Translations under genes and position numbers: made by a program
Source of the DNA: an uncultured Alphaproteobacteria bacterium
GTDB taxonomy: Bacteria; Pseudomonadota; Alphaproteobacteria; SP197
Length of the DNA stretch: 64,000 bases
NCBI GenBank assembly: GCA_943787175.1
Contig: CALSLK010000006.1
Span: forward strand, 372,001-436,000
Direction: 5' to 3'
Notes under the pieces: generated by a model
What the model was told of the DNA's origin: nothing
Database searches by the model: none
Seen by the model: only the letters and a program-made list of their open reading frames with translations
Shown here: in pieces, positions 1-64,000 of the stretch
Layout: the number at the start of each line of letters is the position of its first letter
Position numbering within the stretch: position 1 is the first letter of the stretch

Positions 1-243
1 GCAGGCAAATCGAAGAACGCACGGCTGGTATCGTAAAGCCGCGCCACCAGCGCCTCGTCAAACCGATGTCCCGCAATGACGAAAAACCCGGTCGCCTCGC
101 ACGCCGCACGCACGGCATCGACCACGCGGGCCTCACCAGGCGCGCCACCGTCATACCAGGGCTCAAGATCAATGATGGGAATGGTTGGGGTCATGGCACG
201 GATCACCCTTGCAGCCGTCCGCCGTTTGCGGAAGGTTTCTTCC

Positions 244-1653
244 ATGACGCTATCCCCGCGAAACAGCCGACGCAATCCGATGCTGCGCGAAGTCGCCGAC
301 CTCGGCCATGTCTGTCCGCGCCTGGAGGGCGAGCACCGGGCCGATCTCTGTATCGTGGGCGGCGGCTATCTGGGCCTTTGGACCGCGCTGGAGATCAAGG
401 CTGCAGAACCTGCACTCGAGATCTGCATTGTCGAGGCCGACATCTGCGGTGGCGGAGCAAGCGGGCGCAATTCCGGCATGGCGCTGCCCTGGTGGACCAA
501 GATCGAGGCTTTGATCGCCCAATGCAGCACGCAGGAGGGTCTGCGCCTGGCCAACGCCTCGGTTGCGGCCATCGACGAGATCACGGCCTTTGCCGACGCA
601 CACAAGTTCGACATCGAGTTCGCCCGTACCGGCTGGTTATGGGGATCAACCTCACCACGTGAGGACGGCCGCTGGGCCGGCATCATCGAAGCGCTGGAGC
701 GCCACGGCCAGGCACCCTTTACCGAACTGGACCGCTCCGGTGTGCAAGCCCTGGTCGATGCACCGGGCTTTCGTGGCGGCGCGTTGGATGCGGCCTGCGC
801 GACCCTGCACCCGGCAAAGCTGGTGCGCGGTCTGCGCCGTGTTGCGCTGGAGCGCGGCATCACGATCTTTGAAGACACCGCCATGACCAACCTCAGGCGC
901 GGCAATCCCGCCCTGGTCGAGACCGATGCCGGGCAGGTCCTGGCCCGGCGCGTGGTCCTTGCCATGAACGCCTGGTCGACCGCGCTGCCCGAACTTGATC
1001 GCGGCATTTTCATCCTCACCAGCGACGATGCGGTGAGCGATCCTGTGCCGGAATTCATGGAACAGCACCGCTGGGCCAACGGACCGATCCTGACCGACAG
1101 TGCCGTCTTTGTTTCAGGCTACCGGCCCATGGCCGACGGTCGTGTCTCGGCCGGGGTCAGCGGCGGCGCCATCGCCTTTGGCCATCTGGGCCGCACCCGC
1201 TGGGAAGGCGCCACCCCGCGCGAAGGCGACATTGCGGCTGCCTTTGCCCGCGGTTTTGGCGAAGGCCACGGCATCACCTTCCGCCATTCCTGGCGTGGGC
1301 CCATTGACCGCACCAGAAGCGGCCTGCCGCTGTTTGGCCCGCTGCCCGGTCACCCCAACATTCATTACGGCTACGGCTTTTCGGGCAACGGCATCGTGGG
1401 CTGCCGTATCGGCGCGCAGATCATGACTTCGCTGGTGCTCGAGCGCGACGACGTCTGGTCAAACAGCGGCCTGGTCCATCCGGTCGAACCCTGGATGCCA
1501 CGAGAACCCATCCGCTACATCGGTGCCCACATGGTCCGCCAGGCCATCCGCCGCCAGGACCACCTCGACCGTCTGGACCGCGACGCCGGCCCCATCACCC
1601 GCAAACTCGCCAGCCTTGCCCCCGGCGGCATCGTCACCACGACCACCGATTAA
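244..1653 (+). CDS. FAD-dependent oxidoreductase (DadA/glycine oxidase-like)
   Basis: RADLCIVGGGYLGLWTALEIK dinucleotide-binding motif and C-terminal HYGYGFSGNGIVGCRIGAQ; start chosen at internal ATG 244 of ORF 76..1653. Confidence 0.85.
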   Translation: MTLSPRNSRRNPMLREVADLGHVCPRLEGEHRADLCIVGGGYLGLWTALEIKAAEPALEICIVEADICGGGASGRNSGMALPWWTKIEALIAQCSTQEGLRLANASVAAIDEITAFADAHKFDIEFARTGWLWGSTSPREDGRWAGIIEALERHGQAPFTELDRSGVQALVDAPGFRGGALDAACATLHPAKLVRGLRRVALERGITIFEDTAMTNLRRGNPALVETDAGQVLARRVVLAMNAWSTALPELDRGIFILTSDDAVSDPVPEFMEQHRWANGPILTDSAVFVSGYRPMADGRVSAGVSGGAIAFGHLGRTRWEGATPREGDIAAAFARGFGEGHGITFRHSWRGPIDRTRSGLPLFGPLPGHPNIHYGYGFSGNGIVGCRIGAQIMTSLVLERDDVWSNSGLVHPVEPWMPREPIRYIGAHMVRQAIRRQDHLDRLDRDAGPITRKLASLAPGGIVTTTTD

Positions 1654-1705
1654 GCATGCGCGATGGCAACGATTCCTTTTGCGCATATGAACCAGAAACC
1701 GTCAG

Positions 1706-1850
1706 ACCCGGTTCCGCAACGCGGAAGGGGGGCTGAAGGCACGCGACCGCGTGCCCACGCCGCATGGCGCGAAAGCCAAGCGCGCAACCCGATCAGGTCG
1801 GGTGTAAACTCCGCGCGCACCCGGCGACTGAGGGAACAGAGAAAACGGGA
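1706..1850. repeat. Intergenic structured repeat, copy 1
   Basis: Shares gcgcgaaagccaagcg and gcacccggcgactgagggaaca with the reverse complement of 24075..24180; hairpins at 1712-1726, 1738-1755, 1758-1769, plus copy-specific 1787-1803. Confidence 0.75.
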
Positions 1851-1873
1851 ACAACAGATAAGGAGCCAACCCC

Positions 1874-2236
1874 ATGTCAGAAGTCCGCATCTACAAACGC
1901 GACGCTCTCGACTACAAGACCAGCACCGTTGACGGCACCACGACCCAGGTCTGCCGCGCCATTGGCAGCCCCGTCAGCACCACCATGGGTGCCGGCCACG
2001 AGATCCTCGAGACCGTGCAGGTCCCCTGGACCACGCTCTATGACGAAGTCATCTTCATGACCGAGGGCGAGCTCCACATCCACGCCGACGGCAAGACCAC
2101 CACGGGCGTGGCCGGCGACATCATGTGGCTGCCCAAAGGCACCGAACTCATCTACGACGCCCCCGTCCGCGCCGCCTATTTCTACGCCCTCTATCCCGTC
2201 GACTGGGCCGCCCAGAACGGCATGGAAGAGCCCTGA
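1874..2236 (+). CDS. Cupin-domain protein (EutQ-like)
   Basis: Small beta-barrel pattern EVIFMTEGELHIHADGKTTTGVAGDIMWLPKGTEL; SD-like aaggagcc upstream. Confidence 0.75.
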   Translation: MSEVRIYKRDALDYKTSTVDGTTTQVCRAIGSPVSTTMGAGHEILETVQVPWTTLYDEVIFMTEGELHIHADGKTTTGVAGDIMWLPKGTELIYDAPVRAAYFYALYPVDWAAQNGMEEP

Positions 2237-2245
2237 AGCCAGGCG

Positions 2246-3004
2246 TTAGAACTTGCCGTTGTTGTTCACCCATTCCGAGCGCGGGGCGATGGCTTCGATG
2301 GTGTTCCAGTGCTCAACAATCCTGCCATCCGCCAGCCGATAGAGGTCATGGATGGCCGAATGCACATCGTCACGGAAGCCTTCGTTGACGGAGAGAACGA
2401 AGTTGCCTTCGGCGAGCAGGCGGTGGTTCCGGTCGTAACGGATCACCGGGCCTTCGCCTGCTCCAGACATCAGGAAGGCGCTTAGCGCGGGCAGGCCGTC
2501 ACCGCTGAGGGGGCTGTGCTCGGTATAGAGGTCGGCATCGGCGAAATCGGCGATGGCTTCGAATCGCTGCCCGACCAGCACGGTCTCCACAAAAGCCCGG
2601 ACAATCTCCCGGTTGACCTCAGTCAACGCGTGATCCACCGCATCGACTGGCCCATCGACCATCGTGTGACCGGAACCATTGGGCCCCTTCCTGGGCTGGA
2701 TGTTGTCCCAGTGTTCAACGACAGGATCGTTCTCGAACCGGAAGATTTCGAAACCGACTCTGGGACTGCCGAAATCGTACTCGGTATGGCCAAAGACGAA
2801 ATCGCCGTCTTCGAAGGCACGCACGATGTTGACCCTGGGTGAACGCTCGGAGAGACGTTTGAACAGATCAGCCAGACCCTCGCTGCCATCATGGGTTTGC
2901 GGGTTGTGCTGAATGTAGGTTTGCGTGCTGACAACCGCGACCGCTTCGGTCTGCCCGGTTTCGATCGATTTCAGCAGTGCGCGGATCTGGTCCTTGCGGT
3001 TCAT
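2246..3004 (-). CDS. SnoaL/NTF2-like protein (two-domain)
   Basis: Repeated IQHNPQ...HWDNIQ / YTEHSPL...EHWNTIEAI polyketide-cyclase-like pattern. Confidence 0.7.
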   Translation of the reverse strand: MNRKDQIRALLKSIETGQTEAVAVVSTQTYIQHNPQTHDGSEGLADLFKRLSERSPRVNIVRAFEDGDFVFGHTEYDFGSPRVGFEIFRFENDPVVEHWDNIQPRKGPNGSGHTMVDGPVDAVDHALTEVNREIVRAFVETVLVGQRFEAIADFADADLYTEHSPLSGDGLPALSAFLMSGAGEGPVIRYDRNHRLLAEGNFVLSVNEGFRDDVHSAIHDLYRLADGRIVEHWNTIEAIAPRSEWVNNNGKF

Positions 3005-3006
3005 GT

Positions 3007-3804
3007 TTACAGCCCCACCGGTGTGCCGCCCGAAATCGGGATGGCGGCGCCGGTCATGTAGGATGAAGCCGGTGATGCCAGGTACGCAATGGCGTCGGCA
3101 ATCTCGGCACAGGTTCCCGCACGTCGCAGGGCAACACCGGCATAACGTTCACGCTTCATGGCCTCGACGCTGATGTTGCGTTCACCGGCCAGGCGCTGGT
3201 TTGCGCCTTCGTGCATGTCGGTGGCGACATAACCCGGACACACCGCATTGCAGCGTATGCCATGTTCACCGTATTCGGCTGCGATTGTTTTGGTCAGGCC
3301 GATGACCCCGTGTTTGGTGGCCGTATAGGCCCCGAACCCGGCCTCGGCACCCAGACCACCGGTCGATGCGTTGTTGACGATTGCGCCGCCGCCCGCCTTG
3401 ACCATGATGGGCAGGACGGCACGACAGAACAGGGCGGGGCCTTTCAGGTTGACCGCGAAGCTCAGGTCCCAGTGTTCGGGTTCAATGTCCCCAAACGGCA
3501 GGGCGCCGACGGTAGTGCCGGCATTGTTGACCAGGATATCGGGCCCGCCGAAACGCTCCGCGCATTGGGCAACACAAGTGGTGATCTGATCAGCTTTGGT
3601 CACATCAACTGCAACCGCCAGGGCGCGGCGACCCAGCGCTTCGATCTCTGCGACAAGTTGCGCCAGGCCCGGTGAGACCGTCACATCGGTGACAACGACA
3701 TTAGCGCCAAGTTCGGCCAGTCGCAGGGCCGTGGCATAACCGATGCCGTCAGGCCTGCCGGTTCCTGTAACGATGGCGACCATGCCCGCAAGACTGTTTT
3801 CCAT
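3007..3804 (-). CDS. Short-chain dehydrogenase/reductase
   Basis: TGxxxGIG-like TGTGRPDGIGYA, NNAG, YTATKHG active site motif. Confidence 0.9.
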   Translation of the reverse strand: MENSLAGMVAIVTGTGRPDGIGYATALRLAELGANVVVTDVTVSPGLAQLVAEIEALGRRALAVAVDVTKADQITTCVAQCAERFGGPDILVNNAGTTVGALPFGDIEPEHWDLSFAVNLKGPALFCRAVLPIMVKAGGGAIVNNASTGGLGAEAGFGAYTATKHGVIGLTKTIAAEYGEHGIRCNAVCPGYVATDMHEGANQRLAGERNISVEAMKRERYAGVALRRAGTCAEIADAIAYLASPASSYMTGAAIPISGGTPVGL

Positions 3805-3812
3805 GGGGACGC

Positions 3813-5369
3813 CTAGTGCCGGAAGTGACGCATGCCGGTCATGACCATGGCCATTCCGCGTTCGTTGGCTGCTGCGATGACTTCCTCATCGCGCATGGAA
3901 CCCCCGGGCTGGATCGCGGCGGTTGCACCGCCTTCGGCAGCTTCAATCAGGCCATCGGCAAACGGGAAGAAAGCGTCTGATGCCACGACGGCACCCTCGA
4001 CCGAGAGCCCCGCGCGCTCGGCTTTCTGGCGCGCAATGACAGCACTGTCGAGGCGGCTCATCTGGCCTGCACCAATGCCCACGCTGGCCAGATCACGGGC
4101 ATAGACGATGGCGTTGGATTTGACGTGTTTGGCGATGCGGAAGGCAAACAGCATGTCGGCCATCTCGGCCTCGCTGGGCTGGCGCTCCGTAACGACCTTC
4201 ATTTCGGTTTCAGGCACACGCCCGTTATCGCGGGTCTGGACCAGCAGGCCACTTGCCAGGCTGCGCACGGTCAACCCGGGCGAACGCGGGTCCGGCATGT
4301 CCTTGGTCAGCAGCACGCGCAGGTTTTTCTTTTCGGCAAGAACCATCAGGGCCTCATCGCTGGCACCGGGCGCAATCACGACTTCGGTGAAGACCTCGAT
4401 GATGGCGCGGGCAGTTTTTTCATCCAGCTTGCGGTTGGACGCAACAATGCCGCCAAAGGCGCTGGTGGCATCACAGGCCAGCGCCCGAGCATGGGCCTGC
4501 GCCAGGGTTTCGCCCAGCGCGACACCGCAGGGATTGGCGTGTTTGATGATGGCGATGGCGGGTTTATCGAACTCCGCAACCAGTTCAAACGCGGCGTCGG
4601 TATCGTTGAGATTGTTGAAGCTGAGTTCCTTGCCGCCGACCTGGCGCGCCGTGGCAATGCCGGGGCGCTGGGTGCCGTCGCCATAAAACGCTGCTTCCTG
4701 ATGCGGGTTCTCGCCATAACGCAGGCGCTTGTTGCGCGCTCCGGCAAAGCTGATGCGCCGGGGAAAGGTCTCACCGGCCTCCTGACTGAAGCGCCGCGCA
4801 ATGGCAGCATCATAGGCTGCCGTGCGGCCATAAGCCGTGGCGGCAAGCTGGCGGCGCAGCTCCAGTGGCGTGGCCCCACCGTTCTTTTCCATATCCGAGA
4901 GCACCCGCGCGTAGTCTGCCGGGTCCACCACAACCGCAACAAAGGCATGGTTCTTGGCGGCTGAGCGGATCATGGCAGGCCCGCCGATATCGACATTCTC
5001 GACAATCTCGTCCCAGGCCGCACCGCGGCCCACCGTCGCCTCGAAGGGATAGAGGTTCACCACAACCAGATCGATGGCACCGATGCCATGCTCTTCCATT
5101 GCCGCCACATGGGAGTCCAGATCACGCCGCGCCAGAATGCCACCATGCACGGTGGGGTGGAGCGTCTTCACGCGCCCGTCCATCATCTCAGGAAACCCGG
5201 TGAGATCAGCAACCTCCCTGACCGGAAGCCCCGCCTCGGCGATCGCCTTGGCCGTCCCCCCGGTCGAGATCAGCTCGACCCCGTGGTCATGCAGCGCGTG
5301 GGCAAACTCGGCCAGCCCCGTCTTGTCGGAAACCGAAAGCAGCGCACGTTTGATCAGGACATCGGACAT
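3813..5369 (-). CDS. purH: Bifunctional AICAR formyltransferase/IMP cyclohydrolase
   Basis: [45 protein letters not shown], full-length 518 aa. Confidence 0.98.
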
Positions 5370-5469
5370 GGTTTCACCGGAGCAGAAAGAGGAGCCGGAG
5401 TGATAGCCGACCGGCGCGCGCGATCAAAGGGTGCGATGCTGTGGGATGTGGGGAGAGAAGCACCCTTGG

Positions 5470-6009
5470 TTATTCAGGCAACAGGCTTTGCGGTGCGTTG
5501 TCTCTGACAAGGGATCCCGTGCAGGTCCAGGGTGCGTCATCGGGAAGGCCTGAAACCTCCATGGCGATTTCGATGACCGAGCCATCGGGCAGGTTGCGCC
5601 AGGACCAGGTGGTGGTGCCCGGGCACGGCTCGCTCAAACAGGCCAGGGTATCGGTATCCACGCCATGCGCGGGGCCGTGGCGTGCCGTCACCTCGGCAAC
5701 CAGGGCAGGGCAGGATGCCTGATGACCGTTCCGGGCGGCCATGTCGATGCGGTAGAGGCCGTCGCGTCCGATCAGAAAGAAAACATCAAATAGCCCGTCG
5801 CCCACCGAATCTTCCATGGCAAGCACCGCACCTGCTGCATTCTGCACCGGGCCCGCAATCTCGGTCGCAGGGACCAGACGGGATGCGGAGTAGGTCACGG
5901 TCATGACCTCAGCCATCGTCATGCCCCATGTGGTGTTCTCCCACTCGGCTCTGGCCGCGTCGGCGATCATGAGCAGAAATGGAAGAAGCAGGCAGAAGGT
6001 CTGACGCAT
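5470..6009 (-). CDS. Hypothetical secreted protein
   Basis: N-terminal signal peptide-like MRQTFCLLLPFLLMIADAARAE. Confidence 0.6.
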   Translation of the reverse strand: MRQTFCLLLPFLLMIADAARAEWENTTWGMTMAEVMTVTYSASRLVPATEIAGPVQNAAGAVLAMEDSVGDGLFDVFFLIGRDGLYRIDMAARNGHQASCPALVAEVTARHGPAHGVDTDTLACLSEPCPGTTTWSWRNLPDGSVIEIAMEVSGLPDDAPWTCTGSLVRDNAPQSLLPE

Positions 6010-6072
6010 GAAACGACGGTGCCGTGTGCAGAACGCGCCGTCAAACCCTCACAATTGACACCCCGAAACGAA

Positions 6073-6094
6073 GATGGGTCCCGAAGGGCCCATC
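6073..6094 (-). terminator. Hairpin downstream of rho
   Basis: GATGGGTCCCGAAGGGCCCATC inverted repeat just after rho stop; weak T-rich tail on minus strand. Confidence 0.5.
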
Positions 6095-6102
6095 AAACGT
6101 CG

Positions 6103-7425
6103 TTACGTGTTCATCGAATCGAAGAACTCGTCGTTGTTCTTGGTGTGCTTGAGTTTCTCCATGAGGAACTCCATGGCGTCCACGGGGCCCATGGGCATCA
6201 GGATACGGCGCAGGACCCACATCTTGGAGAGTTGGCCCTTGCTGACCAGGAGCTCTTCCTTGCGGGTGCCGGATTTGCCGATGTCGATCGCGGGGAAGAT
6301 ACGCTTGTCGGCGATCTTGCGGTCCATGACGATTTCGGAGTTACCCGTGCCCTTGAACTCTTCGAAGATGACCTCGTCCATGCGGGACCCGGTGTCGATC
6401 AGCGCCGTGGCGATGATCGTGAGGCTTCCCCCGCCTTCGATGTTACGGGCGGCGCCAAAGAAACGCTTGGGACGCTGCAGGGCGTTGGCATCAACACCAC
6501 CGGTCAACACCTTGCCCGAGCTTGGCACCACCGTGTTGTAGGCACGCGCCAGGCGGGTGATCGAATCCAGCAGGATCACAACATCATGCTTCTGCTCGAC
6601 CAGGCGCTTGGCCTTTTCGATCATCATTTCAGAAACTGCGACATGGCGCGTGGGCGGCTCATCGAAGGTCGAGGCAATGACCTCACCCTTGACCTGGCGC
6701 TGCATGTCGGTGACTTCCTCGGGCCGTTCATCGATGAGCAGGACCAGCAGGTAGACTTCCGGATGGTTGGCTTCAATGGCGTGCGCGATGTTCTGCATCA
6801 GCACCGTCTTGCCCGCGCGCGGGGGGCTGGTGAGCAGAGCGCGCTGGCCCTTGCCCAGCGGAGAAACCAGTTCGATCACGCGGGTCGAAAGGTCCTCTCG
6901 TGTCGGGTCCTGGATCTCCAGATTGAGCTTTTCTTCAGGGTAGAGCGGCGTGAGGTTGTCGAACGGCACGCGGTATCGCGTGGTTTCGGGATCCTCGAAA
7001 TTGATGTGGTTGACCTTCAGCAGCGCAAAGTAACGCTCGTTGTCCTTGGGGCTGCGGATCTGGCCTTCGACTGTGTCGCCGGTCTTGAGCGCAAAGCGGC
7101 GCATCTGGCTGGGACTGACATAGATGTCATCGGGTCCGGGCAGATAATTTGATTCGGGGCTTCGCAGGAAGCCGAAGCCATCGGGCAGGATTTCAAGCAC
7201 GCCGCGCCCGAAGATCGGGACATCCTGTTCGGCCATCTCTTTCAAGATGGCGAACATCAGGTCCTGCTTGCGCAGCACGCTGGCACTTTCAATGCCCAGT
7301 TCCTCGCCAAAGGCCAGAAGGTCTTCTGGCTTGCGCTCCTTCAGTTCCTGAAGGCTGAGCGAGGTGTATTCAGAGGCATTCGCGACGACAGACTCGTCGG
7401 GTGTTTCAGATTCTGTAACGGTCAT
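6103..7425 (-). CDS. rho: Transcription termination factor Rho
   Basis: [43 protein letters not shown]-loop, [11 protein letters not shown]. Confidence 0.98.
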
Positions 7426-7646
7426 GTGGGACCTTGTATTGGGCGACAGGGAGAATTCCCGCGGGTCGCCTGAATTGAAAATCGTGGGGTTACGCTGGTC
7501 GAACCGGCCCGGTGGCAGAACGCCTGGGCCCTGGGTCGCTAACCGGTCTGATGCCGGTTGTTGCGCTTGAGCAGAAACCTAGAAATAGGCGCGGACCGTG
7601 CGGGAGTCAACGGCAACAAGATGACGAAGTCGTTAAAGATGGCACC

Positions 7647-8075
7647 CTACTTGCCGGCAACCAGTGCCGGATCGTTTTTCAGGATGCACCACAGACCCAC
7701 CGCAGCGGGCCATGCGGCCCACAGACCCCAGGGCACGAACAGGGTCAGCGTGCCAGTCAGGCTGGCAGGTGAGAAACTTACATCGTTACCGGCGATATCA
7801 CCGATCAGGTGCACGAACACCACCATGGCAAGCGCCAACACCAGGGCGACCAGGAACGACGCGGCCAGGAATGCGCGCAACATGGAAAGCCCGCTTTTGT
7901 CTATAAACGCCAGGCCCAGCTTCAGCGTGAAGATGGCACCGATGAACGGCAGCAGAAGCGGGAAGGCAAACATCAGGGACTGGATCGAATAGGGCCAGAC
8001 CATCATGTAGGCGATGAGCGAGAAGAGGCCACCCAGCATGACAGCCTTGGACCAGAGTTGCGGTGTCGTTTTCAT
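7647..8075 (-). CDS. Small membrane protein, unknown function
   Basis: Several hydrophobic segments; coding frame between rho and hemJ. Confidence 0.55.
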   Translation of the reverse strand: MKTTPQLWSKAVMLGGLFSLIAYMMVWPYSIQSLMFAFPLLLPFIGAIFTLKLGLAFIDKSGLSMLRAFLAASFLVALVLALAMVVFVHLIGDIAGNDVSFSPASLTGTLTLFVPWGLWAAWPAAVGLWCILKNDPALVAGK

Positions 8076-8524
8076 CAGAAGGGTTTTACCACGACCATGA
8101 TGACAATCAGCACCATCAAAACGGCGGGTACCTCGTTCACGAATTTATAGAAGCGCGCCGAATGGGTGTTGCGGTCTTCGGCAAAGGCACGACGCCAGCG
8201 CGACAGCTGGCCGTGCAGGCCCGACATCACCAGGACGGCGATGAGTTTCACGATCCACCAACCCTCGCTCCAGATTGCCATGCCGCGATCAAAAAACAGC
8301 AGGCCGCCCAGCAGGAAAACCAGAATCATGGCCGGATTAATGATGCCGCGCAGCAGGCGCCGTTCCATCACCTTGAAGGTTTCAGACTGCACGGAGCCTT
8401 TTTCGGCATCGACGTGATAGGCAAACAGGCGCGGCAGATAGAGCATGCCTGCCATCCAGGCGATCACAGCGATGATGTGAAAGGCCTTCACCCAGAGATA
8501 GGCACCACCCAGGAACCCTTCCAT
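8075..8524 (-). CDS. hemJ: Protoporphyrinogen oxidase HemJ-like membrane protein
   Basis: LWVKAFHIIAVIAWMAGMLYLPRLFAYH and MERRLLRGIINPAMI; next to hemH/hemE. Confidence 0.92.
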   Translation of the reverse strand: MEGFLGGAYLWVKAFHIIAVIAWMAGMLYLPRLFAYHVDAEKGSVQSETFKVMERRLLRGIINPAMILVFLLGGLLFFDRGMAIWSEGWWIVKLIAVLVMSGLHGQLSRWRRAFAEDRNTHSARFYKFVNEVPAVLMVLIVIMVVVKPF

Positions 8525-8526
8525 GA

Positions 8527-9558
8527 TCAGGCCTCCATGCAGGGGCATTTGCCCCAGTCGGCAGGACATAGACGCCGGCCGGAATCAGGGCCCAGTTCAG
8601 GGGCATCAGGTGCCAGCGTGGTGCGAACGATCTGGGCCAACCCGTCGATGAAGGCTGCTTCGACCCCCAGTGCCGGGACCCGGATATAGGGCTGGCAGTT
8701 GTTCTCGTGGGCCATCTCGGCATATTCGATATCGAGTTCGACCAGGGTTTCGGAATGCTCCGAAACGAAAGCAATCGGCACCACAACAGCACCCTTGCCA
8801 TCGCCACCAGCACGTTTGATTTCGTCATCGGTCGAAGGCCCGATCCAGGTCAGGGGGCCAACGCGGGACTGGTAGCAGACCTGCCAATCGAGATCGGGTT
8901 TTGCCAGTCGCGCAACCACGGCCGCCGCGGTCTGTTCGATCTGCCACTGATAGGGATCGCCCGCCTTGACGATTTTTTCGGGCAGGCCATGGGCTGAAAA
9001 CAACACGCGCACCGGCTGGTCACCGGCATGCTCAAGGGCACGTTCCAGCAGGGCGGCATGGGCCGTGATCAGACCGTCATGCATGGGGTAACAGCACACG
9101 GCTTTGGTCGGCGCCTTGATCCCTGCCTTTGCCGCAGCGCGGTGCCAGGCTTTCAGGGATGACCCCGTCGTGGTGGTTGAGAACTGCGGATAAAGCGGCA
9201 GCAGGACAACCCGGTCAGGCCCGAATGCAGCAACCTCGCGGGCCGCCTCGTCTGCCATGGGATGCCAGTAGCGCATGGCGATGAAGACCTTTGTTGCTTC
9301 ACCGCCCAGAGCTGTTTCAAGTCCGGCTGCCTGGGCTCGGGTCTCCTCGAGCAACGGAGATTTTCCGCCGATCAGTGCATAGATCTTCCGCGCTTCCTTC
9401 TGGCGTTTGTTGGAAATATAGGAAGCCAGCATCGGGCGCAGAGGCCAGGGCAGACCGATGATGGCTGGATCGTTGAAGAGGTTGCCCAGAAACGGCTGAA
9501 TGGCATCGGGCGAATCGGGGCCACCCAGATTGAACAGCACCACCGCCGTGCGGGTCAC
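8527..9558 (-). CDS. hemH: Ferrochelatase
   Basis: VVLFNLGGPDSPDAIQPFLGNLFNDP; FSAHGLPEKIVKAGDPY; C-terminal GRRLCPADWGKCPCME. Confidence 0.97.
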   Translation of the reverse strand: MTRTAVVLFNLGGPDSPDAIQPFLGNLFNDPAIIGLPWPLRPMLASYISNKRQKEARKIYALIGGKSPLLEETRAQAAGLETALGGEATKVFIAMRYWHPMADEAAREVAAFGPDRVVLLPLYPQFSTTTTGSSLKAWHRAAAKAGIKAPTKAVCCYPMHDGLITAHAALLERALEHAGDQPVRVLFSAHGLPEKIVKAGDPYQWQIEQTAAAVVARLAKPDLDWQVCYQSRVGPLTWIGPSTDDEIKRAGGDGKGAVVVPIAFVSEHSETLVELDIEYAEMAHENNCQPYIRVPALGVEAAFIDGLAQIVRTTLAPDAPELGPDSGRRLCPADWGKCPCMEA

Positions 9559-10625
9559 GATGCGTTCCCGCGCTGATGGCTCCGCACTGTGGCGACCAGA
9601 TCAGCCACATGCTCGGGCGGTGTTTTCTTGATCACACCATGCCCCAGATTGAAGACATGGGGGCCGCCAGCCATGGCGTCTAGAATCGCACGGGCGCCTG
9701 CACGCATGGCCTCACCGCCGGCCAACAGCAGCTGGGGATCAAGATTGCCCTGAACCGGGCCGCCGCGCTGCAACCCGGCCATGGTCGAGTGGGATATACC
9801 CTGATCGATCTGGAGAACGTCAATGCCAGTTTCGTCGCGATAATTTGCATAGCGGTCTGCAGCGCCACGGGGGAAACCGATGAAAGGAATGCCCGGGCGG
9901 GCGGCATGAACCTCGGCCACGATCGCGCGCGCAGGGCCAATGGACCAGCGGTCGAAGGAAGAACCGTCCAGCAGACCGGCCCAACTGTCGAAAAGCTGCA
10001 CGGCCTGGGCGCCTGCATCGATCTCGCCGATTAGCAGGGAAGCAACAGCGCGTGAAAGAACCTCGAGCAAGCGGTCGAGCAGATCAGGATCCTGCTGCAT
10101 CAGTTCACGGGTCCGGGGAAAGTCTCCACCACCGCGACCGTCGATCATGTAGGCAGCAAGCGTGAAGGGCGCGCCGGCGAATCCGATCAGCGCGATTTCG
10201 GGATCAAGCTCGGCACGCACCCTGGCGAGCGTTTCCATCAACGGCTGGTTGCCTGGAACAACACACTCAGGGTCGAGTTTTCTGACATCGCTCAGTCCCT
10301 CGAGTGGATCAAGGATCGGTCCTTCGCCTTCTGCAAAACGTAGGTTGCGGCCCATGGCATCTGGTATGATCAGGATGTCGGAAAACACGATGGCAGCATC
10401 GATTGCAAAACGCCGGATTGGCTGCAGCGTGATCTCGGTCGCGATCTCGGGGTTGCCGCAACAGGCCATGAAGTCACCGGCTTCCTGTCGCAGGGCACGG
10501 TATTCCGGCAGGTACCGTCCGGCCTGGCGCATCAGCCAGATCGGTACGGGGTCCATGCGTTGACCGCCCAAAGCCTTGATCAGGCGTGGGGTCACGGGGG
10601 TTGGAAGGGGCGATGGAGTGTTCAC
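9555..10625 (-). CDS. hemE: Uroporphyrinogen decarboxylase
   Basis: PVPIWLMRQAGRYLPEYRALR; FAGAPFTLAAYMIDG; probable GTG start near 10625. Confidence 0.96.
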   Translation of the reverse strand: MNTPSPLPTPVTPRLIKALGGQRMDPVPIWLMRQAGRYLPEYRALRQEAGDFMACCGNPEIATEITLQPIRRFAIDAAIVFSDILIIPDAMGRNLRFAEGEGPILDPLEGLSDVRKLDPECVVPGNQPLMETLARVRAELDPEIALIGFAGAPFTLAAYMIDGRGGGDFPRTRELMQQDPDLLDRLLEVLSRAVASLLIGEIDAGAQAVQLFDSWAGLLDGSSFDRWSIGPARAIVAEVHAARPGIPFIGFPRGAADRYANYRDETGIDVLQIDQGISHSTMAGLQRGGPVQGNLDPQLLLAGGEAMRAGARAILDAMAGGPHVFNLGHGVIKKTPPEHVADLVATVRSHQRGNAS

Positions 10626-11016
10626 GAAGCGGGGACTTACACCCTTCCCCTCTTCAATAAAAGAAGGTCTAAAAGGTTGTTGTAGTAGTGGGTCCCTGTC
10701 CACGGCTTGGATGGCTGTTTGTCAGCCCAGTCACAGACAGGGTTGTGGGCCCTGAGGAAAGCAGTGACATGGTGATGTGCGGGAATCAGGGACAACAGGG
10801 ATTCTCCGCCGAGTCGCCTTGTGGGAAATCTTGTGGATCGCTTGCTAAAGACATCACCCGATTCATGTCGGTTGGTGCTCCATCCACAGGGCGCGTTTGC
10901 CGATCGTCCCCATGGGGACAAAGACTGGCTGGAATCTGGATGGTGTGGATGGGGCTTGCGCGCCTGTGCAATACCAGCGACTTATCCCCGATGATCTCCA
11001 TTGCGCCCACAAGCCC
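10626..11016. other. Candidate chromosomal replication origin (oriC)
   Basis: hemE/PPSR intergenic region, syntenic with Caulobacter Cori; five GANTC sites in 154 bp, several DnaA-box-like 9-mers, locally AT-rich stretch around 10651-10690. Confidence 0.65.
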
Positions 11017-11835
11017 GTGACCAACTTTCATTTCCATCTGGTTTCCGATGCAACCGGTGAGACCATTCTTTCTGTCGCGCATGCTGCCGTGGCGCAGTTC
11101 GAGGATGTCGAGGCGGTGGAGCATGTCTGGGCCCTTGTACGCTCGACGCGCCAAATGGATCGCGTGCTTGCAGCCATCGAGGCCAATCCCGGTGTTGTGA
11201 TCTATACGATGGTCGATCCGGCCAGGCGTGATCAGCTTACCCTGGGCTGCCAGAAACTGGGTGTGCCCTGTGTTCCCGTGCTTGATCCCGTGTTGGGTGT
11301 GCTCTCGACCTATCTGGGCCAGCCGGTCAAAGGCCTGCCAGGGGAACAGCACACGCTCGATGCCGATTACTTTGCCCGGGTCGATGCCATCCAGTTTGTC
11401 CTGCGCCACGATGACGGCCAGTCGCCTTATGATCTTGATGAAGCCAACGTCATCGTTGTCGGCGTATCGCGCACGTCCAAGACCCCGACCTGTTTCTATC
11501 TTGCCAACCGTGGCCTCAAAGCAGCCAACGTACCGATCGTGCCCAGCGTGCCCGTGCCCGATGAGTTGCTTGCCGCCAAACGCCCGTTGATCGTTGCCCT
11601 GATCCAGAGTGCGGACCGGCTGGTCCAGGTACGCAAGAACCGCATGACCATGTTGAAGCAGGAGGGCGAGAGCGATTATGTCGAACCCGCCGCGGTGCGC
11701 CGTGAGCTGGCCTATGCCCGCAAGCTCTATGAAGAGAACGACTGGCCCGTGATCGATGTGACGCGCCGCTCCATCGAGGAAACCGCAGCGGCCATCCTGC
11801 AGCTCTATCAGGAACGCTTCGGAGCGTTGCCTTGA
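11017..11835 (+). CDS. Pyruvate, phosphate dikinase/PEP synthase regulatory protein (DUF299)
   Basis: FHFHLVSDATGETILSVAHAAVAQF; VVGVSRTSKTPTCFYLANRG. Confidence 0.95.
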   Translation: MTNFHFHLVSDATGETILSVAHAAVAQFEDVEAVEHVWALVRSTRQMDRVLAAIEANPGVVIYTMVDPARRDQLTLGCQKLGVPCVPVLDPVLGVLSTYLGQPVKGLPGEQHTLDADYFARVDAIQFVLRHDDGQSPYDLDEANVIVVGVSRTSKTPTCFYLANRGLKAANVPIVPSVPVPDELLAAKRPLIVALIQSADRLVQVRKNRMTMLKQEGESDYVEPAAVRRELAYARKLYEENDWPVIDVTRRSIEETAAAILQLYQERFGALP

Positions 11836-12442
11836 TGTCTGCTGATCCAACCCCTCTCATTCTGGCTTCGGCCAGCGCGGGCCGCCGGACCATGCTGGAA
11901 AACGCCGGCGTGGTGTTTGATGTCGAAGCAGCCAGCATCGACGAAGATGCCGTGAAGCAGTCCCTGGGTGCAGAAGGTGCCAGCGTGGAACAGGCTGCCG
12001 AGACCCTTGCCGAACTCAAGGCACGACGCATCAGCGCACGCCATCCGGGCGTTCTGGTGCTGGGTTCCGATTCGATGCTTGAATGCCAGGGACGCTGGTT
12101 CGACAAGGCCGAATCGGTGGAGGAGGCACGCGAACACCTCCAGGCCATGCGCGGAACCAAACACCGGCTGGTAACGTCGGCCGTTCTGGTGCGCGACGAG
12201 GGGCGGATCTGGCATCACACTGCGGTCGCCGAAATGACCATGCGCAATTTCTCGGATGCCTGGCTCGATAGCTATCTCCAGGATGTGGGCGAGCGTGCCT
12301 GCGCCAGCGTGGGATGTTATCAGGTCGAAGGACGCGGCCTGCAGCTCTTTGCCGGATCGACGGCGACTTCTTTGCCATTGTCGGCCTGCCTATGGTTCAG
12401 GTGCTCGACCAGTTGCGAACCCAGGGAGTGCTGGCGACATGA
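11835..12442 (+). CDS. maf: Maf-like nucleotide pyrophosphatase, frameshifted near 12355
   Basis: LILASASAGRRTMLENAG; C-terminal IDGDFFAIVGLPMVQVLDQLRTQGVLAT is in another frame after LQLFA. Confidence 0.9.
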
Positions 12443-13278
12443 TCCATTCAGGAAAAACGATGCTGGCCGGTGTCATGGGCTGGCCGGTTGCCCATTCCCG
12501 TTCGCCGCGCCTGCATGGCTTCTGGCTCGAATCCTATCGCATTGATGGTGCCTATGTGCCGCTTGCCGTGCCGCCTGAAGGCTTTGAGCGCGCCTTGCGG
12601 GCGCTGCCTGAACTGGGGTTCCGTGGCGCCAATGTCACCCTGCCGCACAAGGAAGCCGCCCTGGCACTGGCCGATGAGGCCGACGACATCGCCCGGCGTA
12701 TCGGGGCAGCCAACACCGTGATCGTGCGTGATGATGGCAGTCTTTCTGTCACCAACACCGATGCCTTCGGCTTTACGGAAAACCTGGAGCAGCGCGCCCC
12801 GGACTGGCCGTCAGGCCGTGCTGCCGTCCTGCTGGGTGCAGGTGGTGCCAGCCGCGCGGTGATCGTCGCCTTGCTGGAAGCAGGCGTGCCTGCCATCCGT
12901 CTGGCCAACCGCACCGCCGAACGTGCGCAGGCGCTGGCTGACGAATTTGGTCCTGCCGTCGAGCCCGTCGCCTGGGACGAACGCAGTCAGGCACTCGACG
13001 GTGCCGGCCTGCTGATCAACAGCACGCAGCTTGGCATGACCGGCCAGCCCGCTCTGGAGATCGCGCTTGATCCCCTGGCCGATGACGCCGTGGTTTACGA
13101 CCTCGTCTATGCCCCGCTGGAAACCGATCTTCTGGCAGATGCAGGACGCCGTCACCTGCGCACCGTCGATGGCCTGGGCATGCTGCTCCACCAGGCCCGC
13201 CCGGGTTTTGCCGCCTGGTATGGCCGCGAGCCCGAGGTCAACGGCGCGCTCTACGCCTACGTCGCCGAAGACCTCTAA
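12439..13278 (+). CDS. aroE: Shikimate dehydrogenase
   Basis: AGVMGWPVAHSRSPRLHGFW; GANVTLPHKEAAL; LLGAGGASRAV. Confidence 0.97.
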   Translation: MIHSGKTMLAGVMGWPVAHSRSPRLHGFWLESYRIDGAYVPLAVPPEGFERALRALPELGFRGANVTLPHKEAALALADEADDIARRIGAANTVIVRDDGSLSVTNTDAFGFTENLEQRAPDWPSGRAAVLLGAGGASRAVIVALLEAGVPAIRLANRTAERAQALADEFGPAVEPVAWDERSQALDGAGLLINSTQLGMTGQPALEIALDPLADDAVVYDLVYAPLETDLLADAGRRHLRTVDGLGMLLHQARPGFAAWYGREPEVNGALYAYVAEDL

Positions 13279-14408
13279 GCCATCGTCGCGGTCAGGGCAT
13301 AGCGGCGCAGCACGACTTCACCAGGCATCATCTGCATATCGGGTTTGTCGTAGAGACCGGCATGCACCACGACGACCAGGTTCTGTGATGGCACCACGAA
13401 CAGGCGCTGGCCGCCCCAACCGACTCCGGCTGACCACGTGACCTCCTGCCGGTTGATCAGGGATCGGCCAAGCCACCATTGATAACCGTAAAAGAACTGC
13501 ATCATGCCGTTGATCTGCGGCGTGGTCATGGCGTCGATCCAGTCGGATGGCACGATCTGGCGGTCCCCAGCTTTGCCACGGTCGAGCACAAGCTGGCCCA
13601 GTTTGAGCAGGTCGCGTGGTTTGAGCCGCAGGCCCGAGGCTGCGATCGGGACGCCGTTGTCATAGGTCAGCCAGTCCGATTCCGTGATCCCCAGCGGGGC
13701 AAAAAGCGCCTCGCGGGCCAGGGCATCAACCTGCAGACCGGTGGTGCGAAACATGATCTCGGCGATCAGCGCCGTGGTGCCGCCGTTGTAGATCCATGCC
13801 TTTCCCGGCGAGCGTACAAGCGGCTGTTCCAGGACATAGCGGCAGCGATCCTGCGCATGGGTCATGCGGATCTCGCTGTTGGCAGGATCGGAATAGGGCA
13901 CGTCCTCGTTCCATTCCAGCCCGGTCGACATCTCCAGCAGGTGGCGCAGGGTGATCTCTTTCTTCTCGCCGGTCGCCAGGTCGGCATGTTCGGGAAAGAA
14001 GTCGAACACCGGGCGGTCCAGATCATCGAGACCGCCGCGTTCACGCGCGATGCCGAAAGCCAGCGCAACCACACTCTTGGTGATCGAACGCAGGTCGTGG
14101 TGTTTGCCCGCGTCATAGGTGACCTTGCCCAGGGGTTTGCCCCAGGCTTCGTCCCTGCCGGTGAAATACTGTTCAAACACCAGCTTGCCGTTACGGGCCA
14201 TCAGCACGGCATGCACGTTGGCCTCGCTCCAGCGATTGAAATGATCGGCCAGACCCTTCAGCGATTTGGCTGCCATGCCTTGCGCATCGGGCGTGGAAAC
14301 CAACCAGCCGTCCTCCAGATCGCGAGGCCGGCAGCTGTTATCGCCTGGTTTGGTCGTCATGATGCTGTTCCATTCGCTTGGCGCTGGGGTGTGGGATGCC
14401 GTAAACAT
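13275..14408 (-). CDS. Serine hydrolase, beta-lactamase family
   Basis: SITKSVVALAFG (SxxK), YNGGTTALI; 4-nt overlap with convergent aroE. Confidence 0.88.
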   Translation of the reverse strand: MFTASHTPAPSEWNSIMTTKPGDNSCRPRDLEDGWLVSTPDAQGMAAKSLKGLADHFNRWSEANVHAVLMARNGKLVFEQYFTGRDEAWGKPLGKVTYDAGKHHDLRSITKSVVALAFGIARERGGLDDLDRPVFDFFPEHADLATGEKKEITLRHLLEMSTGLEWNEDVPYSDPANSEIRMTHAQDRCRYVLEQPLVRSPGKAWIYNGGTTALIAEIMFRTTGLQVDALAREALFAPLGITESDWLTYDNGVPIAASGLRLKPRDLLKLGQLVLDRGKAGDRQIVPSDWIDAMTTPQINGMMQFFYGYQWWLGRSLINRQEVTWSAGVGWGGQRLFVVPSQNLVVVVHAGLYDKPDMQMMPGEVVLRRYALTATMA

Positions 14409-14413
14409 TCCGC

Positions 14414-15040
14414 ATGTTTGTTCTTGGTCTCACCGGCTCCATCGGCATGGGCAAATCGACCGTGGCGGGGATGTTCGCCCAACACGGTGCGCTGGTCCAT
14501 GACGCTGATGCTGTGGTCCATCGTTTGTATGGGCCCGGTGGTGCTGCCGTCGCGTTGATCGCAGACATGGTTCCAGATGCCGTTGTGGGGTCTGGGCGCA
14601 CCGCTCATGTCGATCGCGGGCGTCTGGGCAAGGCGGTGCTGGGCGATGCTGATGCCATGCGTGCGCTGGAAGCGGGCGTTCATCCCCTGGTGGGTGCCGA
14701 GCGTGACCGCTTCCTGCGCTGGGCCTGCCGGCGTGGTGCTGATCTGGTGGTGATGGACGTTCCGCTCCTGTTCGAGATCGGTGGCGAAAAACGTGTCGAT
14801 GCAGTCTGTGTCGTTTCTGCTCCGGGCTTCATCCAGGCCCGCCGCGTTCTGGCACGGCCGGGCATGACGGCTGAGAAACTTGCACAGATCCGCGCCCGGC
14901 AAATGCCCGATGCTCTGAAACGGCGGCGCGCCGATATCGTGATTCCCACCGGCCTGTCGAAAGGTCTGACCTGGCGGTGTGTGGGATCGGCGGTTCGGGA
15001 GTTCTCAGGCTGTCATGGTCACATCTGGCCGCCACGCTAG
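14414..15040 (+). CDS. coaE: Dephospho-CoA kinase
   Basis: FVLGLTGSIGMGKSTVAGMFAQHGALVHDADAVVH. Confidence 0.96.
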   Translation: MFVLGLTGSIGMGKSTVAGMFAQHGALVHDADAVVHRLYGPGGAAVALIADMVPDAVVGSGRTAHVDRGRLGKAVLGDADAMRALEAGVHPLVGAERDRFLRWACRRGADLVVMDVPLLFEIGGEKRVDAVCVVSAPGFIQARRVLARPGMTAEKLAQIRARQMPDALKRRRADIVIPTGLSKGLTWRCVGSAVREFSGCHGHIWPPR

Positions 15041-15135
15041 CTCTGGCGCCAGCCATGCACAATTCGCTGATCCGGTCCTGTCGCGATTGGCCGGGCAAGG
15101 GTGTAGGATAGCGCCAGCCAACCGAGCTGTGATCC

Positions 15136-15828
15136 ATGCGCGAAATCGTTCTTGATACCGAAACCACCGGCCTTGATGTCCTCAACGGCCATCGTATTGC
15201 CGAGATCGGCTGTGTGGAGCTCATCAATCTGGTGCCCACGGGTGTGACCTGGCAATGCTATCTCAACCCGCAACGTGCGAACGAGCTTGAAGCCTTCAAC
15301 GTTCATGGTCTGTCGGACGCGTTTCTGGCCAAGCAGCCGCTGTTCCGGGCTAAGGCCGAGGAGTTTATCGACTTCATCGGCGACAGCATGCTGATCATCC
15401 ATAACGCCGAGTTTGACTTGAAGTTCCTCAACAACGAACTCAAGCAGATTGGCATGGATACCATCAAGGGCGAGCGCGTGACCGATTCGCTGTCCCTTGC
15501 GCGCACGATCTATCCGGGCCAGGCCAACAGCCTGGATGCTCTCATGAAACGTCTGGGAGTCGATGCTTCTGCGCGAACCCGCCATGGCGCCTTGCTGGAT
15601 GCTGAATTACTGGCACAGGTTTATCTGGAACTGCGTGGCGGCCGGCAGGCTGACTTGGCCCTGACGTCGGAATCGAGCGAAGCGACGTTCCAGGCAGGTG
15701 GGGTTGAATCCGGCCGCGAGCTCCGTGAAGCCCGGCCTCATGACGCCACCGAAGAGGAAATCGCCCGCCACGAGGCCTTCCTCGACAGCCTTGATGACAC
15801 CATCTGGCGCCGATTCACGGCTGGCTGA
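15136..15828 (+). CDS. dnaQ: DNA polymerase III epsilon subunit
   Basis: REIVLDTETTGLDVLNGHRIAEIGCVEL; HNAEFDLKFLN. Confidence 0.97.
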   Translation: MREIVLDTETTGLDVLNGHRIAEIGCVELINLVPTGVTWQCYLNPQRANELEAFNVHGLSDAFLAKQPLFRAKAEEFIDFIGDSMLIIHNAEFDLKFLNNELKQIGMDTIKGERVTDSLSLARTIYPGQANSLDALMKRLGVDASARTRHGALLDAELLAQVYLELRGGRQADLALTSESSEATFQAGGVESGRELREARPHDATEEEIARHEAFLDSLDDTIWRRFTAG

Positions 15829-15862
15829 ACACCACCCTGCAACGCTGTCCTTGGAATGAAGG

Positions 15863-16843
15863 TCAGGGGATGATGACTGTCGAGCCGACGGTGCGACGCC
15901 CTTCGAGCGCCTGATGGGCGTCGACGATTTCTGCCAGCCGGAAAGTCTGGCCGATGGTGATCTTGATCTTGCCCGATGTGATCATCGTGAGCGCACGATC
16001 AGCACTGGAAAGCAGTTCCTGACGAGTCGCGGTGTAGTCATGCAGGCCAGGCCGGGTGATGAAGGCAGATCCGTGCTGTGCAAGCAGGCGCAGCGGGAAC
16101 GGCGGTGGATCGCCTGATGACTGGCCGAACGACACCAGCGTGCCCAGACGAGCGAGGCAATCGAGGCTGTCCTCGAAGGTGTCCTTGCCGACGGAGTCGT
16201 AAACCACAGGCACGCCTGCACCCTTGGTTTCTTCCAACACGCGCTCGACCAGATTGTCCTGTCCCAGAATCAGCGGCACATCACAACCGTTCTGGCGGGC
16301 CAGTTCGGCCTTGGCCGATGTCGAGACTGTGCCGACGGTGCGCACGCCCAGCGCCTGGGCCCATTGGCAGGCAACCAGGCCGACGCCACCGGCGGCGGCA
16401 TGGAACAGAATGGTCTGGCCACGGCGCACCCTGAAGCACCGCTCCAGCAGGAACTCAGCAGTCATGGCTTTGGTCATGGCGGCTGCGGCGACCTTGTCAT
16501 CGATATTCTCTGGCAACACGACAAGCTGACCGGCATCGGCAATCATGGCCTGGGCATAATTGCCGGGTCCGCTCATGACTGCGACGCGGTCACCAACCTT
16601 GATGTCATGAACGTCTTCACCGATGGCTTCCACGACACCGGCGGACTCGCAGCCCAGTGTGGCGGGAAGGTCGACGGGATAGAGGCCCGTGCGTTCACTG
16701 ACATCATAGAAGTTGAGCGCGATCGCCGTGTTGCGCACCAGAGCCTGGCCGGGCCCTGGATCGCCCAGCGTGACCTGCTCAAGCTGCATGACCTCGGGTC
16801 CGCCGTACTGATGGATCCGCGCGGCCGTGACGGTGTTGCTCAT
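15863..16843 (-). CDS. NADPH:quinone oxidoreductase, zinc-independent MDR type
   Basis: HQYGGPEVMQLEQV; LFHAAAGGVGLVACQWA. Confidence 0.92.
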   Translation of the reverse strand: MSNTVTAARIHQYGGPEVMQLEQVTLGDPGPGQALVRNTAIALNFYDVSERTGLYPVDLPATLGCESAGVVEAIGEDVHDIKVGDRVAVMSGPGNYAQAMIADAGQLVVLPENIDDKVAAAAMTKAMTAEFLLERCFRVRRGQTILFHAAAGGVGLVACQWAQALGVRTVGTVSTSAKAELARQNGCDVPLILGQDNLVERVLEETKGAGVPVVYDSVGKDTFEDSLDCLARLGTLVSFGQSSGDPPPFPLRLLAQHGSAFITRPGLHDYTATRQELLSSADRALTMITSGKIKITIGQTFRLAEIVDAHQALEGRRTVGSTVIIP

Positions 16844-17811
16844 GGCAACAGCACCGTGGAGCCGGTCGTCTTGCGGCCCTCCAGATCACGATGCGCCTGC
16901 TGCGTCTGGGCGAGTGGATAGGTCTGGTTGACGTTGATTGCGACCTTGCCGGAGCCGACCATGTTGAACAAACGCTGGGCTGAAAGCTCCAGATCCTCGC
17001 GCGTGGCAATGTAATTCCCAAGACCCGGCCGCGTGTAGAAAAGCGAGCCGCCAGCTGCCAGCCTGGCAGGATCAAAGCTGGTGACCGGCCCTGAAGACTG
17101 GCCGAACGAGACCATCATGCCGCGCGGCGCCAGGGATGCCAGGGATGTCTCGAAGGTATCGGCGCCAACGGAATCATAAACCACCGGCACACCCTGGCCG
17201 TCGGTCAGTTCCTTCACCCGCTCGGCAATGTCCTCACGTCCGGCGATCAGCGCATGATCGCAGCCATGGGCCAATGCCAGTTCTGCCTTTTCGTCGGTGG
17301 AAACGGTTCCGATCACTGTGGCGCCAATCGATTTGGCCCACTGGCAGGCAATCAGGCCAACACCGCCTGCCACCGCGTGAAACAGAATGGTCTGACCGGC
17401 TACAAGGGGGAAGGTGCGACACAACAGATACTCCACCGTCATGCCCTTCAGCATCATGGCTGCAGCAGTCTGGTCGTCGACGGAATCGGGGATCTTCACG
17501 ACCTTCTCGGCAGGGATCGTGCGCGCCGTGCAATAGGCGCCACCGGTCATGGGATAGGCAATACGGTCTCCGGGCTCCAGCCCGGCCACGCCGTCACCCA
17601 GCACCTCGACCACGCCCGCTGCTTCCATGCCCAGCGTGGCAGGCAGCGCCATGGGGTAAAGCCCGGAACGCTGATAGGTATCGATGAAATTGAGACCCAC
17701 CGCGGTGTGCCGGATCAACACCTCACCGGGTGCGGGATCGCCGACTTCAATCTCCTCGACCTTGAGTTGCTCAGGTCCGCCTGCTTCATGAATGCGGATC
17801 GCTGTTGCCAT
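16840..17811 (-). CDS. NADPH:quinone oxidoreductase (tandem paralog)
   Basis: HEAGGPEQLKVEEIEVGDP; LFHAVAGGVGLIACQWAKSIG. Confidence 0.93.
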   Translation of the reverse strand: MATAIRIHEAGGPEQLKVEEIEVGDPAPGEVLIRHTAVGLNFIDTYQRSGLYPMALPATLGMEAAGVVEVLGDGVAGLEPGDRIAYPMTGGAYCTARTIPAEKVVKIPDSVDDQTAAAMMLKGMTVEYLLCRTFPLVAGQTILFHAVAGGVGLIACQWAKSIGATVIGTVSTDEKAELALAHGCDHALIAGREDIAERVKELTDGQGVPVVYDSVGADTFETSLASLAPRGMMVSFGQSSGPVTSFDPARLAAGGSLFYTRPGLGNYIATREDLELSAQRLFNMVGSGKVAINVNQTYPLAQTQQAHRDLEGRKTTGSTVLLP

Positions 17812-17898
17812 GGTGTATCCTCCATAGGTTACTGCGAGTCTGCACTGCAGGTCGCCGCGCGCGCCAGTCTTGAAAGTGCGGGCGCGCGTACGGGTGGA

Positions 17899-19950
17899 TC
17901 AGGCTTCGGCCGGATCCAGCAGGTTTCCAAGATCATCGGGATTGTTCACCGGCAGGGAACACACCGGGCCCTCGCAGACATAGGCGGTGGCCACGCCGTC
18001 GATCTGACCCTTGCCGGTGGCGGGGTGGCCTGTCGGCAGATCGGCATCGGAGGACATGACGGACAGCACGGTATCCTGGCGACCGGTCTTCCAGACTTCG
18101 GCAATCAGAGTCTGGGTCGCTGGATCACCGCGTTCGCCAATGATGGCAATCTGCACGGCATGGTTGAGCAGATCAAGATTACTGATCAGAACAGCATGGG
18201 CCAGAGGGTTGGCCAGAATGTCTGCTGAGAATGTTGTAGCAATGGCTTCAGCGCGATCGCGATAGGCTGTATCGCCTGTCAGGTGCCACAATCTGGCGTT
18301 GACTCCCACCATGGTACCGTTGCCCGACGGTGTCGCATTATCGAGGGCTGTCTTGGTGCGCACGATCAAGGCTTCAGCGTGGTCGGCGGTGAAGAAATAG
18401 CCGCCGGTCTGATCGTCCCAATAATGCGCGTCTGCGGTCGCAACCCAGGCTCTGGCATGATCGAGCAGCGCGGCATCACCGGTGATTTCGAGAAGCGCCA
18501 GCGCGGCATCGGCCATGTGGCTGTAGTCATCGATCATGGCGACATCGAGCACACGGCCGTCGCGTGCGCTGTGTTTCAGGTGCGGGCCGTCGGTCATGAT
18601 GGCCACGACATGGTCAAAGGCATGTCGTGACATGGCAATCCAGTCATCCTGGCCAAAAGCAGCACCTGCACGGGCCAGCGCGCGGATCATCAGACCGTTC
18701 CAGTCGGCCAGCACCTTGTCGTCCAGGCCGGGGCGCGGGCGGGGCGCTCGAATCTCCAGCAGACGTGCGCGCGATACGGCAAGCCTGGCTTCAACCTCAG
18801 GTTCGGGTTGACCGGTGGCCAGACGGTTCAGGATGGTCTTGCCTTCCCAATTGCCTTCGGCCGTGACGCCGTAATGTTTCTTGAAGAGGGCGGCATCCTT
18901 GCCCAGCGCGTCGTCGATCTGGTCCTCAGACCAGACGTAGAACGCGCCTTCTTCGGAATGACCGGTGCCGTCATCGGAATCGGCATCCAGGCTGGAGCAG
19001 AACGCGCCTTCATTTGTCATCATCTCGCGCTGCAGCCAGGCCACGGTTTCGGACACGCGGCGGCGATAGAGATCATGGCCGGTGCCCAGCCACAGGCGGG
19101 TGTAGTGCTCGATGAGCTGGCTGTTGTCATAGAGCATCTTCTCGAAATGCGGCACCAGCCAGATCTCGTCGACCGAGTAACGCGCCCAGCCACCGCCCAG
19201 ATGGTCATAAATTCCACCTTCGGCCATGGCGTCGGCACTGGTCAGCACCGCGCGTCCAAAGCTGTCGCCGCGGCCCTTGCGATGGGCGCGCCAGAGCAGA
19301 TCAAGATCGGGCACATGGGGGAACTTCGGAGCCTGGCCGATGCCGCCATAGCGCAGGTCCACGACCTGTATCAGCTTGTCGGCGCTGGTATCTGCCAGGT
19401 CTGCGGGAAGGGCGCCGCCGCCCTGTTTGGCCGAAAGTCTGGTCAGGGCTTCCTGAAGGGCCAGCCGGTTCTGGTCGATCTTTTCCTTGCCGTTGCGGAA
19501 CGTGTCTTCCACGGCGACCAGCACATCGGTGAAGCCGGGGCGCCCGTATTTCGGGGTGCCTGGAAAATACGTGCCGCCCCAGAAGGGCTCGCCGTCTGGC
19601 GTCAGGAACATGGTGAGCGGCCAGCCACCCTGTTGGCCCAGAAGCTGCAACGCGCTCTGGTAGATCGTGTCGATGTCGGGCCGTTCCTCGCGGTCGACCT
19701 TGATGTTGACGAAAAGGTCGTTCATCACATCGGCAATGGCGTCGTTCTCGAAGCTTTCATGGGCCATGACATGGCACCAGTGGCAGGCGGCATAACCAAC
19801 CGAAAGCATGATCGGTTTGTCCTGCGCCTTGGCATGGGCCAGGTGTCTGCGCACCCCAGGGCTGCCAGTGCACGGGATTGTCCCGGTGCTGATGGAGATA
19901 GGGGCTGGTTTCGCGATCGAGATTGTTGCGCTGAAAATCCATGCAGGAAA
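17899..19950 (-). CDS. Thioredoxin-domain DUF255 protein (YyaL-like), frameshifted near 19855
   Basis: N-terminal NLDRETSPYLHQHRDNPVHWQPWG lies in a different frame from SVGYAACHWCHVMAHESFEN. Confidence 0.9.
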   Translation of the reverse strand, partial: FPAWIFSATISIAKPAPISISTGTIPCTGSPGVRRHLAHAKAQDKPIMLSVGYAACHWCHVMAHESFENDAIADVMNDLFVNIKVDREERPDIDTIYQSALQLLGQQGGWPLTMFLTPDGEPFWGGTYFPGTPKYGRPGFTDVLVAVEDTFRNGKEKIDQNRLALQEALTRLSAKQGGGALPADLADTSADKLIQVVDLRYGGIGQAPKFPHVPDLDLLWRAHRKGRGDSFGRAVLTSADAMAEGGIYDHLGGGWARYSVDEIWLVPHFEKMLYDNSQLIEHYTRLWLGTGHDLYRRRVSETVAWLQREMMTNEGAFCSSLDADSDDGTGHSEEGAFYVWSEDQIDDALGKDAALFKKHYGVTAEGNWEGKTILNRLATGQPEPEVEARLAVSRARLLEIRAPRPRPGLDDKVLADWNGLMIRALARAGAAFGQDDWIAMSRHAFDHVVAIMTDGPHLKHSARDGRVLDVAMIDDYSHMADAALALLEITGDAALLDHARAWVATADAHYWDDQTGGYFFTADHAEALIVRTKTALDNATPSGNGTMVGVNARLWHLTGDTAYRDRAEAIATTFSADILANPLAHAVLISNLDLLNHAVQIAIIGERGDPATQTLIAEVWKTGRQDTVLSVMSSDADLPTGHPATGKGQIDGVATAYVCEGPVCSLPVNNPDDLGNLLDPAEA

Positions 19951-20054
19951 CCGCCGGGCGTTGCGTTGGTGGGGACAGAGCCCGTAACGTGGCTGTCAGG
20001 ACCCGATATTCGCAACCCCACAGCGAGTAGGGAATTGGGCCAGGGAGCTCAGAC

Positions 20055-20294
20055 ATGAAAATTACCATCGAAGTCGACTGTACGCCCGAGGAGGCCCGTG
20101 CCTTTATGGGCATGCCCGACGTCAGGCCCATGCAGGACGAAATCATGGCCGACATGAAGGAACGCATGACCGAAGCCGCAAAGAACTTCGAGCCCGAAGC
20201 CGCGCTGAAGGCCTGGATGGGTGCTTCGGGCGACGGCATGGAACAGATGATGCGCTTCTGGCAGCAGATGGGTCAGGGAAAGGACAAGGCGTGA
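20055..20294 (+). CDS. Small conserved protein (DUF6489-like)
   Basis: MKITIEVDCTPEEARAFMGMPDVRPMQ...MMRFWQQMG. Confidence 0.65.
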   Translation: MKITIEVDCTPEEARAFMGMPDVRPMQDEIMADMKERMTEAAKNFEPEAALKAWMGASGDGMEQMMRFWQQMGQGKDKA

Positions 20295-20683
20295 GCGATC
20301 CTGCACCTTATTATGAGCGCCACGTCTTCTGCTGTACGAACGAACGGGCCGAAGGCCATCCACGCGGCTGCTGCAAGGCGCGTAATGCCGAGGCGCTGCG
20401 CAATCATCTGAAAGCCCGGACCAAGGAACTGGGCATCCCGGGTGCGCATCAATGCTGCGGGGTGTCTGGATCGCTGCGAACTGGGCCCGACCATGGTGAT
20501 CTACCCTGAAGGCGTCTGGTATCGGTACGAGAACGAAGCAGGACCTGGAAGAGATCCTGCGGGTCCACATTGCCGGGAATGGCCGGGTTGAACGCCTGAT
20601 GCTCAACCCGAAGACGGCCCCAATTGACCATGACGCCGACTCTGCGGGGCCGGTGTTTCACGTGAAACACATGCTGTTATGAC
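20291..20683 (+). CDS. Thioredoxin-like [2Fe-2S] ferredoxin, frameshifted
   Basis: [13 protein letters not shown]...; continuation [25 protein letters not shown] in another frame. Confidence 0.7.
20654..20669. promoter_or_regulatory. parS site 1
   Basis: Perfect TGTTTCACGTGAAACA. Confidence 0.95.
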
Positions 20684-21990
20684 CATCTTTGCTCTCTCTT
20701 CCGCGCCGGGCCGTGCCGCCCTGGCGGTCATCCGTGTTTCCGGGCCAGCCGCCGGGTCTGCCGTGCGTGCGCTGACTGGAAGGGACGTCCCGAAACCACG
20801 CGACCGCTGCCCTGCGCCGGCTGGTGGAGCCCGAAAGTGGCGAGCCTGATCGACGAGGCCCTGATCCTGTGGTTCCGGGGCCCCGCCAGCGAAACCGGCG
20901 AGGATATGGCGGAGTTTCAGGTGCATGGCGGTCGTGCCGTGGTCCAGGGGGTCCTTGAGGCGCTTTCGCGTCTGCCGGGTCTTCGGCCTGCTGAACCTGG
21001 CGAATTCACGCGCCGTGCGCGTGCTCAACGGCAAGCTCGACCTCACGGCTGCCGAAGCCGTTGCTGATCTGGTTGAGGCCGATACCCGTCGCCAGCGCGA
21101 TCAGGCACTGGCCCAGATGCAGGGCGCTCTGGCGCAGGCCTATGATGGCTGGCGCGATCGCCTGGTTGCCCTGATGGCGCGACTCGAAGCCGTCATCGAC
21201 TTTTCCGATGAAGAACTCCCCGATGATGTGACCCTGGGCTTGCTGGATGCGGTGGGTGATCTGGGAAATGAAATCTCTTCCTACCTAGACGATGACCGGC
21301 GTGGAGAACGCCTGCGCGAAGGTTTGCAGATTGTGATCCTGGGCGCGCCGAATGTGGGGAAATCGAGCCTGCTCAACCGTCTGGCCCGCCGGGAGGCTGC
21401 GATTGTTTCGGACGAGGCCGGAACGACCCGTGATGTTGTCGAAGTCACGCTGGATCTTGCCGGGTTCGCTGTGACGCTGGCCGATACCGCGGGGCTGCGG
21501 GCTGATGCGGGCGCGGTGGAACGCGAAGGTATGCGCCGGGCGCTTGATCGCGCGGACAGGGCCGACCTGAAACTGGTGCTGGCCGATGCCTCGCGTTGGG
21601 ATGAGACCTGGGCCGCGGTGGAGCATCAGGTTGATGACAAGCACCATCGTTGTCGCCAACAAGTCCGACCTGGGACATGTTTCACGTGAAACACCTGCCT
21701 TGCCCGTCTCCTGCAGCACAGGCGAAGGCCTGGACGAACTCATTGGCGATGTGGCGCGTCGGATCGAGGAAGCCTGGGGCGGAGAGTCCCCGGGGCCCAC
21801 GCGGGAGAGACACCGTGCCGGTCTTGAACAGGCCGCTGCGGCACTTGAGCGCGCCCGGCTGGGGCAGGAGTCGGCCCTGATCGCCGAGGATCTGCGTCTG
21901 GCTGCGACGGCACTGGGCCGAATCACAGGCCGGGTAGATGTCGAAGACCTGCTGGACGTGATCTTCTCGGAATTCTGCATCGGCAAGTAG
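20679..21990 (+). CDS. mnmE: tRNA modification GTPase MnmE, multiple frameshifts
   Basis: [57 protein letters not shown]-terminal [14 protein letters not shown]. Confidence 0.93.
21678..21693. promoter_or_regulatory. parS site 2 (inside mnmE)
   Basis: Perfect TGTTTCACGTGAAACA. Confidence 0.95.
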
Positions 21991-21997
21991 AACGGCG

Positions 21998-22013
21998 TGT
22001 TTCACGTGAAACA
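21998..22013. promoter_or_regulatory. parS site 3 (mnmE-mnmG intergenic)
   Basis: Perfect TGTTTCACGTGAAACA. Confidence 0.95.
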
Positions 22014-22200
22014 CCCTGGCGCGTCGGGAATCCCCTTGCTATCGCCGTAGTTCCGGGCTTTGTTCCCGGCACACGAACAATCCCCGGTCTGGACCCCCTG
22101 TGTTGGGGTGCATGGGGTTGTCTTCGTTCTTTTTCAGAACACCTCCCATCCTGCCAACCCGCGCTGGACCTTGAACTGCTGCATGCCTACATTCCGCGCC

Positions 22201-24065
22201 ATGAATTCGAGACAAGACCTTTGATGTGATTGTCGTTGGCGGTGGCCATGCCGGTACCGAGGCCGCCGCTGCGGCTGCGCGCTGTGGTGCCCTGACCTGT
22301 CTTGTCACCCACAAGGCCGCGACCATTGGTGCGATGTCGTGCAATCCGGCCATCGGTGGGCTGGGCAAGGGTCATCTGGTGCGTGAAATCGACGCTCTGG
22401 ACGGCTCTGATGGCGCGCGCGATTGATCGCTCAGGCATCCAGTTCCGTATGCTCAACGCCAGCAAGGGCCCGGCCGTACGAGGCCCGCGAGCCCAGGCCG
22501 ACCGGGTGCTTTACGCCGACGCCATTCAGACGCTGCTGTCCGAACAGGACGGTCTGACGATCCTGGAAGGGGAGGCCGATGATGTCGTTCTTGACGATTC
22601 CGGCACGATTGCAGGCCTTGGACTGACCGATGGCCGCCAGCTCAAATGCCGCTCTGTGGTGGTCACGACCGGCACCTTCCTGCGCGGCATGGTGCATCTG
22701 GGTGAGGAAACCTGGGCGGCAGGGCGCATCGGCGATGCCCCTGCGGTTGGGCTTGCGCTCACACTGGAGCGGTTGGGCTTTGCCCTTGGACGTCTGAAGA
22801 CCGGAACACCGCCACGGCTGGATGGTCGTACCATCAATTGGGATGCCTGCAAGGTTCAGCCTGGCGATGATCCGCCGGTGCCGTTCTCGTGGCTGACAGA
22901 CTCCATCACGGTGCGGCAGGTTCCCTGTTACATTACGCATACCAGTGAGGTGACCCACGCCATCATCCGTGCGAACCTTGATCGTGCACCGATCTATTCG
23001 GGCCAGATCGACGGCACGGGACCGCGCTATTGTCCTTCGATCGAGGACAAGGTCGTGCGTTTTGCCGAAAAACCCGGCCATCAGATCTTTCTCGAGCCCG
23101 AAGGCCTGACCACCGACACGGTCTATCCCAACGGTATCTCGACCTCGCTGCCGCGCGATGTTCAGGACGCGATGGTTGCGACCATCCCGGGTCTTGAGAA
23201 CGCCGTGATCGAGCAGCACGGCTATGCCATCGAATACGACTTTGTCGATCCGCGCGAACTCCATCACACACTGGAAACCCGCAGAATCCCTGGCCTTTAT
23301 CTCGCAGGCCAGATCAACGGCACAACGGGTTACGAGGAGGCGGGCGGCCAGGGCCTGGTCGCGGGCATCAATGCTGCCCGGCGTGCCAGCGGCGGTGAGG
23401 CCGTCACCTTTGATCGTGCGGAAGCCTATCTTGGCGTGATGATCGATGATCTCGTGACGCGCGGCACTGCTGAGCCGTACCGCATGTTTACCAGCCGTGC
23501 CGAATACCGCCTGATGCTGCGGGCCGACAATGCTGATCTGCGGCTGACGTCCAAAGGAATCGCAATTGGCTGTGTGGGTGCCGATCGTCAGGTTGCTTTC
23601 TCACAGCGCAAGGAAGCTGTTGAATCGGCCTTGGCTGCTGCCTCTGGCCTCACGGTGACGCCTGACGAAGCCTGTGCCGTGGGTATGTCGGTGAACCGCG
23701 ATGGCCGCCGCCGCAGCCTGATTGATCTCTTTGCCTATCCCGATGCCACGCCTGAGCGTCTGGTTTCCCTGTGGCCCCAGATTGCGGGCTGGCCCGGCCA
23801 TGCGCTTGAACAGGTCGAGATTGCTGGGCGTTATGCCGGTTATGTCCATCGCATGGAGGCTGATATCGCCACCTTGCGCCGGGATGAGGCCCTGCGTCTT
23901 CCGGGGGATCTGGACTTTGCCGTCATCGGTGGCCTGTCGACCGAAATGCGCGAGAAACTGGCGCTAGCCAGGCCCGAAACCCTGGGCCAGGCGGCGCGAA
24001 TACCCGGTGTTACACCTGCTGCCCTGCAAGCACTGATGGCCCATGTACGGCGAAAGGCGGCCTGA
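22201..24065 (+). CDS. mnmG: tRNA uridine-5-carboxymethylaminomethyl modification enzyme MnmG, frameshifts near 22220 and 22400
   Basis: [71 protein letters not shown]. Confidence 0.96.
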
Positions 24066-24074
24066 TGTTTTTGT

Positions 24075-24180
24075 TGTTCCCTCAGTCGCCGGGTGCTCAC
24101 GCTGTTCGCTTGGCTTTCGCGCCGCTCGGCGCGCCGACGCAGTCGCGTCGGGCCAGCCATCCGCAAAAGTTGCGGATCGC
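24075..24180. repeat. Intergenic structured repeat, copy 2 (inverted relative to copy 1)
   Basis: Hairpins at 24118-24133, 24134-24151, 24159-24177; sequence homologous to the reverse complement of copy 1. Confidence 0.75.
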
Positions 24181-24219
24181 TGCCTTCAGAATTTCATCGG
24201 CTGTGCTGGAAGCCTTGGT

Positions 24220-24855
24220 ATGAGTGATGCAGCAACGCTTCTGACCGCTGAGACGGCTTGTGAGCGGCTTGGTGTTTCACGTGAAACACGCGAGAAGCTG
24301 GAAGCCTATGTTGCCATTCTTCTGGAATGGCAGGGTCGCATGAACCTGATCGGACCCGGCACGATCGATGATATCTGGAACCGGCACATCGTCGATTGCG
24401 CCCAACTGGCCCGTCTGGTTCCGCCGGGGTGCAAACGTCTGGTCGATCTGGGCAGTGGTGCGGGGCTTCCAGGCCTCATCTTTGCCATTTTGGGGGTGCA
24501 GGGCGTCGAGCTGGTCGAGAGCGATCAGAAGAAAGCGGCCTTCCTGCATGCCGCTGCCGGCGCCGCTGGTGTCAAACCTCTGATTCACACCTGCCGGGTC
24601 GAAGCGATGCCCCATGAGCCGGCTGATGTTGTGACCGCCAGGGCGGTTGCGCCGCTGGAGCGGCTCGTCCCGATGGTCATACCATTCATGACCGAAGGAA
24701 GCGTCGCGATTCTGCCCAAGGGCAGTTCAGTTGATCATGAGTTGAAAGCCGTAGCGCGTCACTGGCACCTGTGGTACAGTCGTCACACAAGTATGACAGA
24801 CCCTCGCGGCTGTCTCCTCGTGATCGATAGGTTGTACCATGACCCACGCCTCTGA
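24220..24855 (+). CDS. rsmG: 16S rRNA (guanine527-N7)-methyltransferase
   Basis: LVDLGSGAGLPGLIFAILG; WNRHIVDCAQL; between mnmG and parA. Confidence 0.96.
   Translation: MSDAATLLTAETACERLGVSRETREKLEAYVAILLEWQGRMNLIGPGTIDDIWNRHIVDCAQLARLVPPGCKRLVDLGSGAGLPGLIFAILGVQGVELVESDQKKAAFLHAAAGAAGVKPLIHTCRVEAMPHEPADVVTARAVAPLERLVPMVIPFMTEGSVAILPKGSSVDHELKAVARHWHLWYSRHTSMTDPRGCLLVIDRLYHDPRL
24273..24288. promoter_or_regulatory. parS site 4 (inside rsmG)
   Basis: Perfect TGTTTCACGTGAAACA, encodes GVSRET. Confidence 0.95.
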
Positions 24856-25714
24856 CCCCACATATACCAACGTCTTGTGTGATACAGATCGTCTGACACA
24901 AGAGCTTGGGTATGACAAATCTCAGAAAATCATTGCCGTCGCCAATCAGAAGGGTGGTGTTGGTAAGACAACGACGACCATCAATCTGGCGACGGCGCTT
25001 GCAGCCGTCGGTCGGAAAGTCCTGATCGTTGACAGCGATTCCCAGGGCAATGCCAGTACCGGACTTGGTATTGCACCGTCAGACAGGCGTCAGACAACCT
25101 ATGATCTGCTGACCAGCGGCGCTTCGGCCGTGGTGCCGATGCCAACCTCCATTCCGGGTCTCTCCATCATCCCCGCCACGATCGATCTGTCAGGTGCCGA
25201 GATCGAACTGGTCGATGTTGCAGAGCGTCACGCCCTACTCAAGACCGCGCTGCGCGAACTGGCCGGTGATTACGATCTCGTGCTGATCGATTGTCCGCCC
25301 GCACTGGGCCTGTTGACGCTCAATGCCCTGGTCGCGGCAGATGAGGTGCTTGTGCCTCTGCAGTGCGAATTCTTTGCGCTCGAGGGGCTTTCACTGTTGC
25401 TCAACACGGTCGAGCGGGTTTGCCAGACCTACAATCCCGGGCTTTCGGTCTCGGGCATTGTTCTGACCATGTACGACAAGCGGAACCGGCTGTCGCGCGA
25501 AGTGGTCGATGATGTGCGTCGGGTCATGGGCGACAAGGTCTATCAGACCGTGATCCCGCGTAATGTCCGCGTCTCGGAGGCACCATCATACGGTAAGCCT
25601 GTGATGTTACACGCTTTTCACAGCGCTGGCGCACAAGCCTATGTCCATCTGGCCGGTGAAATGCTGCGTCGTGAAGCCGCGCAGCGCAACGTCCTGCAGG
25701 GAGCGGCCCGATGA
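24839..25714 (+). CDS. parA: Chromosome partitioning ATPase ParA
   Basis: IIAVANQKGGVGKTTTTINLATALA deviant Walker A. Confidence 0.98.
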   Translation: MTHASDPTYTNVLCDTDRLTQELGYDKSQKIIAVANQKGGVGKTTTTINLATALAAVGRKVLIVDSDSQGNASTGLGIAPSDRRQTTYDLLTSGASAVVPMPTSIPGLSIIPATIDLSGAEIELVDVAERHALLKTALRELAGDYDLVLIDCPPALGLLTLNALVAADEVLVPLQCEFFALEGLSLLLNTVERVCQTYNPGLSVSGIVLTMYDKRNRLSREVVDDVRRVMGDKVYQTVIPRNVRVSEAPSYGKPVMLHAFHSAGAQAYVHLAGEMLRREAAQRNVLQGAAR

Positions 25715-26613
25715 GCGAACCCAGAGGTCTTGGCCGTGGTCTTTCCGCCCTGATGGGCGAACCAGCCCCTACGGCAAGCGCACCAACTGCCGAATCGGGT
25801 GAAGGGCTGCGCAAGATTGCCATCGGCAACCTGCGCCCGGGCAAGTATCAGCCGCGCACGCACTTCAACGAAGAAGAGCTCGAAAGCCTGTCCCAGTCGC
25901 TGCAGCACAGCGGCATGATGCAGCCCATCGTCGTGCGGCCGCACAAAAGCGAAGACGGCGTCTTTGAGATTGTCGCTGGCGAGCGCCGCTGGCGTGCGGC
26001 CCAGAAGGCACGCATGCATGATGTGCCCGTCATTGTCCGTGATCTCACGGATCGCGAAGTGCTCGAGCTGGGCCTGATCGAGAATCTGCAACGCGAAGAT
26101 CTGGGGCCCCTGGAAGAAGCGGCTGGCTTTGAGCGCCTTGCTTCGGAATTCCAGCTCAACCAGCGCCAGATCGGTGTCGTTGTCGGCAAGAGTCGCTCCT
26201 ACATCGCCAACATGGTGCGTCTGCTGCAGCTTCCACCGGCCTTGCGCACCATGCTCGACACAGGCGCACTGACCGCCGGTCATGGCCGTGCGCTTCTGAT
26301 GGCGGAAAATTCAGAAGCGCTTGCCAAGCGTGTTGTGCGCGACGGTCTTTCGGTGCGGGAAACCGAAGCGCTTGTTCAGGACGGAAACACCAGCACCTCC
26401 GGCAAGAAGACCCGTCGGAAAACCAGTGAACCGATCAGCGCCGATCTGCGTGATCTGCAGAACCGGCTCGGGGAACAAACCGGTCTGAAGGTTGAAATTC
26501 GATCACAGGGCGAGGCGGGTCAGCTGGTTTTGAATTACGCCAGTCTCGAACAGCTCGACGACATGATCGCACGCCTGGAATCACCGCCCCGGCCACGGCT
26601 CGTTCAAAGCTGA
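25711..26613 (+). CDS. parB: Chromosome partitioning protein ParB
   Basis: RGLGRGLSALMGE; GERRWRAAQKA; LIENLQREDLGPLEEA. Confidence 0.98.
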   Translation: MSEPRGLGRGLSALMGEPAPTASAPTAESGEGLRKIAIGNLRPGKYQPRTHFNEEELESLSQSLQHSGMMQPIVVRPHKSEDGVFEIVAGERRWRAAQKARMHDVPVIVRDLTDREVLELGLIENLQREDLGPLEEAAGFERLASEFQLNQRQIGVVVGKSRSYIANMVRLLQLPPALRTMLDTGALTAGHGRALLMAENSEALAKRVVRDGLSVRETEALVQDGNTSTSGKKTRRKTSEPISADLRDLQNRLGEQTGLKVEIRSQGEAGQLVLNYASLEQLDDMIARLESPPRPRLVQS

Positions 26614-27393
26614 GCGATTCTCGTCTTCAGTCGGGTGACCCAAAGACCCCGTTCCGAACGGAAGCGTGTGGCCCATTCACGACTCGTTGCATCGGCCAGT
26701 TTCGCAACGCCGGGTTTAACGCCTTCGGCTGCTTTGCCATCAAGCCCCAGATGATTCAGCACATCGCGCAGCGTCTCGACCGGCTGCCGGAAAACGTCTC
26801 ATAGGTGATCTTCAACGGCAAAATCGCTTCCGCTTCAAACCAGCGTTCCCAGTTCTCATCGTCGGCAGTCATCTCAGCGACACAGGCGCCGATCCTGTCT
26901 GGATCGTAAGCCAGCGTTTGTGGTTCAGACAGGCGCTCCAACTCGGTTCCGTCTGGAGCCTGGTGCCAAAGGCCCGACTGGTGTGCCTTCACATAGGAAA
27001 TCGCCTGCTCGACCTTGTCGCGACGTGTCAGATGAATGAAACAGGTACGCCCGAACGCCGCCTCCAGACGTTCGCGGTCGCCTGAGGAATCAGGGTGGAG
27101 AACGGCAAGTTTCTCGACGAAAAAGTCGAAGCTGTGGCGCTGCAGACGAAGTCCGAACATCCCGGTATCGAGGCTGCCTTCGCTGATGGCAGCCTTGAAG
27201 ATCTCGCCAGAACCTCGCGCTCGGGCTCGGGAGATCCGCAGTCAACCGAGCGCCGGAAGCCAACTCGCAAGCGACGGTTCATGAAAATAGGATTCGGGAT
27301 TGCCGGCAATTCCGGTCGCAATCAGAAGCTTGCACAACAGCGTGCTGCCGCTGCGTGGTGAGGTGCAGATCACATAGGAATCAAACTGCTCAT
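26614..27393 (-). CDS. Stf0-type sulfotransferase, frameshifted
   Basis: Reverse-strand translation DEQFDSYVICTSPRSGSTLLCKLLIATGIAGNPESYFHEPSLASWLPALG; HLTRRDKVEQAISYVKAHQSGLWH; fragments in several frames. Confidence 0.88.
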
Positions 27394-27395
27394 CG

Positions 27396-27775
27396 TTAGG
27401 TCCGCCTTGAATTCGTGCCGATCAGTTCGATCCGGTTACCAAAGGGATCATCGACATAAACGCGTTCACGGCCCATGGCATCGACGTCTGGATCAGCCGT
27501 GATGCCGCTTTCGAAAAGCCTTGTTCTGAAGAGATCGAGATCTTCCACGATCAAACCCGGATGGGCCTTTGTCGCGGGTTGGAACCGGGAATCAGACGCC
27601 CAGATGCAAACCAATGCCATCTCCCAGTACAAACCAGAGGCCCCCGCGATTTGCCAGCGCCGCTGGTTTGGCAGTTTCCTTCAGACCAAGAACAACACCA
27701 TAGAATTCTCTGGCCTGAGTCCTCCGCGTCTCGAGGAATCGCAATCTGGACATGATCGAGGCGAACCTGCGTCAA
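27396..27775 (-). CDS. VOC/glyoxalase family protein, frameshifted
   Basis: MTQVRLDHVQIAIPRDAED and VYVDDPFGNRIELIGTN in different frames. Confidence 0.8.
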
Positions 27776-28800
27776 CGGCGACCTGCGGCATGGGCAGCAC
27801 GGGCCAGATCAAACAGCGCGCGCCGGCAAATCGTATTGGCCGGCATGCCTGTTGTCTTGCACTGGATTTCCGCCTCCGTCAGATGGCCCAGGGCGCGGTT
27901 GGCGCGGTCCGCGTTCCAGCGTCGCGACCCGGCCTTCAGGGCATCGACCGCCCGGAAGTGAAACACCTTCGCGCCCCGGATCGCCGCATCTTCCGCCGTG
28001 CCGCGCTCGCGCAATGCCAGGAACAACTGCAGCTGGGTCATGTGTCGGCGCACCGCACCCAGGATGCTGACCGGCTGTTCGCGATCCGCAAGAGCGCGTT
28101 CCAGGCTGCGGTCGAGATCATCGAGCCTGCCTGCCGAAACCGCCTGCGCAATACGGTCAAGGGAGAGGAACGAGCTGTCGGCCACCACGGCCTCGACATC
28201 CTCCACCGATACTGTCGCCCCTTCACCGGCATAGAGCGCCAGCTTGGCAACCTCGTTGCGGGTCTGAAGCCGGTCGCCACCCAGATAGGCGACCAGAAGG
28301 GCCTTGGCATCGCGATCAATCCCAACGCCATGCTCGCCCAGAGTCGCATCAACGATGCTGGAGAGGTCTCGACCTTCGTCCCGGTAACAGGCAATGGCCG
28401 CACCTTCGCCTGACTTTTCCAGAAGGCTCCGAAGCTTCGAGCGGCCCTGTAGCTCGCCGGCCTCGACGACTACTAGGGTGTCGCCGGTCTGGCGACCCAG
28501 CAGGTCTTCGACGGCACCGGTCAGTTTGTCGCCCGCACCCTTCACACGCACCACACGGCGCCCGCCGGTCAGCGACATCGCCCCGGCCTCATCGATCAGG
28601 AGACCGGGATCGGATGCTGCGGCATCGCCGGAAAGTTCGGCAACACGAAACGGATCGGAAAGGTCTTCCACGGCACTTGCCGCAATCAGGTCCGCGCGCT
28701 CACGCACCATGCCGGTGTCGGCGCCATAGACAAGGACCACACGCACGGCGGGGTCAGGCTTACGGCAGAAGGCGTCGACCTGGCGCGCTGCGATCTTCAT
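27772..28800 (-). CDS. holA: DNA polymerase III delta subunit
   Basis: VVLVYGADTGMVRERADLI; RNEVAKLALYAGEGATVSVEDVEAVV; gene order. Confidence 0.95.
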   Translation of the reverse strand: MKIAARQVDAFCRKPDPAVRVVLVYGADTGMVRERADLIAASAVEDLSDPFRVAELSGDAAASDPGLLIDEAGAMSLTGGRRVVRVKGAGDKLTGAVEDLLGRQTGDTLVVVEAGELQGRSKLRSLLEKSGEGAAIACYRDEGRDLSSIVDATLGEHGVGIDRDAKALLVAYLGGDRLQTRNEVAKLALYAGEGATVSVEDVEAVVADSSFLSLDRIAQAVSAGRLDDLDRSLERALADREQPVSILGAVRRHMTQLQLFLALRERGTAEDAAIRGAKVFHFRAVDALKAGSRRWNADRANRALGHLTEAEIQCKTTGMPANTICRRALFDLARAAHAAGRR

Positions 28801-28806
28801 CGCCGA

Positions 28807-29331
28807 TCATCCCTGCCGGGCGAAATAGAGCGAGAGCAGATTGGTGATGGTGCCCGAGAGGTCGCGCGCTGCGTCCTCGGCCGTCGCTTGCTCGGCCACC
28901 AGCGTGGCGTATTCCGACTCGACGACATCGTAGCTCCCCGTCGCACGAGCGGTTGAACTGTAGAGCAGGGTCATGGATGTGCTGTCATAAAGCGCGAAGT
29001 CGGCGTTCAGCGCCAGATTGAACCGGGTCACGGTATCGTTGGACTGGATCTGCAGGGCCGCCGTCGACTGATCGATTTCGACCAGCAACCGATACCGTTT
29101 CGGTTGGCGGCCCTGGCCGGCCGTAAAACGATCGATCAGCTCGTTCTTGAGAATCTGGCCAATGCGCCGTTCCGTGCCTTCGCCGATTTCGTTGATCTCG
29201 ATCGCGGCCAGCTCAGGCGAGACGGCGCCACCCGATGCCTGCTGGCCGTAAAGAGGCTGAAAACCGCAGCCGGAAAGCAGGGCAAGTCCCGACAGTCCGC
29301 CCAGGTGAAGCATGGCGCGGCGCGTGATCAT
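28807..29331 (-). CDS. lptE: LPS-assembly lipoprotein LptE
   Basis: Lipobox LALLSGCGFQPLYG; between holA and leuS. Confidence 0.92.
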   Translation of the reverse strand: MITRRAMLHLGGLSGLALLSGCGFQPLYGQQASGGAVSPELAAIEINEIGEGTERRIGQILKNELIDRFTAGQGRQPKRYRLLVEIDQSTAALQIQSNDTVTRFNLALNADFALYDSTSMTLLYSSTARATGSYDVVESEYATLVAEQATAEDAARDLSGTITNLLSLYFARQG

Positions 29332-29372
29332 GATGGGTCGCAGGCGAAGTTCATGACCAGGAGTCTACACCA

Positions 29373-31951
29373 TCAGCCAACGACGATGTTGACGATCTTG
29401 TTGGGCACCACGATGACCTTGCGCACCGTGAGGCCGGCCATCGCGCGCTGCACGTTGTCGTCTGCCATGGCCGCCGCCTCGATGGCAGCCCTGTCACCGT
29501 CGCGCGGCAGCTCAAGCTTGGCGCGCATCTTGCCGTTGACCTGCACCGCGATCGTCACGCTGAATCTTCGACGATCAGGGACGCATCGGCGACCGGGCCA
29601 TGCTGCATCGGCCAGCAGGCCCTCATGCCCCAGGGCCTTCCACATCTCTTCGGCCAGGTGCGGCATCATCGGCCCGCTCAGGACGATCAGCGTCTCCAGC
29701 GCCTCGCGGTGCGCCCAGCCGTCGCCGCCATCGCCCGCCTTGAAGTCGCCGATGGCGTTGGCGAGTTCGTGAATGCGGGCAACCGATCGGTTGAAGTGAA
29801 AGGCTTCGATGTCGCCGGTCACCCCGTCGATCGCCTTGTGCGCGATCTGGCGCAGGCCCTGTCGCAGTTCTGCGCCAAACGATGAAGGCATGGCTGATCC
29901 AGGTGCAGGCAGTGCCTCCAGGGCATCACCGACCAGACGGGCAATCCGTTGGACAAAACGATGGGCGCCGGCAATGCCGCCGTCGGTCCATTCAAGGTCA
30001 CGGTCGGGCGGTGAATCCGAAAGCATGAACCAGCGCGCGGTATCAGCACCAAAGTCGGCAATGATGCGTTCGGGATCAACGACGTTGCGCTTGGACTTCG
30101 ACATCTTCTCGGACCGGCCGACCGTGACCGATGCCGAATCATCCATGACGAAGAACCGCACCGCTTTCGGCACGCTCGACTTCGCTGGGTTCGAGATAAC
30201 TTCCATCAGGACCCTGATAGGTCTCGTGGGTCACCATGCCCTGGGTAAAGAGGCCCTCGAACGGCTCGTCAAAGTCGAGATAGCCGCAGCGGCGCAGGGC
30301 ACGTGTGAAGAAACGCGAATAGAGAAGATGCAGCACGGCGTGCTCGACACCGCCGATATACTGGTCCACCGGCATCCAGTAGTTCACGGCTTCCTTGTCC
30401 ATGGGCGAAGCATCGCGCGGCGAACAGAAGCGCAGGAAGTACCAGCTGGAATCAACAAAGGTGTCGAGCGTGTCGGTATCCCTCAGCGCCTGGGCGCCAC
30501 AGGACGGGCAGGCAACATGTTTCCAGGTCGGGTGATGATCCAGCGGGTTGCCGGCCTGACCAATCTCGACATCCTCGGGCAGGGCGACGGGAAGCTGATC
30601 GTCGGGCACCGGCACAATGCCGCAGGCATCGCAGTGGATGATGGGAATCGGCGTGCCCCAGTAGCGCTGGCGCGAAATGCCCCAGTCGCGCAGGCGGTAA
30701 TTGATCGTGCGTTCGGCCCGGCCCAGGGTTTCCAGGCGCGCTGCGATCTCGTCCTTGGCCGCCTCAACGGTCATGCCGTCGAGGAACGCGGAATTGGCCA
30801 GCAGGCCTTCGCCCTTGAAGGCTTCGTTGCCGACCTCGAACTCGGCAGCATCGAGCATCAGCTGGAACGACGACCGGGGTTACCGACAGGCCGTACTTGC
30901 GGGCAAAATCAAGGTCGCGCTGGTCATGGGCCGGGCAGCCGAAAATGGCGCCAGAGCCGTATTCCATGAGGACGAAGTTGGCGACATAGACCGGCAGTTC
31001 ACGCCCGTCGAACGGGTGGATCGCTTTCAGGCCCGTGTCATGGCCGCGCTTCTCGGCGCGCTCGATGGCTTCTTCGCTGGTGCCGATACGGCCGCATTCG
31101 GCGATGAATTCTCCCAGTGCGGGATCGGATGCTGCCAGTTCCGTACTGAGCGGATGTTCCGGCGAAAGTGCCATGAAGCTGGCGCCGAAGATGGTGTCAT
31201 GGCGGGTCGTGAAGACTTCCAGCAGATCAACACGGTCCTTCATGGCAAACCGCATCTTCAGCCCCTCGGAGCGTCCGATCCAGTTGGTCTGCATCAGCCG
31301 CACCTTGTCAGGCCAGCGGTTGAGCTCGGCCAGGGCATCTGCGAGTTCGTCGGCGAACTCCGTGATCTTGAGAACCCATTGATTCAACTGGCGCTTTTCG
31401 ACGGTCGCGCCCGACCGCCAGCCCTTGCCGTCGATCACCTGCTCGTTGGCAAGCACGGTGTGGTCGACCGGATCCCAGTTGACCCAGGCTTCCCGGCGGT
31501 CAACCAGGCCGACTTTCAGGAAATCCAGGAACAGCTTCTGCTGGTGGCGGTAGTATTCGGGATGGCAGGTCGCGATCTCGCGCGACCAATCGAGCGAAAG
31601 ACCCATGGACTGCAACTGCCCGCGCATCGCCTTGATGTTCTCATAGGTCCACTCGCGCGGATGCACCCCCTTGGCCATGGCGGCGTTCTCTGCAGGCAAA
31701 CCGAAAGCGTCCCAACCCATGGGATGAAGGACGTTGAAACCCTGGGCGCGTTTGTAGCGCGCAACCAGATCGCCCATGGCGTAGTTGCGCACATGGCCCA
31801 TATGGATGCGTCCGCTTGGATAGGGGAACATCTCCAGGACATAGGCCTTGGGGCGGTCGTCGGGCGGGCCGGCACGGAAGGTCCCGGCCTGTTCCCAGAC
31901 TTCGCGCCAGCGGGGCTCCGCCTCGCGGAAATTGTAACGTTCGCGTGCCAT
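29373..31951 (-). CDS. leuS: Leucyl-tRNA synthetase, split by frameshifts near 30180 and 30860
   Basis: [20 protein letters not shown] (HIGH region); KMSKSKRN; three overlapping fragments. Confidence 0.97.
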
Positions 31952-32216
31952 GATGACTTGTTTATGTCTGCCTGAGCGTTGGGGCGCGCAAGCTAATGCG
32001 GATTGCCTCGGGTTGGAACCAGTTTCTGGCGCAGGGCTCAGAGCCGAATCCCAAGACAATCAGGGCATTCGCGACATGGTTGTCAGGCGCGTGTTGTCCC
32101 ACCGGTCGTCTGGCCGACCCAGACAGGCCTTGCGAATCAGGCACACCATGATGCTCGTCCCCACAGGTCGACCTGCAGAAGAGCTCCATATCACGGTCAG
32201 AATGAGGCTTGGTGCG

Positions 32217-32975
32217 TTACTGACCCAGCTGGGCAATGCGCATCTGGCGCGCGCGGGTCAGAACCGCATCGACCAGTGAGGCCGGAGTCGCAGGATCAAC
32301 CGCGGCCTCGTGCCAGGCGCCATCGGCACCGCGCAGCTGGCGGTTCACCTGAACCTGCACACCGTCGGCCCGCAGGCGGGTGTCAAGAATATAGACCGTC
32401 ACCTTGAAGCGCTCGTTGGGCGTTTCCGGCGATGCGTACCAGTCATAGATGATCACGCCACCCAGCGGATCAGCAGAAATCGGCGGCAGAAAGGAAAAGG
32501 TGTCGAGCGAGGCGCGCCATAGGAAAGCGTTGACGCCAAGGCCGCCCCCGCTGTCGGCCCGTTCCTCGTCCCAGAGATTGCTGATGCCGCCGGCACCAAA
32601 GATGGTTTGCCGGTTTGGATCATTCACATCCGGCTCGAACCGGCCCTGTGATGTCTCGACAGTGTCTTCAACACCGTCATAGGTCGTGTTGCCACAGGCA
32701 CCAAGCAGACCGGCCATCACGACAATTACAGCGCCGCGGTACAAACGAACGGTGAATGGTGCATTGTCAGGGGAAGTTTGAAATCGGGTGGTCAAGGCGG
32801 TTCGGTTCCTGTCGTGTCCAGAAGCCGCGCACCTTGGCGCAGGACACGGTTTCGGGCAAGCATGATCTTGTTGCTGACGATCACGTCCTAATATCGCAAT
32901 GTTATGACCATCCTGCCGTATTGGTCGGAGACGCCCGACTGTTTCAAAGCGGGTCACATTGATGCATTCGTGCAA
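32217..32975 (-). CDS. DUF3576-like lipoprotein (true start internal, near 32717-32750)
   Basis: Lipobox VVMAGLLGACGN; LWRASLDTFSFLPPISADPLGGVIIYDWY. Confidence 0.8.
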   Translation of the reverse strand: MHECINVTRFETVGRLRPIRQDGHNIAILGRDRQQQDHACPKPCPAPRCAASGHDRNRTALTTRFQTSPDNAPFTVRLYRGAVIVVMAGLLGACGNTTYDGVEDTVETSQGRFEPDVNDPNRQTIFGAGGISNLWDEERADSGGGLGVNAFLWRASLDTFSFLPPISADPLGGVIIYDWYASPETPNERFKVTVYILDTRLRADGVQVQVNRQLRGADGAWHEAAVDPATPASLVDAVLTRARQMRIAQLGQ

Positions 32976-33199
32976 CAGTGCGCTGGAAACGCAACAAACA
33001 TCGTCGATAGCACTGGAAATCCGCGCGTCTGTCTTGTTAGCTCAGGCTCGCGAATTCGTCGGGCGATCATTCCAACGTTGAAGCCTCACGCAACGACGCA
33101 AGTCAAAGCAAGGGTGTTGGAACGATCAAGCGTCGATATCTTTTCCGTTCTGGAAAGGCGCTTGTCACTTGATGCAGTCCTTAAAGGAGGTTTGCGCTT

Positions 33200-34423
33200 A
33201 TGAAAAAAGTTCTTCTTGGAACCACGGCGCTCGTCTCGGCGGGTCTTCTTGCGCAGAGCGCGCAAGCAGCTGATCCGATCGAGTTGAGTATTGGTGGTTA
33301 TCACAATTGGGCGTACTTCTTCGCGAAGAACGACAACAACCCGGCTGCTGGCACGTTGCCTGCTGAGCCTGGTTTCAACCTCGGCGACAACGATCTTAAG
33401 TTTGACGGCGAAGTCCAGCTTCGTGGTTCGACAGTTCTGGACAATGGCCTCGAAGTCGGTGTTCGCATCGAGATCGAAGGCGAGACCCAGGGCGATCAGA
33501 TGGACGAGAACTACGCCTGGATTGAAGGCTCCTTTGGTACCTTCCGTTTCGGCAACGACGATCCCGTTTCTGCGCAGATGGCCACGGCCGCTCCGTATCT
33601 GAACTACGTCTTCGGTGCCAACTCGCCAAGCGTGTTCGCGAACGGCTTGTCCCAGTTCTTCGCACGCGCTGCTTCGACTGCTGTCGGCGCTGGCACGTTG
33701 CGTTCGCGTTTCGCCGCTGGTGCATATGCCACCTTCGCGACGTTCCCGAACCAGTCGTTCGATGATGGGCAGCTGATCTACTTCACACCTGTCTTCAATG
33801 GCTTCCAGTTCGGTGTTTCGTATGCTCCGGACAACAACGAAGCATCGTCTGCTAATGCTTACTTACTGCCCACCAAGACTAGTACCGGCACCTCGCCTGC
33901 GACTACCCATGACGAAGTCTACTCGGTTGCTGGTCGTTATGACGGTGCTGTTGGCGACGTCGGTGTGACCGTTGCCGCTGGCTTCATGCGCATGAACGAC
34001 AAGGCTAGTTCGGCACTTGCCGGTAGCCTTCAGTCCACGGCGTCTGATGCCTACGATATGGGCCTGGTGCTGTATTATGGCAACTGGGGCGTTGGTGGTT
34101 CGTACTTGAACAACTCGGATTGGCACAACGTTGCAGGTACCGACACGGAATCCTTCGACATTGGTGTGGCCTACTGGTCGGACGGTGCGTGGTCGGCTGG
34201 TATCTACTGGTTGCATCAGGAGATTGACTACGCTGCTGGTAACCTGGTTGCTGGCTCGAACATCACCGATGAGTTCGATGCTTATCGTTTGATGGGTCAG
34301 TATGACCTGGGTCCGGGCATTGCCGTCACGGGGGCTCTGGGTATGGACACCTTCGATGATGGTGTTGTTAGCCAGACCTATGACACGCAGATGATCGGCG
34401 CTGGTATCATGATTGGCTTCTGA
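33200..34423 (+). CDS. Outer-membrane porin
   Basis: Signal peptide MKKVLLGTTALVSAGLLAQSAQAAD; alternating beta strands; terminal aromatic F; SD ggaggtttgcgctt. Confidence 0.92.
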   Translation: MKKVLLGTTALVSAGLLAQSAQAADPIELSIGGYHNWAYFFAKNDNNPAAGTLPAEPGFNLGDNDLKFDGEVQLRGSTVLDNGLEVGVRIEIEGETQGDQMDENYAWIEGSFGTFRFGNDDPVSAQMATAAPYLNYVFGANSPSVFANGLSQFFARAASTAVGAGTLRSRFAAGAYATFATFPNQSFDDGQLIYFTPVFNGFQFGVSYAPDNNEASSANAYLLPTKTSTGTSPATTHDEVYSVAGRYDGAVGDVGVTVAAGFMRMNDKASSALAGSLQSTASDAYDMGLVLYYGNWGVGGSYLNNSDWHNVAGTDTESFDIGVAYWSDGAWSAGIYWLHQEIDYAAGNLVAGSNITDEFDAYRLMGQYDLGPGIAVTGALGMDTFDDGVVSQTYDTQMIGAGIMIGF

Positions 34424-34450
34424 TCGCTTGATCAGAGGCTTATGAAGTCA

Positions 34451-34482
34451 AGGGGCGGCCTCTGGGTCGCCCCTTTTCTTTT
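34451..34482 (+). terminator. Rho-independent terminator after porin
   Basis: GGGGCGGCCTCTGGGTCGCCCC followed by TTTTCTTTT. Confidence 0.9.
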
Positions 34483-34764
34483 GGGCCATGCCCATGGCGC
34501 GGTTTCCCTGGTTCAACCTGTGCCAAAAACGCAAATGCTGACAGCACTCAGTCGCGACCGATCATTGGGGTGATTCTCAATCGGAGGTCGAGGTGAACTG
34601 CCACAGAGGCGCTCGTTTCCAACCCATGTGATGATCAGTGCTAAATTTGACCACCGGAATCTGGTCATTGCGTCCGTTCGATGATAATGCGCGCATATCC
34701 ACAGGTCATTCTACCGTGATCCATGTGGTTCTGGCCTGCTATGTAAGATTGTGGGGATCAATTC

Positions 34765-35602
34765 ATGAGCAAGATCATCTGGCTGGCGTCTTTTCCAAAA
34801 TCCGGCAACACATGGACCCGGGTTTTTATCATGAATCTTTTCATGAACCCGTCTCAGCCATTGTCGATCAATGAAGTACACAAGATGTCACCGTCTGATA
34901 CGAGCTCGGATTGGTACAACATGTTTGATGATCGTCCGTTGACCGAATGGTCCCTGCCTGAGGTCGCGCGGATGCGCTACAAGGTCCATGCTGAGATTGC
35001 GAGTCATGCACCCGACTCGATCTTCGTGAAGACCCATAGTCCTATTGGTTCCTGGGAAGGTTTTCAGATCATCAACATGCAAGTGACCGCTGGTACCATC
35101 TACATCGTGCGCAATCCTCTTGATGTTGTTGCTTCCTACGCCAATCATTCCGGTCTGACGATTGATCCCATAATCGAGATCATGAACCGGCCCCGTTACA
35201 TGGCTCCAGGCTCAGAACATGCTGCCCCGCACCCGATCGACAGTTGGCGTGAGAACGTCTCCAGCTGGACGGCACACCCGCATCCCGCCCTTCATGTCAT
35301 GCGTTACGAAGACATGCTCCAAAAACCCGAGGAAACCTTTGGTGGCCTTGTGCGATTCCTTGGTTTGCCCCAAGATAAAGGGCGCCTTACTAAGGCCATT
35401 GAGTTTTCCTCATTCGATCAATTGAAGACTATGGAAGACAACGAGGGCTTCGTGGATGCTAGCAAAAGGGGGAGGGCGGTTTTTCCGCGGTGGGAGGATC
35501 GACGGTTGGCGTGACGAACTCACCTCTGGCCAGGCGCGCGCGATTATTGAGGTGAATCGCGAGCAGATGCAACGCTTCGGCTATGTCCCCAAGGGTTTAT
35601 AA
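34765..35602 (+). CDS. PAPS-dependent sulfotransferase paralog 1 (frameshift near 35475)
   Basis: WLASFPKSGNTWTR, FVKTHSP, IYIVRNPLDVVASYA; C-terminal RFFRGGRIDGWRDEL...QMQRFGYVPKGL in shifted frame. Confidence 0.9.
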
Positions 35603-36368
35603 GTCCCTTCAGGGGAACATCGAAACTGCACTAAGCAAACTTGCCGCCCCTTCCATGATCGGTGTTCGACGGCCTGATCACAGATCTCTCAGATTATGAG
35701 TGACCTTTGAGATACCCTCGTTTGGAGTTCTGACGCGTTTACTGCCAAACTTGAGCGCTCCTGATCCAAACCAGACAGCGATGCTCCAATCTGGCAAGGC
35801 AAACACGTACACGCGATCGATTATCACGGAATAGTGATCAACCAATCATAGTCTCGTCAACGGATCATGAGGCTGGGATCAGACGGCGATAGTCAGCGCG
35901 ACTTCTCAAGTCTTCGTGACAGCCACTGGCGGCAACGTTGATTCCTTACCAGCACATCCAGGTGTCTTCTCCCAGGACTGCAAGCCGGGTTCGTCGGTGC
36001 GGTTTGGGAGCCCCAACTCTGCATCCTGCCAACCTTAAGACGGGCTACAAAATCCGGCCACAGCGCTCACCGTGGTCAGGACCGTTCAAGTGCCAGGTTG
36101 TCGTGATCAAACATCAGGACTGCTGCAAGGAGGTTTGCGCTTATGAAGAAGGTACTACTTGGAACGACCGCGCTGGTTTCGGCGGGAATGCTTGCGCAGA
36201 ACGCGCAAGACGCTGACCCGATCGAACTCAGTGTCGGCTGTTATTACAATTGGGCGTACTTCTTCGCGAAAAACGACGACAACCCGGCTGCTGGCACGTT
36301 GCCTGATGAGCCTAGTTTCAACCTCGGCGACCACGATCTAAAGTTTGACGGAGAACTCCAGCTTTGAA

Positions 36369-37545
36369 TAGCCCCGAGTTTTCTAGACGCCCTCGGTTTT
36401 CATTTTCTGCTGCCGTTCGAACTCGACGGGCGACAGCATCCCGTTCCTTACGTGCTTGCGCTTTGGGTTGTAGAACATCTCGATGTAGTCGAACACATCC
36501 TGCCTGGCCTCGGCTCGGGTTTTGTAGGTTCTGCGCCGTATCCGTTCGCGTTTGAGCAGGTTGAAGAAGCTCTCGGCCACGGCATTGTCGTGGCAGTTTC
36601 CACGCCGGCTCATCGAGTGTTCCAGATTGTGATGCTTCAGGAATGACGCCCAGTCCATGCTGGTGAACTGGGAGCCCTGGTCTGAGTGGATGAGCACCTT
36701 GCTCTTCGGCTTTCTACGCCACACCGCCATGAGCAATGCCTGCAAGACAACGTCTGTCGTCTGACGGCTCTGCATGGACCAACCGACGACGCGACGCGCG
36801 TAGAGATCGATCACGACGGCCAGATAGGAGAAGCCTTCCAGCGTCCTGATATAGGTGATGTCTGTCACCCAGACCCTGTCTGGTGCTTCCACATCGAACT
36901 GCCGGTCCAGTGTGTTGTCGACGACCACGGATGGCTTGCCACCATAGGTACCAGGCCGGCGCCTGTAGCCGATCCGCGCCTTGATGCCGGCAAGTCTGGC
37001 CAACCGTGCAACGCGGTTCGGGCAGCATGTCTCGCCCTGGTCCAGCAGGTCATCATGGAGCTTGCGATAGCCATAGACCTTGCCACTCTCCTTCCACGCC
37101 GTCCGGACCAGCTCGGTCTGGCGTATGTCTTCACGGCTCTTCTGCTCAGCGGGTTCTTGAGCCAGGCGTAGAAGCCGCTCGGATGGATGCACAGGCAACG
37201 GCACATCGCCCGCACCGAAAACACCGGACGATGCCCGACGACGAACGCGTATCTCACTTTGCATCCCTGGCGAAATACGCGGTGGCTTTTTTTAGAATGT
37301 CACGCTCCTCGGTGACCCTCACCAGCTCGCTCTTCAGCGCGATCTCGCAGCCTGATCATCGCCGCCGGACCGGCTTCGAGAACTTCCTTCTTCCAGGCGT
37401 AGAGCGAATGCTGGCTGACACCCAGCCGCTTCGATACCTCCGCAACCGGATACCCCGCTCGGTGATCTGAGCCACCGCGTCCCGTTTGAAATCGTCACTG
37501 AAACTGACCTTGCCCATGATGGCCTCCTTGCCTCAAAATTAGGAA
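36369..37545 (-). mobile_element. IS3-family insertion sequence (OrfA frameshifted + OrfB); boundaries approximate
   Basis: OrfB 36383..37264 with integrase core (VWVTDITYIRT, HSDQGSQFTS, NCHDNAVAESFFNLLKRE); OrfA MGKVSFSDDFKRDAVAQITERG from 37517; tagacgcc/ggcgtcta near both ends. Confidence 0.9.
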
Positions 37546-37569
37546 AGAAGGCGTCTACAATCTAGTGGA

Positions 37570-37975
37570 TTGACCCATTCAAAGGAGCCGAATTGGGATT
37601 CCCTTTTAGTGCGCGACCTGCGAGCCATGAGCATGCGCACAGGAATATCGTTTACCGTTTCGCCTTGGGATCGCAAGCAGCTTGAAGCGCTTGTTGCGAA
37701 CGGCAACTCACCGCAGAAACATGTCTGGCGTGCCCGGATTGTGCTGTTGAGCGATGACGGTGGGGGGACGCAGGGGATCATGGCGGCAACCTCCAAATCC
37801 AAAACGACGGTCTGGAGATGGCAGGCGCGGTATGCTGATGCTGGCGTCGCAGGGCTGTTGTCGGACGCCACCCGCCCCCCTGGCAAGGCTCCAACGTCGC
37901 AGGAACGTGTCGATGAGGTGATCCGCCTGACGCAGAAGAGCCCGCCTCACGAGGCGACGCACTGGACGGCGCCAG
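37570..37975 (+). mobile_element. Truncated IS630-family transposase, N-terminal half
   Basis: HVWRARIVLLSDDGGGTQGIMAATSKSKTTVWRWQARYADAGVAGLLSDATRPPGKAPTSQERVDEVIRLT, then coding similarity stops. Confidence 0.8.
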
Positions 37976-38310
37976 CGAACGAGGCCGTTGATCGCGGAGA
38001 TCGGGCCATGCTCGACAATCTCCACCAGTGCCCGGCGCTGGGCATCGTTGAGGATCGATCGCTTTCCCGGAGCCTTGCCGTCCAGCAGACCATCGGGACC
38101 GCGAGCATTGAACCGCATCACCCAGTCGCGAAAGATCTGCAAGCCCACCCCACCGGTCCGTGCTGCGTCGCTCCGGCTGCCACCGTCATAAATTTGGGCC
38201 AGGGACAACAATCGGCGGGCCTGGTTCGCGCTCCTGGACGCGCGTGCCAATCGCCTCATGCCTGCCGCGTCAAAATCCTCCCGCAAGCCAATCGCTGTTC
38301 CCATCACCAG
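37970..38310 (-). mobile_element. Second truncated IS630-family transposase, opposite strand
   Basis: MRRLARASRSANQARRLLSLAQIYDGGSRSDAARTGGVGLQIFRDWVMRFNARGPDGLLDGKAPGKRSILNDAQRRAL. Confidence 0.78.
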
Positions 38311-38962
38311 CATCCTCCAATCAAGGATGCCATCGATTCACACTTTCGACCGCTTGGGAATCCCTCGAGGGAGTCAAACTCAACGCAGGTTGGTATAACA
38401 CCTCGCCTGCGTTTACCCATGGCGAAGTCTACTCGGCGGCTGGCCGTTATGACGGTGCTATCGGTGATCTCGGCGTGACCCGTGGCTGCTGGCTTCCTGC
38501 GCGTTAACGACAAGGCCAGTTCGGCCCTTGCCGGCACTCTACAGTCGGCAGCTAAGGATACTTACGATCTCAGCCTGGTGCTCTATTGGGGCAACTGGGG
38601 GTCTTGGTGGTTCGTACCTGAATGCCACCGGTTGGCACAACGTTGCAGGAACCGATACCGAACCTTCAACCTTGGTCTGGCCTACTGGTCGGACGGTGCG
38701 TGGTCGGCTGGTATCTACTGGTTGCATCAGGAGATTGACTACGCTGCTGGTGACCTGGTTCTCGGCGCGAACATCACCGATGAGTTCGATGCTTATCGTT
38801 TGATGGGTCAGTATGACCTGGGTCCGGGCATTGCCGTTACGGGCGCTATTGGTCTCGACACCTTCGATGATGGTGTTGTGAACCAGACCTATGACACACA
38901 GATGATCGGTACCGGTATCAGCATCGGCTTCTGATCGCCTGACTACTGACGTCACAAGTCAA

Positions 38963-38994
38963 GGGGTGGCCTTCGGGCCGCCCCTATTCCTTTT
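38963..38994 (+). terminator. Terminator after porin pseudogene (duplicate of the one at 34451)
   Basis: GGGGTGGCCTTCGGGCCGCCCC followed by TATTCCTTTTG. Confidence 0.85.
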
Positions 38995-39066
38995 GTGGAG
39001 GCGAACGGCATGGCCCTTGGGTCGCTTCGTGTGGTAAGTCTCTGCGCAAAGATCACGATGGTGTCG

Positions 39067-39903
39067 ATGGGCAATCTCATATGGCTCGCCTCCTACCCGA
39101 AATCGGGTAACACGTGGATGCGCGCCTTTTTAACAAACCTGATGACGAATGCGGAACGGCCAGCCGGTATCAACGAACTGGGCACCGTCACCGTTGGCGA
39201 TTCCGAGCCGCGACGTTACGAACACCTTTCCGGAAAGAAGGCGTCCGAGCTCGAAGCAGTAGCTGTAGCGACCCTGCGCCTGCAGGTTCAGGCACAGATC
39301 GCTGCAGAATCTCCCTACACTCGGTTCGTCAAGATCCACAGCGCCATGATGCAGACGGCAGGGCAACCCTGTGTCAACATGCAGGTTACCGCTGGCGCCA
39401 TCTACATCGTGCGCAATCCGCTTGATGTCGTGCTTTCATTTTCCCACCATCTGGGATCATCCGTTGATGACGTGATTGGTCTGATGGCGCGCAACAACGC
39501 CGTGACCGACAGCACACCGATCGCCGTATCGGAACTGATCGGAAGCTGGACCCAGCATGTTGCAAGCTGGACCGCAAAGCACAATCCTGCACTCCATGTC
39601 GTGCGCTACGAAGACATGTTGCAGAGCCCGCAATCAGCGTTTGGCAATGTTGCAAAGTTTCTGCAACTTGATGCACCGCGTGCGCGCATCGAAAGAGCGG
39701 TTCGCCACGCTTCGTTCAAGGTCCTGCGCAACCAGGAAAAGTGGAATGGTTTCCAGGAGAGGAGCGAACACGCCGATCATTTTTTTCGTTCCGGCACCGC
39801 AGGCGGCTGGCGCAAGGAACTCACCCCCGATCAGGTCCGTGCCATCGTGTCTGTCCACAGTGAACAGATGGCCCGCTTTGGTTATGTCCCGGAAGGCTAC
39901 TGA
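39067..39903 (+). CDS. PAPS-dependent sulfotransferase paralog 2
   Basis: MGNLIWLASYPKSGNTWMRAFL; IYIVRNPLDVVLSFSHH; FFRSGTAGGWRKELT. Confidence 0.92.
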   Translation: MGNLIWLASYPKSGNTWMRAFLTNLMTNAERPAGINELGTVTVGDSEPRRYEHLSGKKASELEAVAVATLRLQVQAQIAAESPYTRFVKIHSAMMQTAGQPCVNMQVTAGAIYIVRNPLDVVLSFSHHLGSSVDDVIGLMARNNAVTDSTPIAVSELIGSWTQHVASWTAKHNPALHVVRYEDMLQSPQSAFGNVAKFLQLDAPRARIERAVRHASFKVLRNQEKWNGFQERSEHADHFFRSGTAGGWRKELTPDQVRAIVSVHSEQMARFGYVPEGY

Positions 39904-39975
39904 TATGTTGGCATTCCTGTCGGAACCGAACGAAGTTTCACCCTCAACGCCACAACGTTTATGGGGTAGTTGACT

Positions 39976-40819
39976 GTGGGAAAAATCGTCTGGCTGGCCA
40001 GTTATCCCAAATCCGGCAACACCTGGATGCGCGCCTTCCTGCATAATCTGTTCGGTAATCTTGACCGGCCGTTGCCGCTTGATCAACTGGACCGTGGCAA
40101 TCTGACGGTGGCTGAAACGTCCTTGCATTGGTACCAGGCAATCGATTCCCGGGAGCTCAGTGAATGGTCCCAAGAAGAAATTGACGCCATGCGCCTGAAG
40201 GTTCATGAGAAGATCGCCAGCCTCGGTCCCTGGCAACATCTTCTGCAAGATTCATGGCGCGATATTTGAACTGCGTGGTCAGATGACGGTCAACCTAGGG
40301 GTCAGTGCCGGGGCAATCTATATCGTGCGCAATCCGCTTGATGTCGTGCTTTCCTTTGCCGACTTCCAGGGGATCGCCGTGGATGTCGCGATCAACGCCC
40401 TGGGCGCCCGGAATTTTGAGCTTCCCCGAGATGCCAGCAATGTATCCGAACCCCTGGGCAATTGGTCCCAGAATGTCGAAAGCTGGACCGGTAAGCCCAA
40501 TCGGGCCCTGCATGTCGTGCGTTATGAGGACCTCCTTGCCAAGCCAGTCGCGGCGTTTGGCGGGGTTGCAACGTTTCTTGGTATTGATGCTCCGCGCCCA
40601 CGTCTTGAAAAGGCTGTGCGTCATTGCTCGTTCAAGGTTCTGCGCAATCAGGAAGACAAGACCGGGTTTTCGGAGCGTTCTCCAGCACAGGAACGGTTTT
40701 TCCGCAGTGGCAAGTCTGGCGGCTGGAGGGAGGCCCTCAACGACGAACAGGTTGGGCGCATTATCGAGAACCATCGTGAGCAGATGGACCGGTTCGATTA
40801 CGTCCCGGAAGGTTTCTGA
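39976..40819 (+). CDS. PAPS-dependent sulfotransferase paralog 3 (frameshift near 40230)
   Basis: VGKIVWLASYPKSGNTWMRAFLHN; IYIVRNPLDVVLSFADFQG; FFRSGKSGGWREALNDEQ. Confidence 0.9.
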
Positions 40820-41663
40820 TGGGCAAGATCGTCTGGCTCGCCAGCTACCCAAAATCCGGCAACACGTGGATGCGCGCTCTCCTGCATCACTTCTTCCGGA
40901 ATCCCGATACGCCGATTCCCCTGAACCAGCTTGGCGGCGGCAACCTCACGACGTCAGAGACCGGGTTGCACTGGTATCAGGCGCTTGATCCGCGTCCACC
41001 GGCAGAATGGAGTGCTGAAGAGATCGCCGCCATGCGCATGAAGGTACAGGAGGCCATTGCGGCGTCCGTACCCGGCAGCATCTTCTGTAAGACTCACAGC
41101 GCGCTGTTCGAGTCGTGGGGGCGTATGACGGTTAATCTCGCAGTGAGCGCAGGCGCCATCTACATCGTGCGCAACCCCCTCGACGTGGTTCTTTCCTTTG
41201 CCGACTACCAGGGCGTCACCATCGACACCCGCAATCAAGGCAATGGGCATGCTAAATTTTGAGCAGCCGCGGGAAGGGGATGCCATTACCTCCCCACTTG
41301 GGAGTTGGACCCAGAATGTCAGAAGCTGGACCGCAAAGCCCAGCCCCGACCTTCATGTCGTGCGGTATGAGGACATGCTCACAGACCCACAGAAGACCTT
41401 CGGCAGCGTGGTCAGATTCTTGGGCGTGGAAGCACCACAGGAAAGGATCGAAAAAGCTGTGCGCCATTCTTCCTTTAAGGAACTGCGTGCGCAAGAAGAC
41501 CAGACTGGGTTTGTAGAACGTTCACCTTCCCAGGAACGGTTCTTTCGCACCGGGACCCTCCGGTCAGTGGCGTGACGCCCTGAACGATGAACAGATCGAG
41601 CGTATCGTTGTGGATCATCGCGACCAGATGGCGTGCTTCGACTACATCCCCGGCGGGTTCTGA
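40819..41663 (+). CDS. PAPS-dependent sulfotransferase paralog 4 (frameshifts near 41235 and 41560)
   Basis: MGKIVWLASYPKSGNTWMRALLHH; IFCKTHSALFE; IYIVRNPLDVVLSFADYQG. Confidence 0.9.
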
Positions 41664-41665
41664 CG

Positions 41666-42529
41666 ATGGGCAATATCCTGTGGCTCGCAAGCTACCCGAA
41701 ATCCGGCAACACCTGGATGCGTGCCTTCCTGCACAATGTTCTGCGCGAGCCGGATCAACCCGCTGACATCAATCAGATGACCGGCACCCTGACCCAGGGT
41801 GAGTCTTCCATGGGCTGGTACCGGGTCGCCAATCCGCGCCCGCCCGAACAATGGACACTGGGCGAGATCGCGCGCATGCGCCCCCACGTCCATGAGATGA
41901 TTGCCAAGGGCCAGAAGGGCACGGTGTTCTGCAAGACCCACAACGCTCTGATCAAGGTGGAGGGCCAGCCCACGGTCAACACACGCGTTACCGCAGGCGC
42001 CATCTACATCGTGCGCAACCCGCTCGATGTCCTGCTGTCCTTTGCCGACTTCCAGGCTGTGTCCATCGATGATGCCATCACCATCATGGCAAAACGGAAT
42101 TTCGCGACGCCCCTGACCGACCGCAATGTGCCCGAAACGCTGGGTAGCTGGTCCCAGCATGTCTCAAGCTGGACGGCACAGGACAGCAAAAGCCTGCGTG
42201 TCGTGCGCTATGAGGATCTGCAGGAAGATCCGGTGACGACGTTCGGGGAAACGCTTGCCTTCATGAAACTTGATGTGAAGCGTGCGCGCCTCGACAAGGC
42301 GATCCGGAACGCGTCCTTCAAGGAATTGCGTAAACAGGAAGATCAGAAAGGTTTCAATGAGCGCCCGGGTCACCAGGAGCGGTTTTTCCGCAAAGGCGTT
42401 GCGGGTCAGTGGAAACAGGAACTGAACGAAGAACAGATTGCCCGCATTTGCGAGGATCATGGTGACCAGATGGCCCGTTTCGGCTATCTCCCCGATGGCT
42501 ACAAGCCGCAGACAAAAGTGGAGACGTAA
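41666..42529 (+). CDS. PAPS-dependent sulfotransferase paralog 5
   Basis: MGNILWLASYPKSGNTWMRAFLHN; FCKTHNALIK; IYIVRNPLDVLLSFADF; FFRKGVAGQWKQELNEEQ. Confidence 0.93.
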   Translation: MGNILWLASYPKSGNTWMRAFLHNVLREPDQPADINQMTGTLTQGESSMGWYRVANPRPPEQWTLGEIARMRPHVHEMIAKGQKGTVFCKTHNALIKVEGQPTVNTRVTAGAIYIVRNPLDVLLSFADFQAVSIDDAITIMAKRNFATPLTDRNVPETLGSWSQHVSSWTAQDSKSLRVVRYEDLQEDPVTTFGETLAFMKLDVKRARLDKAIRNASFKELRKQEDQKGFNERPGHQERFFRKGVAGQWKQELNEEQIARICEDHGDQMARFGYLPDGYKPQTKVET

Positions 42530-42532
42530 CCC

Positions 42533-43369
42533 TTGGGCCAGATCATCTGGATCGCGAGTTATCCCAAGTCGGGCAACACCTGGACCCGTGCGTTTCTGCA
42601 CAACCTGTTCCGCGATCCCAAGACATCCTTCAACATCAACGACATGACCCTGTTGACCGCGAATGAGGCCGCCAATGCGAACTATTGTGATCTCGACACC
42701 CGTTCCTGGAAGGAATGGACGAACGACGATGTTGCCGTCATGCGACCCCAGGCCCAGGCCCGTTTGGCGGCCTCACGACCCCATACGATCTTTGCCAAGA
42801 CGCATCTGGCGGTCCTGCAACTGCGTGGGCAGCCCACGATCAACATGAACGTGACGGCTGCTGCGGTTTATCTCATCCGCAATCCGCTCGATGTGGTGAT
42901 CTCCTTTGCCGATCATCAGGGCATCACGATCGATCAGCAGATCGAGCTTCTCAACATGAAGAACTACGAGACGCCCAACGCCGAATCGCTGGCCAACGAA
43001 CCCATGGGAAGCTGGTCCCAGCATGTCGAGAGCTGGACTGCGCAGCCGAATCCCGGCCTCCACGTCATGCGCTACGAGGATATGCTGGTCAATCCGGTCA
43101 AGAGTTTTGGCAGTCTGGTGAAGTTTCTTCGGCTCGATACCCCGCGCTCACGCATCGAACGTGCGGTCAAGAACTCCTCGTTCAAGGTCCTGCGCAAGCA
43201 GGAAGAACTGCACGGGTTCCACGAGAGAACTGCAGCGCAAAAGAACTTCTTCCGGTCCGGCAAAACCGGTGAATGGAAGGACGTTCTCACGGAAGAACAG
43301 ATCGGCAAGATCTGTGAGATACACCGCGATCAGATGGCCAGGTTTGATTATCTGCCGGAAGGGTACTGA
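42533..43369 (+). CDS. PAPS-dependent sulfotransferase paralog 6
   Basis: MGQIIWIASYPKSGNTWTRAFLHN; FAKTHLAVLQ; VYLIRNPLDVVISFADHQG; FFRSGKTGEWKDVLTEEQ. Confidence 0.93.
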   Translation: MGQIIWIASYPKSGNTWTRAFLHNLFRDPKTSFNINDMTLLTANEAANANYCDLDTRSWKEWTNDDVAVMRPQAQARLAASRPHTIFAKTHLAVLQLRGQPTINMNVTAAAVYLIRNPLDVVISFADHQGITIDQQIELLNMKNYETPNAESLANEPMGSWSQHVESWTAQPNPGLHVMRYEDMLVNPVKSFGSLVKFLRLDTPRSRIERAVKNSSFKVLRKQEELHGFHERTAAQKNFFRSGKTGEWKDVLTEEQIGKICEIHRDQMARFDYLPEGY

Positions 43370-43375
43370 GGAATC

Positions 43376-44212
43376 ATGGGCAAGATCATCTGGATCGCGA
43401 GTTATCCGAAATCGGGGAACACGTGGACGCGTATCTTCCTGTTCAACCTGCTGGCTGATGCGCCTGATCCTCTTCCCCTGTCGGAAGTCAGCCGCATGTC
43501 GACCTCTGATACCGTGCTGCGCTGGTACAGCGAAGTGGACGAGCGAGATCCAGCGACCTGGACGACCCAGGAAGTTGCCGATCTGCGCCTGACCATGCAG
43601 CAGCACATGACCACGCTGACGTCCGAGCCGACGTTCATGAAAACCCATGCGGCTCTGGTGCCCATGGCGGGGCGCCAGCCCTTTGACATGGATGCCACGG
43701 CCGGTGCGATCTACATCGTGCGCAATCCATTGGACATCGCCGCCTCCTATGCCCGGCACACCGGTGTTCCGATCGACGAGATCATCACGGTCATGAGTAC
43801 GCCCAACCACATGCTGCCGCGCAACGACAGGCTGGCTGAGTTTGTTCAGGGCGGTTGGTCACAACATGTGATGAGCTGGACCCGCACGCCCAACCCGGCC
43901 GTACACATCATGCGGTATGAAGACCTGGCTGCCGATGCCTCAGGGACCTTTGGCAATGTCTGTGGTTTCCTGAAGCTGGATCTCGAGCCTGACCGTATCG
44001 CGCGTGCAGTTGAACACGCCTCGATCGACACAATGCGCCGGCTTGAGGATGAACAGGGTTTCAACGAGAAGAGCGATCATCAGGATCGGTTCTTTGGCGA
44101 AGGCTGTGTCGGTGCTTGGCAGCGCGAACTCAGCGAGGATCAGGCCCGGCAGATTGTCGAGCGTCATCGCAACCAGATGACGCGCTTTGGATACGTGCCC
44201 GAAGGCTGGTGA
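43376..44212 (+). CDS. PAPS-dependent sulfotransferase paralog 7
   Basis: MGKIIWIASYPKSGNTWTRIFL; FMKTHAALVP; IYIVRNPLDIAASYARH; variant FFGEGCVGAWQREL. Confidence 0.93.
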   Translation: MGKIIWIASYPKSGNTWTRIFLFNLLADAPDPLPLSEVSRMSTSDTVLRWYSEVDERDPATWTTQEVADLRLTMQQHMTTLTSEPTFMKTHAALVPMAGRQPFDMDATAGAIYIVRNPLDIAASYARHTGVPIDEIITVMSTPNHMLPRNDRLAEFVQGGWSQHVMSWTRTPNPAVHIMRYEDLAADASGTFGNVCGFLKLDLEPDRIARAVEHASIDTMRRLEDEQGFNEKSDHQDRFFGEGCVGAWQRELSEDQARQIVERHRNQMTRFGYVPEGW

Positions 44213-44216
44213 ATCC

Positions 44217-45059
44217 ATGGGCAAGATTCTCTGGCTCGCGAGCTATCCCAAATCCGGTAATACCTGGGTGCGCCTGTTCCTTGCCAATCTGTTCAAGGGA
44301 GACGGCAGCAATCCGGTCGCGTTGAACCGCATTGGCGAAGCGACCCTGGCAGAACCCGGCACGGCTGGTTTCTCGTTGCTCGACCAGCGCCCGTGGCAGG
44401 AGTGGAGCATCGAGGACATCGCCCGTATGCGCCCACAGGTGCAGGAACGCATCGCCGCTACGGGAGATGGCGTCGTTCTGGTCAAAACACATAGCGCCTT
44501 TGTCATGGTCCGCGGCACGCCCACAATCAACATGGGCGTGACCGCTGGCGCGGTTTATGTCGTGCGCAATCCGCTCGATATTGCGGTGTCCTATGCCCAT
44601 CACCAGGGCCTGCCGGTCGAAGAGATCATCGCGATCATGGGCAAAGACATGTTCACCACGCCAAGCAACGCGACCAACGTTTATGAGGTCATGGGTTCGT
44701 GGTCGCAGCATGTCGCGAGCTGGACCGCCAGTGCCAGTCCCATGATGCATGTCATGCGTTATGAAGACATGCTCAGCGATCCCCATGCTGTCTTTGGTGC
44801 TCTTGCCGGCTTCATGCGTATCGAAGCCGGCGAAGATGCCGTGCGGCGTGCTGTCGCCCTGAGTGCCTTTGACAAGGTTGCGGGCCAGGAATCCCTGGAA
44901 GGATTTCAGGAGCGCACGCCCGCGCAGGAGCGTTTCTTCCGGTCGGGCAAAGCCGATCAGTGGCGCGATGTTCTCAGCGACGCGCAGGTCAAGGCTGTGG
45001 TGCAGGCGCATGGCGAACAGATGGAACGGTTCGGTTATCTGCCTGAGGCGCCTTCATGA
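44217..45059 (+). CDS. PAPS-dependent sulfotransferase paralog 8
   Basis: MGKILWLASYPKSGNTWVRLFL; LVKTHSAFVM; VYVVRNPLDIAVSYAHH; FFRSGKADQWRDVLSDAQ. Confidence 0.93.
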   Translation: MGKILWLASYPKSGNTWVRLFLANLFKGDGSNPVALNRIGEATLAEPGTAGFSLLDQRPWQEWSIEDIARMRPQVQERIAATGDGVVLVKTHSAFVMVRGTPTINMGVTAGAVYVVRNPLDIAVSYAHHQGLPVEEIIAIMGKDMFTTPSNATNVYEVMGSWSQHVASWTASASPMMHVMRYEDMLSDPHAVFGALAGFMRIEAGEDAVRRAVALSAFDKVAGQESLEGFQERTPAQERFFRSGKADQWRDVLSDAQVKAVVQAHGEQMERFGYLPEAPS

Positions 45060-45895
45060 GTGCCATTCTCTGGCTCGCAAGTTATCCCAAGTCCGGCAAT
45101 ACCTGGCTTCGCGCCTTTCTGCATAACGTCCTCGTTCCCGGCGAAGGCCAGTTCGATATCAACCTGCTGGGCGGCATCAGCGATTCGGACGCGTCGGTTT
45201 CGAACTTTGCCCAGGTCGATACGCGTGCACCGGAATCCTGGACGCAGGCCGAGATCATGGCCATGCGTACGGCCGTTCAGAAACGCATCGCCGAAAGCAG
45301 GCAAGGCACGGTGCTGTGCAAAACCCACAACGCCATGATGATGCATCTGGGAAAGCCCCTGATCAGCATGGCGGCCACTGCCGGATCTATCTATGTCGTG
45401 CGCAACCCGCTCGACGTCGTCATCTCCAATGCCAACCATCTGGGCGGTTCCATCGATCAGACGATCGAGGTCCTGGACACCCCGGACTTTGTCACCCATC
45501 CTGTACCGGGCAGCCCTGTGGTTTCCGATGTCATGGGAAGCCGGTCGCAGCATGTTGCAAGCTGGACGGGGCGGCCCAATCGCGGCCAGAACGTCATGCG
45601 TTACGAGGATATGCTGGCCGACCCAGGCGCGGCCTTTGGTGATCTGGTCGCCTTCATGGGTCTCAATCTCGATGCATCAGCGTTCGCCAGCGCGCTTGAA
45701 AACTGTTGGTTTGTCGCGCTGCAGCGCCAGGAAACCGAAAAGGGATTTGGTGAGGCGACGTCACATTCAAGATTTTTCCGCAAGGGTACGGCTGGCCAGT
45801 GGTGTGAGGTTCTCACTCCTGATCAAATTGCTGCGGTTGTCGGTGCGCATCGTGAACAAATGGCGCGCTTCAACTATGTCCCCGATGGATTCTAG
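45056..45895 (+). CDS. PAPS-dependent sulfotransferase paralog 9
   Basis: MSAILWLASYPKSGNTWLRAFLHN; LCKTHNAMMM; IYVVRNPLDVVISNANH; FFRKGTAGQWCEVLT. Confidence 0.92.
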   Translation: MSAILWLASYPKSGNTWLRAFLHNVLVPGEGQFDINLLGGISDSDASVSNFAQVDTRAPESWTQAEIMAMRTAVQKRIAESRQGTVLCKTHNAMMMHLGKPLISMAATAGSIYVVRNPLDVVISNANHLGGSIDQTIEVLDTPDFVTHPVPGSPVVSDVMGSRSQHVASWTGRPNRGQNVMRYEDMLADPGAAFGDLVAFMGLNLDASAFASALENCWFVALQRQETEKGFGEATSHSRFFRKGTAGQWCEVLTPDQIAAVVGAHREQMARFNYVPDGF

Positions 45896-45907
45896 GGGTC
45901 GCTGGAT

Positions 45908-46747
45908 ATGGGAAAGATTCTCTGGCTCGCCAGTTACCCCAAATCCGGCAATACCTGGATGCGCGCGTTTCTGCACAATCTGATCGTCGACAAGGGCGGC
46001 CCCCTTGACCTCAATGCGATGTCTAGGGGCGCGCTGATGGATGCGGCGCATCAGCATTATGCATCGCTGTCGGATGGCGATCCGCGTCAATTGAGCCGGG
46101 AGGAAATCGCGCGATTGCGCCCACGCATGCAGGCAGCCCTGGCGGCGAGCCGGAACGGTACGGTGTTTGTGAAAACCCATACCGCGCTGACCATGCTGGC
46201 GGGACACCCCAGCCATGATCCGGCACACACACTGGGTTCGATCTACATGGTGCGTGACCCCCGTGACGTTGCGCTGAGTTATGCCGATCACCTGGGCATT
46301 GGCATCGATGGGGCCATCGACGCCATGGCACGCGAGAACGCTCAGACCGATGCCAGTGAAGAGGGTGTCACCGAATTCATCGGAAGCTGGTCGCAGAACG
46401 TGACCGGCTGGACCAACCAGAAGGCCAGCACCGTTCTGGTCCTGCGTTACGAAGACATGCTCGATCAGCCCAAACAGACCTTCGGCAGGATCGTCGCGTT
46501 TCTGGGTATTGAGCGCTCATCCCAACAGGTGAGAAATGCAATCGGGAACACCAGCTTCGAGCAGCTTGCGCGTCAGGAGGAGACGTCAGGCTTCCAGGAG
46601 CGCTCACACAAGCAGAAGAAGTTCTTCCGGCGTGGCCGTTCCGGGTCCTGGCGGTCTATGCTCTCGCCCGAACAGGCCGCACGGCTGACAGCAGATCACG
46701 GCGCGGTCATGCAGCGGTTCGGTTATCTCGATAATGAGGCACCATGA
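45908..46747 (+). CDS. PAPS-dependent sulfotransferase paralog 10
   Basis: MGKILWLASYPKSGNTWMRAFLHN; FVKTHTALTM; divergent IYMVRDPRDVALSYADH; FFRRGRSGSWRSMLSPEQ. Confidence 0.92.
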   Translation: MGKILWLASYPKSGNTWMRAFLHNLIVDKGGPLDLNAMSRGALMDAAHQHYASLSDGDPRQLSREEIARLRPRMQAALAASRNGTVFVKTHTALTMLAGHPSHDPAHTLGSIYMVRDPRDVALSYADHLGIGIDGAIDAMARENAQTDASEEGVTEFIGSWSQNVTGWTNQKASTVLVLRYEDMLDQPKQTFGRIVAFLGIERSSQQVRNAIGNTSFEQLARQEETSGFQERSHKQKKFFRRGRSGSWRSMLSPEQAARLTADHGAVMQRFGYLDNEAP

Positions 46748-47427
46748 ACGATCATAGTGATGTCAGAGAAAATCTTGATGCGGTCCAGGCCGAGATTGCC
46801 GCAGCAGAGCAGGATGCCGGACGCAACAAGGGTTCGGTCACCCTGGTTGCCGTTTCCAAAACCCATGACGGCGAACGCATTCGTCCTGCCCTGGAAGCCG
46901 GCCATCGTATCTTTGGTGAAAACCGCGTGCAGGAAGCTCAGGGTAAGTGGCCTGAACTCAAGGAAGCGTTTGATGGCATCGAGCTCCACCTGATCGGACC
47001 CCTGCAAACCAACAAATCCGATGATGCGATTGCCCTGTTTGATGTGATCGAGAGTGTCGATCGCCCCAAACTGGTGGGTGCCCTGGCGCGCTCGATGGAG
47101 AAACTCGGCCGCCATCCCGCCTGTTTCATCCAGGTCAACACAGGTGAAGAGGATCAGAAGGCGGGCTGCCTGCCTGATGACACCGACGCTCTGGTGGCTC
47201 AGGCCCGTGCAGCCGGTTTGAACGTGGTAGGGCTCATGTGCATTCCCCCGTTTGATCAGGAACCATCGCTCCACTTTGCTCTGCTTGCAGACATTGCAAA
47301 ACGCAACGAACTTGCCCAGCTCTCCATGGGAATGTCGGGTGACTACGAAACAGCAGTCACGTTTGGCGCCACCCATGTGCGGGTTGGCACGGCGATCTTT
47401 GGAGTACGGCCCAAGCCGGCTGCTTGA
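46744..47427 (+). CDS. YggS-family PLP-binding protein
   Basis: VTLVAVSKTH; FGENRVQEAQGKW; LHLIGPLQTNK; SMGMSGDYETAVTFGATHVRVGTAIFG. Confidence 0.96.
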   Translation: MNDHSDVRENLDAVQAEIAAAEQDAGRNKGSVTLVAVSKTHDGERIRPALEAGHRIFGENRVQEAQGKWPELKEAFDGIELHLIGPLQTNKSDDAIALFDVIESVDRPKLVGALARSMEKLGRHPACFIQVNTGEEDQKAGCLPDDTDALVAQARAAGLNVVGLMCIPPFDQEPSLHFALLADIAKRNELAQLSMGMSGDYETAVTFGATHVRVGTAIFGVRPKPAA

Positions 47428-47481
47428 CCGCCCCCCGCCCCCGCGCGATAACGCGACCAATCTGACAATGGAGTGGTCCCG

Positions 47482-48478
47482 ATGAATCGGGTTTTTTCCG
47501 GCATTCAGCCGACCGGCAGCCTGCACCTTGGCAACTACCTGGGTGCCTTGAAGCGTTTCGTGGAGATGCAGGATGATTACGAGTGCATTTATTGCATCGT
47601 CGACCTCCATGCCATCACCATGCCTTATGACCCCGCCGCGCTGCGCGCCAACACGCGTGAAGTGACCGCCGGGTTCCTGGCTTCGGGACTCGATCCCGAA
47701 CGCTGCGTCATCTTCAACCAGAGTCAGTGCGCCATGCATCCCCGCCTGGGTTGGATGCTCTCGTGCCTGACGCCGCTTGGTTGGTTGAACCGCATGACCC
47801 AGTTCAAGGAAAAGGCCGGCAAGAAGCGCGAACAGGCAAGCCTGGGGCTTTACGGTTATCCTGTGCTGCAGGCCGCCGACATCATCGGTTATCACGCCAC
47901 CCATGTGCCGGTGGGCGAAGATCAGAAACAGCATCTGGAACTCAGCCGCGACATTGCCGGTGCCTTCAATCGTCAGTTCGGCGTCGATTTCTTTCCCCTG
48001 CCTGAGCCAGTCATCACGGGCGAGGCGACACGTGTGATGTCCCTGCGTGATGGCACCAAGAAGATGTCGAAATCTGATGAGAGTGATTATTCCCGTATCA
48101 ATCTCAACGATGATCGAGACACCATTGCGTTGAAATTCCGCAAGGCACGCACCGACAGCGAGCCCGGCGTCACCTATGACGCCGAGAGCCGGCCGGAAGC
48201 CTCGAACCTGATCACGATCTATGCCGCCCTCGCCGACACCACCCGCCAGGCCGTCGTTGACCAGTTCTGCCAGCGCCCAGTTCAGTGACTTCAAGAAGGG
48301 CCTCACCGAGCTTGGCGGTCGAGAAAGCTAGGGACCGGTCGGCGAGGAAATGAAACGCCTCAACGCTGACCCCGGCTATGTCGATAGCGTCCTCAAGGAT
48401 GGCGCCGAACGCGCACGCGCCATCGCCATGCCGATCCAGGATCAGGTCGAAGAGATCATGGGTTTTCTGAAGGCTTAG
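47482..48478 (+). CDS. trpS: Tryptophanyl-tRNA synthetase, frameshifted near 48270-48340
   Basis: [31 protein letters not shown]-terminal [11 protein letters not shown] and [32 protein letters not shown] in shifted frames. Confidence 0.96.
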
Positions 48479-49176
48479 CGGTCCCGGCGTTTGAAGGTTA
48501 GGAAGACCGGCGTTCTTCCGGCTTTTCCAGCCTTTGTTTCATAACGTGTTCCGGGCCAGTCATCGGGCCGGGTTTGCCAGTCGCCTGGCCGGCGCGCTGT
48601 CCAGACCAGATCGGGATGGGGCCACACTGCTGTCATCATCCAGCGCGCGTAATCCATGATGTCAGTGGCCAGCCGAAGCTCTCCGCCGTCAGCCAGCAGG
48701 GCGACAAAACGTTCAACCGTTAACGTGTTGATGATCCGGCGGCGATTGTGGCGTGCTTTCGGCCAGGGATCGGGGAACAGCACCATGATGCGCTCAAGAC
48801 TGCCGTCGGGCAGTGCGTCAAGCAGCGGGCGAACATCGTTGTCGAGGACACGTATGTTGGAAAGCTGTTGATCCTGGGCATGGGCAAGCAGGCTGGCGAC
48901 ACCATTGATAAACGGCTCGGCGCCCAGGATGGTGACATCGGGGTGATGCGCTGCCTGCCAGGCCAAATGTTCACCGCCGCCAAAGCCGACCTCGAGCCAT
49001 AGCCGGTCCTGCCCGGCGACGGGGCCCTGCAGATCAACCACGCCGTCTTCGCTGATCATGGGCCGGATCGCTGGCAGCATGTCATCGATCAGGGCCTGAC
49101 GACGTGGCGTCAGCTCATGGCCTTTACGACGGCCAAAGAGCCGTTGGTGGCCTGGAGTTGGGGTCTGCCTGGCCAT
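48475..49176 (-). CDS. trmB: tRNA (guanine-N7)-methyltransferase
   Basis: LWLEVGFGGGEHLAWQA; LFPDPWPKARHNRRRI. Confidence 0.96.
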   Translation of the reverse strand: MARQTPTPGHQRLFGRRKGHELTPRRQALIDDMLPAIRPMISEDGVVDLQGPVAGQDRLWLEVGFGGGEHLAWQAAHHPDVTILGAEPFINGVASLLAHAQDQQLSNIRVLDNDVRPLLDALPDGSLERIMVLFPDPWPKARHNRRRIINTLTVERFVALLADGGELRLATDIMDYARWMMTAVWPHPDLVWTARRPGDWQTRPDDWPGTRYETKAGKAGRTPVFLTFKRRDR

Positions 49177-49237
49177 CGGTACGATCGGCTACGTCCAGCC
49201 ATGTGATCCCATCACAAGGGGATCACATGGCACGACG

Positions 49238-50410
49238 TCAAGCCAGTGCGGACTTCAGGCTGTCGGCCAGGTCGGTCTTTTCCCAGGAAAATCCGCCATC
49301 TGCCTCTGGCTCGCGGCCCATGTGGCCATAAGCTGCCGTGCGCTCATAGATCGGACGGTCGAGTTGGAGATGATCGCGGATGCCGCGCGGGGTGAGATCC
49401 ATGACGTCGCGCAGGGCTTTCTCAAGCGCTGCTTCGTCGCACTGACCGGTGCCATAGGTGTCGACATAGACCGACAGTGGATCGGCAACGCCAATGGCAT
49501 AGGCAAGCTGGATCGAGCAGCGATCGGCCAGTCCGGCAGCCACGACGTTCTTGGCGAGATAACGGCTTGCATAGGCCGCCGAACGGTCAACCTTGCTGGG
49601 GTCCTTGCCTGAGAATGCGCCGCCGCCATGCGGTGCTGCACCGCCATAGGTGTCGACGATGATCTTGCGGCCGGTCAGGCCACAATCGCCATCGGGGCCG
49701 CCGATGACAAAGTTGCCGGTCGGGTTTACATAGAACTGGTCGTCCGAGCACATCCAGCCGTCGGGCAAAACTTCCTCGACATAGGGACGCACGATTTCCT
49801 TGACCTGATCCTGGTTGAGGCTGGCGTCATGCTGGGTCGAAACAACAACAGACGTTGCGCGCACCGGCTTGCCGTCTTCATAGGCCAGGGTGACCTGGCT
49901 CTTGGAATCAGGGGCAAGCAGCGGCTCGGTGCCGTCGTGGCGTACGTCGGCCAGGCGCTTGAGAATCTGATGGGAAAGATGGATCGGTGCCGGCATCAGG
50001 ACAGAGGTTTCACGGCACGCGTAACCGAACATGATGCCCTGGTCACCAGCGCCTTCGGCCTTGTTGCCGTCAGCGTCGACGCCCTGGGCAATATCGGAAG
50101 ACTGTTCATGCAGGTGGACCTGCACCTCGGCGTTTTTCCAGCTGAAGCCTTCCTGATCATAGCCGATCGACTTCACGGCATTGCGTGCCAGTTCCTCGAC
50201 GCGGTCGATGACTTCGTGGGGCCCGCGAACCTCGCCGGCAATGACAATCAGATTGGTTGTCGTCAGGGTTTCGCAGGCAACACGTGCGGTCGGGTCGGCA
50301 CCCAGATAGGCGTCCACCACGGCATCGGAGATGCGGTCACAGACTTTGTCGGGATGGCCCTCGGACACCGATTCGCTGGTGAACAGATAGCTCTTCCTCG
50401 CCACGATCAT
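49238..50410 (-). CDS. metK: S-adenosylmethionine synthetase
   Basis: [51 protein letters not shown]. Confidence 0.98.
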
Positions 50411-50574
50411 TCTCCCATGACGCTGATGGTAAAACAAAAACGCAATAGCCAGCAGGCACCGGCATTCCGATGCGCGCGACACTCGCTGAAGCGGGCTTAT
50501 GGGTCAAGAATTTTGACGTATTGCCGCGGCATTTGGCCCATCCGCACGGACGGCACAGGAAACTTGAGACGATG

Positions 50575-50613
50575 TTGCCGGCCACGTACCCACGAAGGTA
50601 ACGAGGCCGGCAA
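50575..50613 (-). terminator. Strong hairpin between XRE regulator and metK
   Basis: TTGCCGGCC...GGCCGGCAA 9-bp inverted repeat with further inner pairing; no clear U-tract, so terminator or leader structure. Confidence 0.45.
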
Positions 50614-50618
50614 TCAGG

Positions 50619-51041
50619 TCAGCCTTCCGGTGCCTTGTCCTTGGGGCCAGCAGCTTTCACCAACTCAAAGACCTTGCGACGCAGGCGATCATCAGGAATG
50701 CGGTAGTAGGCCCGCACCAGTTCCAGAGTTTCGCGTTTGGTCAATGTGTCGGGGCCGGAAGGATCCTCCGGCGGGTTGGCCGGCGGTGCGGCGCCGCCAC
50801 CGGTTGCCGTTTCTTCGGTCATGTCGTCGAAGAAGAAGCTGACCGGCACATCCAGGATCTGCGACAGCTTGAACAGGCGGCTGGAGCCGATCCGGTTCGC
50901 GCCGCGTTCATACTTCTGAATTTGCTGGAAGGTCAGACCCAGCGCCTGTGCCAGTTTTGCCTGGCTCATACCCAAAAGGGTGCGGCGCAATCTGACACGG
51001 CCACCGACATGAATGTCGATCGGATTTGGTTTGCTTACCAT
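50619..51041 (-). CDS. XRE-family helix-turn-helix regulator
   Basis: RVRLRRTLLGMSQAKLAQALGLTFQQIQKYERGANRI. Confidence 0.93.
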   Translation of the reverse strand: MVSKPNPIDIHVGGRVRLRRTLLGMSQAKLAQALGLTFQQIQKYERGANRIGSSRLFKLSQILDVPVSFFFDDMTEETATGGGAAPPANPPEDPSGPDTLTKRETLELVRAYYRIPDDRLRRKVFELVKAAGPKDKAPEG

Positions 51042-51166
51042 GTTCGTTTTAACTTTCTCTGCGTTCCCGTTCGTTATTGCGCTCGACGGGTAACGACACG
51101 GTCTTGAATGGCCCCAACAGCACCAACCCTATCGGACTGGAACGTGACCCGAATCAACCAGCAGTG

Positions 51167-52792
51167 CTAGCACCGCCCGGTTGCGGAACCTGTTCCCCCG
51201 TCGCCCACACGACGAGAGGCCTGCAAGGTCCAGGCCAGAATCATGATCAGGGGGATCAGGCTGAAAAACAGCGTCCAGTCCCCCCATCGTGCATAGAGCG
51301 TGGGCTCTGCCAGAGGCTCTGGAAGCGGGCCATCAAGAACACCGCGATGTCCCAGCGGCAGGCTGGAAAGGACACGTCCCACGGGGTCGATGAAACCGCT
51401 TATCCCGGTATTGGCAACCCGCACCATGGCCAACCCCTGCTCCACGGCACGTAAACGCGCTGCCTGAAAGTGCTGATAAGGCCCTGTGGATTCGCCGTAC
51501 CAGCCGTCATTGGTGATGTTGAGCAACCAGGATGGACGTCCCTGGGCGCCGATAATTTCGGCTGGAAAGATCACTTCGTAGCAGACCAGAGGGCCAAAAG
51601 GTGGCAGGTTTCCTTGGTTTATGACCACGGGGCCGGGACCGGCAACAAAATCGGTTGCTCCGGGCGTCAGCTTGTCGATGGGCAGGATTCCCCGCAGGGG
51701 CACGTATTCCCCGAACGGAACCAGATGATGTTTGTCATAGGTTGCCACAAGACCGGTCTGGTCGAGGACCAGCATGCTGTTCCAGGGTTGCAGTGTGCCG
51801 TCTGTTCCCTCTGACGCGCGCACGGCGCCAGCCAGCAGCAGGCCACCATCGGGTATGACGGTTGTCGCTTCCTGCAGGGTCTGTGGTTTTCGCAGCAGCT
51901 GAAACGGAATGGCAGCTTCCGGCCAGATGATCGTGGCGGGTTGCTCGCTCGCAGGTTGCGACAGACTTAACGCAATAAGCGTTGCAAAATGCGAATCCTG
52001 CAGAGTGCTGCGCCACTTGTCGGCTTGCGCAATGTTGGGCTGGACCAGCCGCAATACGGTACCTTGCTGATAGGTTGTGGCATGGGCGGATAATCTCATG
52101 CTGCCCACACCCCAGACGACGGCAATCAGGGCGATCGACAAGGCAAATCCGACCAGTGCCCTGGTCCTTGGCAATCTTCCTCCGTGCGCCATCAGGGCGG
52201 GCAGCAGAGCTGCCAGCAGAATGATCGCTGAAAGCACCCATGGGCCACCCCAGGCTGCGGGCTGGAGCAGGGCATCCATGAGACCCAGAGAGGTTCCCAG
52301 CATGTTCCAGGGAAAGCCGGTCAGCGCCCAACTGCGCAACCATTCGACCAACAGCCATGCAACCATCAGAGCAGCGGCCCTTGGCGCTCCGGCCGGTGCA
52401 ATGCGGGCAAACAGCGCCGCCAGGGCCGGAAACAATCCAAAACCAAGCGCAATCGCAGCCAGCGCAAACGGGAACAGCCTACCGTAACGATCCGCATCGA
52501 CCAGAAGCGCATTGGCAATCCAGTAGAAACCCGCGCTGGAAAACCCGATGCCAAAAAGCCAGCCATCGAACCAGGCGCGACGGAACGTTGTCGCGCCATT
52601 CAGAATCCAGGCAAACCCCGTCAGTGCGACCAGGGCGGCGGGAAGAACGTAGAAGGGCGGCAACACCGCCGCCAGCACCAGGCCAAGGCCGAACAGGACC
52701 AGACAACGGCGCCAGCCATGCAACAACGCCAACCGCTCAGGCAGGGTTTCGGGCGTCCAGGCCGCGCCTGGATCAGCTCCGCGAGGCGCCAT
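51167..52792 (-). CDS. lnt: Apolipoprotein N-acyltransferase
   Basis: IWPEAAIPF; KHHLVPFGEYVPLR; LNITNDGWYGESTGPYQHFQAARLRAVE. Confidence 0.95.
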   Translation of the reverse strand: MAPRGADPGAAWTPETLPERLALLHGWRRCLVLFGLGLVLAAVLPPFYVLPAALVALTGFAWILNGATTFRRAWFDGWLFGIGFSSAGFYWIANALLVDADRYGRLFPFALAAIALGFGLFPALAALFARIAPAGAPRAAALMVAWLLVEWLRSWALTGFPWNMLGTSLGLMDALLQPAAWGGPWVLSAIILLAALLPALMAHGGRLPRTRALVGFALSIALIAVVWGVGSMRLSAHATTYQQGTVLRLVQPNIAQADKWRSTLQDSHFATLIALSLSQPASEQPATIIWPEAAIPFQLLRKPQTLQEATTVIPDGGLLLAGAVRASEGTDGTLQPWNSMLVLDQTGLVATYDKHHLVPFGEYVPLRGILPIDKLTPGATDFVAGPGPVVINQGNLPPFGPLVCYEVIFPAEIIGAQGRPSWLLNITNDGWYGESTGPYQHFQAARLRAVEQGLAMVRVANTGISGFIDPVGRVLSSLPLGHRGVLDGPLPEPLAEPTLYARWGDWTLFFSLIPLIMILAWTLQASRRVGDGGTGSATGRC

Positions 52793-53654
52793 AACGTACA
52801 CGCAGACGTTTGATCCGCCGCGGATCGGCATCCACGATCTCGAATTCCAGACCCGATTCATGGGGAATGACTTCACCGCGCACGGGAATTCGTCCCAGCA
52901 TCGAATAGACCAATCCGCCCAGGGTCGAGATATCCTCATCGCGCTCATCGGGAAGCAGATCACAACCGGTCATCTGCTCAAGCTCTTCAACCGAGGCGCG
53001 CGCATGGGCCTCAAGCACCCCGCCACTCTCTGACAGCAAATGCCCGTCATCGGTGTCGTGCTCATCCCATATTTCGCCCACGATGGGTTCGACCAGATCC
53101 TCGATCGTGGCCAGCCCGTCGATACCGCCGAATTCATCGACCACCAATGCCATATGAACGCGGGACGTACGCATCTTGATCAACAGGTCGATCACCGGCA
53201 TCGAAGGCGGCACGAACAGAACTTCCCGCACGACCGAACTCAGCGGCGGTCCCGGTGCTGGCGCCCCCCAGTGGTCCAGCAGGTCGCGAACGTGAATCAT
53301 GCCCAAGGGGTCGTCCAGGGATTCACGATAGACCGGAAGCCGTGAATGACCTTCCCGGCGCATGATCTCAACCACATCAGCCAACGCCACCGACGACTCC
53401 ACGGAAACCACATCAGCCCGGGGAACCATCACGTCATCAACGCGCAGACCGCCAAACTCCAGCAGGTTGACCAGCATGGCGCGCTCGGTATCAGACAGCG
53501 CCGCCCCGTCGTCCTCGTAATCTTCAAGAAGCTCCTCGACCGTTTCGCGCAGGCTTTCACCGTTGCGACCGCTCACAAGACGGCGCAGCCAGCCGGAAAA
53601 CCCGACCGGGTTTGGAGAAGAAGGCGAACTTCGATCAGCCATGACGTTGTTCAC
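52773..53654 (-). CDS. CorC/HlyC-type CBS-domain protein
   Basis: VDDVMVPRADVVSVE; HSRLPVYRESLDDPLGMIHVRDLL; VDEFGGIDGLATIEDLVE. Confidence 0.94.
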   Translation of the reverse strand: MNNVMADRSSPSSPNPVGFSGWLRRLVSGRNGESLRETVEELLEDYEDDGAALSDTERAMLVNLLEFGGLRVDDVMVPRADVVSVESSVALADVVEIMRREGHSRLPVYRESLDDPLGMIHVRDLLDHWGAPAPGPPLSSVVREVLFVPPSMPVIDLLIKMRTSRVHMALVVDEFGGIDGLATIEDLVEPIVGEIWDEHDTDDGHLLSESGGVLEAHARASVEELEQMTGCDLLPDERDEDISTLGGLVYSMLGRIPVRGEVIPHESGLEFEIVDADPRRIKRLRVRYGASRS

Positions 53655-54184
53655 GCATAAGGGTTGGGTATCCCGAGCCCGGCAAGTACAGCGACTTCCA
53701 GAGACTCCATGTGTTCAGCTTGCCTGTCTTCCTCATGGTCATACCCGAGAAGGTGCAGACCGCCATGTACGACAAGGTGGCAAAGGTGATTTCGTGCGGG
53801 CAGTGCGGCTTCACTTGCCTCGCGCAGAACGGTTTCACGCGCTAGCACCACATCTCCAAGCTCGATGGGAAGGTGGGCGGGGGCACCTGGCGGTACCGAC
53901 GGCCTGGTTCCAGCGACCAACTCTTCTGTGGGAAACGACAGGACGTTGGTTGCTTTGTCCTGGCGGCGCCAGCGGTCATTGAGCGCGCGCACGGCTTTAT
54001 CATCGGTCAGGACCACAGCCATGGACAGATGCAGTCCGGGACAGAGGTGCTCAAGCACAGCCGCACCCGCCAACTCAACCGCAGAGCGTGCATCTGGCAG
54101 CGCCTCAAGCCAGGCGTCGTCCTCAAGGGCAAGGTCGATTTCGACCCTGCCGGTGATACTCGATGGAAGGCTTTCGACAATCAC
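53651..54184 (-). CDS. ybeY: Endoribonuclease YbeY
   Basis: NDRWRRQDKATNVLSFP; HLVVHGGLHLLGYDHEEDRQAEHME. Confidence 0.96.
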   Translation of the reverse strand: MIVESLPSSITGRVEIDLALEDDAWLEALPDARSAVELAGAAVLEHLCPGLHLSMAVVLTDDKAVRALNDRWRRQDKATNVLSFPTEELVAGTRPSVPPGAPAHLPIELGDVVLARETVLREASEAALPARNHLCHLVVHGGLHLLGYDHEEDRQAEHMESLEVAVLAGLGIPNPYA

Positions 54185-55170
54185 CGCTGGTCCGAGCCTC
54201 CGCTTTCACCATCGTAGGCGCGCACAATCCGGGTCACCAGTTCGTGGCGTACGACATCAGCAGCCGTAAACCGCACCGTGCTGATACCCTTGACGCCCTC
54301 AAGGACACGCAAAGCATCAGCCAAACCCGAAGTCTGGCCGGCGGGAAGATCAATCTGTGACAGGTCGCCGGTTACGACCATGCGGGCGTTTTCGCCCAGG
54401 CGGGTCAGAAACATCTTCATCTGCACCGCCGTCGTATTCTGTGCCTCATCCAGAATGACAAAGGCATTGGCCAGCGTGCGCCCGCGCATGAAGGCAAGCG
54501 GGGCAACCTCGATATCGTCGCTTTCCAAACGGCGCGCGACCTTTTCACCAGGCATCATGTCATGGAGTGCGTCATAAAGCGGGCGCAGATAGGGGTCGAC
54601 CTTGTCGCGCAGATCACCGGGCAGAAAACCGAGACGTTCACCAGCCTCCACGGCAGGGCGTGACAGCACGATGCGATCAACCTTGCCTGCTTCCATCATC
54701 GCAACGGCCATGGCGACTGCCAGATAGGTCTTGCCGGTACCGGCCGGCCCCAGTGCAAACACCAGTTCGTTATCCATGAGGGTCTGGAGATAACGGGCCT
54801 GGTTGCGTGAGCGTGGTGTAATCCGTCGCTTGGGCGTGCGGACTTCCATCATGGGCGCAGAACCTTCGCCATCCGGCAGAGGTTCCTTTGCCATACGCAG
54901 GGCAGCATCAACATCGGCCAGCCCAACCGACAGGCCACTCTTCAGGCGGCCATAAAGCTGGTTCAGAACGCCAACCACCGCCTCGGCGGAGACCTCGGGG
55001 CCTGCGACTGCAATCTGATTGCCACGTGACGTCAAGGAGACTTCAAGCTGCTGTTCGATGCGCGCCAGATTGCGGTCATGGTCGCCGTAAAGAACAGAAA
55101 GCAGGGCATTGTCATCAAAGGTCAGGTAGCGCAACGCTTCGGCCGAATCCTGCACGGTGGGAATCGCCAT
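54181..55170 (-). CDS. phoH: PhoH-family ATPase
   Basis: FALGPAGTGKTYLAVAMAV; ILDEAQNTT. Confidence 0.95.
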   Translation of the reverse strand: MAIPTVQDSAEALRYLTFDDNALLSVLYGDHDRNLARIEQQLEVSLTSRGNQIAVAGPEVSAEAVVGVLNQLYGRLKSGLSVGLADVDAALRMAKEPLPDGEGSAPMMEVRTPKRRITPRSRNQARYLQTLMDNELVFALGPAGTGKTYLAVAMAVAMMEAGKVDRIVLSRPAVEAGERLGFLPGDLRDKVDPYLRPLYDALHDMMPGEKVARRLESDDIEVAPLAFMRGRTLANAFVILDEAQNTTAVQMKMFLTRLGENARMVVTGDLSQIDLPAGQTSGLADALRVLEGVKGISTVRFTAADVVRHELVTRIVRAYDGESGGSDQR

Positions 55171-56573
55171 CAGGCCACCTGCACAGTGGTCGGATGCGCG
55201 GTCTCGCCAGCGGGACTTGCCAGGGTACCGGTCAACGACTTCGCATTCGCTCCGACCAGCGTGACGGGCGCAATCTGGCCCAGCATCTCTGGACCGGCTT
55301 CGACATAAACCGCCTGCAGCCAGGGCGTGCGTCCCACCATCTGTCCCTGCCTGCGGCCAATCCGTTCAAAAAGAACCGGCGCCTGGCAACCCACAGTGGC
55401 GTGGTTGAACGCGACCTGCTGGGCATCGAGTATCTGCTGCAGCGCGGCAAGCCGATCTGTCTTCACGGCTTCGGGAACCTGCTGGCCGGCTGTTGAGGCC
55501 GGAGTTCCCGGCCGGGCGCTATACTTGAACGAGAAGGCCGAAGCATAGGTCACGTCGGTGACCAGTTTCAGGGTATCGGCAAAATCAAGATCGCTTTCGC
55601 CTGGAAATCCGACGATGAAATCGCCCGACATCGCAATATCAGGCCGGGCGTTGCGGATGCGATCGATCAGATGGCGGTAATCATCAGCCGTGTGACGCCG
55701 GTTCATGGCCTTCAGGATCGTATCGCTGCCCGACTGCACGGGAAGATGGAGATACGGCATCAGGGCATCGACCTCGCCGTGGGCCTTGATCAGGGCATCA
55801 TCCATATCGCGGGGATGCGAGGTCGTGTAACGGATCCGCGCAAGGCCATCGATTTCGGCAAGCCCGTAGATCAGGCGCGCCAGTGACCAGTCGCGTCCTT
55901 CGGGCCCTTCCCCGTGATAGGCATTGACGTTCTGACCCAACAGGGTGATTTCGCGCACGCCGGAGGCAACCAGACGGCGCGCCTCTGCCAGCACGGCCTG
56001 GGCAGGCCGTGAAAACTCCGAGCCGCGGGTATAGGGCACAACGCAGAACGTGCAGAACTTGTCACATCCTTCCTGCACGGAAAGGAAGGCGGAGGGACCG
56101 TCAACGGCCTGCGTGTCGGGCAGATGATCAAACTTCGATTCGGCTGGAAATTCGGTGTCGAGCACCGCGCCGGTCGAGCGATGGGCGCGTGCCACCAGCT
56201 CGGGGAGGCGGTGATAGGTCTGGGGGCCCACGATCAGGTCAACCACCGGTGCGCGCCGGCGCATCTCTTCGCTCTCGGCCTGGGCGACACAACCTGCGAC
56301 GGCAATCAGCATCTGGTTGCCGCGTTCGGCTGATTCTTCTTTCAGGATGCGCAGACGACCAAGTTCGGAATAGACCTTCTCGGCAGCCTTCTCGCGAATA
56401 TGACACGTGTTCAGGATCACCAGATCCGCCCCTTCAGGCGCATCGGTTGCTGCATAACCAAGCGGCGCCAGCAGATCGGCCATACGACCGGAGTCGTAGA
56501 CGTTCATCTGGCAGCCATAGGTCTTGATATAGAGTTTTCTGGGCAATCGCGGATCGCTGTGATGACGCTTCAA
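55170..56573 (-). CDS. miaB: tRNA-2-methylthio-N6-dimethylallyladenosine synthase
   Basis: [49 protein letters not shown]. Confidence 0.97.
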
Positions 56574-56700
56574 GAGCGTTCAGTATGGAAGCGTTTCATG
56601 TCGCTTTTGCATGGTCCGGTATCTGGTTCAAAATCCGTCGCACCATGCCGAATTCGGCCCGGTACAGACGCGATACCATGCCTTAGCCACCCGGCGGGAG

Positions 56701-57531
56701 TCAATTCGTGCTCGCCTTCTTCAACCGGCCGCCCAGGCCACGCCGTCGCTTTGGCGCCAGTCGGCCGGAAAGTGCGGTGGCGACGGCGTCGCCAATGATC
56801 TCCTGACACTGTTCGGCCAGAACGCGGCGATCGCCGCCGGCGTCATCAATGGATATGGGCGGATGAAACTGCACGATGATCGTGACAACCCCGGTTTTCA
56901 GCATCTCCCAGGCATGGGGCACCAGGTCCATGTCGCCATACCAGGCATAATAGGGGCGCAATTCCCGATCCATCGGCAGGTTCGAGAACCCGGCATAAGC
57001 GATGGAGATGGGTTGCACGGCCACTGGCTTATCGTTGACCCTTTGCTGGGCAACGGCAAACAGGGCGCGTTTGAACGGCAGGATCTTGTTGCCGTCGCTG
57101 GTGGTGCCTTCGGGGAACAGAATCAGGCGCTCGCCGGCATCCAGACGTTCCTGAATGGCGGTCTTGTGTTTGCCGGCCTGGCTTCTGCGCCGGTCGACAA
57201 ACACGGTACGCTGCAGCTTGGCCAGCAACCCGAAGCCCGGCCAGTTACCCACCTCGGACTTGGCGACAAAGCTGCCGCGTACCAGAGCGCCCAGGATTTC
57301 GATATCGAGATAGGAGGTGTGGTTGGCGACAAACAGACATGGGCGTTCACGCGACACCCGCCCGCGAATATCAAGGCGAATGCCCAGAATGCGCAGCACG
57401 ATGCGGTGATAAAACTGCGGGAAGGCGTGGCTTGCACGTGCACCCAGTGTGACCAGAACGATCTGCACGGGCAGACAGGCCAGCGTGAAACCGACATATC
57501 CCAGTGCCCGGATGGCAGCGAGCAGCGTCAT
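56701..57531 (-). CDS. plsC: 1-acyl-sn-glycerol-3-phosphate acyltransferase
   Basis: VANHTSYLDIEIL (HX4D); LFPEGTTSDG. Confidence 0.93.
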   Translation of the reverse strand: MTLLAAIRALGYVGFTLACLPVQIVLVTLGARASHAFPQFYHRIVLRILGIRLDIRGRVSRERPCLFVANHTSYLDIEILGALVRGSFVAKSEVGNWPGFGLLAKLQRTVFVDRRRSQAGKHKTAIQERLDAGERLILFPEGTTSDGNKILPFKRALFAVAQQRVNDKPVAVQPISIAYAGFSNLPMDRELRPYYAWYGDMDLVPHAWEMLKTGVVTIIVQFHPPISIDDAGGDRRVLAEQCQEIIGDAVATALSGRLAPKRRRGLGGRLKKASTN

Positions 57532-57545
57532 GAGGACGGCACCAT

Positions 57546-58400
57546 CTAGGCGCCTCCTGGACCTGTGCCCAGATCGTCGTCTTCGGCGTCCTCGTCCTTC
57601 TTGTAGCGTTTGTCGAACTTGTCGGAGATCACCGACATATCGAGTACGACACAGACATCGGTGGTGTTGAACTGACGGTCGATCACCGCGCCATCGCCAA
57701 AGCGGCAACCTGCCCTGGCATAACCCTTGATCAGCGGCGGCAGACTCGAGCGACCCTTGATCGCGTCGATTTCTTCAATGGGTAACCGGTTCATGTCGAT
57801 ATAGAGGTCATCAAGCGCGCGCGGACAGATGGCGTCGGGTGCCTGCAGATGATGATGCAGATAGGAAAGCGGGCGCGCCAGTTCATCAGGATCGATGCCG
57901 TGCAGGCTGGCGCAGCCGAACATGATGCGGATGTCGTGCTGGTTGGAGTAGGCGCCCAATCCGCGCAGCAACGCCTGTACTGCTGCACCGGCGCGATAAT
58001 TCATGTCGACGCAACTGCGGCCCAGCTCGACCAGTTCGCCTTCGACGGCGAGCAGCTTGGAGATGTCGTATTCGCCGGAGGTGTAAAACTTGCCGAACTT
58101 CTCAGCGACCGAACGGCGCAGCAGGCGATAGGTGCCCACAATCGACTCATCGCCATCGCGTTTGGTATCGCGCACGATCAGGTGATCGCAGACTTCGTCG
58201 AATTCATCAAAATCGCGCCCCTCGGCCTCCATGGAACCGATCGGCTTGGCCTTCATCTCGTCATAGAAAACGCGGTAGCGCAGCCGCTGGACAGCGCGGA
58301 TCTCGGATTCATCACGGGCCAGTCGCAGTTCCAGGGGACCCAGCATGATGCCGGTTTCCAGGAGGGCTGCTTCGCTGTTCGCCTCATGCATGGCGGGCAC
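57546..58400 (-). CDS. OlsB-like GNAT acyltransferase
   Basis: IRAVQRLRYRVFYDEM; ELGRSCVDMNYRAGAAVQALLRGL; next to plsC. Confidence 0.85.
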   Translation of the reverse strand: MPAMHEANSEAALLETGIMLGPLELRLARDESEIRAVQRLRYRVFYDEMKAKPIGSMEAEGRDFDEFDEVCDHLIVRDTKRDGDESIVGTYRLLRRSVAEKFGKFYTSGEYDISKLLAVEGELVELGRSCVDMNYRAGAAVQALLRGLGAYSNQHDIRIMFGCASLHGIDPDELARPLSYLHHHLQAPDAICPRALDDLYIDMNRLPIEEIDAIKGRSSLPPLIKGYARAGCRFGDGAVIDRQFNTTDVCVVLDMSVISDKFDKRYKKDEDAEDDDLGTGPGGA

Positions 58401-58406
58401 GCAAGG

Positions 58407-58832
58407 TCAGGAGCCCTTGGCCGGCTTCACGGGCTTGCCGTAAAGCTCAAGGCGATGGTCGACCAGGTGGAAACCCAGGCGTTTGGCAATCTTGTCCTGC
58501 AGGGCTTCAAGTTCCTCGTCAAAAAATTCGATGACTTCGCCAGTATCGACGTTGATCAGGTGATCATGATGTTCATCTTCTTCGGTCGCTTCGTAACGCG
58601 CGCGCCCGCCGCCAAAGTCGTGGCTCTGGATGATCTGGGAATCTTCAAACAGGCGCAGCGTGCGGTAAACCGTTGCCAGGCTGATTCGGTCATCCAGCGC
58701 AGAGGCCCTTCGATAGACCTCTTCAACATCAGGATGATCCTCGGAATCTGACAGAACACGGGCGATGACGCGCCGCTGCTCGGTCATCTTCAAACCCTTG
58801 TCGATACAAGCTTGTTCAATACGCGATGTCAT
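58407..58832 (-). CDS. fur: Ferric uptake regulator family protein
   Basis: CIDKGLKMTEQRRVIARVLSDSEDHPDVEEVYRRA; ISLATVYRTLRLFED; HHDHLINVDTGEVIEF. Confidence 0.93.
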   Translation of the reverse strand: MTSRIEQACIDKGLKMTEQRRVIARVLSDSEDHPDVEEVYRRASALDDRISLATVYRTLRLFEDSQIIQSHDFGGGRARYEATEEDEHHDHLINVDTGEVIEFFDEELEALQDKIAKRLGFHLVDHRLELYGKPVKPAKGS

Positions 58833-58956
58833 GATGTCCGAATTTTAACCTGCAATTCACGCCAGCACCATGGCCAGCACCTATCCCCGCCAGGGAGGTG
58901 GTTTCACCCGGCGCTGGGGCACCCATATAATGCAAAAGCCCCTTTGAGGCTCCTGT

Positions 58957-59232
58957 TTGCCGAAAGGATCGATCTTGAGCCAGAATCCTGCCCGCACCGA
59001 CACCGATATCTTCCTCGATATCACACCCGATGTCTGTCCGCTCACGTTTGTGAAGACCAAGCTCGCCATCGAGAAGATGTCGGTGGGTGAAACGCTCGAA
59101 GTGCGCCTGAACGACGGCGAACCGCTCAAGAATGTGCCGCGTTCGGTCGAAGAGCATGGTCACCAGATCCTCTCGCTGGAGCGCGAGGAAGAGGGCTCGC
59201 AGGTTTGGCGCCTGGTGGTCAGGAAGACTTAA
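58957..59232 (+). CDS. TusA-family sulfurtransferase-like protein
   Basis: DITPDVCPLTFVKTKLAIEKMSVGETLEV (CPxP-like region). Confidence 0.8.
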   Translation: MPKGSILSQNPARTDTDIFLDITPDVCPLTFVKTKLAIEKMSVGETLEVRLNDGEPLKNVPRSVEEHGHQILSLEREEEGSQVWRLVVRKT

Positions 59233-60341
59233 GAAAGTGCGCGTGTCAGCGTGAGGGCATCAACGCTCGATTTGCCGTTCTCGTAATATCCCTTGCGCCG
59301 GCCCGTCTGCTTGAAGCCTGCCCGGGCATAAAGCGTGCGTGCGGCAAGATTGTCCTCGGCAACTTCCAGGAACAGGTATCTGGCACCGGCACTGCGCACA
59401 CGATCGGTGACGCCTGCGAGCAGGCGTGCGCCAATGCCTGATTTGCGCGCGCTTTCAAGCACGCCGACAGACAGCAGCTCGGCCTCGTCGGCAGTCTGGC
59501 GCACAAAGGCGAATCCCTGCTCGTGACCCTGGGGATCCACGGCAACCAGCGCAAAGTTGTTCTGTCGTTCCATGACGCGGGCGATGAAATCTGCACTCCA
59601 GACCTCTTCAAAACAGCGTCCGTGCAAGTCAGAGAGCGCCTGGTTTTCATCCGGTTTTGCCACCCGCAGTTTGACCGGCGCCAGTTCTCCGGGCCGCTTG
59701 GCATCGGCCGGGCGCAGGTAAAGCGGCCCTGGCGGTGTTTTGGGAAACGGCTCTTCATCGGTTACGAAACGCTGGATGGCCAGCGCGGCGACCCTGCGCG
59801 CATCGGGCAGGTATTCCTCCGGGTCGATCATGACACCGGCCTGGTCTGCAAAGGCATCGGCACCACTGCCGACCGCCAGCCAGGAACCTTGGGGAAGGCG
59901 GCAATCGGCGCGCTCGGCGATCAGGGGCGGGGAAAGTGCTGCGCCGTCCTGCGCAAAGGTCTGCAGGTAGATCTGACCGCGCCGTGCATCCAGAGCGACC
60001 GCCAGGGAGCGACCGGCAAAGCTGTTCGCGTCAACCGAAGCGGCAAGGGTTTCATGGGTCGTGAAGCCGGCAATCGGCAGTCCTGCGGCCAGCGCCAGTC
60101 CCCGCGCAGCGGCCAGCCCGACACGCACGCCGGTAAAACTGCCGGGGCCCACCGTTACGGCAACCAGGTCCAACTGGTCAAACGCGATCCCCGCGCGATC
60201 CATGACTTCCAGGGTCATGGGAATCATGCGTTCGGCATGGCCACGGGTCATTGCCTCCCAGGCATTGGCCAGGACTTCATCGCCGTCGACCACGGCCACG
60301 GAACATGCCGCCAGTGTTGAATCAAGTGCCAGAACCTTCAT
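59229..60341 (-). CDS. TsaB-RimI fusion protein
   Basis: N-half MKVLALDSTLAACSVAVVDGDEVL...VTVGPGSFTGVRVGLAAARGLA (TsaB); C-half ELLSVGVLESARKSGIGARLL...FLEVAEDNLAARTLYARAGFKQTGRRKGYY (RimI acetyltransferase); one 370-codon ORF. Confidence 0.94.
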   Translation of the reverse strand: MKVLALDSTLAACSVAVVDGDEVLANAWEAMTRGHAERMIPMTLEVMDRAGIAFDQLDLVAVTVGPGSFTGVRVGLAAARGLALAAGLPIAGFTTHETLAASVDANSFAGRSLAVALDARRGQIYLQTFAQDGAALSPPLIAERADCRLPQGSWLAVGSGADAFADQAGVMIDPEEYLPDARRVAALAIQRFVTDEEPFPKTPPGPLYLRPADAKRPGELAPVKLRVAKPDENQALSDLHGRCFEEVWSADFIARVMERQNNFALVAVDPQGHEQGFAFVRQTADEAELLSVGVLESARKSGIGARLLAGVTDRVRSAGARYLFLEVAEDNLAARTLYARAGFKQTGRRKGYYENGKSSVDALTLTRALS

Positions 60342-60403
60342 GGGATGCCGCGTGCCTGCGTGGTAACATTGCCGCCAATCTTGATCCGCTCAGAGGATTC
60401 ATC

Positions 60404-60961
60404 ATGACGCTGCTGGTCGAAATCAGCCCGCCCCGTTTCGACGTCATTGTCGACCTTGTCTATGGCCATGACGACAACTTCATGGGCGAGAGCATCTACG
60501 GCAATGCGCGCTGCTTTCTGCATGCCGATGCAGCGGCATGTCTGGAGCTTGCTGTGGGTTACGCCGCTGAACAGGACTTGCGCCTGAAGATCACAGATGC
60601 CTTCCGCCCGTCCGAAGCGCAATGGGCGCTGTGGAATCATACGCCCAACCCCGACTATGTCGCTGACCCCCGTCGTGGTTCGCCCCACAGCAGGGGCGTT
60701 GCGGTCGATGTCACGCTGCTGGATGTGGATGGGCGCGAGCTCGACATGGGCGGCCCGGTCGATGACCTCACTGCCAACGGACATCATGATGCCGTGGGCA
60801 TCACGCCGGGCCAGCGTGCCAACAGGTTTCTGCTTCTTGGCATCATGACTGCGGCGGGCTTTGACTGGTACGTCAACGAGTGGTGGCATTATCAGCTCTT
60901 TGCACCGCGCCGTTATCCCGTGCTCAGTGATCGTGCTGCAGGCACGGGCATGATGGTGTAG
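60404..60961 (+). CDS. D-Ala-D-Ala dipeptidase (VanX/DdpX family)
   Basis: LKITDAFRPSEAQWALWN; SPHSRGVAVDVTLLD; EWWHYQL. Confidence 0.92.
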   Translation: MTLLVEISPPRFDVIVDLVYGHDDNFMGESIYGNARCFLHADAAACLELAVGYAAEQDLRLKITDAFRPSEAQWALWNHTPNPDYVADPRRGSPHSRGVAVDVTLLDVDGRELDMGGPVDDLTANGHHDAVGITPGQRANRFLLLGIMTAAGFDWYVNEWWHYQLFAPRRYPVLSDRAAGTGMMV

Positions 60962-60972
60962 CGCGGACTGCA

Positions 60973-61557
60973 TCAGACAATCTCGCAGGCCTCGTCAAAG
61001 GCGAATCGGTAGGCGCGCGGATCCAGTCCCGTGCGGTCGCCGTAACCCAGATTGACCAGAAAGTTGCTTTTGAAACTGGTGCCGTCGAAGAATTCCTTAT
61101 CGACGCCGCCGCCGTCAAAACCCGACATGGGTCCACAGTCCAGTCCCAGTGCGCGCGCGCCCAGAATGAAGTATGCGCCCTGCAGGGTGGCATTGCGGAA
61201 CGCGGTTTCCTGGGCGAGCTTGGCGCTGGATGTGAACCAGGACACGGCCTCCTCCATGAAAAGTCGCGGCAAATGCTCGTAGAACTTCGTGTCATAGGCC
61301 AGTATGGAGACCACGGGGGCTGCCATGGTCTGTTCAACATTCGCCGACATCAGAAAGGGCTCAAGCCGAGCTTTGGCGGCATCGCTGACGACAAAGGTCA
61401 CGCGCATGGGTGAACAGTTCGCGCTTGTCGGCCCCATCCGGACGAGATCCCACAGCGCTTCGAGCGTTTCCCGGCTGACTTCGCGGTCCTGCCAGCGTGA
61501 TACCGTGCGTGCTTCGCGGAAGATGAGATCGAGTGACGTCTTGTCAAGCTTGTCCAT
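60973..61557 (-). CDS. Nitroreductase-family protein (RutE/malonic semialdehyde reductase-like)
   Basis: FREARTVSRWQDREVSRETLEALWDLVRMGPTSANCSPMRVTFV; GLDCGPMSGFD. Confidence 0.9.
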   Translation of the reverse strand: MDKLDKTSLDLIFREARTVSRWQDREVSRETLEALWDLVRMGPTSANCSPMRVTFVVSDAAKARLEPFLMSANVEQTMAAPVVSILAYDTKFYEHLPRLFMEEAVSWFTSSAKLAQETAFRNATLQGAYFILGARALGLDCGPMSGFDGGGVDKEFFDGTSFKSNFLVNLGYGDRTGLDPRAYRFAFDEACEIV

Positions 61558-62629
61558 GGCAGGATCCCTGCGTTCGCGTTTCGTAGGCTGGCTGACAGGT
61601 GTAGCGCTGGCCCTGGGCACTGTCATCTTTGCGGTGCCGGTTGCGCAGGCGCAAGTCGATGGCGAACCTGCTTCAGCCGTGGTCCTGATGTACCACCGGT
61701 TTGGTGATACCGGTGTGCCCTCGACCAACATCCGCCTTGATCAGTTCGAAGAGCATATCGCGATCCTGACGGACGGCCGCTACAACGTGCGCCCGCTTGA
61801 AGAGATTGTCGCAGCACTTGCTGCGGGCACGCCCCTACCGGACCGCACCATTGCGATCACGATCGATGACACCTATCGGTCAACCTACACAGAGGCGTTT
61901 CCGCGCCTGCAGGCTGCAGGCCTGCCGTTCACGCTGTTCGTCAATACGGATTCGGTCGGCCAGGTCGCTGGCGCGCTTAGCTGGTCGGAGATTCGCACCA
62001 TGGCCGAGGCCGGTGTCACGATCGGCGCGCACAGTGCTGCCCATGGCCATATGGCGTTCATGGATCGCGGCACCATGGAACAGGATCTGGCGCGCATGAC
62101 CTCGACCTTCCTGCGCGAACTGGGTTATGTGCCGCGCCTTTTTGCCTATCCTTATGGCGAATACAGTGCCGAGCTAGTCGCGATGATCGAAAATGCCGGC
62201 TATGTCGCTGCCTTCGGCCAGCACTCCGGGGCTGTGGCAGATGGCGCCAATCTCTTCACGCTGCCGCGGTTTGCACTGAACGAGCGCTATGGTGAGCCTG
62301 ATCGTTTCGCCACCATCGTCGATACCCTGGCGTTTCCGGTGCGCGACATCATGCCCGAAGATATGCCGATCCGTGGAACCGGCAGCGCGAACCCGCCATC
62401 CATCGGTTTCACGGCTGAAGAATCCGTGGGGTCTCTGCACAGGCTGGCCTGTTTTGCCTCGAACGGCGCGAATGTTGATCTGGAACTACTGGGCGACCGC
62501 CACGTCGAGATCCGGCTGGACCGGCCCTTTGGCCCAGGTCGCAGCCGTCTCAACTGTACTCTGCCCACGTCAGACGGACGCTTCCGCTGGCTGGGCCTGC
62601 CGTTCCTCGTGCCCGGAGGCACTGAGTAG
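61556..62629 (+). CDS. Polysaccharide deacetylase, secreted
   Basis: Signal peptide then VVLMYHRFGDTGVPSTNI; ITIDDTYRSTYTEAFP; VTIGAHSAAHGHM. Confidence 0.92.
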   Translation: MAGSLRSRFVGWLTGVALALGTVIFAVPVAQAQVDGEPASAVVLMYHRFGDTGVPSTNIRLDQFEEHIAILTDGRYNVRPLEEIVAALAAGTPLPDRTIAITIDDTYRSTYTEAFPRLQAAGLPFTLFVNTDSVGQVAGALSWSEIRTMAEAGVTIGAHSAAHGHMAFMDRGTMEQDLARMTSTFLRELGYVPRLFAYPYGEYSAELVAMIENAGYVAAFGQHSGAVADGANLFTLPRFALNERYGEPDRFATIVDTLAFPVRDIMPEDMPIRGTGSANPPSIGFTAEESVGSLHRLACFASNGANVDLELLGDRHVEIRLDRPFGPGRSRLNCTLPTSDGRFRWLGLPFLVPGGTE

Positions 62630-62665
62630 GCAAGGTGGAAAAATCAGCTTGGAGATCGCTCCGGT

Positions 62666-63616
62666 CTAGAGGGCCAGATCAGCCAGGCGGGCGTTGTCGA
62701 AATCGGTGAGTTTGTTGAAGCGGATGACCGAGCGCACCAGTTCGATGTAGTCGGGCTCTTCTGCGTAATCGTCCAGGCCGGCAGCCAGGGTCCAACCGTC
62801 GAGCGGCAGATTCTCGCTGTGGAGGGCCGTGCGGATCTGACGCAGATGACGATAGGCCCCGTGGCGGTTCAGGTTGACCAGATAAGCCAGCACCGAATCC
62901 TTCAGGCCATCAAACGACTTCACAACATGGGTTTCGTCCGAGCGGCGTGCTTCAGGAACAATACCGTCGTCTTCATCCCACGAGCGTTGACCGAACACGG
63001 CATTGCCTTCATGGGCAAAACGCGACGTGCCCCAGCCTGATTCCAATGCGGCCTGGGCCAGCACCAGCGAGGGCGGAATGACGTCCACGCGCGCAACCAG
63101 CGTGTCAAAATCGATGTCGTCGACATAGTAGAGTTCGGCGAGCTCATTGAGCCATGCCTGGTCCTGGGCGGAAAGCTCCTGGCCTTGATCGACAGCCGAC
63201 TTGAGACGGAGGAGTTCCTCACGATCGGAGTGGATGTTCTCGTTGGCGGCCAGCACCAGTGGCAGCATGACCATGATGAAGATGCGCTTCTTCTCTGCGA
63301 CCTGATCAATCTCTGCCATGTCCTGGGGCATGGCAGTTGGGAAAAGGCGCGGCACCAGAGCATCGCCCTGGCGCACGCTGGCAACCTGGAATCCAGCGTC
63401 CGAAAGGATCTGATCGACGGTTTCAGCATCCGAAGCAGGCAGCAACCCGCTCTCCGAGACAACTTCGAGCGTCTCGATCACGGGCTCCATGGCGATCACG
63501 GCTCGCGGTGAGGCGGCGGAATTCTCGATGACCTCGCCAGAGGTATCGGCCAATGCGCCATGAGTCAGAAACGCTGCGGCCAGCAGGACCACAGTCTTGG
63601 AAGATTTGACAGTCAT
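62666..63616 (-). CDS. Glucosaminidase-domain (Bax/FlgJ-like) protein
   Basis: PPSLVLAQAALESGWGTSRFAHEGNAVFGQRSW; signal peptide. Confidence 0.88.
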   Translation of the reverse strand: MTVKSSKTVVLLAAAFLTHGALADTSGEVIENSAASPRAVIAMEPVIETLEVVSESGLLPASDAETVDQILSDAGFQVASVRQGDALVPRLFPTAMPQDMAEIDQVAEKKRIFIMVMLPLVLAANENIHSDREELLRLKSAVDQGQELSAQDQAWLNELAELYYVDDIDFDTLVARVDVIPPSLVLAQAALESGWGTSRFAHEGNAVFGQRSWDEDDGIVPEARRSDETHVVKSFDGLKDSVLAYLVNLNRHGAYRHLRQIRTALHSENLPLDGWTLAAGLDDYAEEPDYIELVRSVIRFNKLTDFDNARLADLAL

Positions 63617-63687
63617 GAAAGGAGGCTCCCTTTGAACCACCGTTGATCGCCGCCGTCCCTGTCCTCCGAAGGAACGGCAGGTTCGCC

Positions 63688-63996
63688 CTACATAACGGGG
63701 CGAACTTCGACCACTTCGGGGATGTAATGTTTCAGAAGATTCTCGATGCCCATTTTCAGGGTCATTGTCGAACTGGGGCAGCCCTGACAGGCGCCCTGCA
63801 TGGTGAGATGAACGATACCGTCCTGATAGGAGCGGAAAACAATATCGCCGCCGTCCTGCGCAACAGCCGGGCGCACGCGGGTATCAAGCAGTTCCTTGAT
63901 TTGGCCCACGACTTCGGCATCGGCTTCGCCAAAGCTTTCTTCGGCAGCTTCGCCGTCGCTCTCGATGACCGGGCGGCCAGCAATGAAGTGCTCCAT
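63688..63996 (-). CDS. NifU-like Fe-S scaffold C-terminal domain; gene continues beyond window
   Basis: LLDTRVRPAVAQDGGDIVFRSYQDGIVHLTMQGACQGCPSSTMTLKMGIENLLKHYIPEV. Confidence 0.93.
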   Translation of the reverse strand: MEHFIAGRPVIESDGEAAEESFGEADAEVVGQIKELLDTRVRPAVAQDGGDIVFRSYQDGIVHLTMQGACQGCPSSTMTLKMGIENLLKHYIPEVVEVRPVM

Positions 63997-64000
63997 GATT

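Follow-up and report, generated by a model that had tools for sequence, protein, structure and literature searches.

Structured intergenic mosaic repeats are represented in Alphaproteobacteria by RIME and Bru-RS, the repeats of rhizobia and Brucella. The family described here likewise consists of structured intergenic repeats in this class, and it is likened to them by description only. The REP and BIME elements with their RAYT transposases (PMC2817692) and the related REPINs (PMC3116915) also occur in many intergenic palindromic copies, solo, inverted or in tandem, and are likewise non-autonomous, with a palindrome that is kept despite sequence drift. A REP has one hairpin, whereas the alphaproteobacterial unit has four or five over about 77-155 nt. 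REPs carry a GT(A/G)G head and have been described as species- or strain-specific (PMC2817692), whereas our unit has no such head, its source genome has no RAYT, and its core motifs are kept across several orders.

The GTAG- and CGTC-tagged palindromic repeats (PMC3733652) are short genomic palindromes of high copy number as well; the GTRG tag is theirs and is not seen in the alphaproteobacterial unit, and the main text of that paper makes no mention of Azospirillum, Magnetospirillum, Rhodospirillum or sphingomonads. Bacterial MITEs (reviewed in PMC10969869) resemble the family in being small, non-coding and mobile and in the inverted-repeat architecture of its paired elements; the family differs from them in its directional core, and neither a parent insertion sequence nor a clear target duplication was recognised.

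The window analysed here is the whole 64,000-nucleotide stretch from an uncultured alphaproteobacterium, in which an earlier note had pointed to two intergenic copies of a structured repeat, in opposite orientation and with shared sequence blocks. Both copies were found where they had been placed: block GCGCGAAAGCCAAGCG is exact at 1767-1782 (+) and 24107-24122 (-), block GCACCCGGCGACTGAGGGAACA is exact at 1817-1838 (+) and 24075-24096 (-), and neither occurs anywhere else in the window. We consider it probable that both are copies of a non-autonomous, REP/BIME-like, multi-hairpin interspersed DNA repeat, presumably mobilised in trans by an enzyme.

A multi-hairpin unit in many copies

The features of the two copies are listed below by position in the window. 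Hairpins were read from the sequence, and R1 is a covariance model of the unit built from source-genome copies only.

1712-1726, + strand: copy 1 hairpin H1, TTCCGC-AAC-GCGGAA
1738-1838, + strand: copy 1 core unit, H2-H3-AAGCCAAG-H4-tail hairpin (R1 match G000:C6:373738-373838, E=8.6e-13)
1738-1755, + strand: copy 1 hairpin H2, GGCACGC-GACC-GCGTGCC
1756-1771, + strand: copy 1 hairpin H3, CACGCC-GCAT-GGCGCG
1773-1780, + strand: copy 1 conserved single-stranded motif AAGCCAAG (from conservation across units of other genomes)
1780-1818, + strand: copy 1 hairpin H4 (arms 1780-1785/1813-1818)
1820-1834, + strand: copy 1 tail hairpin, CCC-GGCGACTGA-GGG; its 9-nt loop GGCGNYTGA is conserved
24066-24219, - strand: copy 2, whole insertion of about 154 bp (mnmG-rsmG site empty in congeners)
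24075-24151, - strand: copy 2 core unit (R1 match G000:C6:396075-396151, E=1.3e-15)
24159-24177, - strand: copy 2 hairpin H1, ATCCGCAA..TTGCGGAT
24134-24151, - strand: copy 2 hairpin H2, CCGACGC-GACT-GCGTCGG
24118-24133, - strand: copy 2 hairpin H3
24079-24093, - strand: copy 2 tail hairpin, CCC-GGCGACTGA-GGG

Copy 1 is a solo unit between what we take to be an FAD oxidoreductase gene (76-1653) and a small EutQ-like/cupin gene (1874-2236), and copy 2 lies between what are presumably the mnmG stop and the rsmG start. H1 and H2 of both copies are present just as they had been written out in the earlier note, which had the blocks and hairpins in the right positions and drew the element itself too short, given the length of the copy 2 insertion. 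The H4 of copy 1 encloses an insert of 27 nt with a hairpin of its own. As a single strand, copy 1 folds better than all 200 of its dinucleotide shuffles (z -4.8), as does copy 2 in the orientation of the unit (z -4.4, with z -2.7 for the other strand).

Blast and pattern searches of the source genome, an assembly of 38 contigs that is about 92% complete, gave dozens of related stretches, and the common unit was derived from an alignment of 24 of them. It runs in the order H2 (tip GCGACYGC), H3, AAGCCAAG, H4 and a tail hairpin of consensus CC(C)-GGCGNYTGA-(G)GG, after which an A-rich tail (GAACAAACAAAAAG) often comes; H1, variable in sequence, is a further hairpin 5' of the unit. R1 finds 62 matches in the source genome at E<0.1 and 61 at E<1e-3, so that copies exist well beyond the window and the two inside it are no coincidence. 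They are arranged as 23 inverted pairs, all of them -/+ with the tails outward, and about 15 solos, copies 1 and 2 included. The family is thus high-copy, mainly intergenic, palindromic and mosaic in its arrangements, as REP/BIME elements are.

Two further observations concern the make-up of the elements. The H4 of many units, for example at G000:C6:128408, contains tandem G·A/A·G pairs (YGARC-GGA-GYGARY), and these recur with different flanking pairs in three other genomes (G005, G022 and G056). Several elements of the source genome (C11:78770-79170, C24:14375-14785 and C8:108660-109000) and of its nearest relative, the congener G004, have another palindromic repeat (TGTCATCCCGG...CCGGGATGACAC), unrelated to the unit, nested within them or next to them.

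Compensatory change and conserved unpaired motifs

The orthologue of copy 1 stands at the matching position in G004. In the 106 nt that begin just 5' of H2 and run to the tail, the two differ by ten substitutions, nine of which are consistent with pairing: eight form four double-compensated pairs, three in H2 (GACGTGC-GACC-GCACGTC in G004) and one in H4 (C-G to T-A), and the ninth restores pairing in H3, where copy 1 has its single A·C mismatch and G004 has G-C. H1 reads TTTCCGC-AAA-GCGGAAA in the orthologue.

Covariation was the other claim of the earlier note, and it is strong with more copies aligned. Among the source-genome copies 87% of cells are paired, against 74% in shuffles, and 64 cells are double-changed, against 21; among 128 distinct units from other genomes the paired share is 95.3% against 69.1%, a kind of percentage that is inflated because the alignment was fitted to the structure. 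In the same 128 units 530 cells are double-changed (shuffles: 175), and the covariation score is 0.444, against 0.098 in shuffles and at most 0.035 in slid controls. Related copies are not independent of one another, but the covariation is overwhelming, and an effect of this size can hardly be doubted.

Selection on structure, which the earlier note had read from such changes, is a different matter. The compensatory changes are there, but on their own they are no proof of selection, because template switching during replication also creates and repairs hairpin arms (PMC8794818). The units might even be neutral relics, with hairpins kept perfect purely by such quasi-palindrome correction and without current structural selection. 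The strict Watson-Crick pairing on both strands would fit, as would the turnover of the stems, which is mainly from C-G to G-C with many swaps that lack wobble intermediates, and the H2 change between copy 1 and G004, which is clustered and affects both arms. Template switching does not conserve loops, however, and unpaired motifs are kept across orders, so that we regard purely neutral upkeep as quite improbable and the conservation of these motifs as the better argument for recognition. In 121 distinct units from other genomes, the A, G, C, C, A and A of AAGCCAAG are conserved at 93-98% and the final G at 99%, values that are partly built in because AGCCAA belonged to the pattern by which loci were selected. 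The 9-nt loop was likewise largely fixed by the search pattern, and among the unpaired motifs the H2 tip GCGACYGC alone lay outside it.

Structure in DNA or in RNA

The earlier note had left it between RNA and REP/MITE-like DNA. If the functional molecule were an RNA strand, G·U pairs should be well above A·C pairs, since each is a single transition away from G-C or C-G. Units from other genomes have 53 G·U and 40 A·C cells (p=0.21) beside 2,227 Watson-Crick cells, and the 45 best matches have nine and five beside 854. The near-equality may partly reflect decay, as many copies are relics. Fifteen tRNAs from unit-bearing loci, a control that is biased because ARAGORN accepts certain pairs only, gave 18 G·U, no A·C and 303 Watson-Crick pairs. 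H4 taken alone leans to G·U (16:7 in the units from other genomes); an RNA-like first count for this helix, 23:4 with redundant source-genome copies included, was not borne out over all helices of the units from other genomes. With G·U not clearly favoured, a role as RNA is unsupported.

Placement relative to genes, called with a home-made GC3-based gene caller, points the same way. Among 145 placed units, 50 lie in convergent spacers and 22 in divergent ones, and between co-directional genes 42 run along the genes and 31 against them, without strong strand bias. Gene 3' ends are favoured and divergent promoter regions avoided. A GAGG does stand 8-16 nt before a same-strand start codon in about 14 of the 64 units that have a same-strand gene downstream, exactly 10 nt before it in eight, and to judge from this spacing the gene that follows some copies may now use their GAGGG as its ribosome-binding site. 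Insertions may therefore alter expression. The 3' end of the unit places GAGGG 8-10 nt before the next start codon at L195 (an nrdR-like gene), L155, L157, L146, L217 and L233, and at L232:1512-1667 a queC-like gene apparently either reads through the unit in frame, as an N-terminal extension, or takes its start region from it.

These observations bear on a class-wide structured RNA, an sRNA or a 5' or 3' UTR element that is multi-copy by chance and whose 3' GAGGG may be a ribosome-binding site. Such an RNA would account for the strong covariation and conserved loops, for the stronger fold of copy 2 on its sense strand, for the GAGG spacing and for the excess of G·U in H4. It is nonetheless unlikely, because G·U has no clear lead over A·C overall, strand bias relative to genes is slight, convergent spacers are preferred, copy 2 was inserted recently (see below), and Rfam 15 has no match to the window or to 20 unit-bearing loci. 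On this last result a known RNA family was rejected. A riboswitch-like leader was set aside as well, the neighbouring genes having been noticed to be diverse in an informal survey of their functions and the strand bias being weak. The insertion polymorphism, the bias towards intergenic and convergent-gene positions and the inverted-pair architecture instead favour structure at the level of DNA.

Insertion and mobility

None of the nine congeners has the element at the site of copy 2, where their mnmG directly abuts rsmG; copy 2 is a recent insertion. Insertion against an empty site, as expected of a MITE, is also seen in Azospirillum, where A. lipoferum and A. ramasamyi carry the element at the paaK-marC site and A. 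oryzae and B510 have an empty site, and several pair elements that G004 has are missing from more distant congeners. No clear target duplication was seen at the copy 2 and paaK-marC sites, the flanks being too diverged or ambiguous.

The ends of the elements bear on whether the family could be a MITE of a conventional insertion sequence with terminal inverted repeats. Many Azospirillum-type copies start with TACCA and end with TTGGTA, the 5' end of copy 2 (- strand) reads (T)ACCAAGG, its start TACCAAGG resembling theirs, and the source genome has its inverted pairs. Solo directional units of the source genome lack such ends, however, the ends differ greatly between genomes, the core is directional and also occurs in solo copies and tandem arrays, and neither a parent insertion sequence, at the seven loci inspected, nor a clear target duplication came to light; there is accordingly only a slim chance that the family is of this conventional kind.

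At three shared paired-element sites (C6:142965-143250, C6:226190-226590 and C5:208480-208815 of the source genome, against L361, L362 and L363 of G004), the unit types on the left and on the right look swapped, which suggests that the internal segment may have been inverted or gene-converted.

No mobilising enzyme was found. No autonomous transposon was seen between neighbouring units at the seven loci inspected, which held ordinary genes only. The REP-type (Y1) transposase that the earlier note had proposed to look for is absent from the source genome and most carriers: PF01797 had no match in ten carriers (G000, G002, G004, G005, G009, G010, G013, G026, G055 and G057), some of the carrier genomes being incomplete. 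Three carriers (G016, G022 and G056) do have a Y1 match, none of which is flanked by two units; the one in G056 has one unit on one side. The GTRG head is not in the consensus, and of 132 units only 34 have a GTRG anywhere in the 60 nt before AGCCAAG, roughly the chance expectation. For the source genome, with no Y1 match and no GTRG head in the consensus, a RAYT-driven REP was thereby rejected, and for want of these two features we do not file the repeat as a REP even though it works like REP/BIME.

Distribution across Alphaproteobacteria

Of 61 relatives, 13 contain the pattern AGCCAA...CCGGCRNYTGAGG, and a single genome may have as many as about 66 exact copies; the reversed control pattern gave one stray match. 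In a phylum sample of 399 genomes it was found in 15 of 138 genomes of the same class and two of 261 of other classes, against no match for the reversed control. Named carriers include Azospirillum, Nitrospirillum, Niveispirillum, Magnetospirillum, Roseomonas, Roseococcus, Caenispirillum, Sphingomonas, Erythrobacter and Qipengyuania. R1 matches the full four-hairpin unit in loci from other orders, down to E=3e-15, and because these loci had been chosen by the AGCCAA...TGAGG motif only, homology is supported independently by H2 and H3. In Alphaproteobacteria the family is widespread, and it spans several orders. No description of it appears in the open-access titles and abstracts searched, which is weak evidence for novelty, and it is apparently uncatalogued.

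Units also occur in some contigs filed as viral bins. One such contig has tandem arrays with a period of about 108 bp (L288:5980-6520, L250 and L290), in which neighbouring members differ in H3 while pairing is kept.

A repeat that may be read as folded DNA

The sequence comparisons suggest the following picture. In single-stranded or cruciform form the DNA of the unit would adopt four or five hairpins, with AAGCCAAG, the H2 tip GCGACYGC and the 9-nt loop GGCGNYTGA as conserved unpaired motifs. A trans-acting transposase or recombinase would recognise the folded DNA through these motifs, and units would be copied or moved into intergenic spacers as solos, tandem arrays or tail-outward inverted pairs. 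Only pairing would matter, which leaves the stem sequence free to drift, and the pairing could be restored through selection for recognition, through repair of the hairpin arms by template switching, or through both.

One possibility, which we put forward tentatively, is that the family is a mobile repeat dependent on folded DNA across orders, with motifs read by an enzyme other than a RAYT, and thus an independent counterpart of the gammaproteobacterial REP/RAYT system. What began as two odd intergenic stretches is a repeat family over several alphaproteobacterial orders that is missing from Rfam, and it points to a missing mobilising enzyme. Because its stems are freely rewritten while its unpaired motifs stay fixed across orders, the repeat also lends itself naturally to testing whether hairpins are maintained by selection or by template switching during replication.
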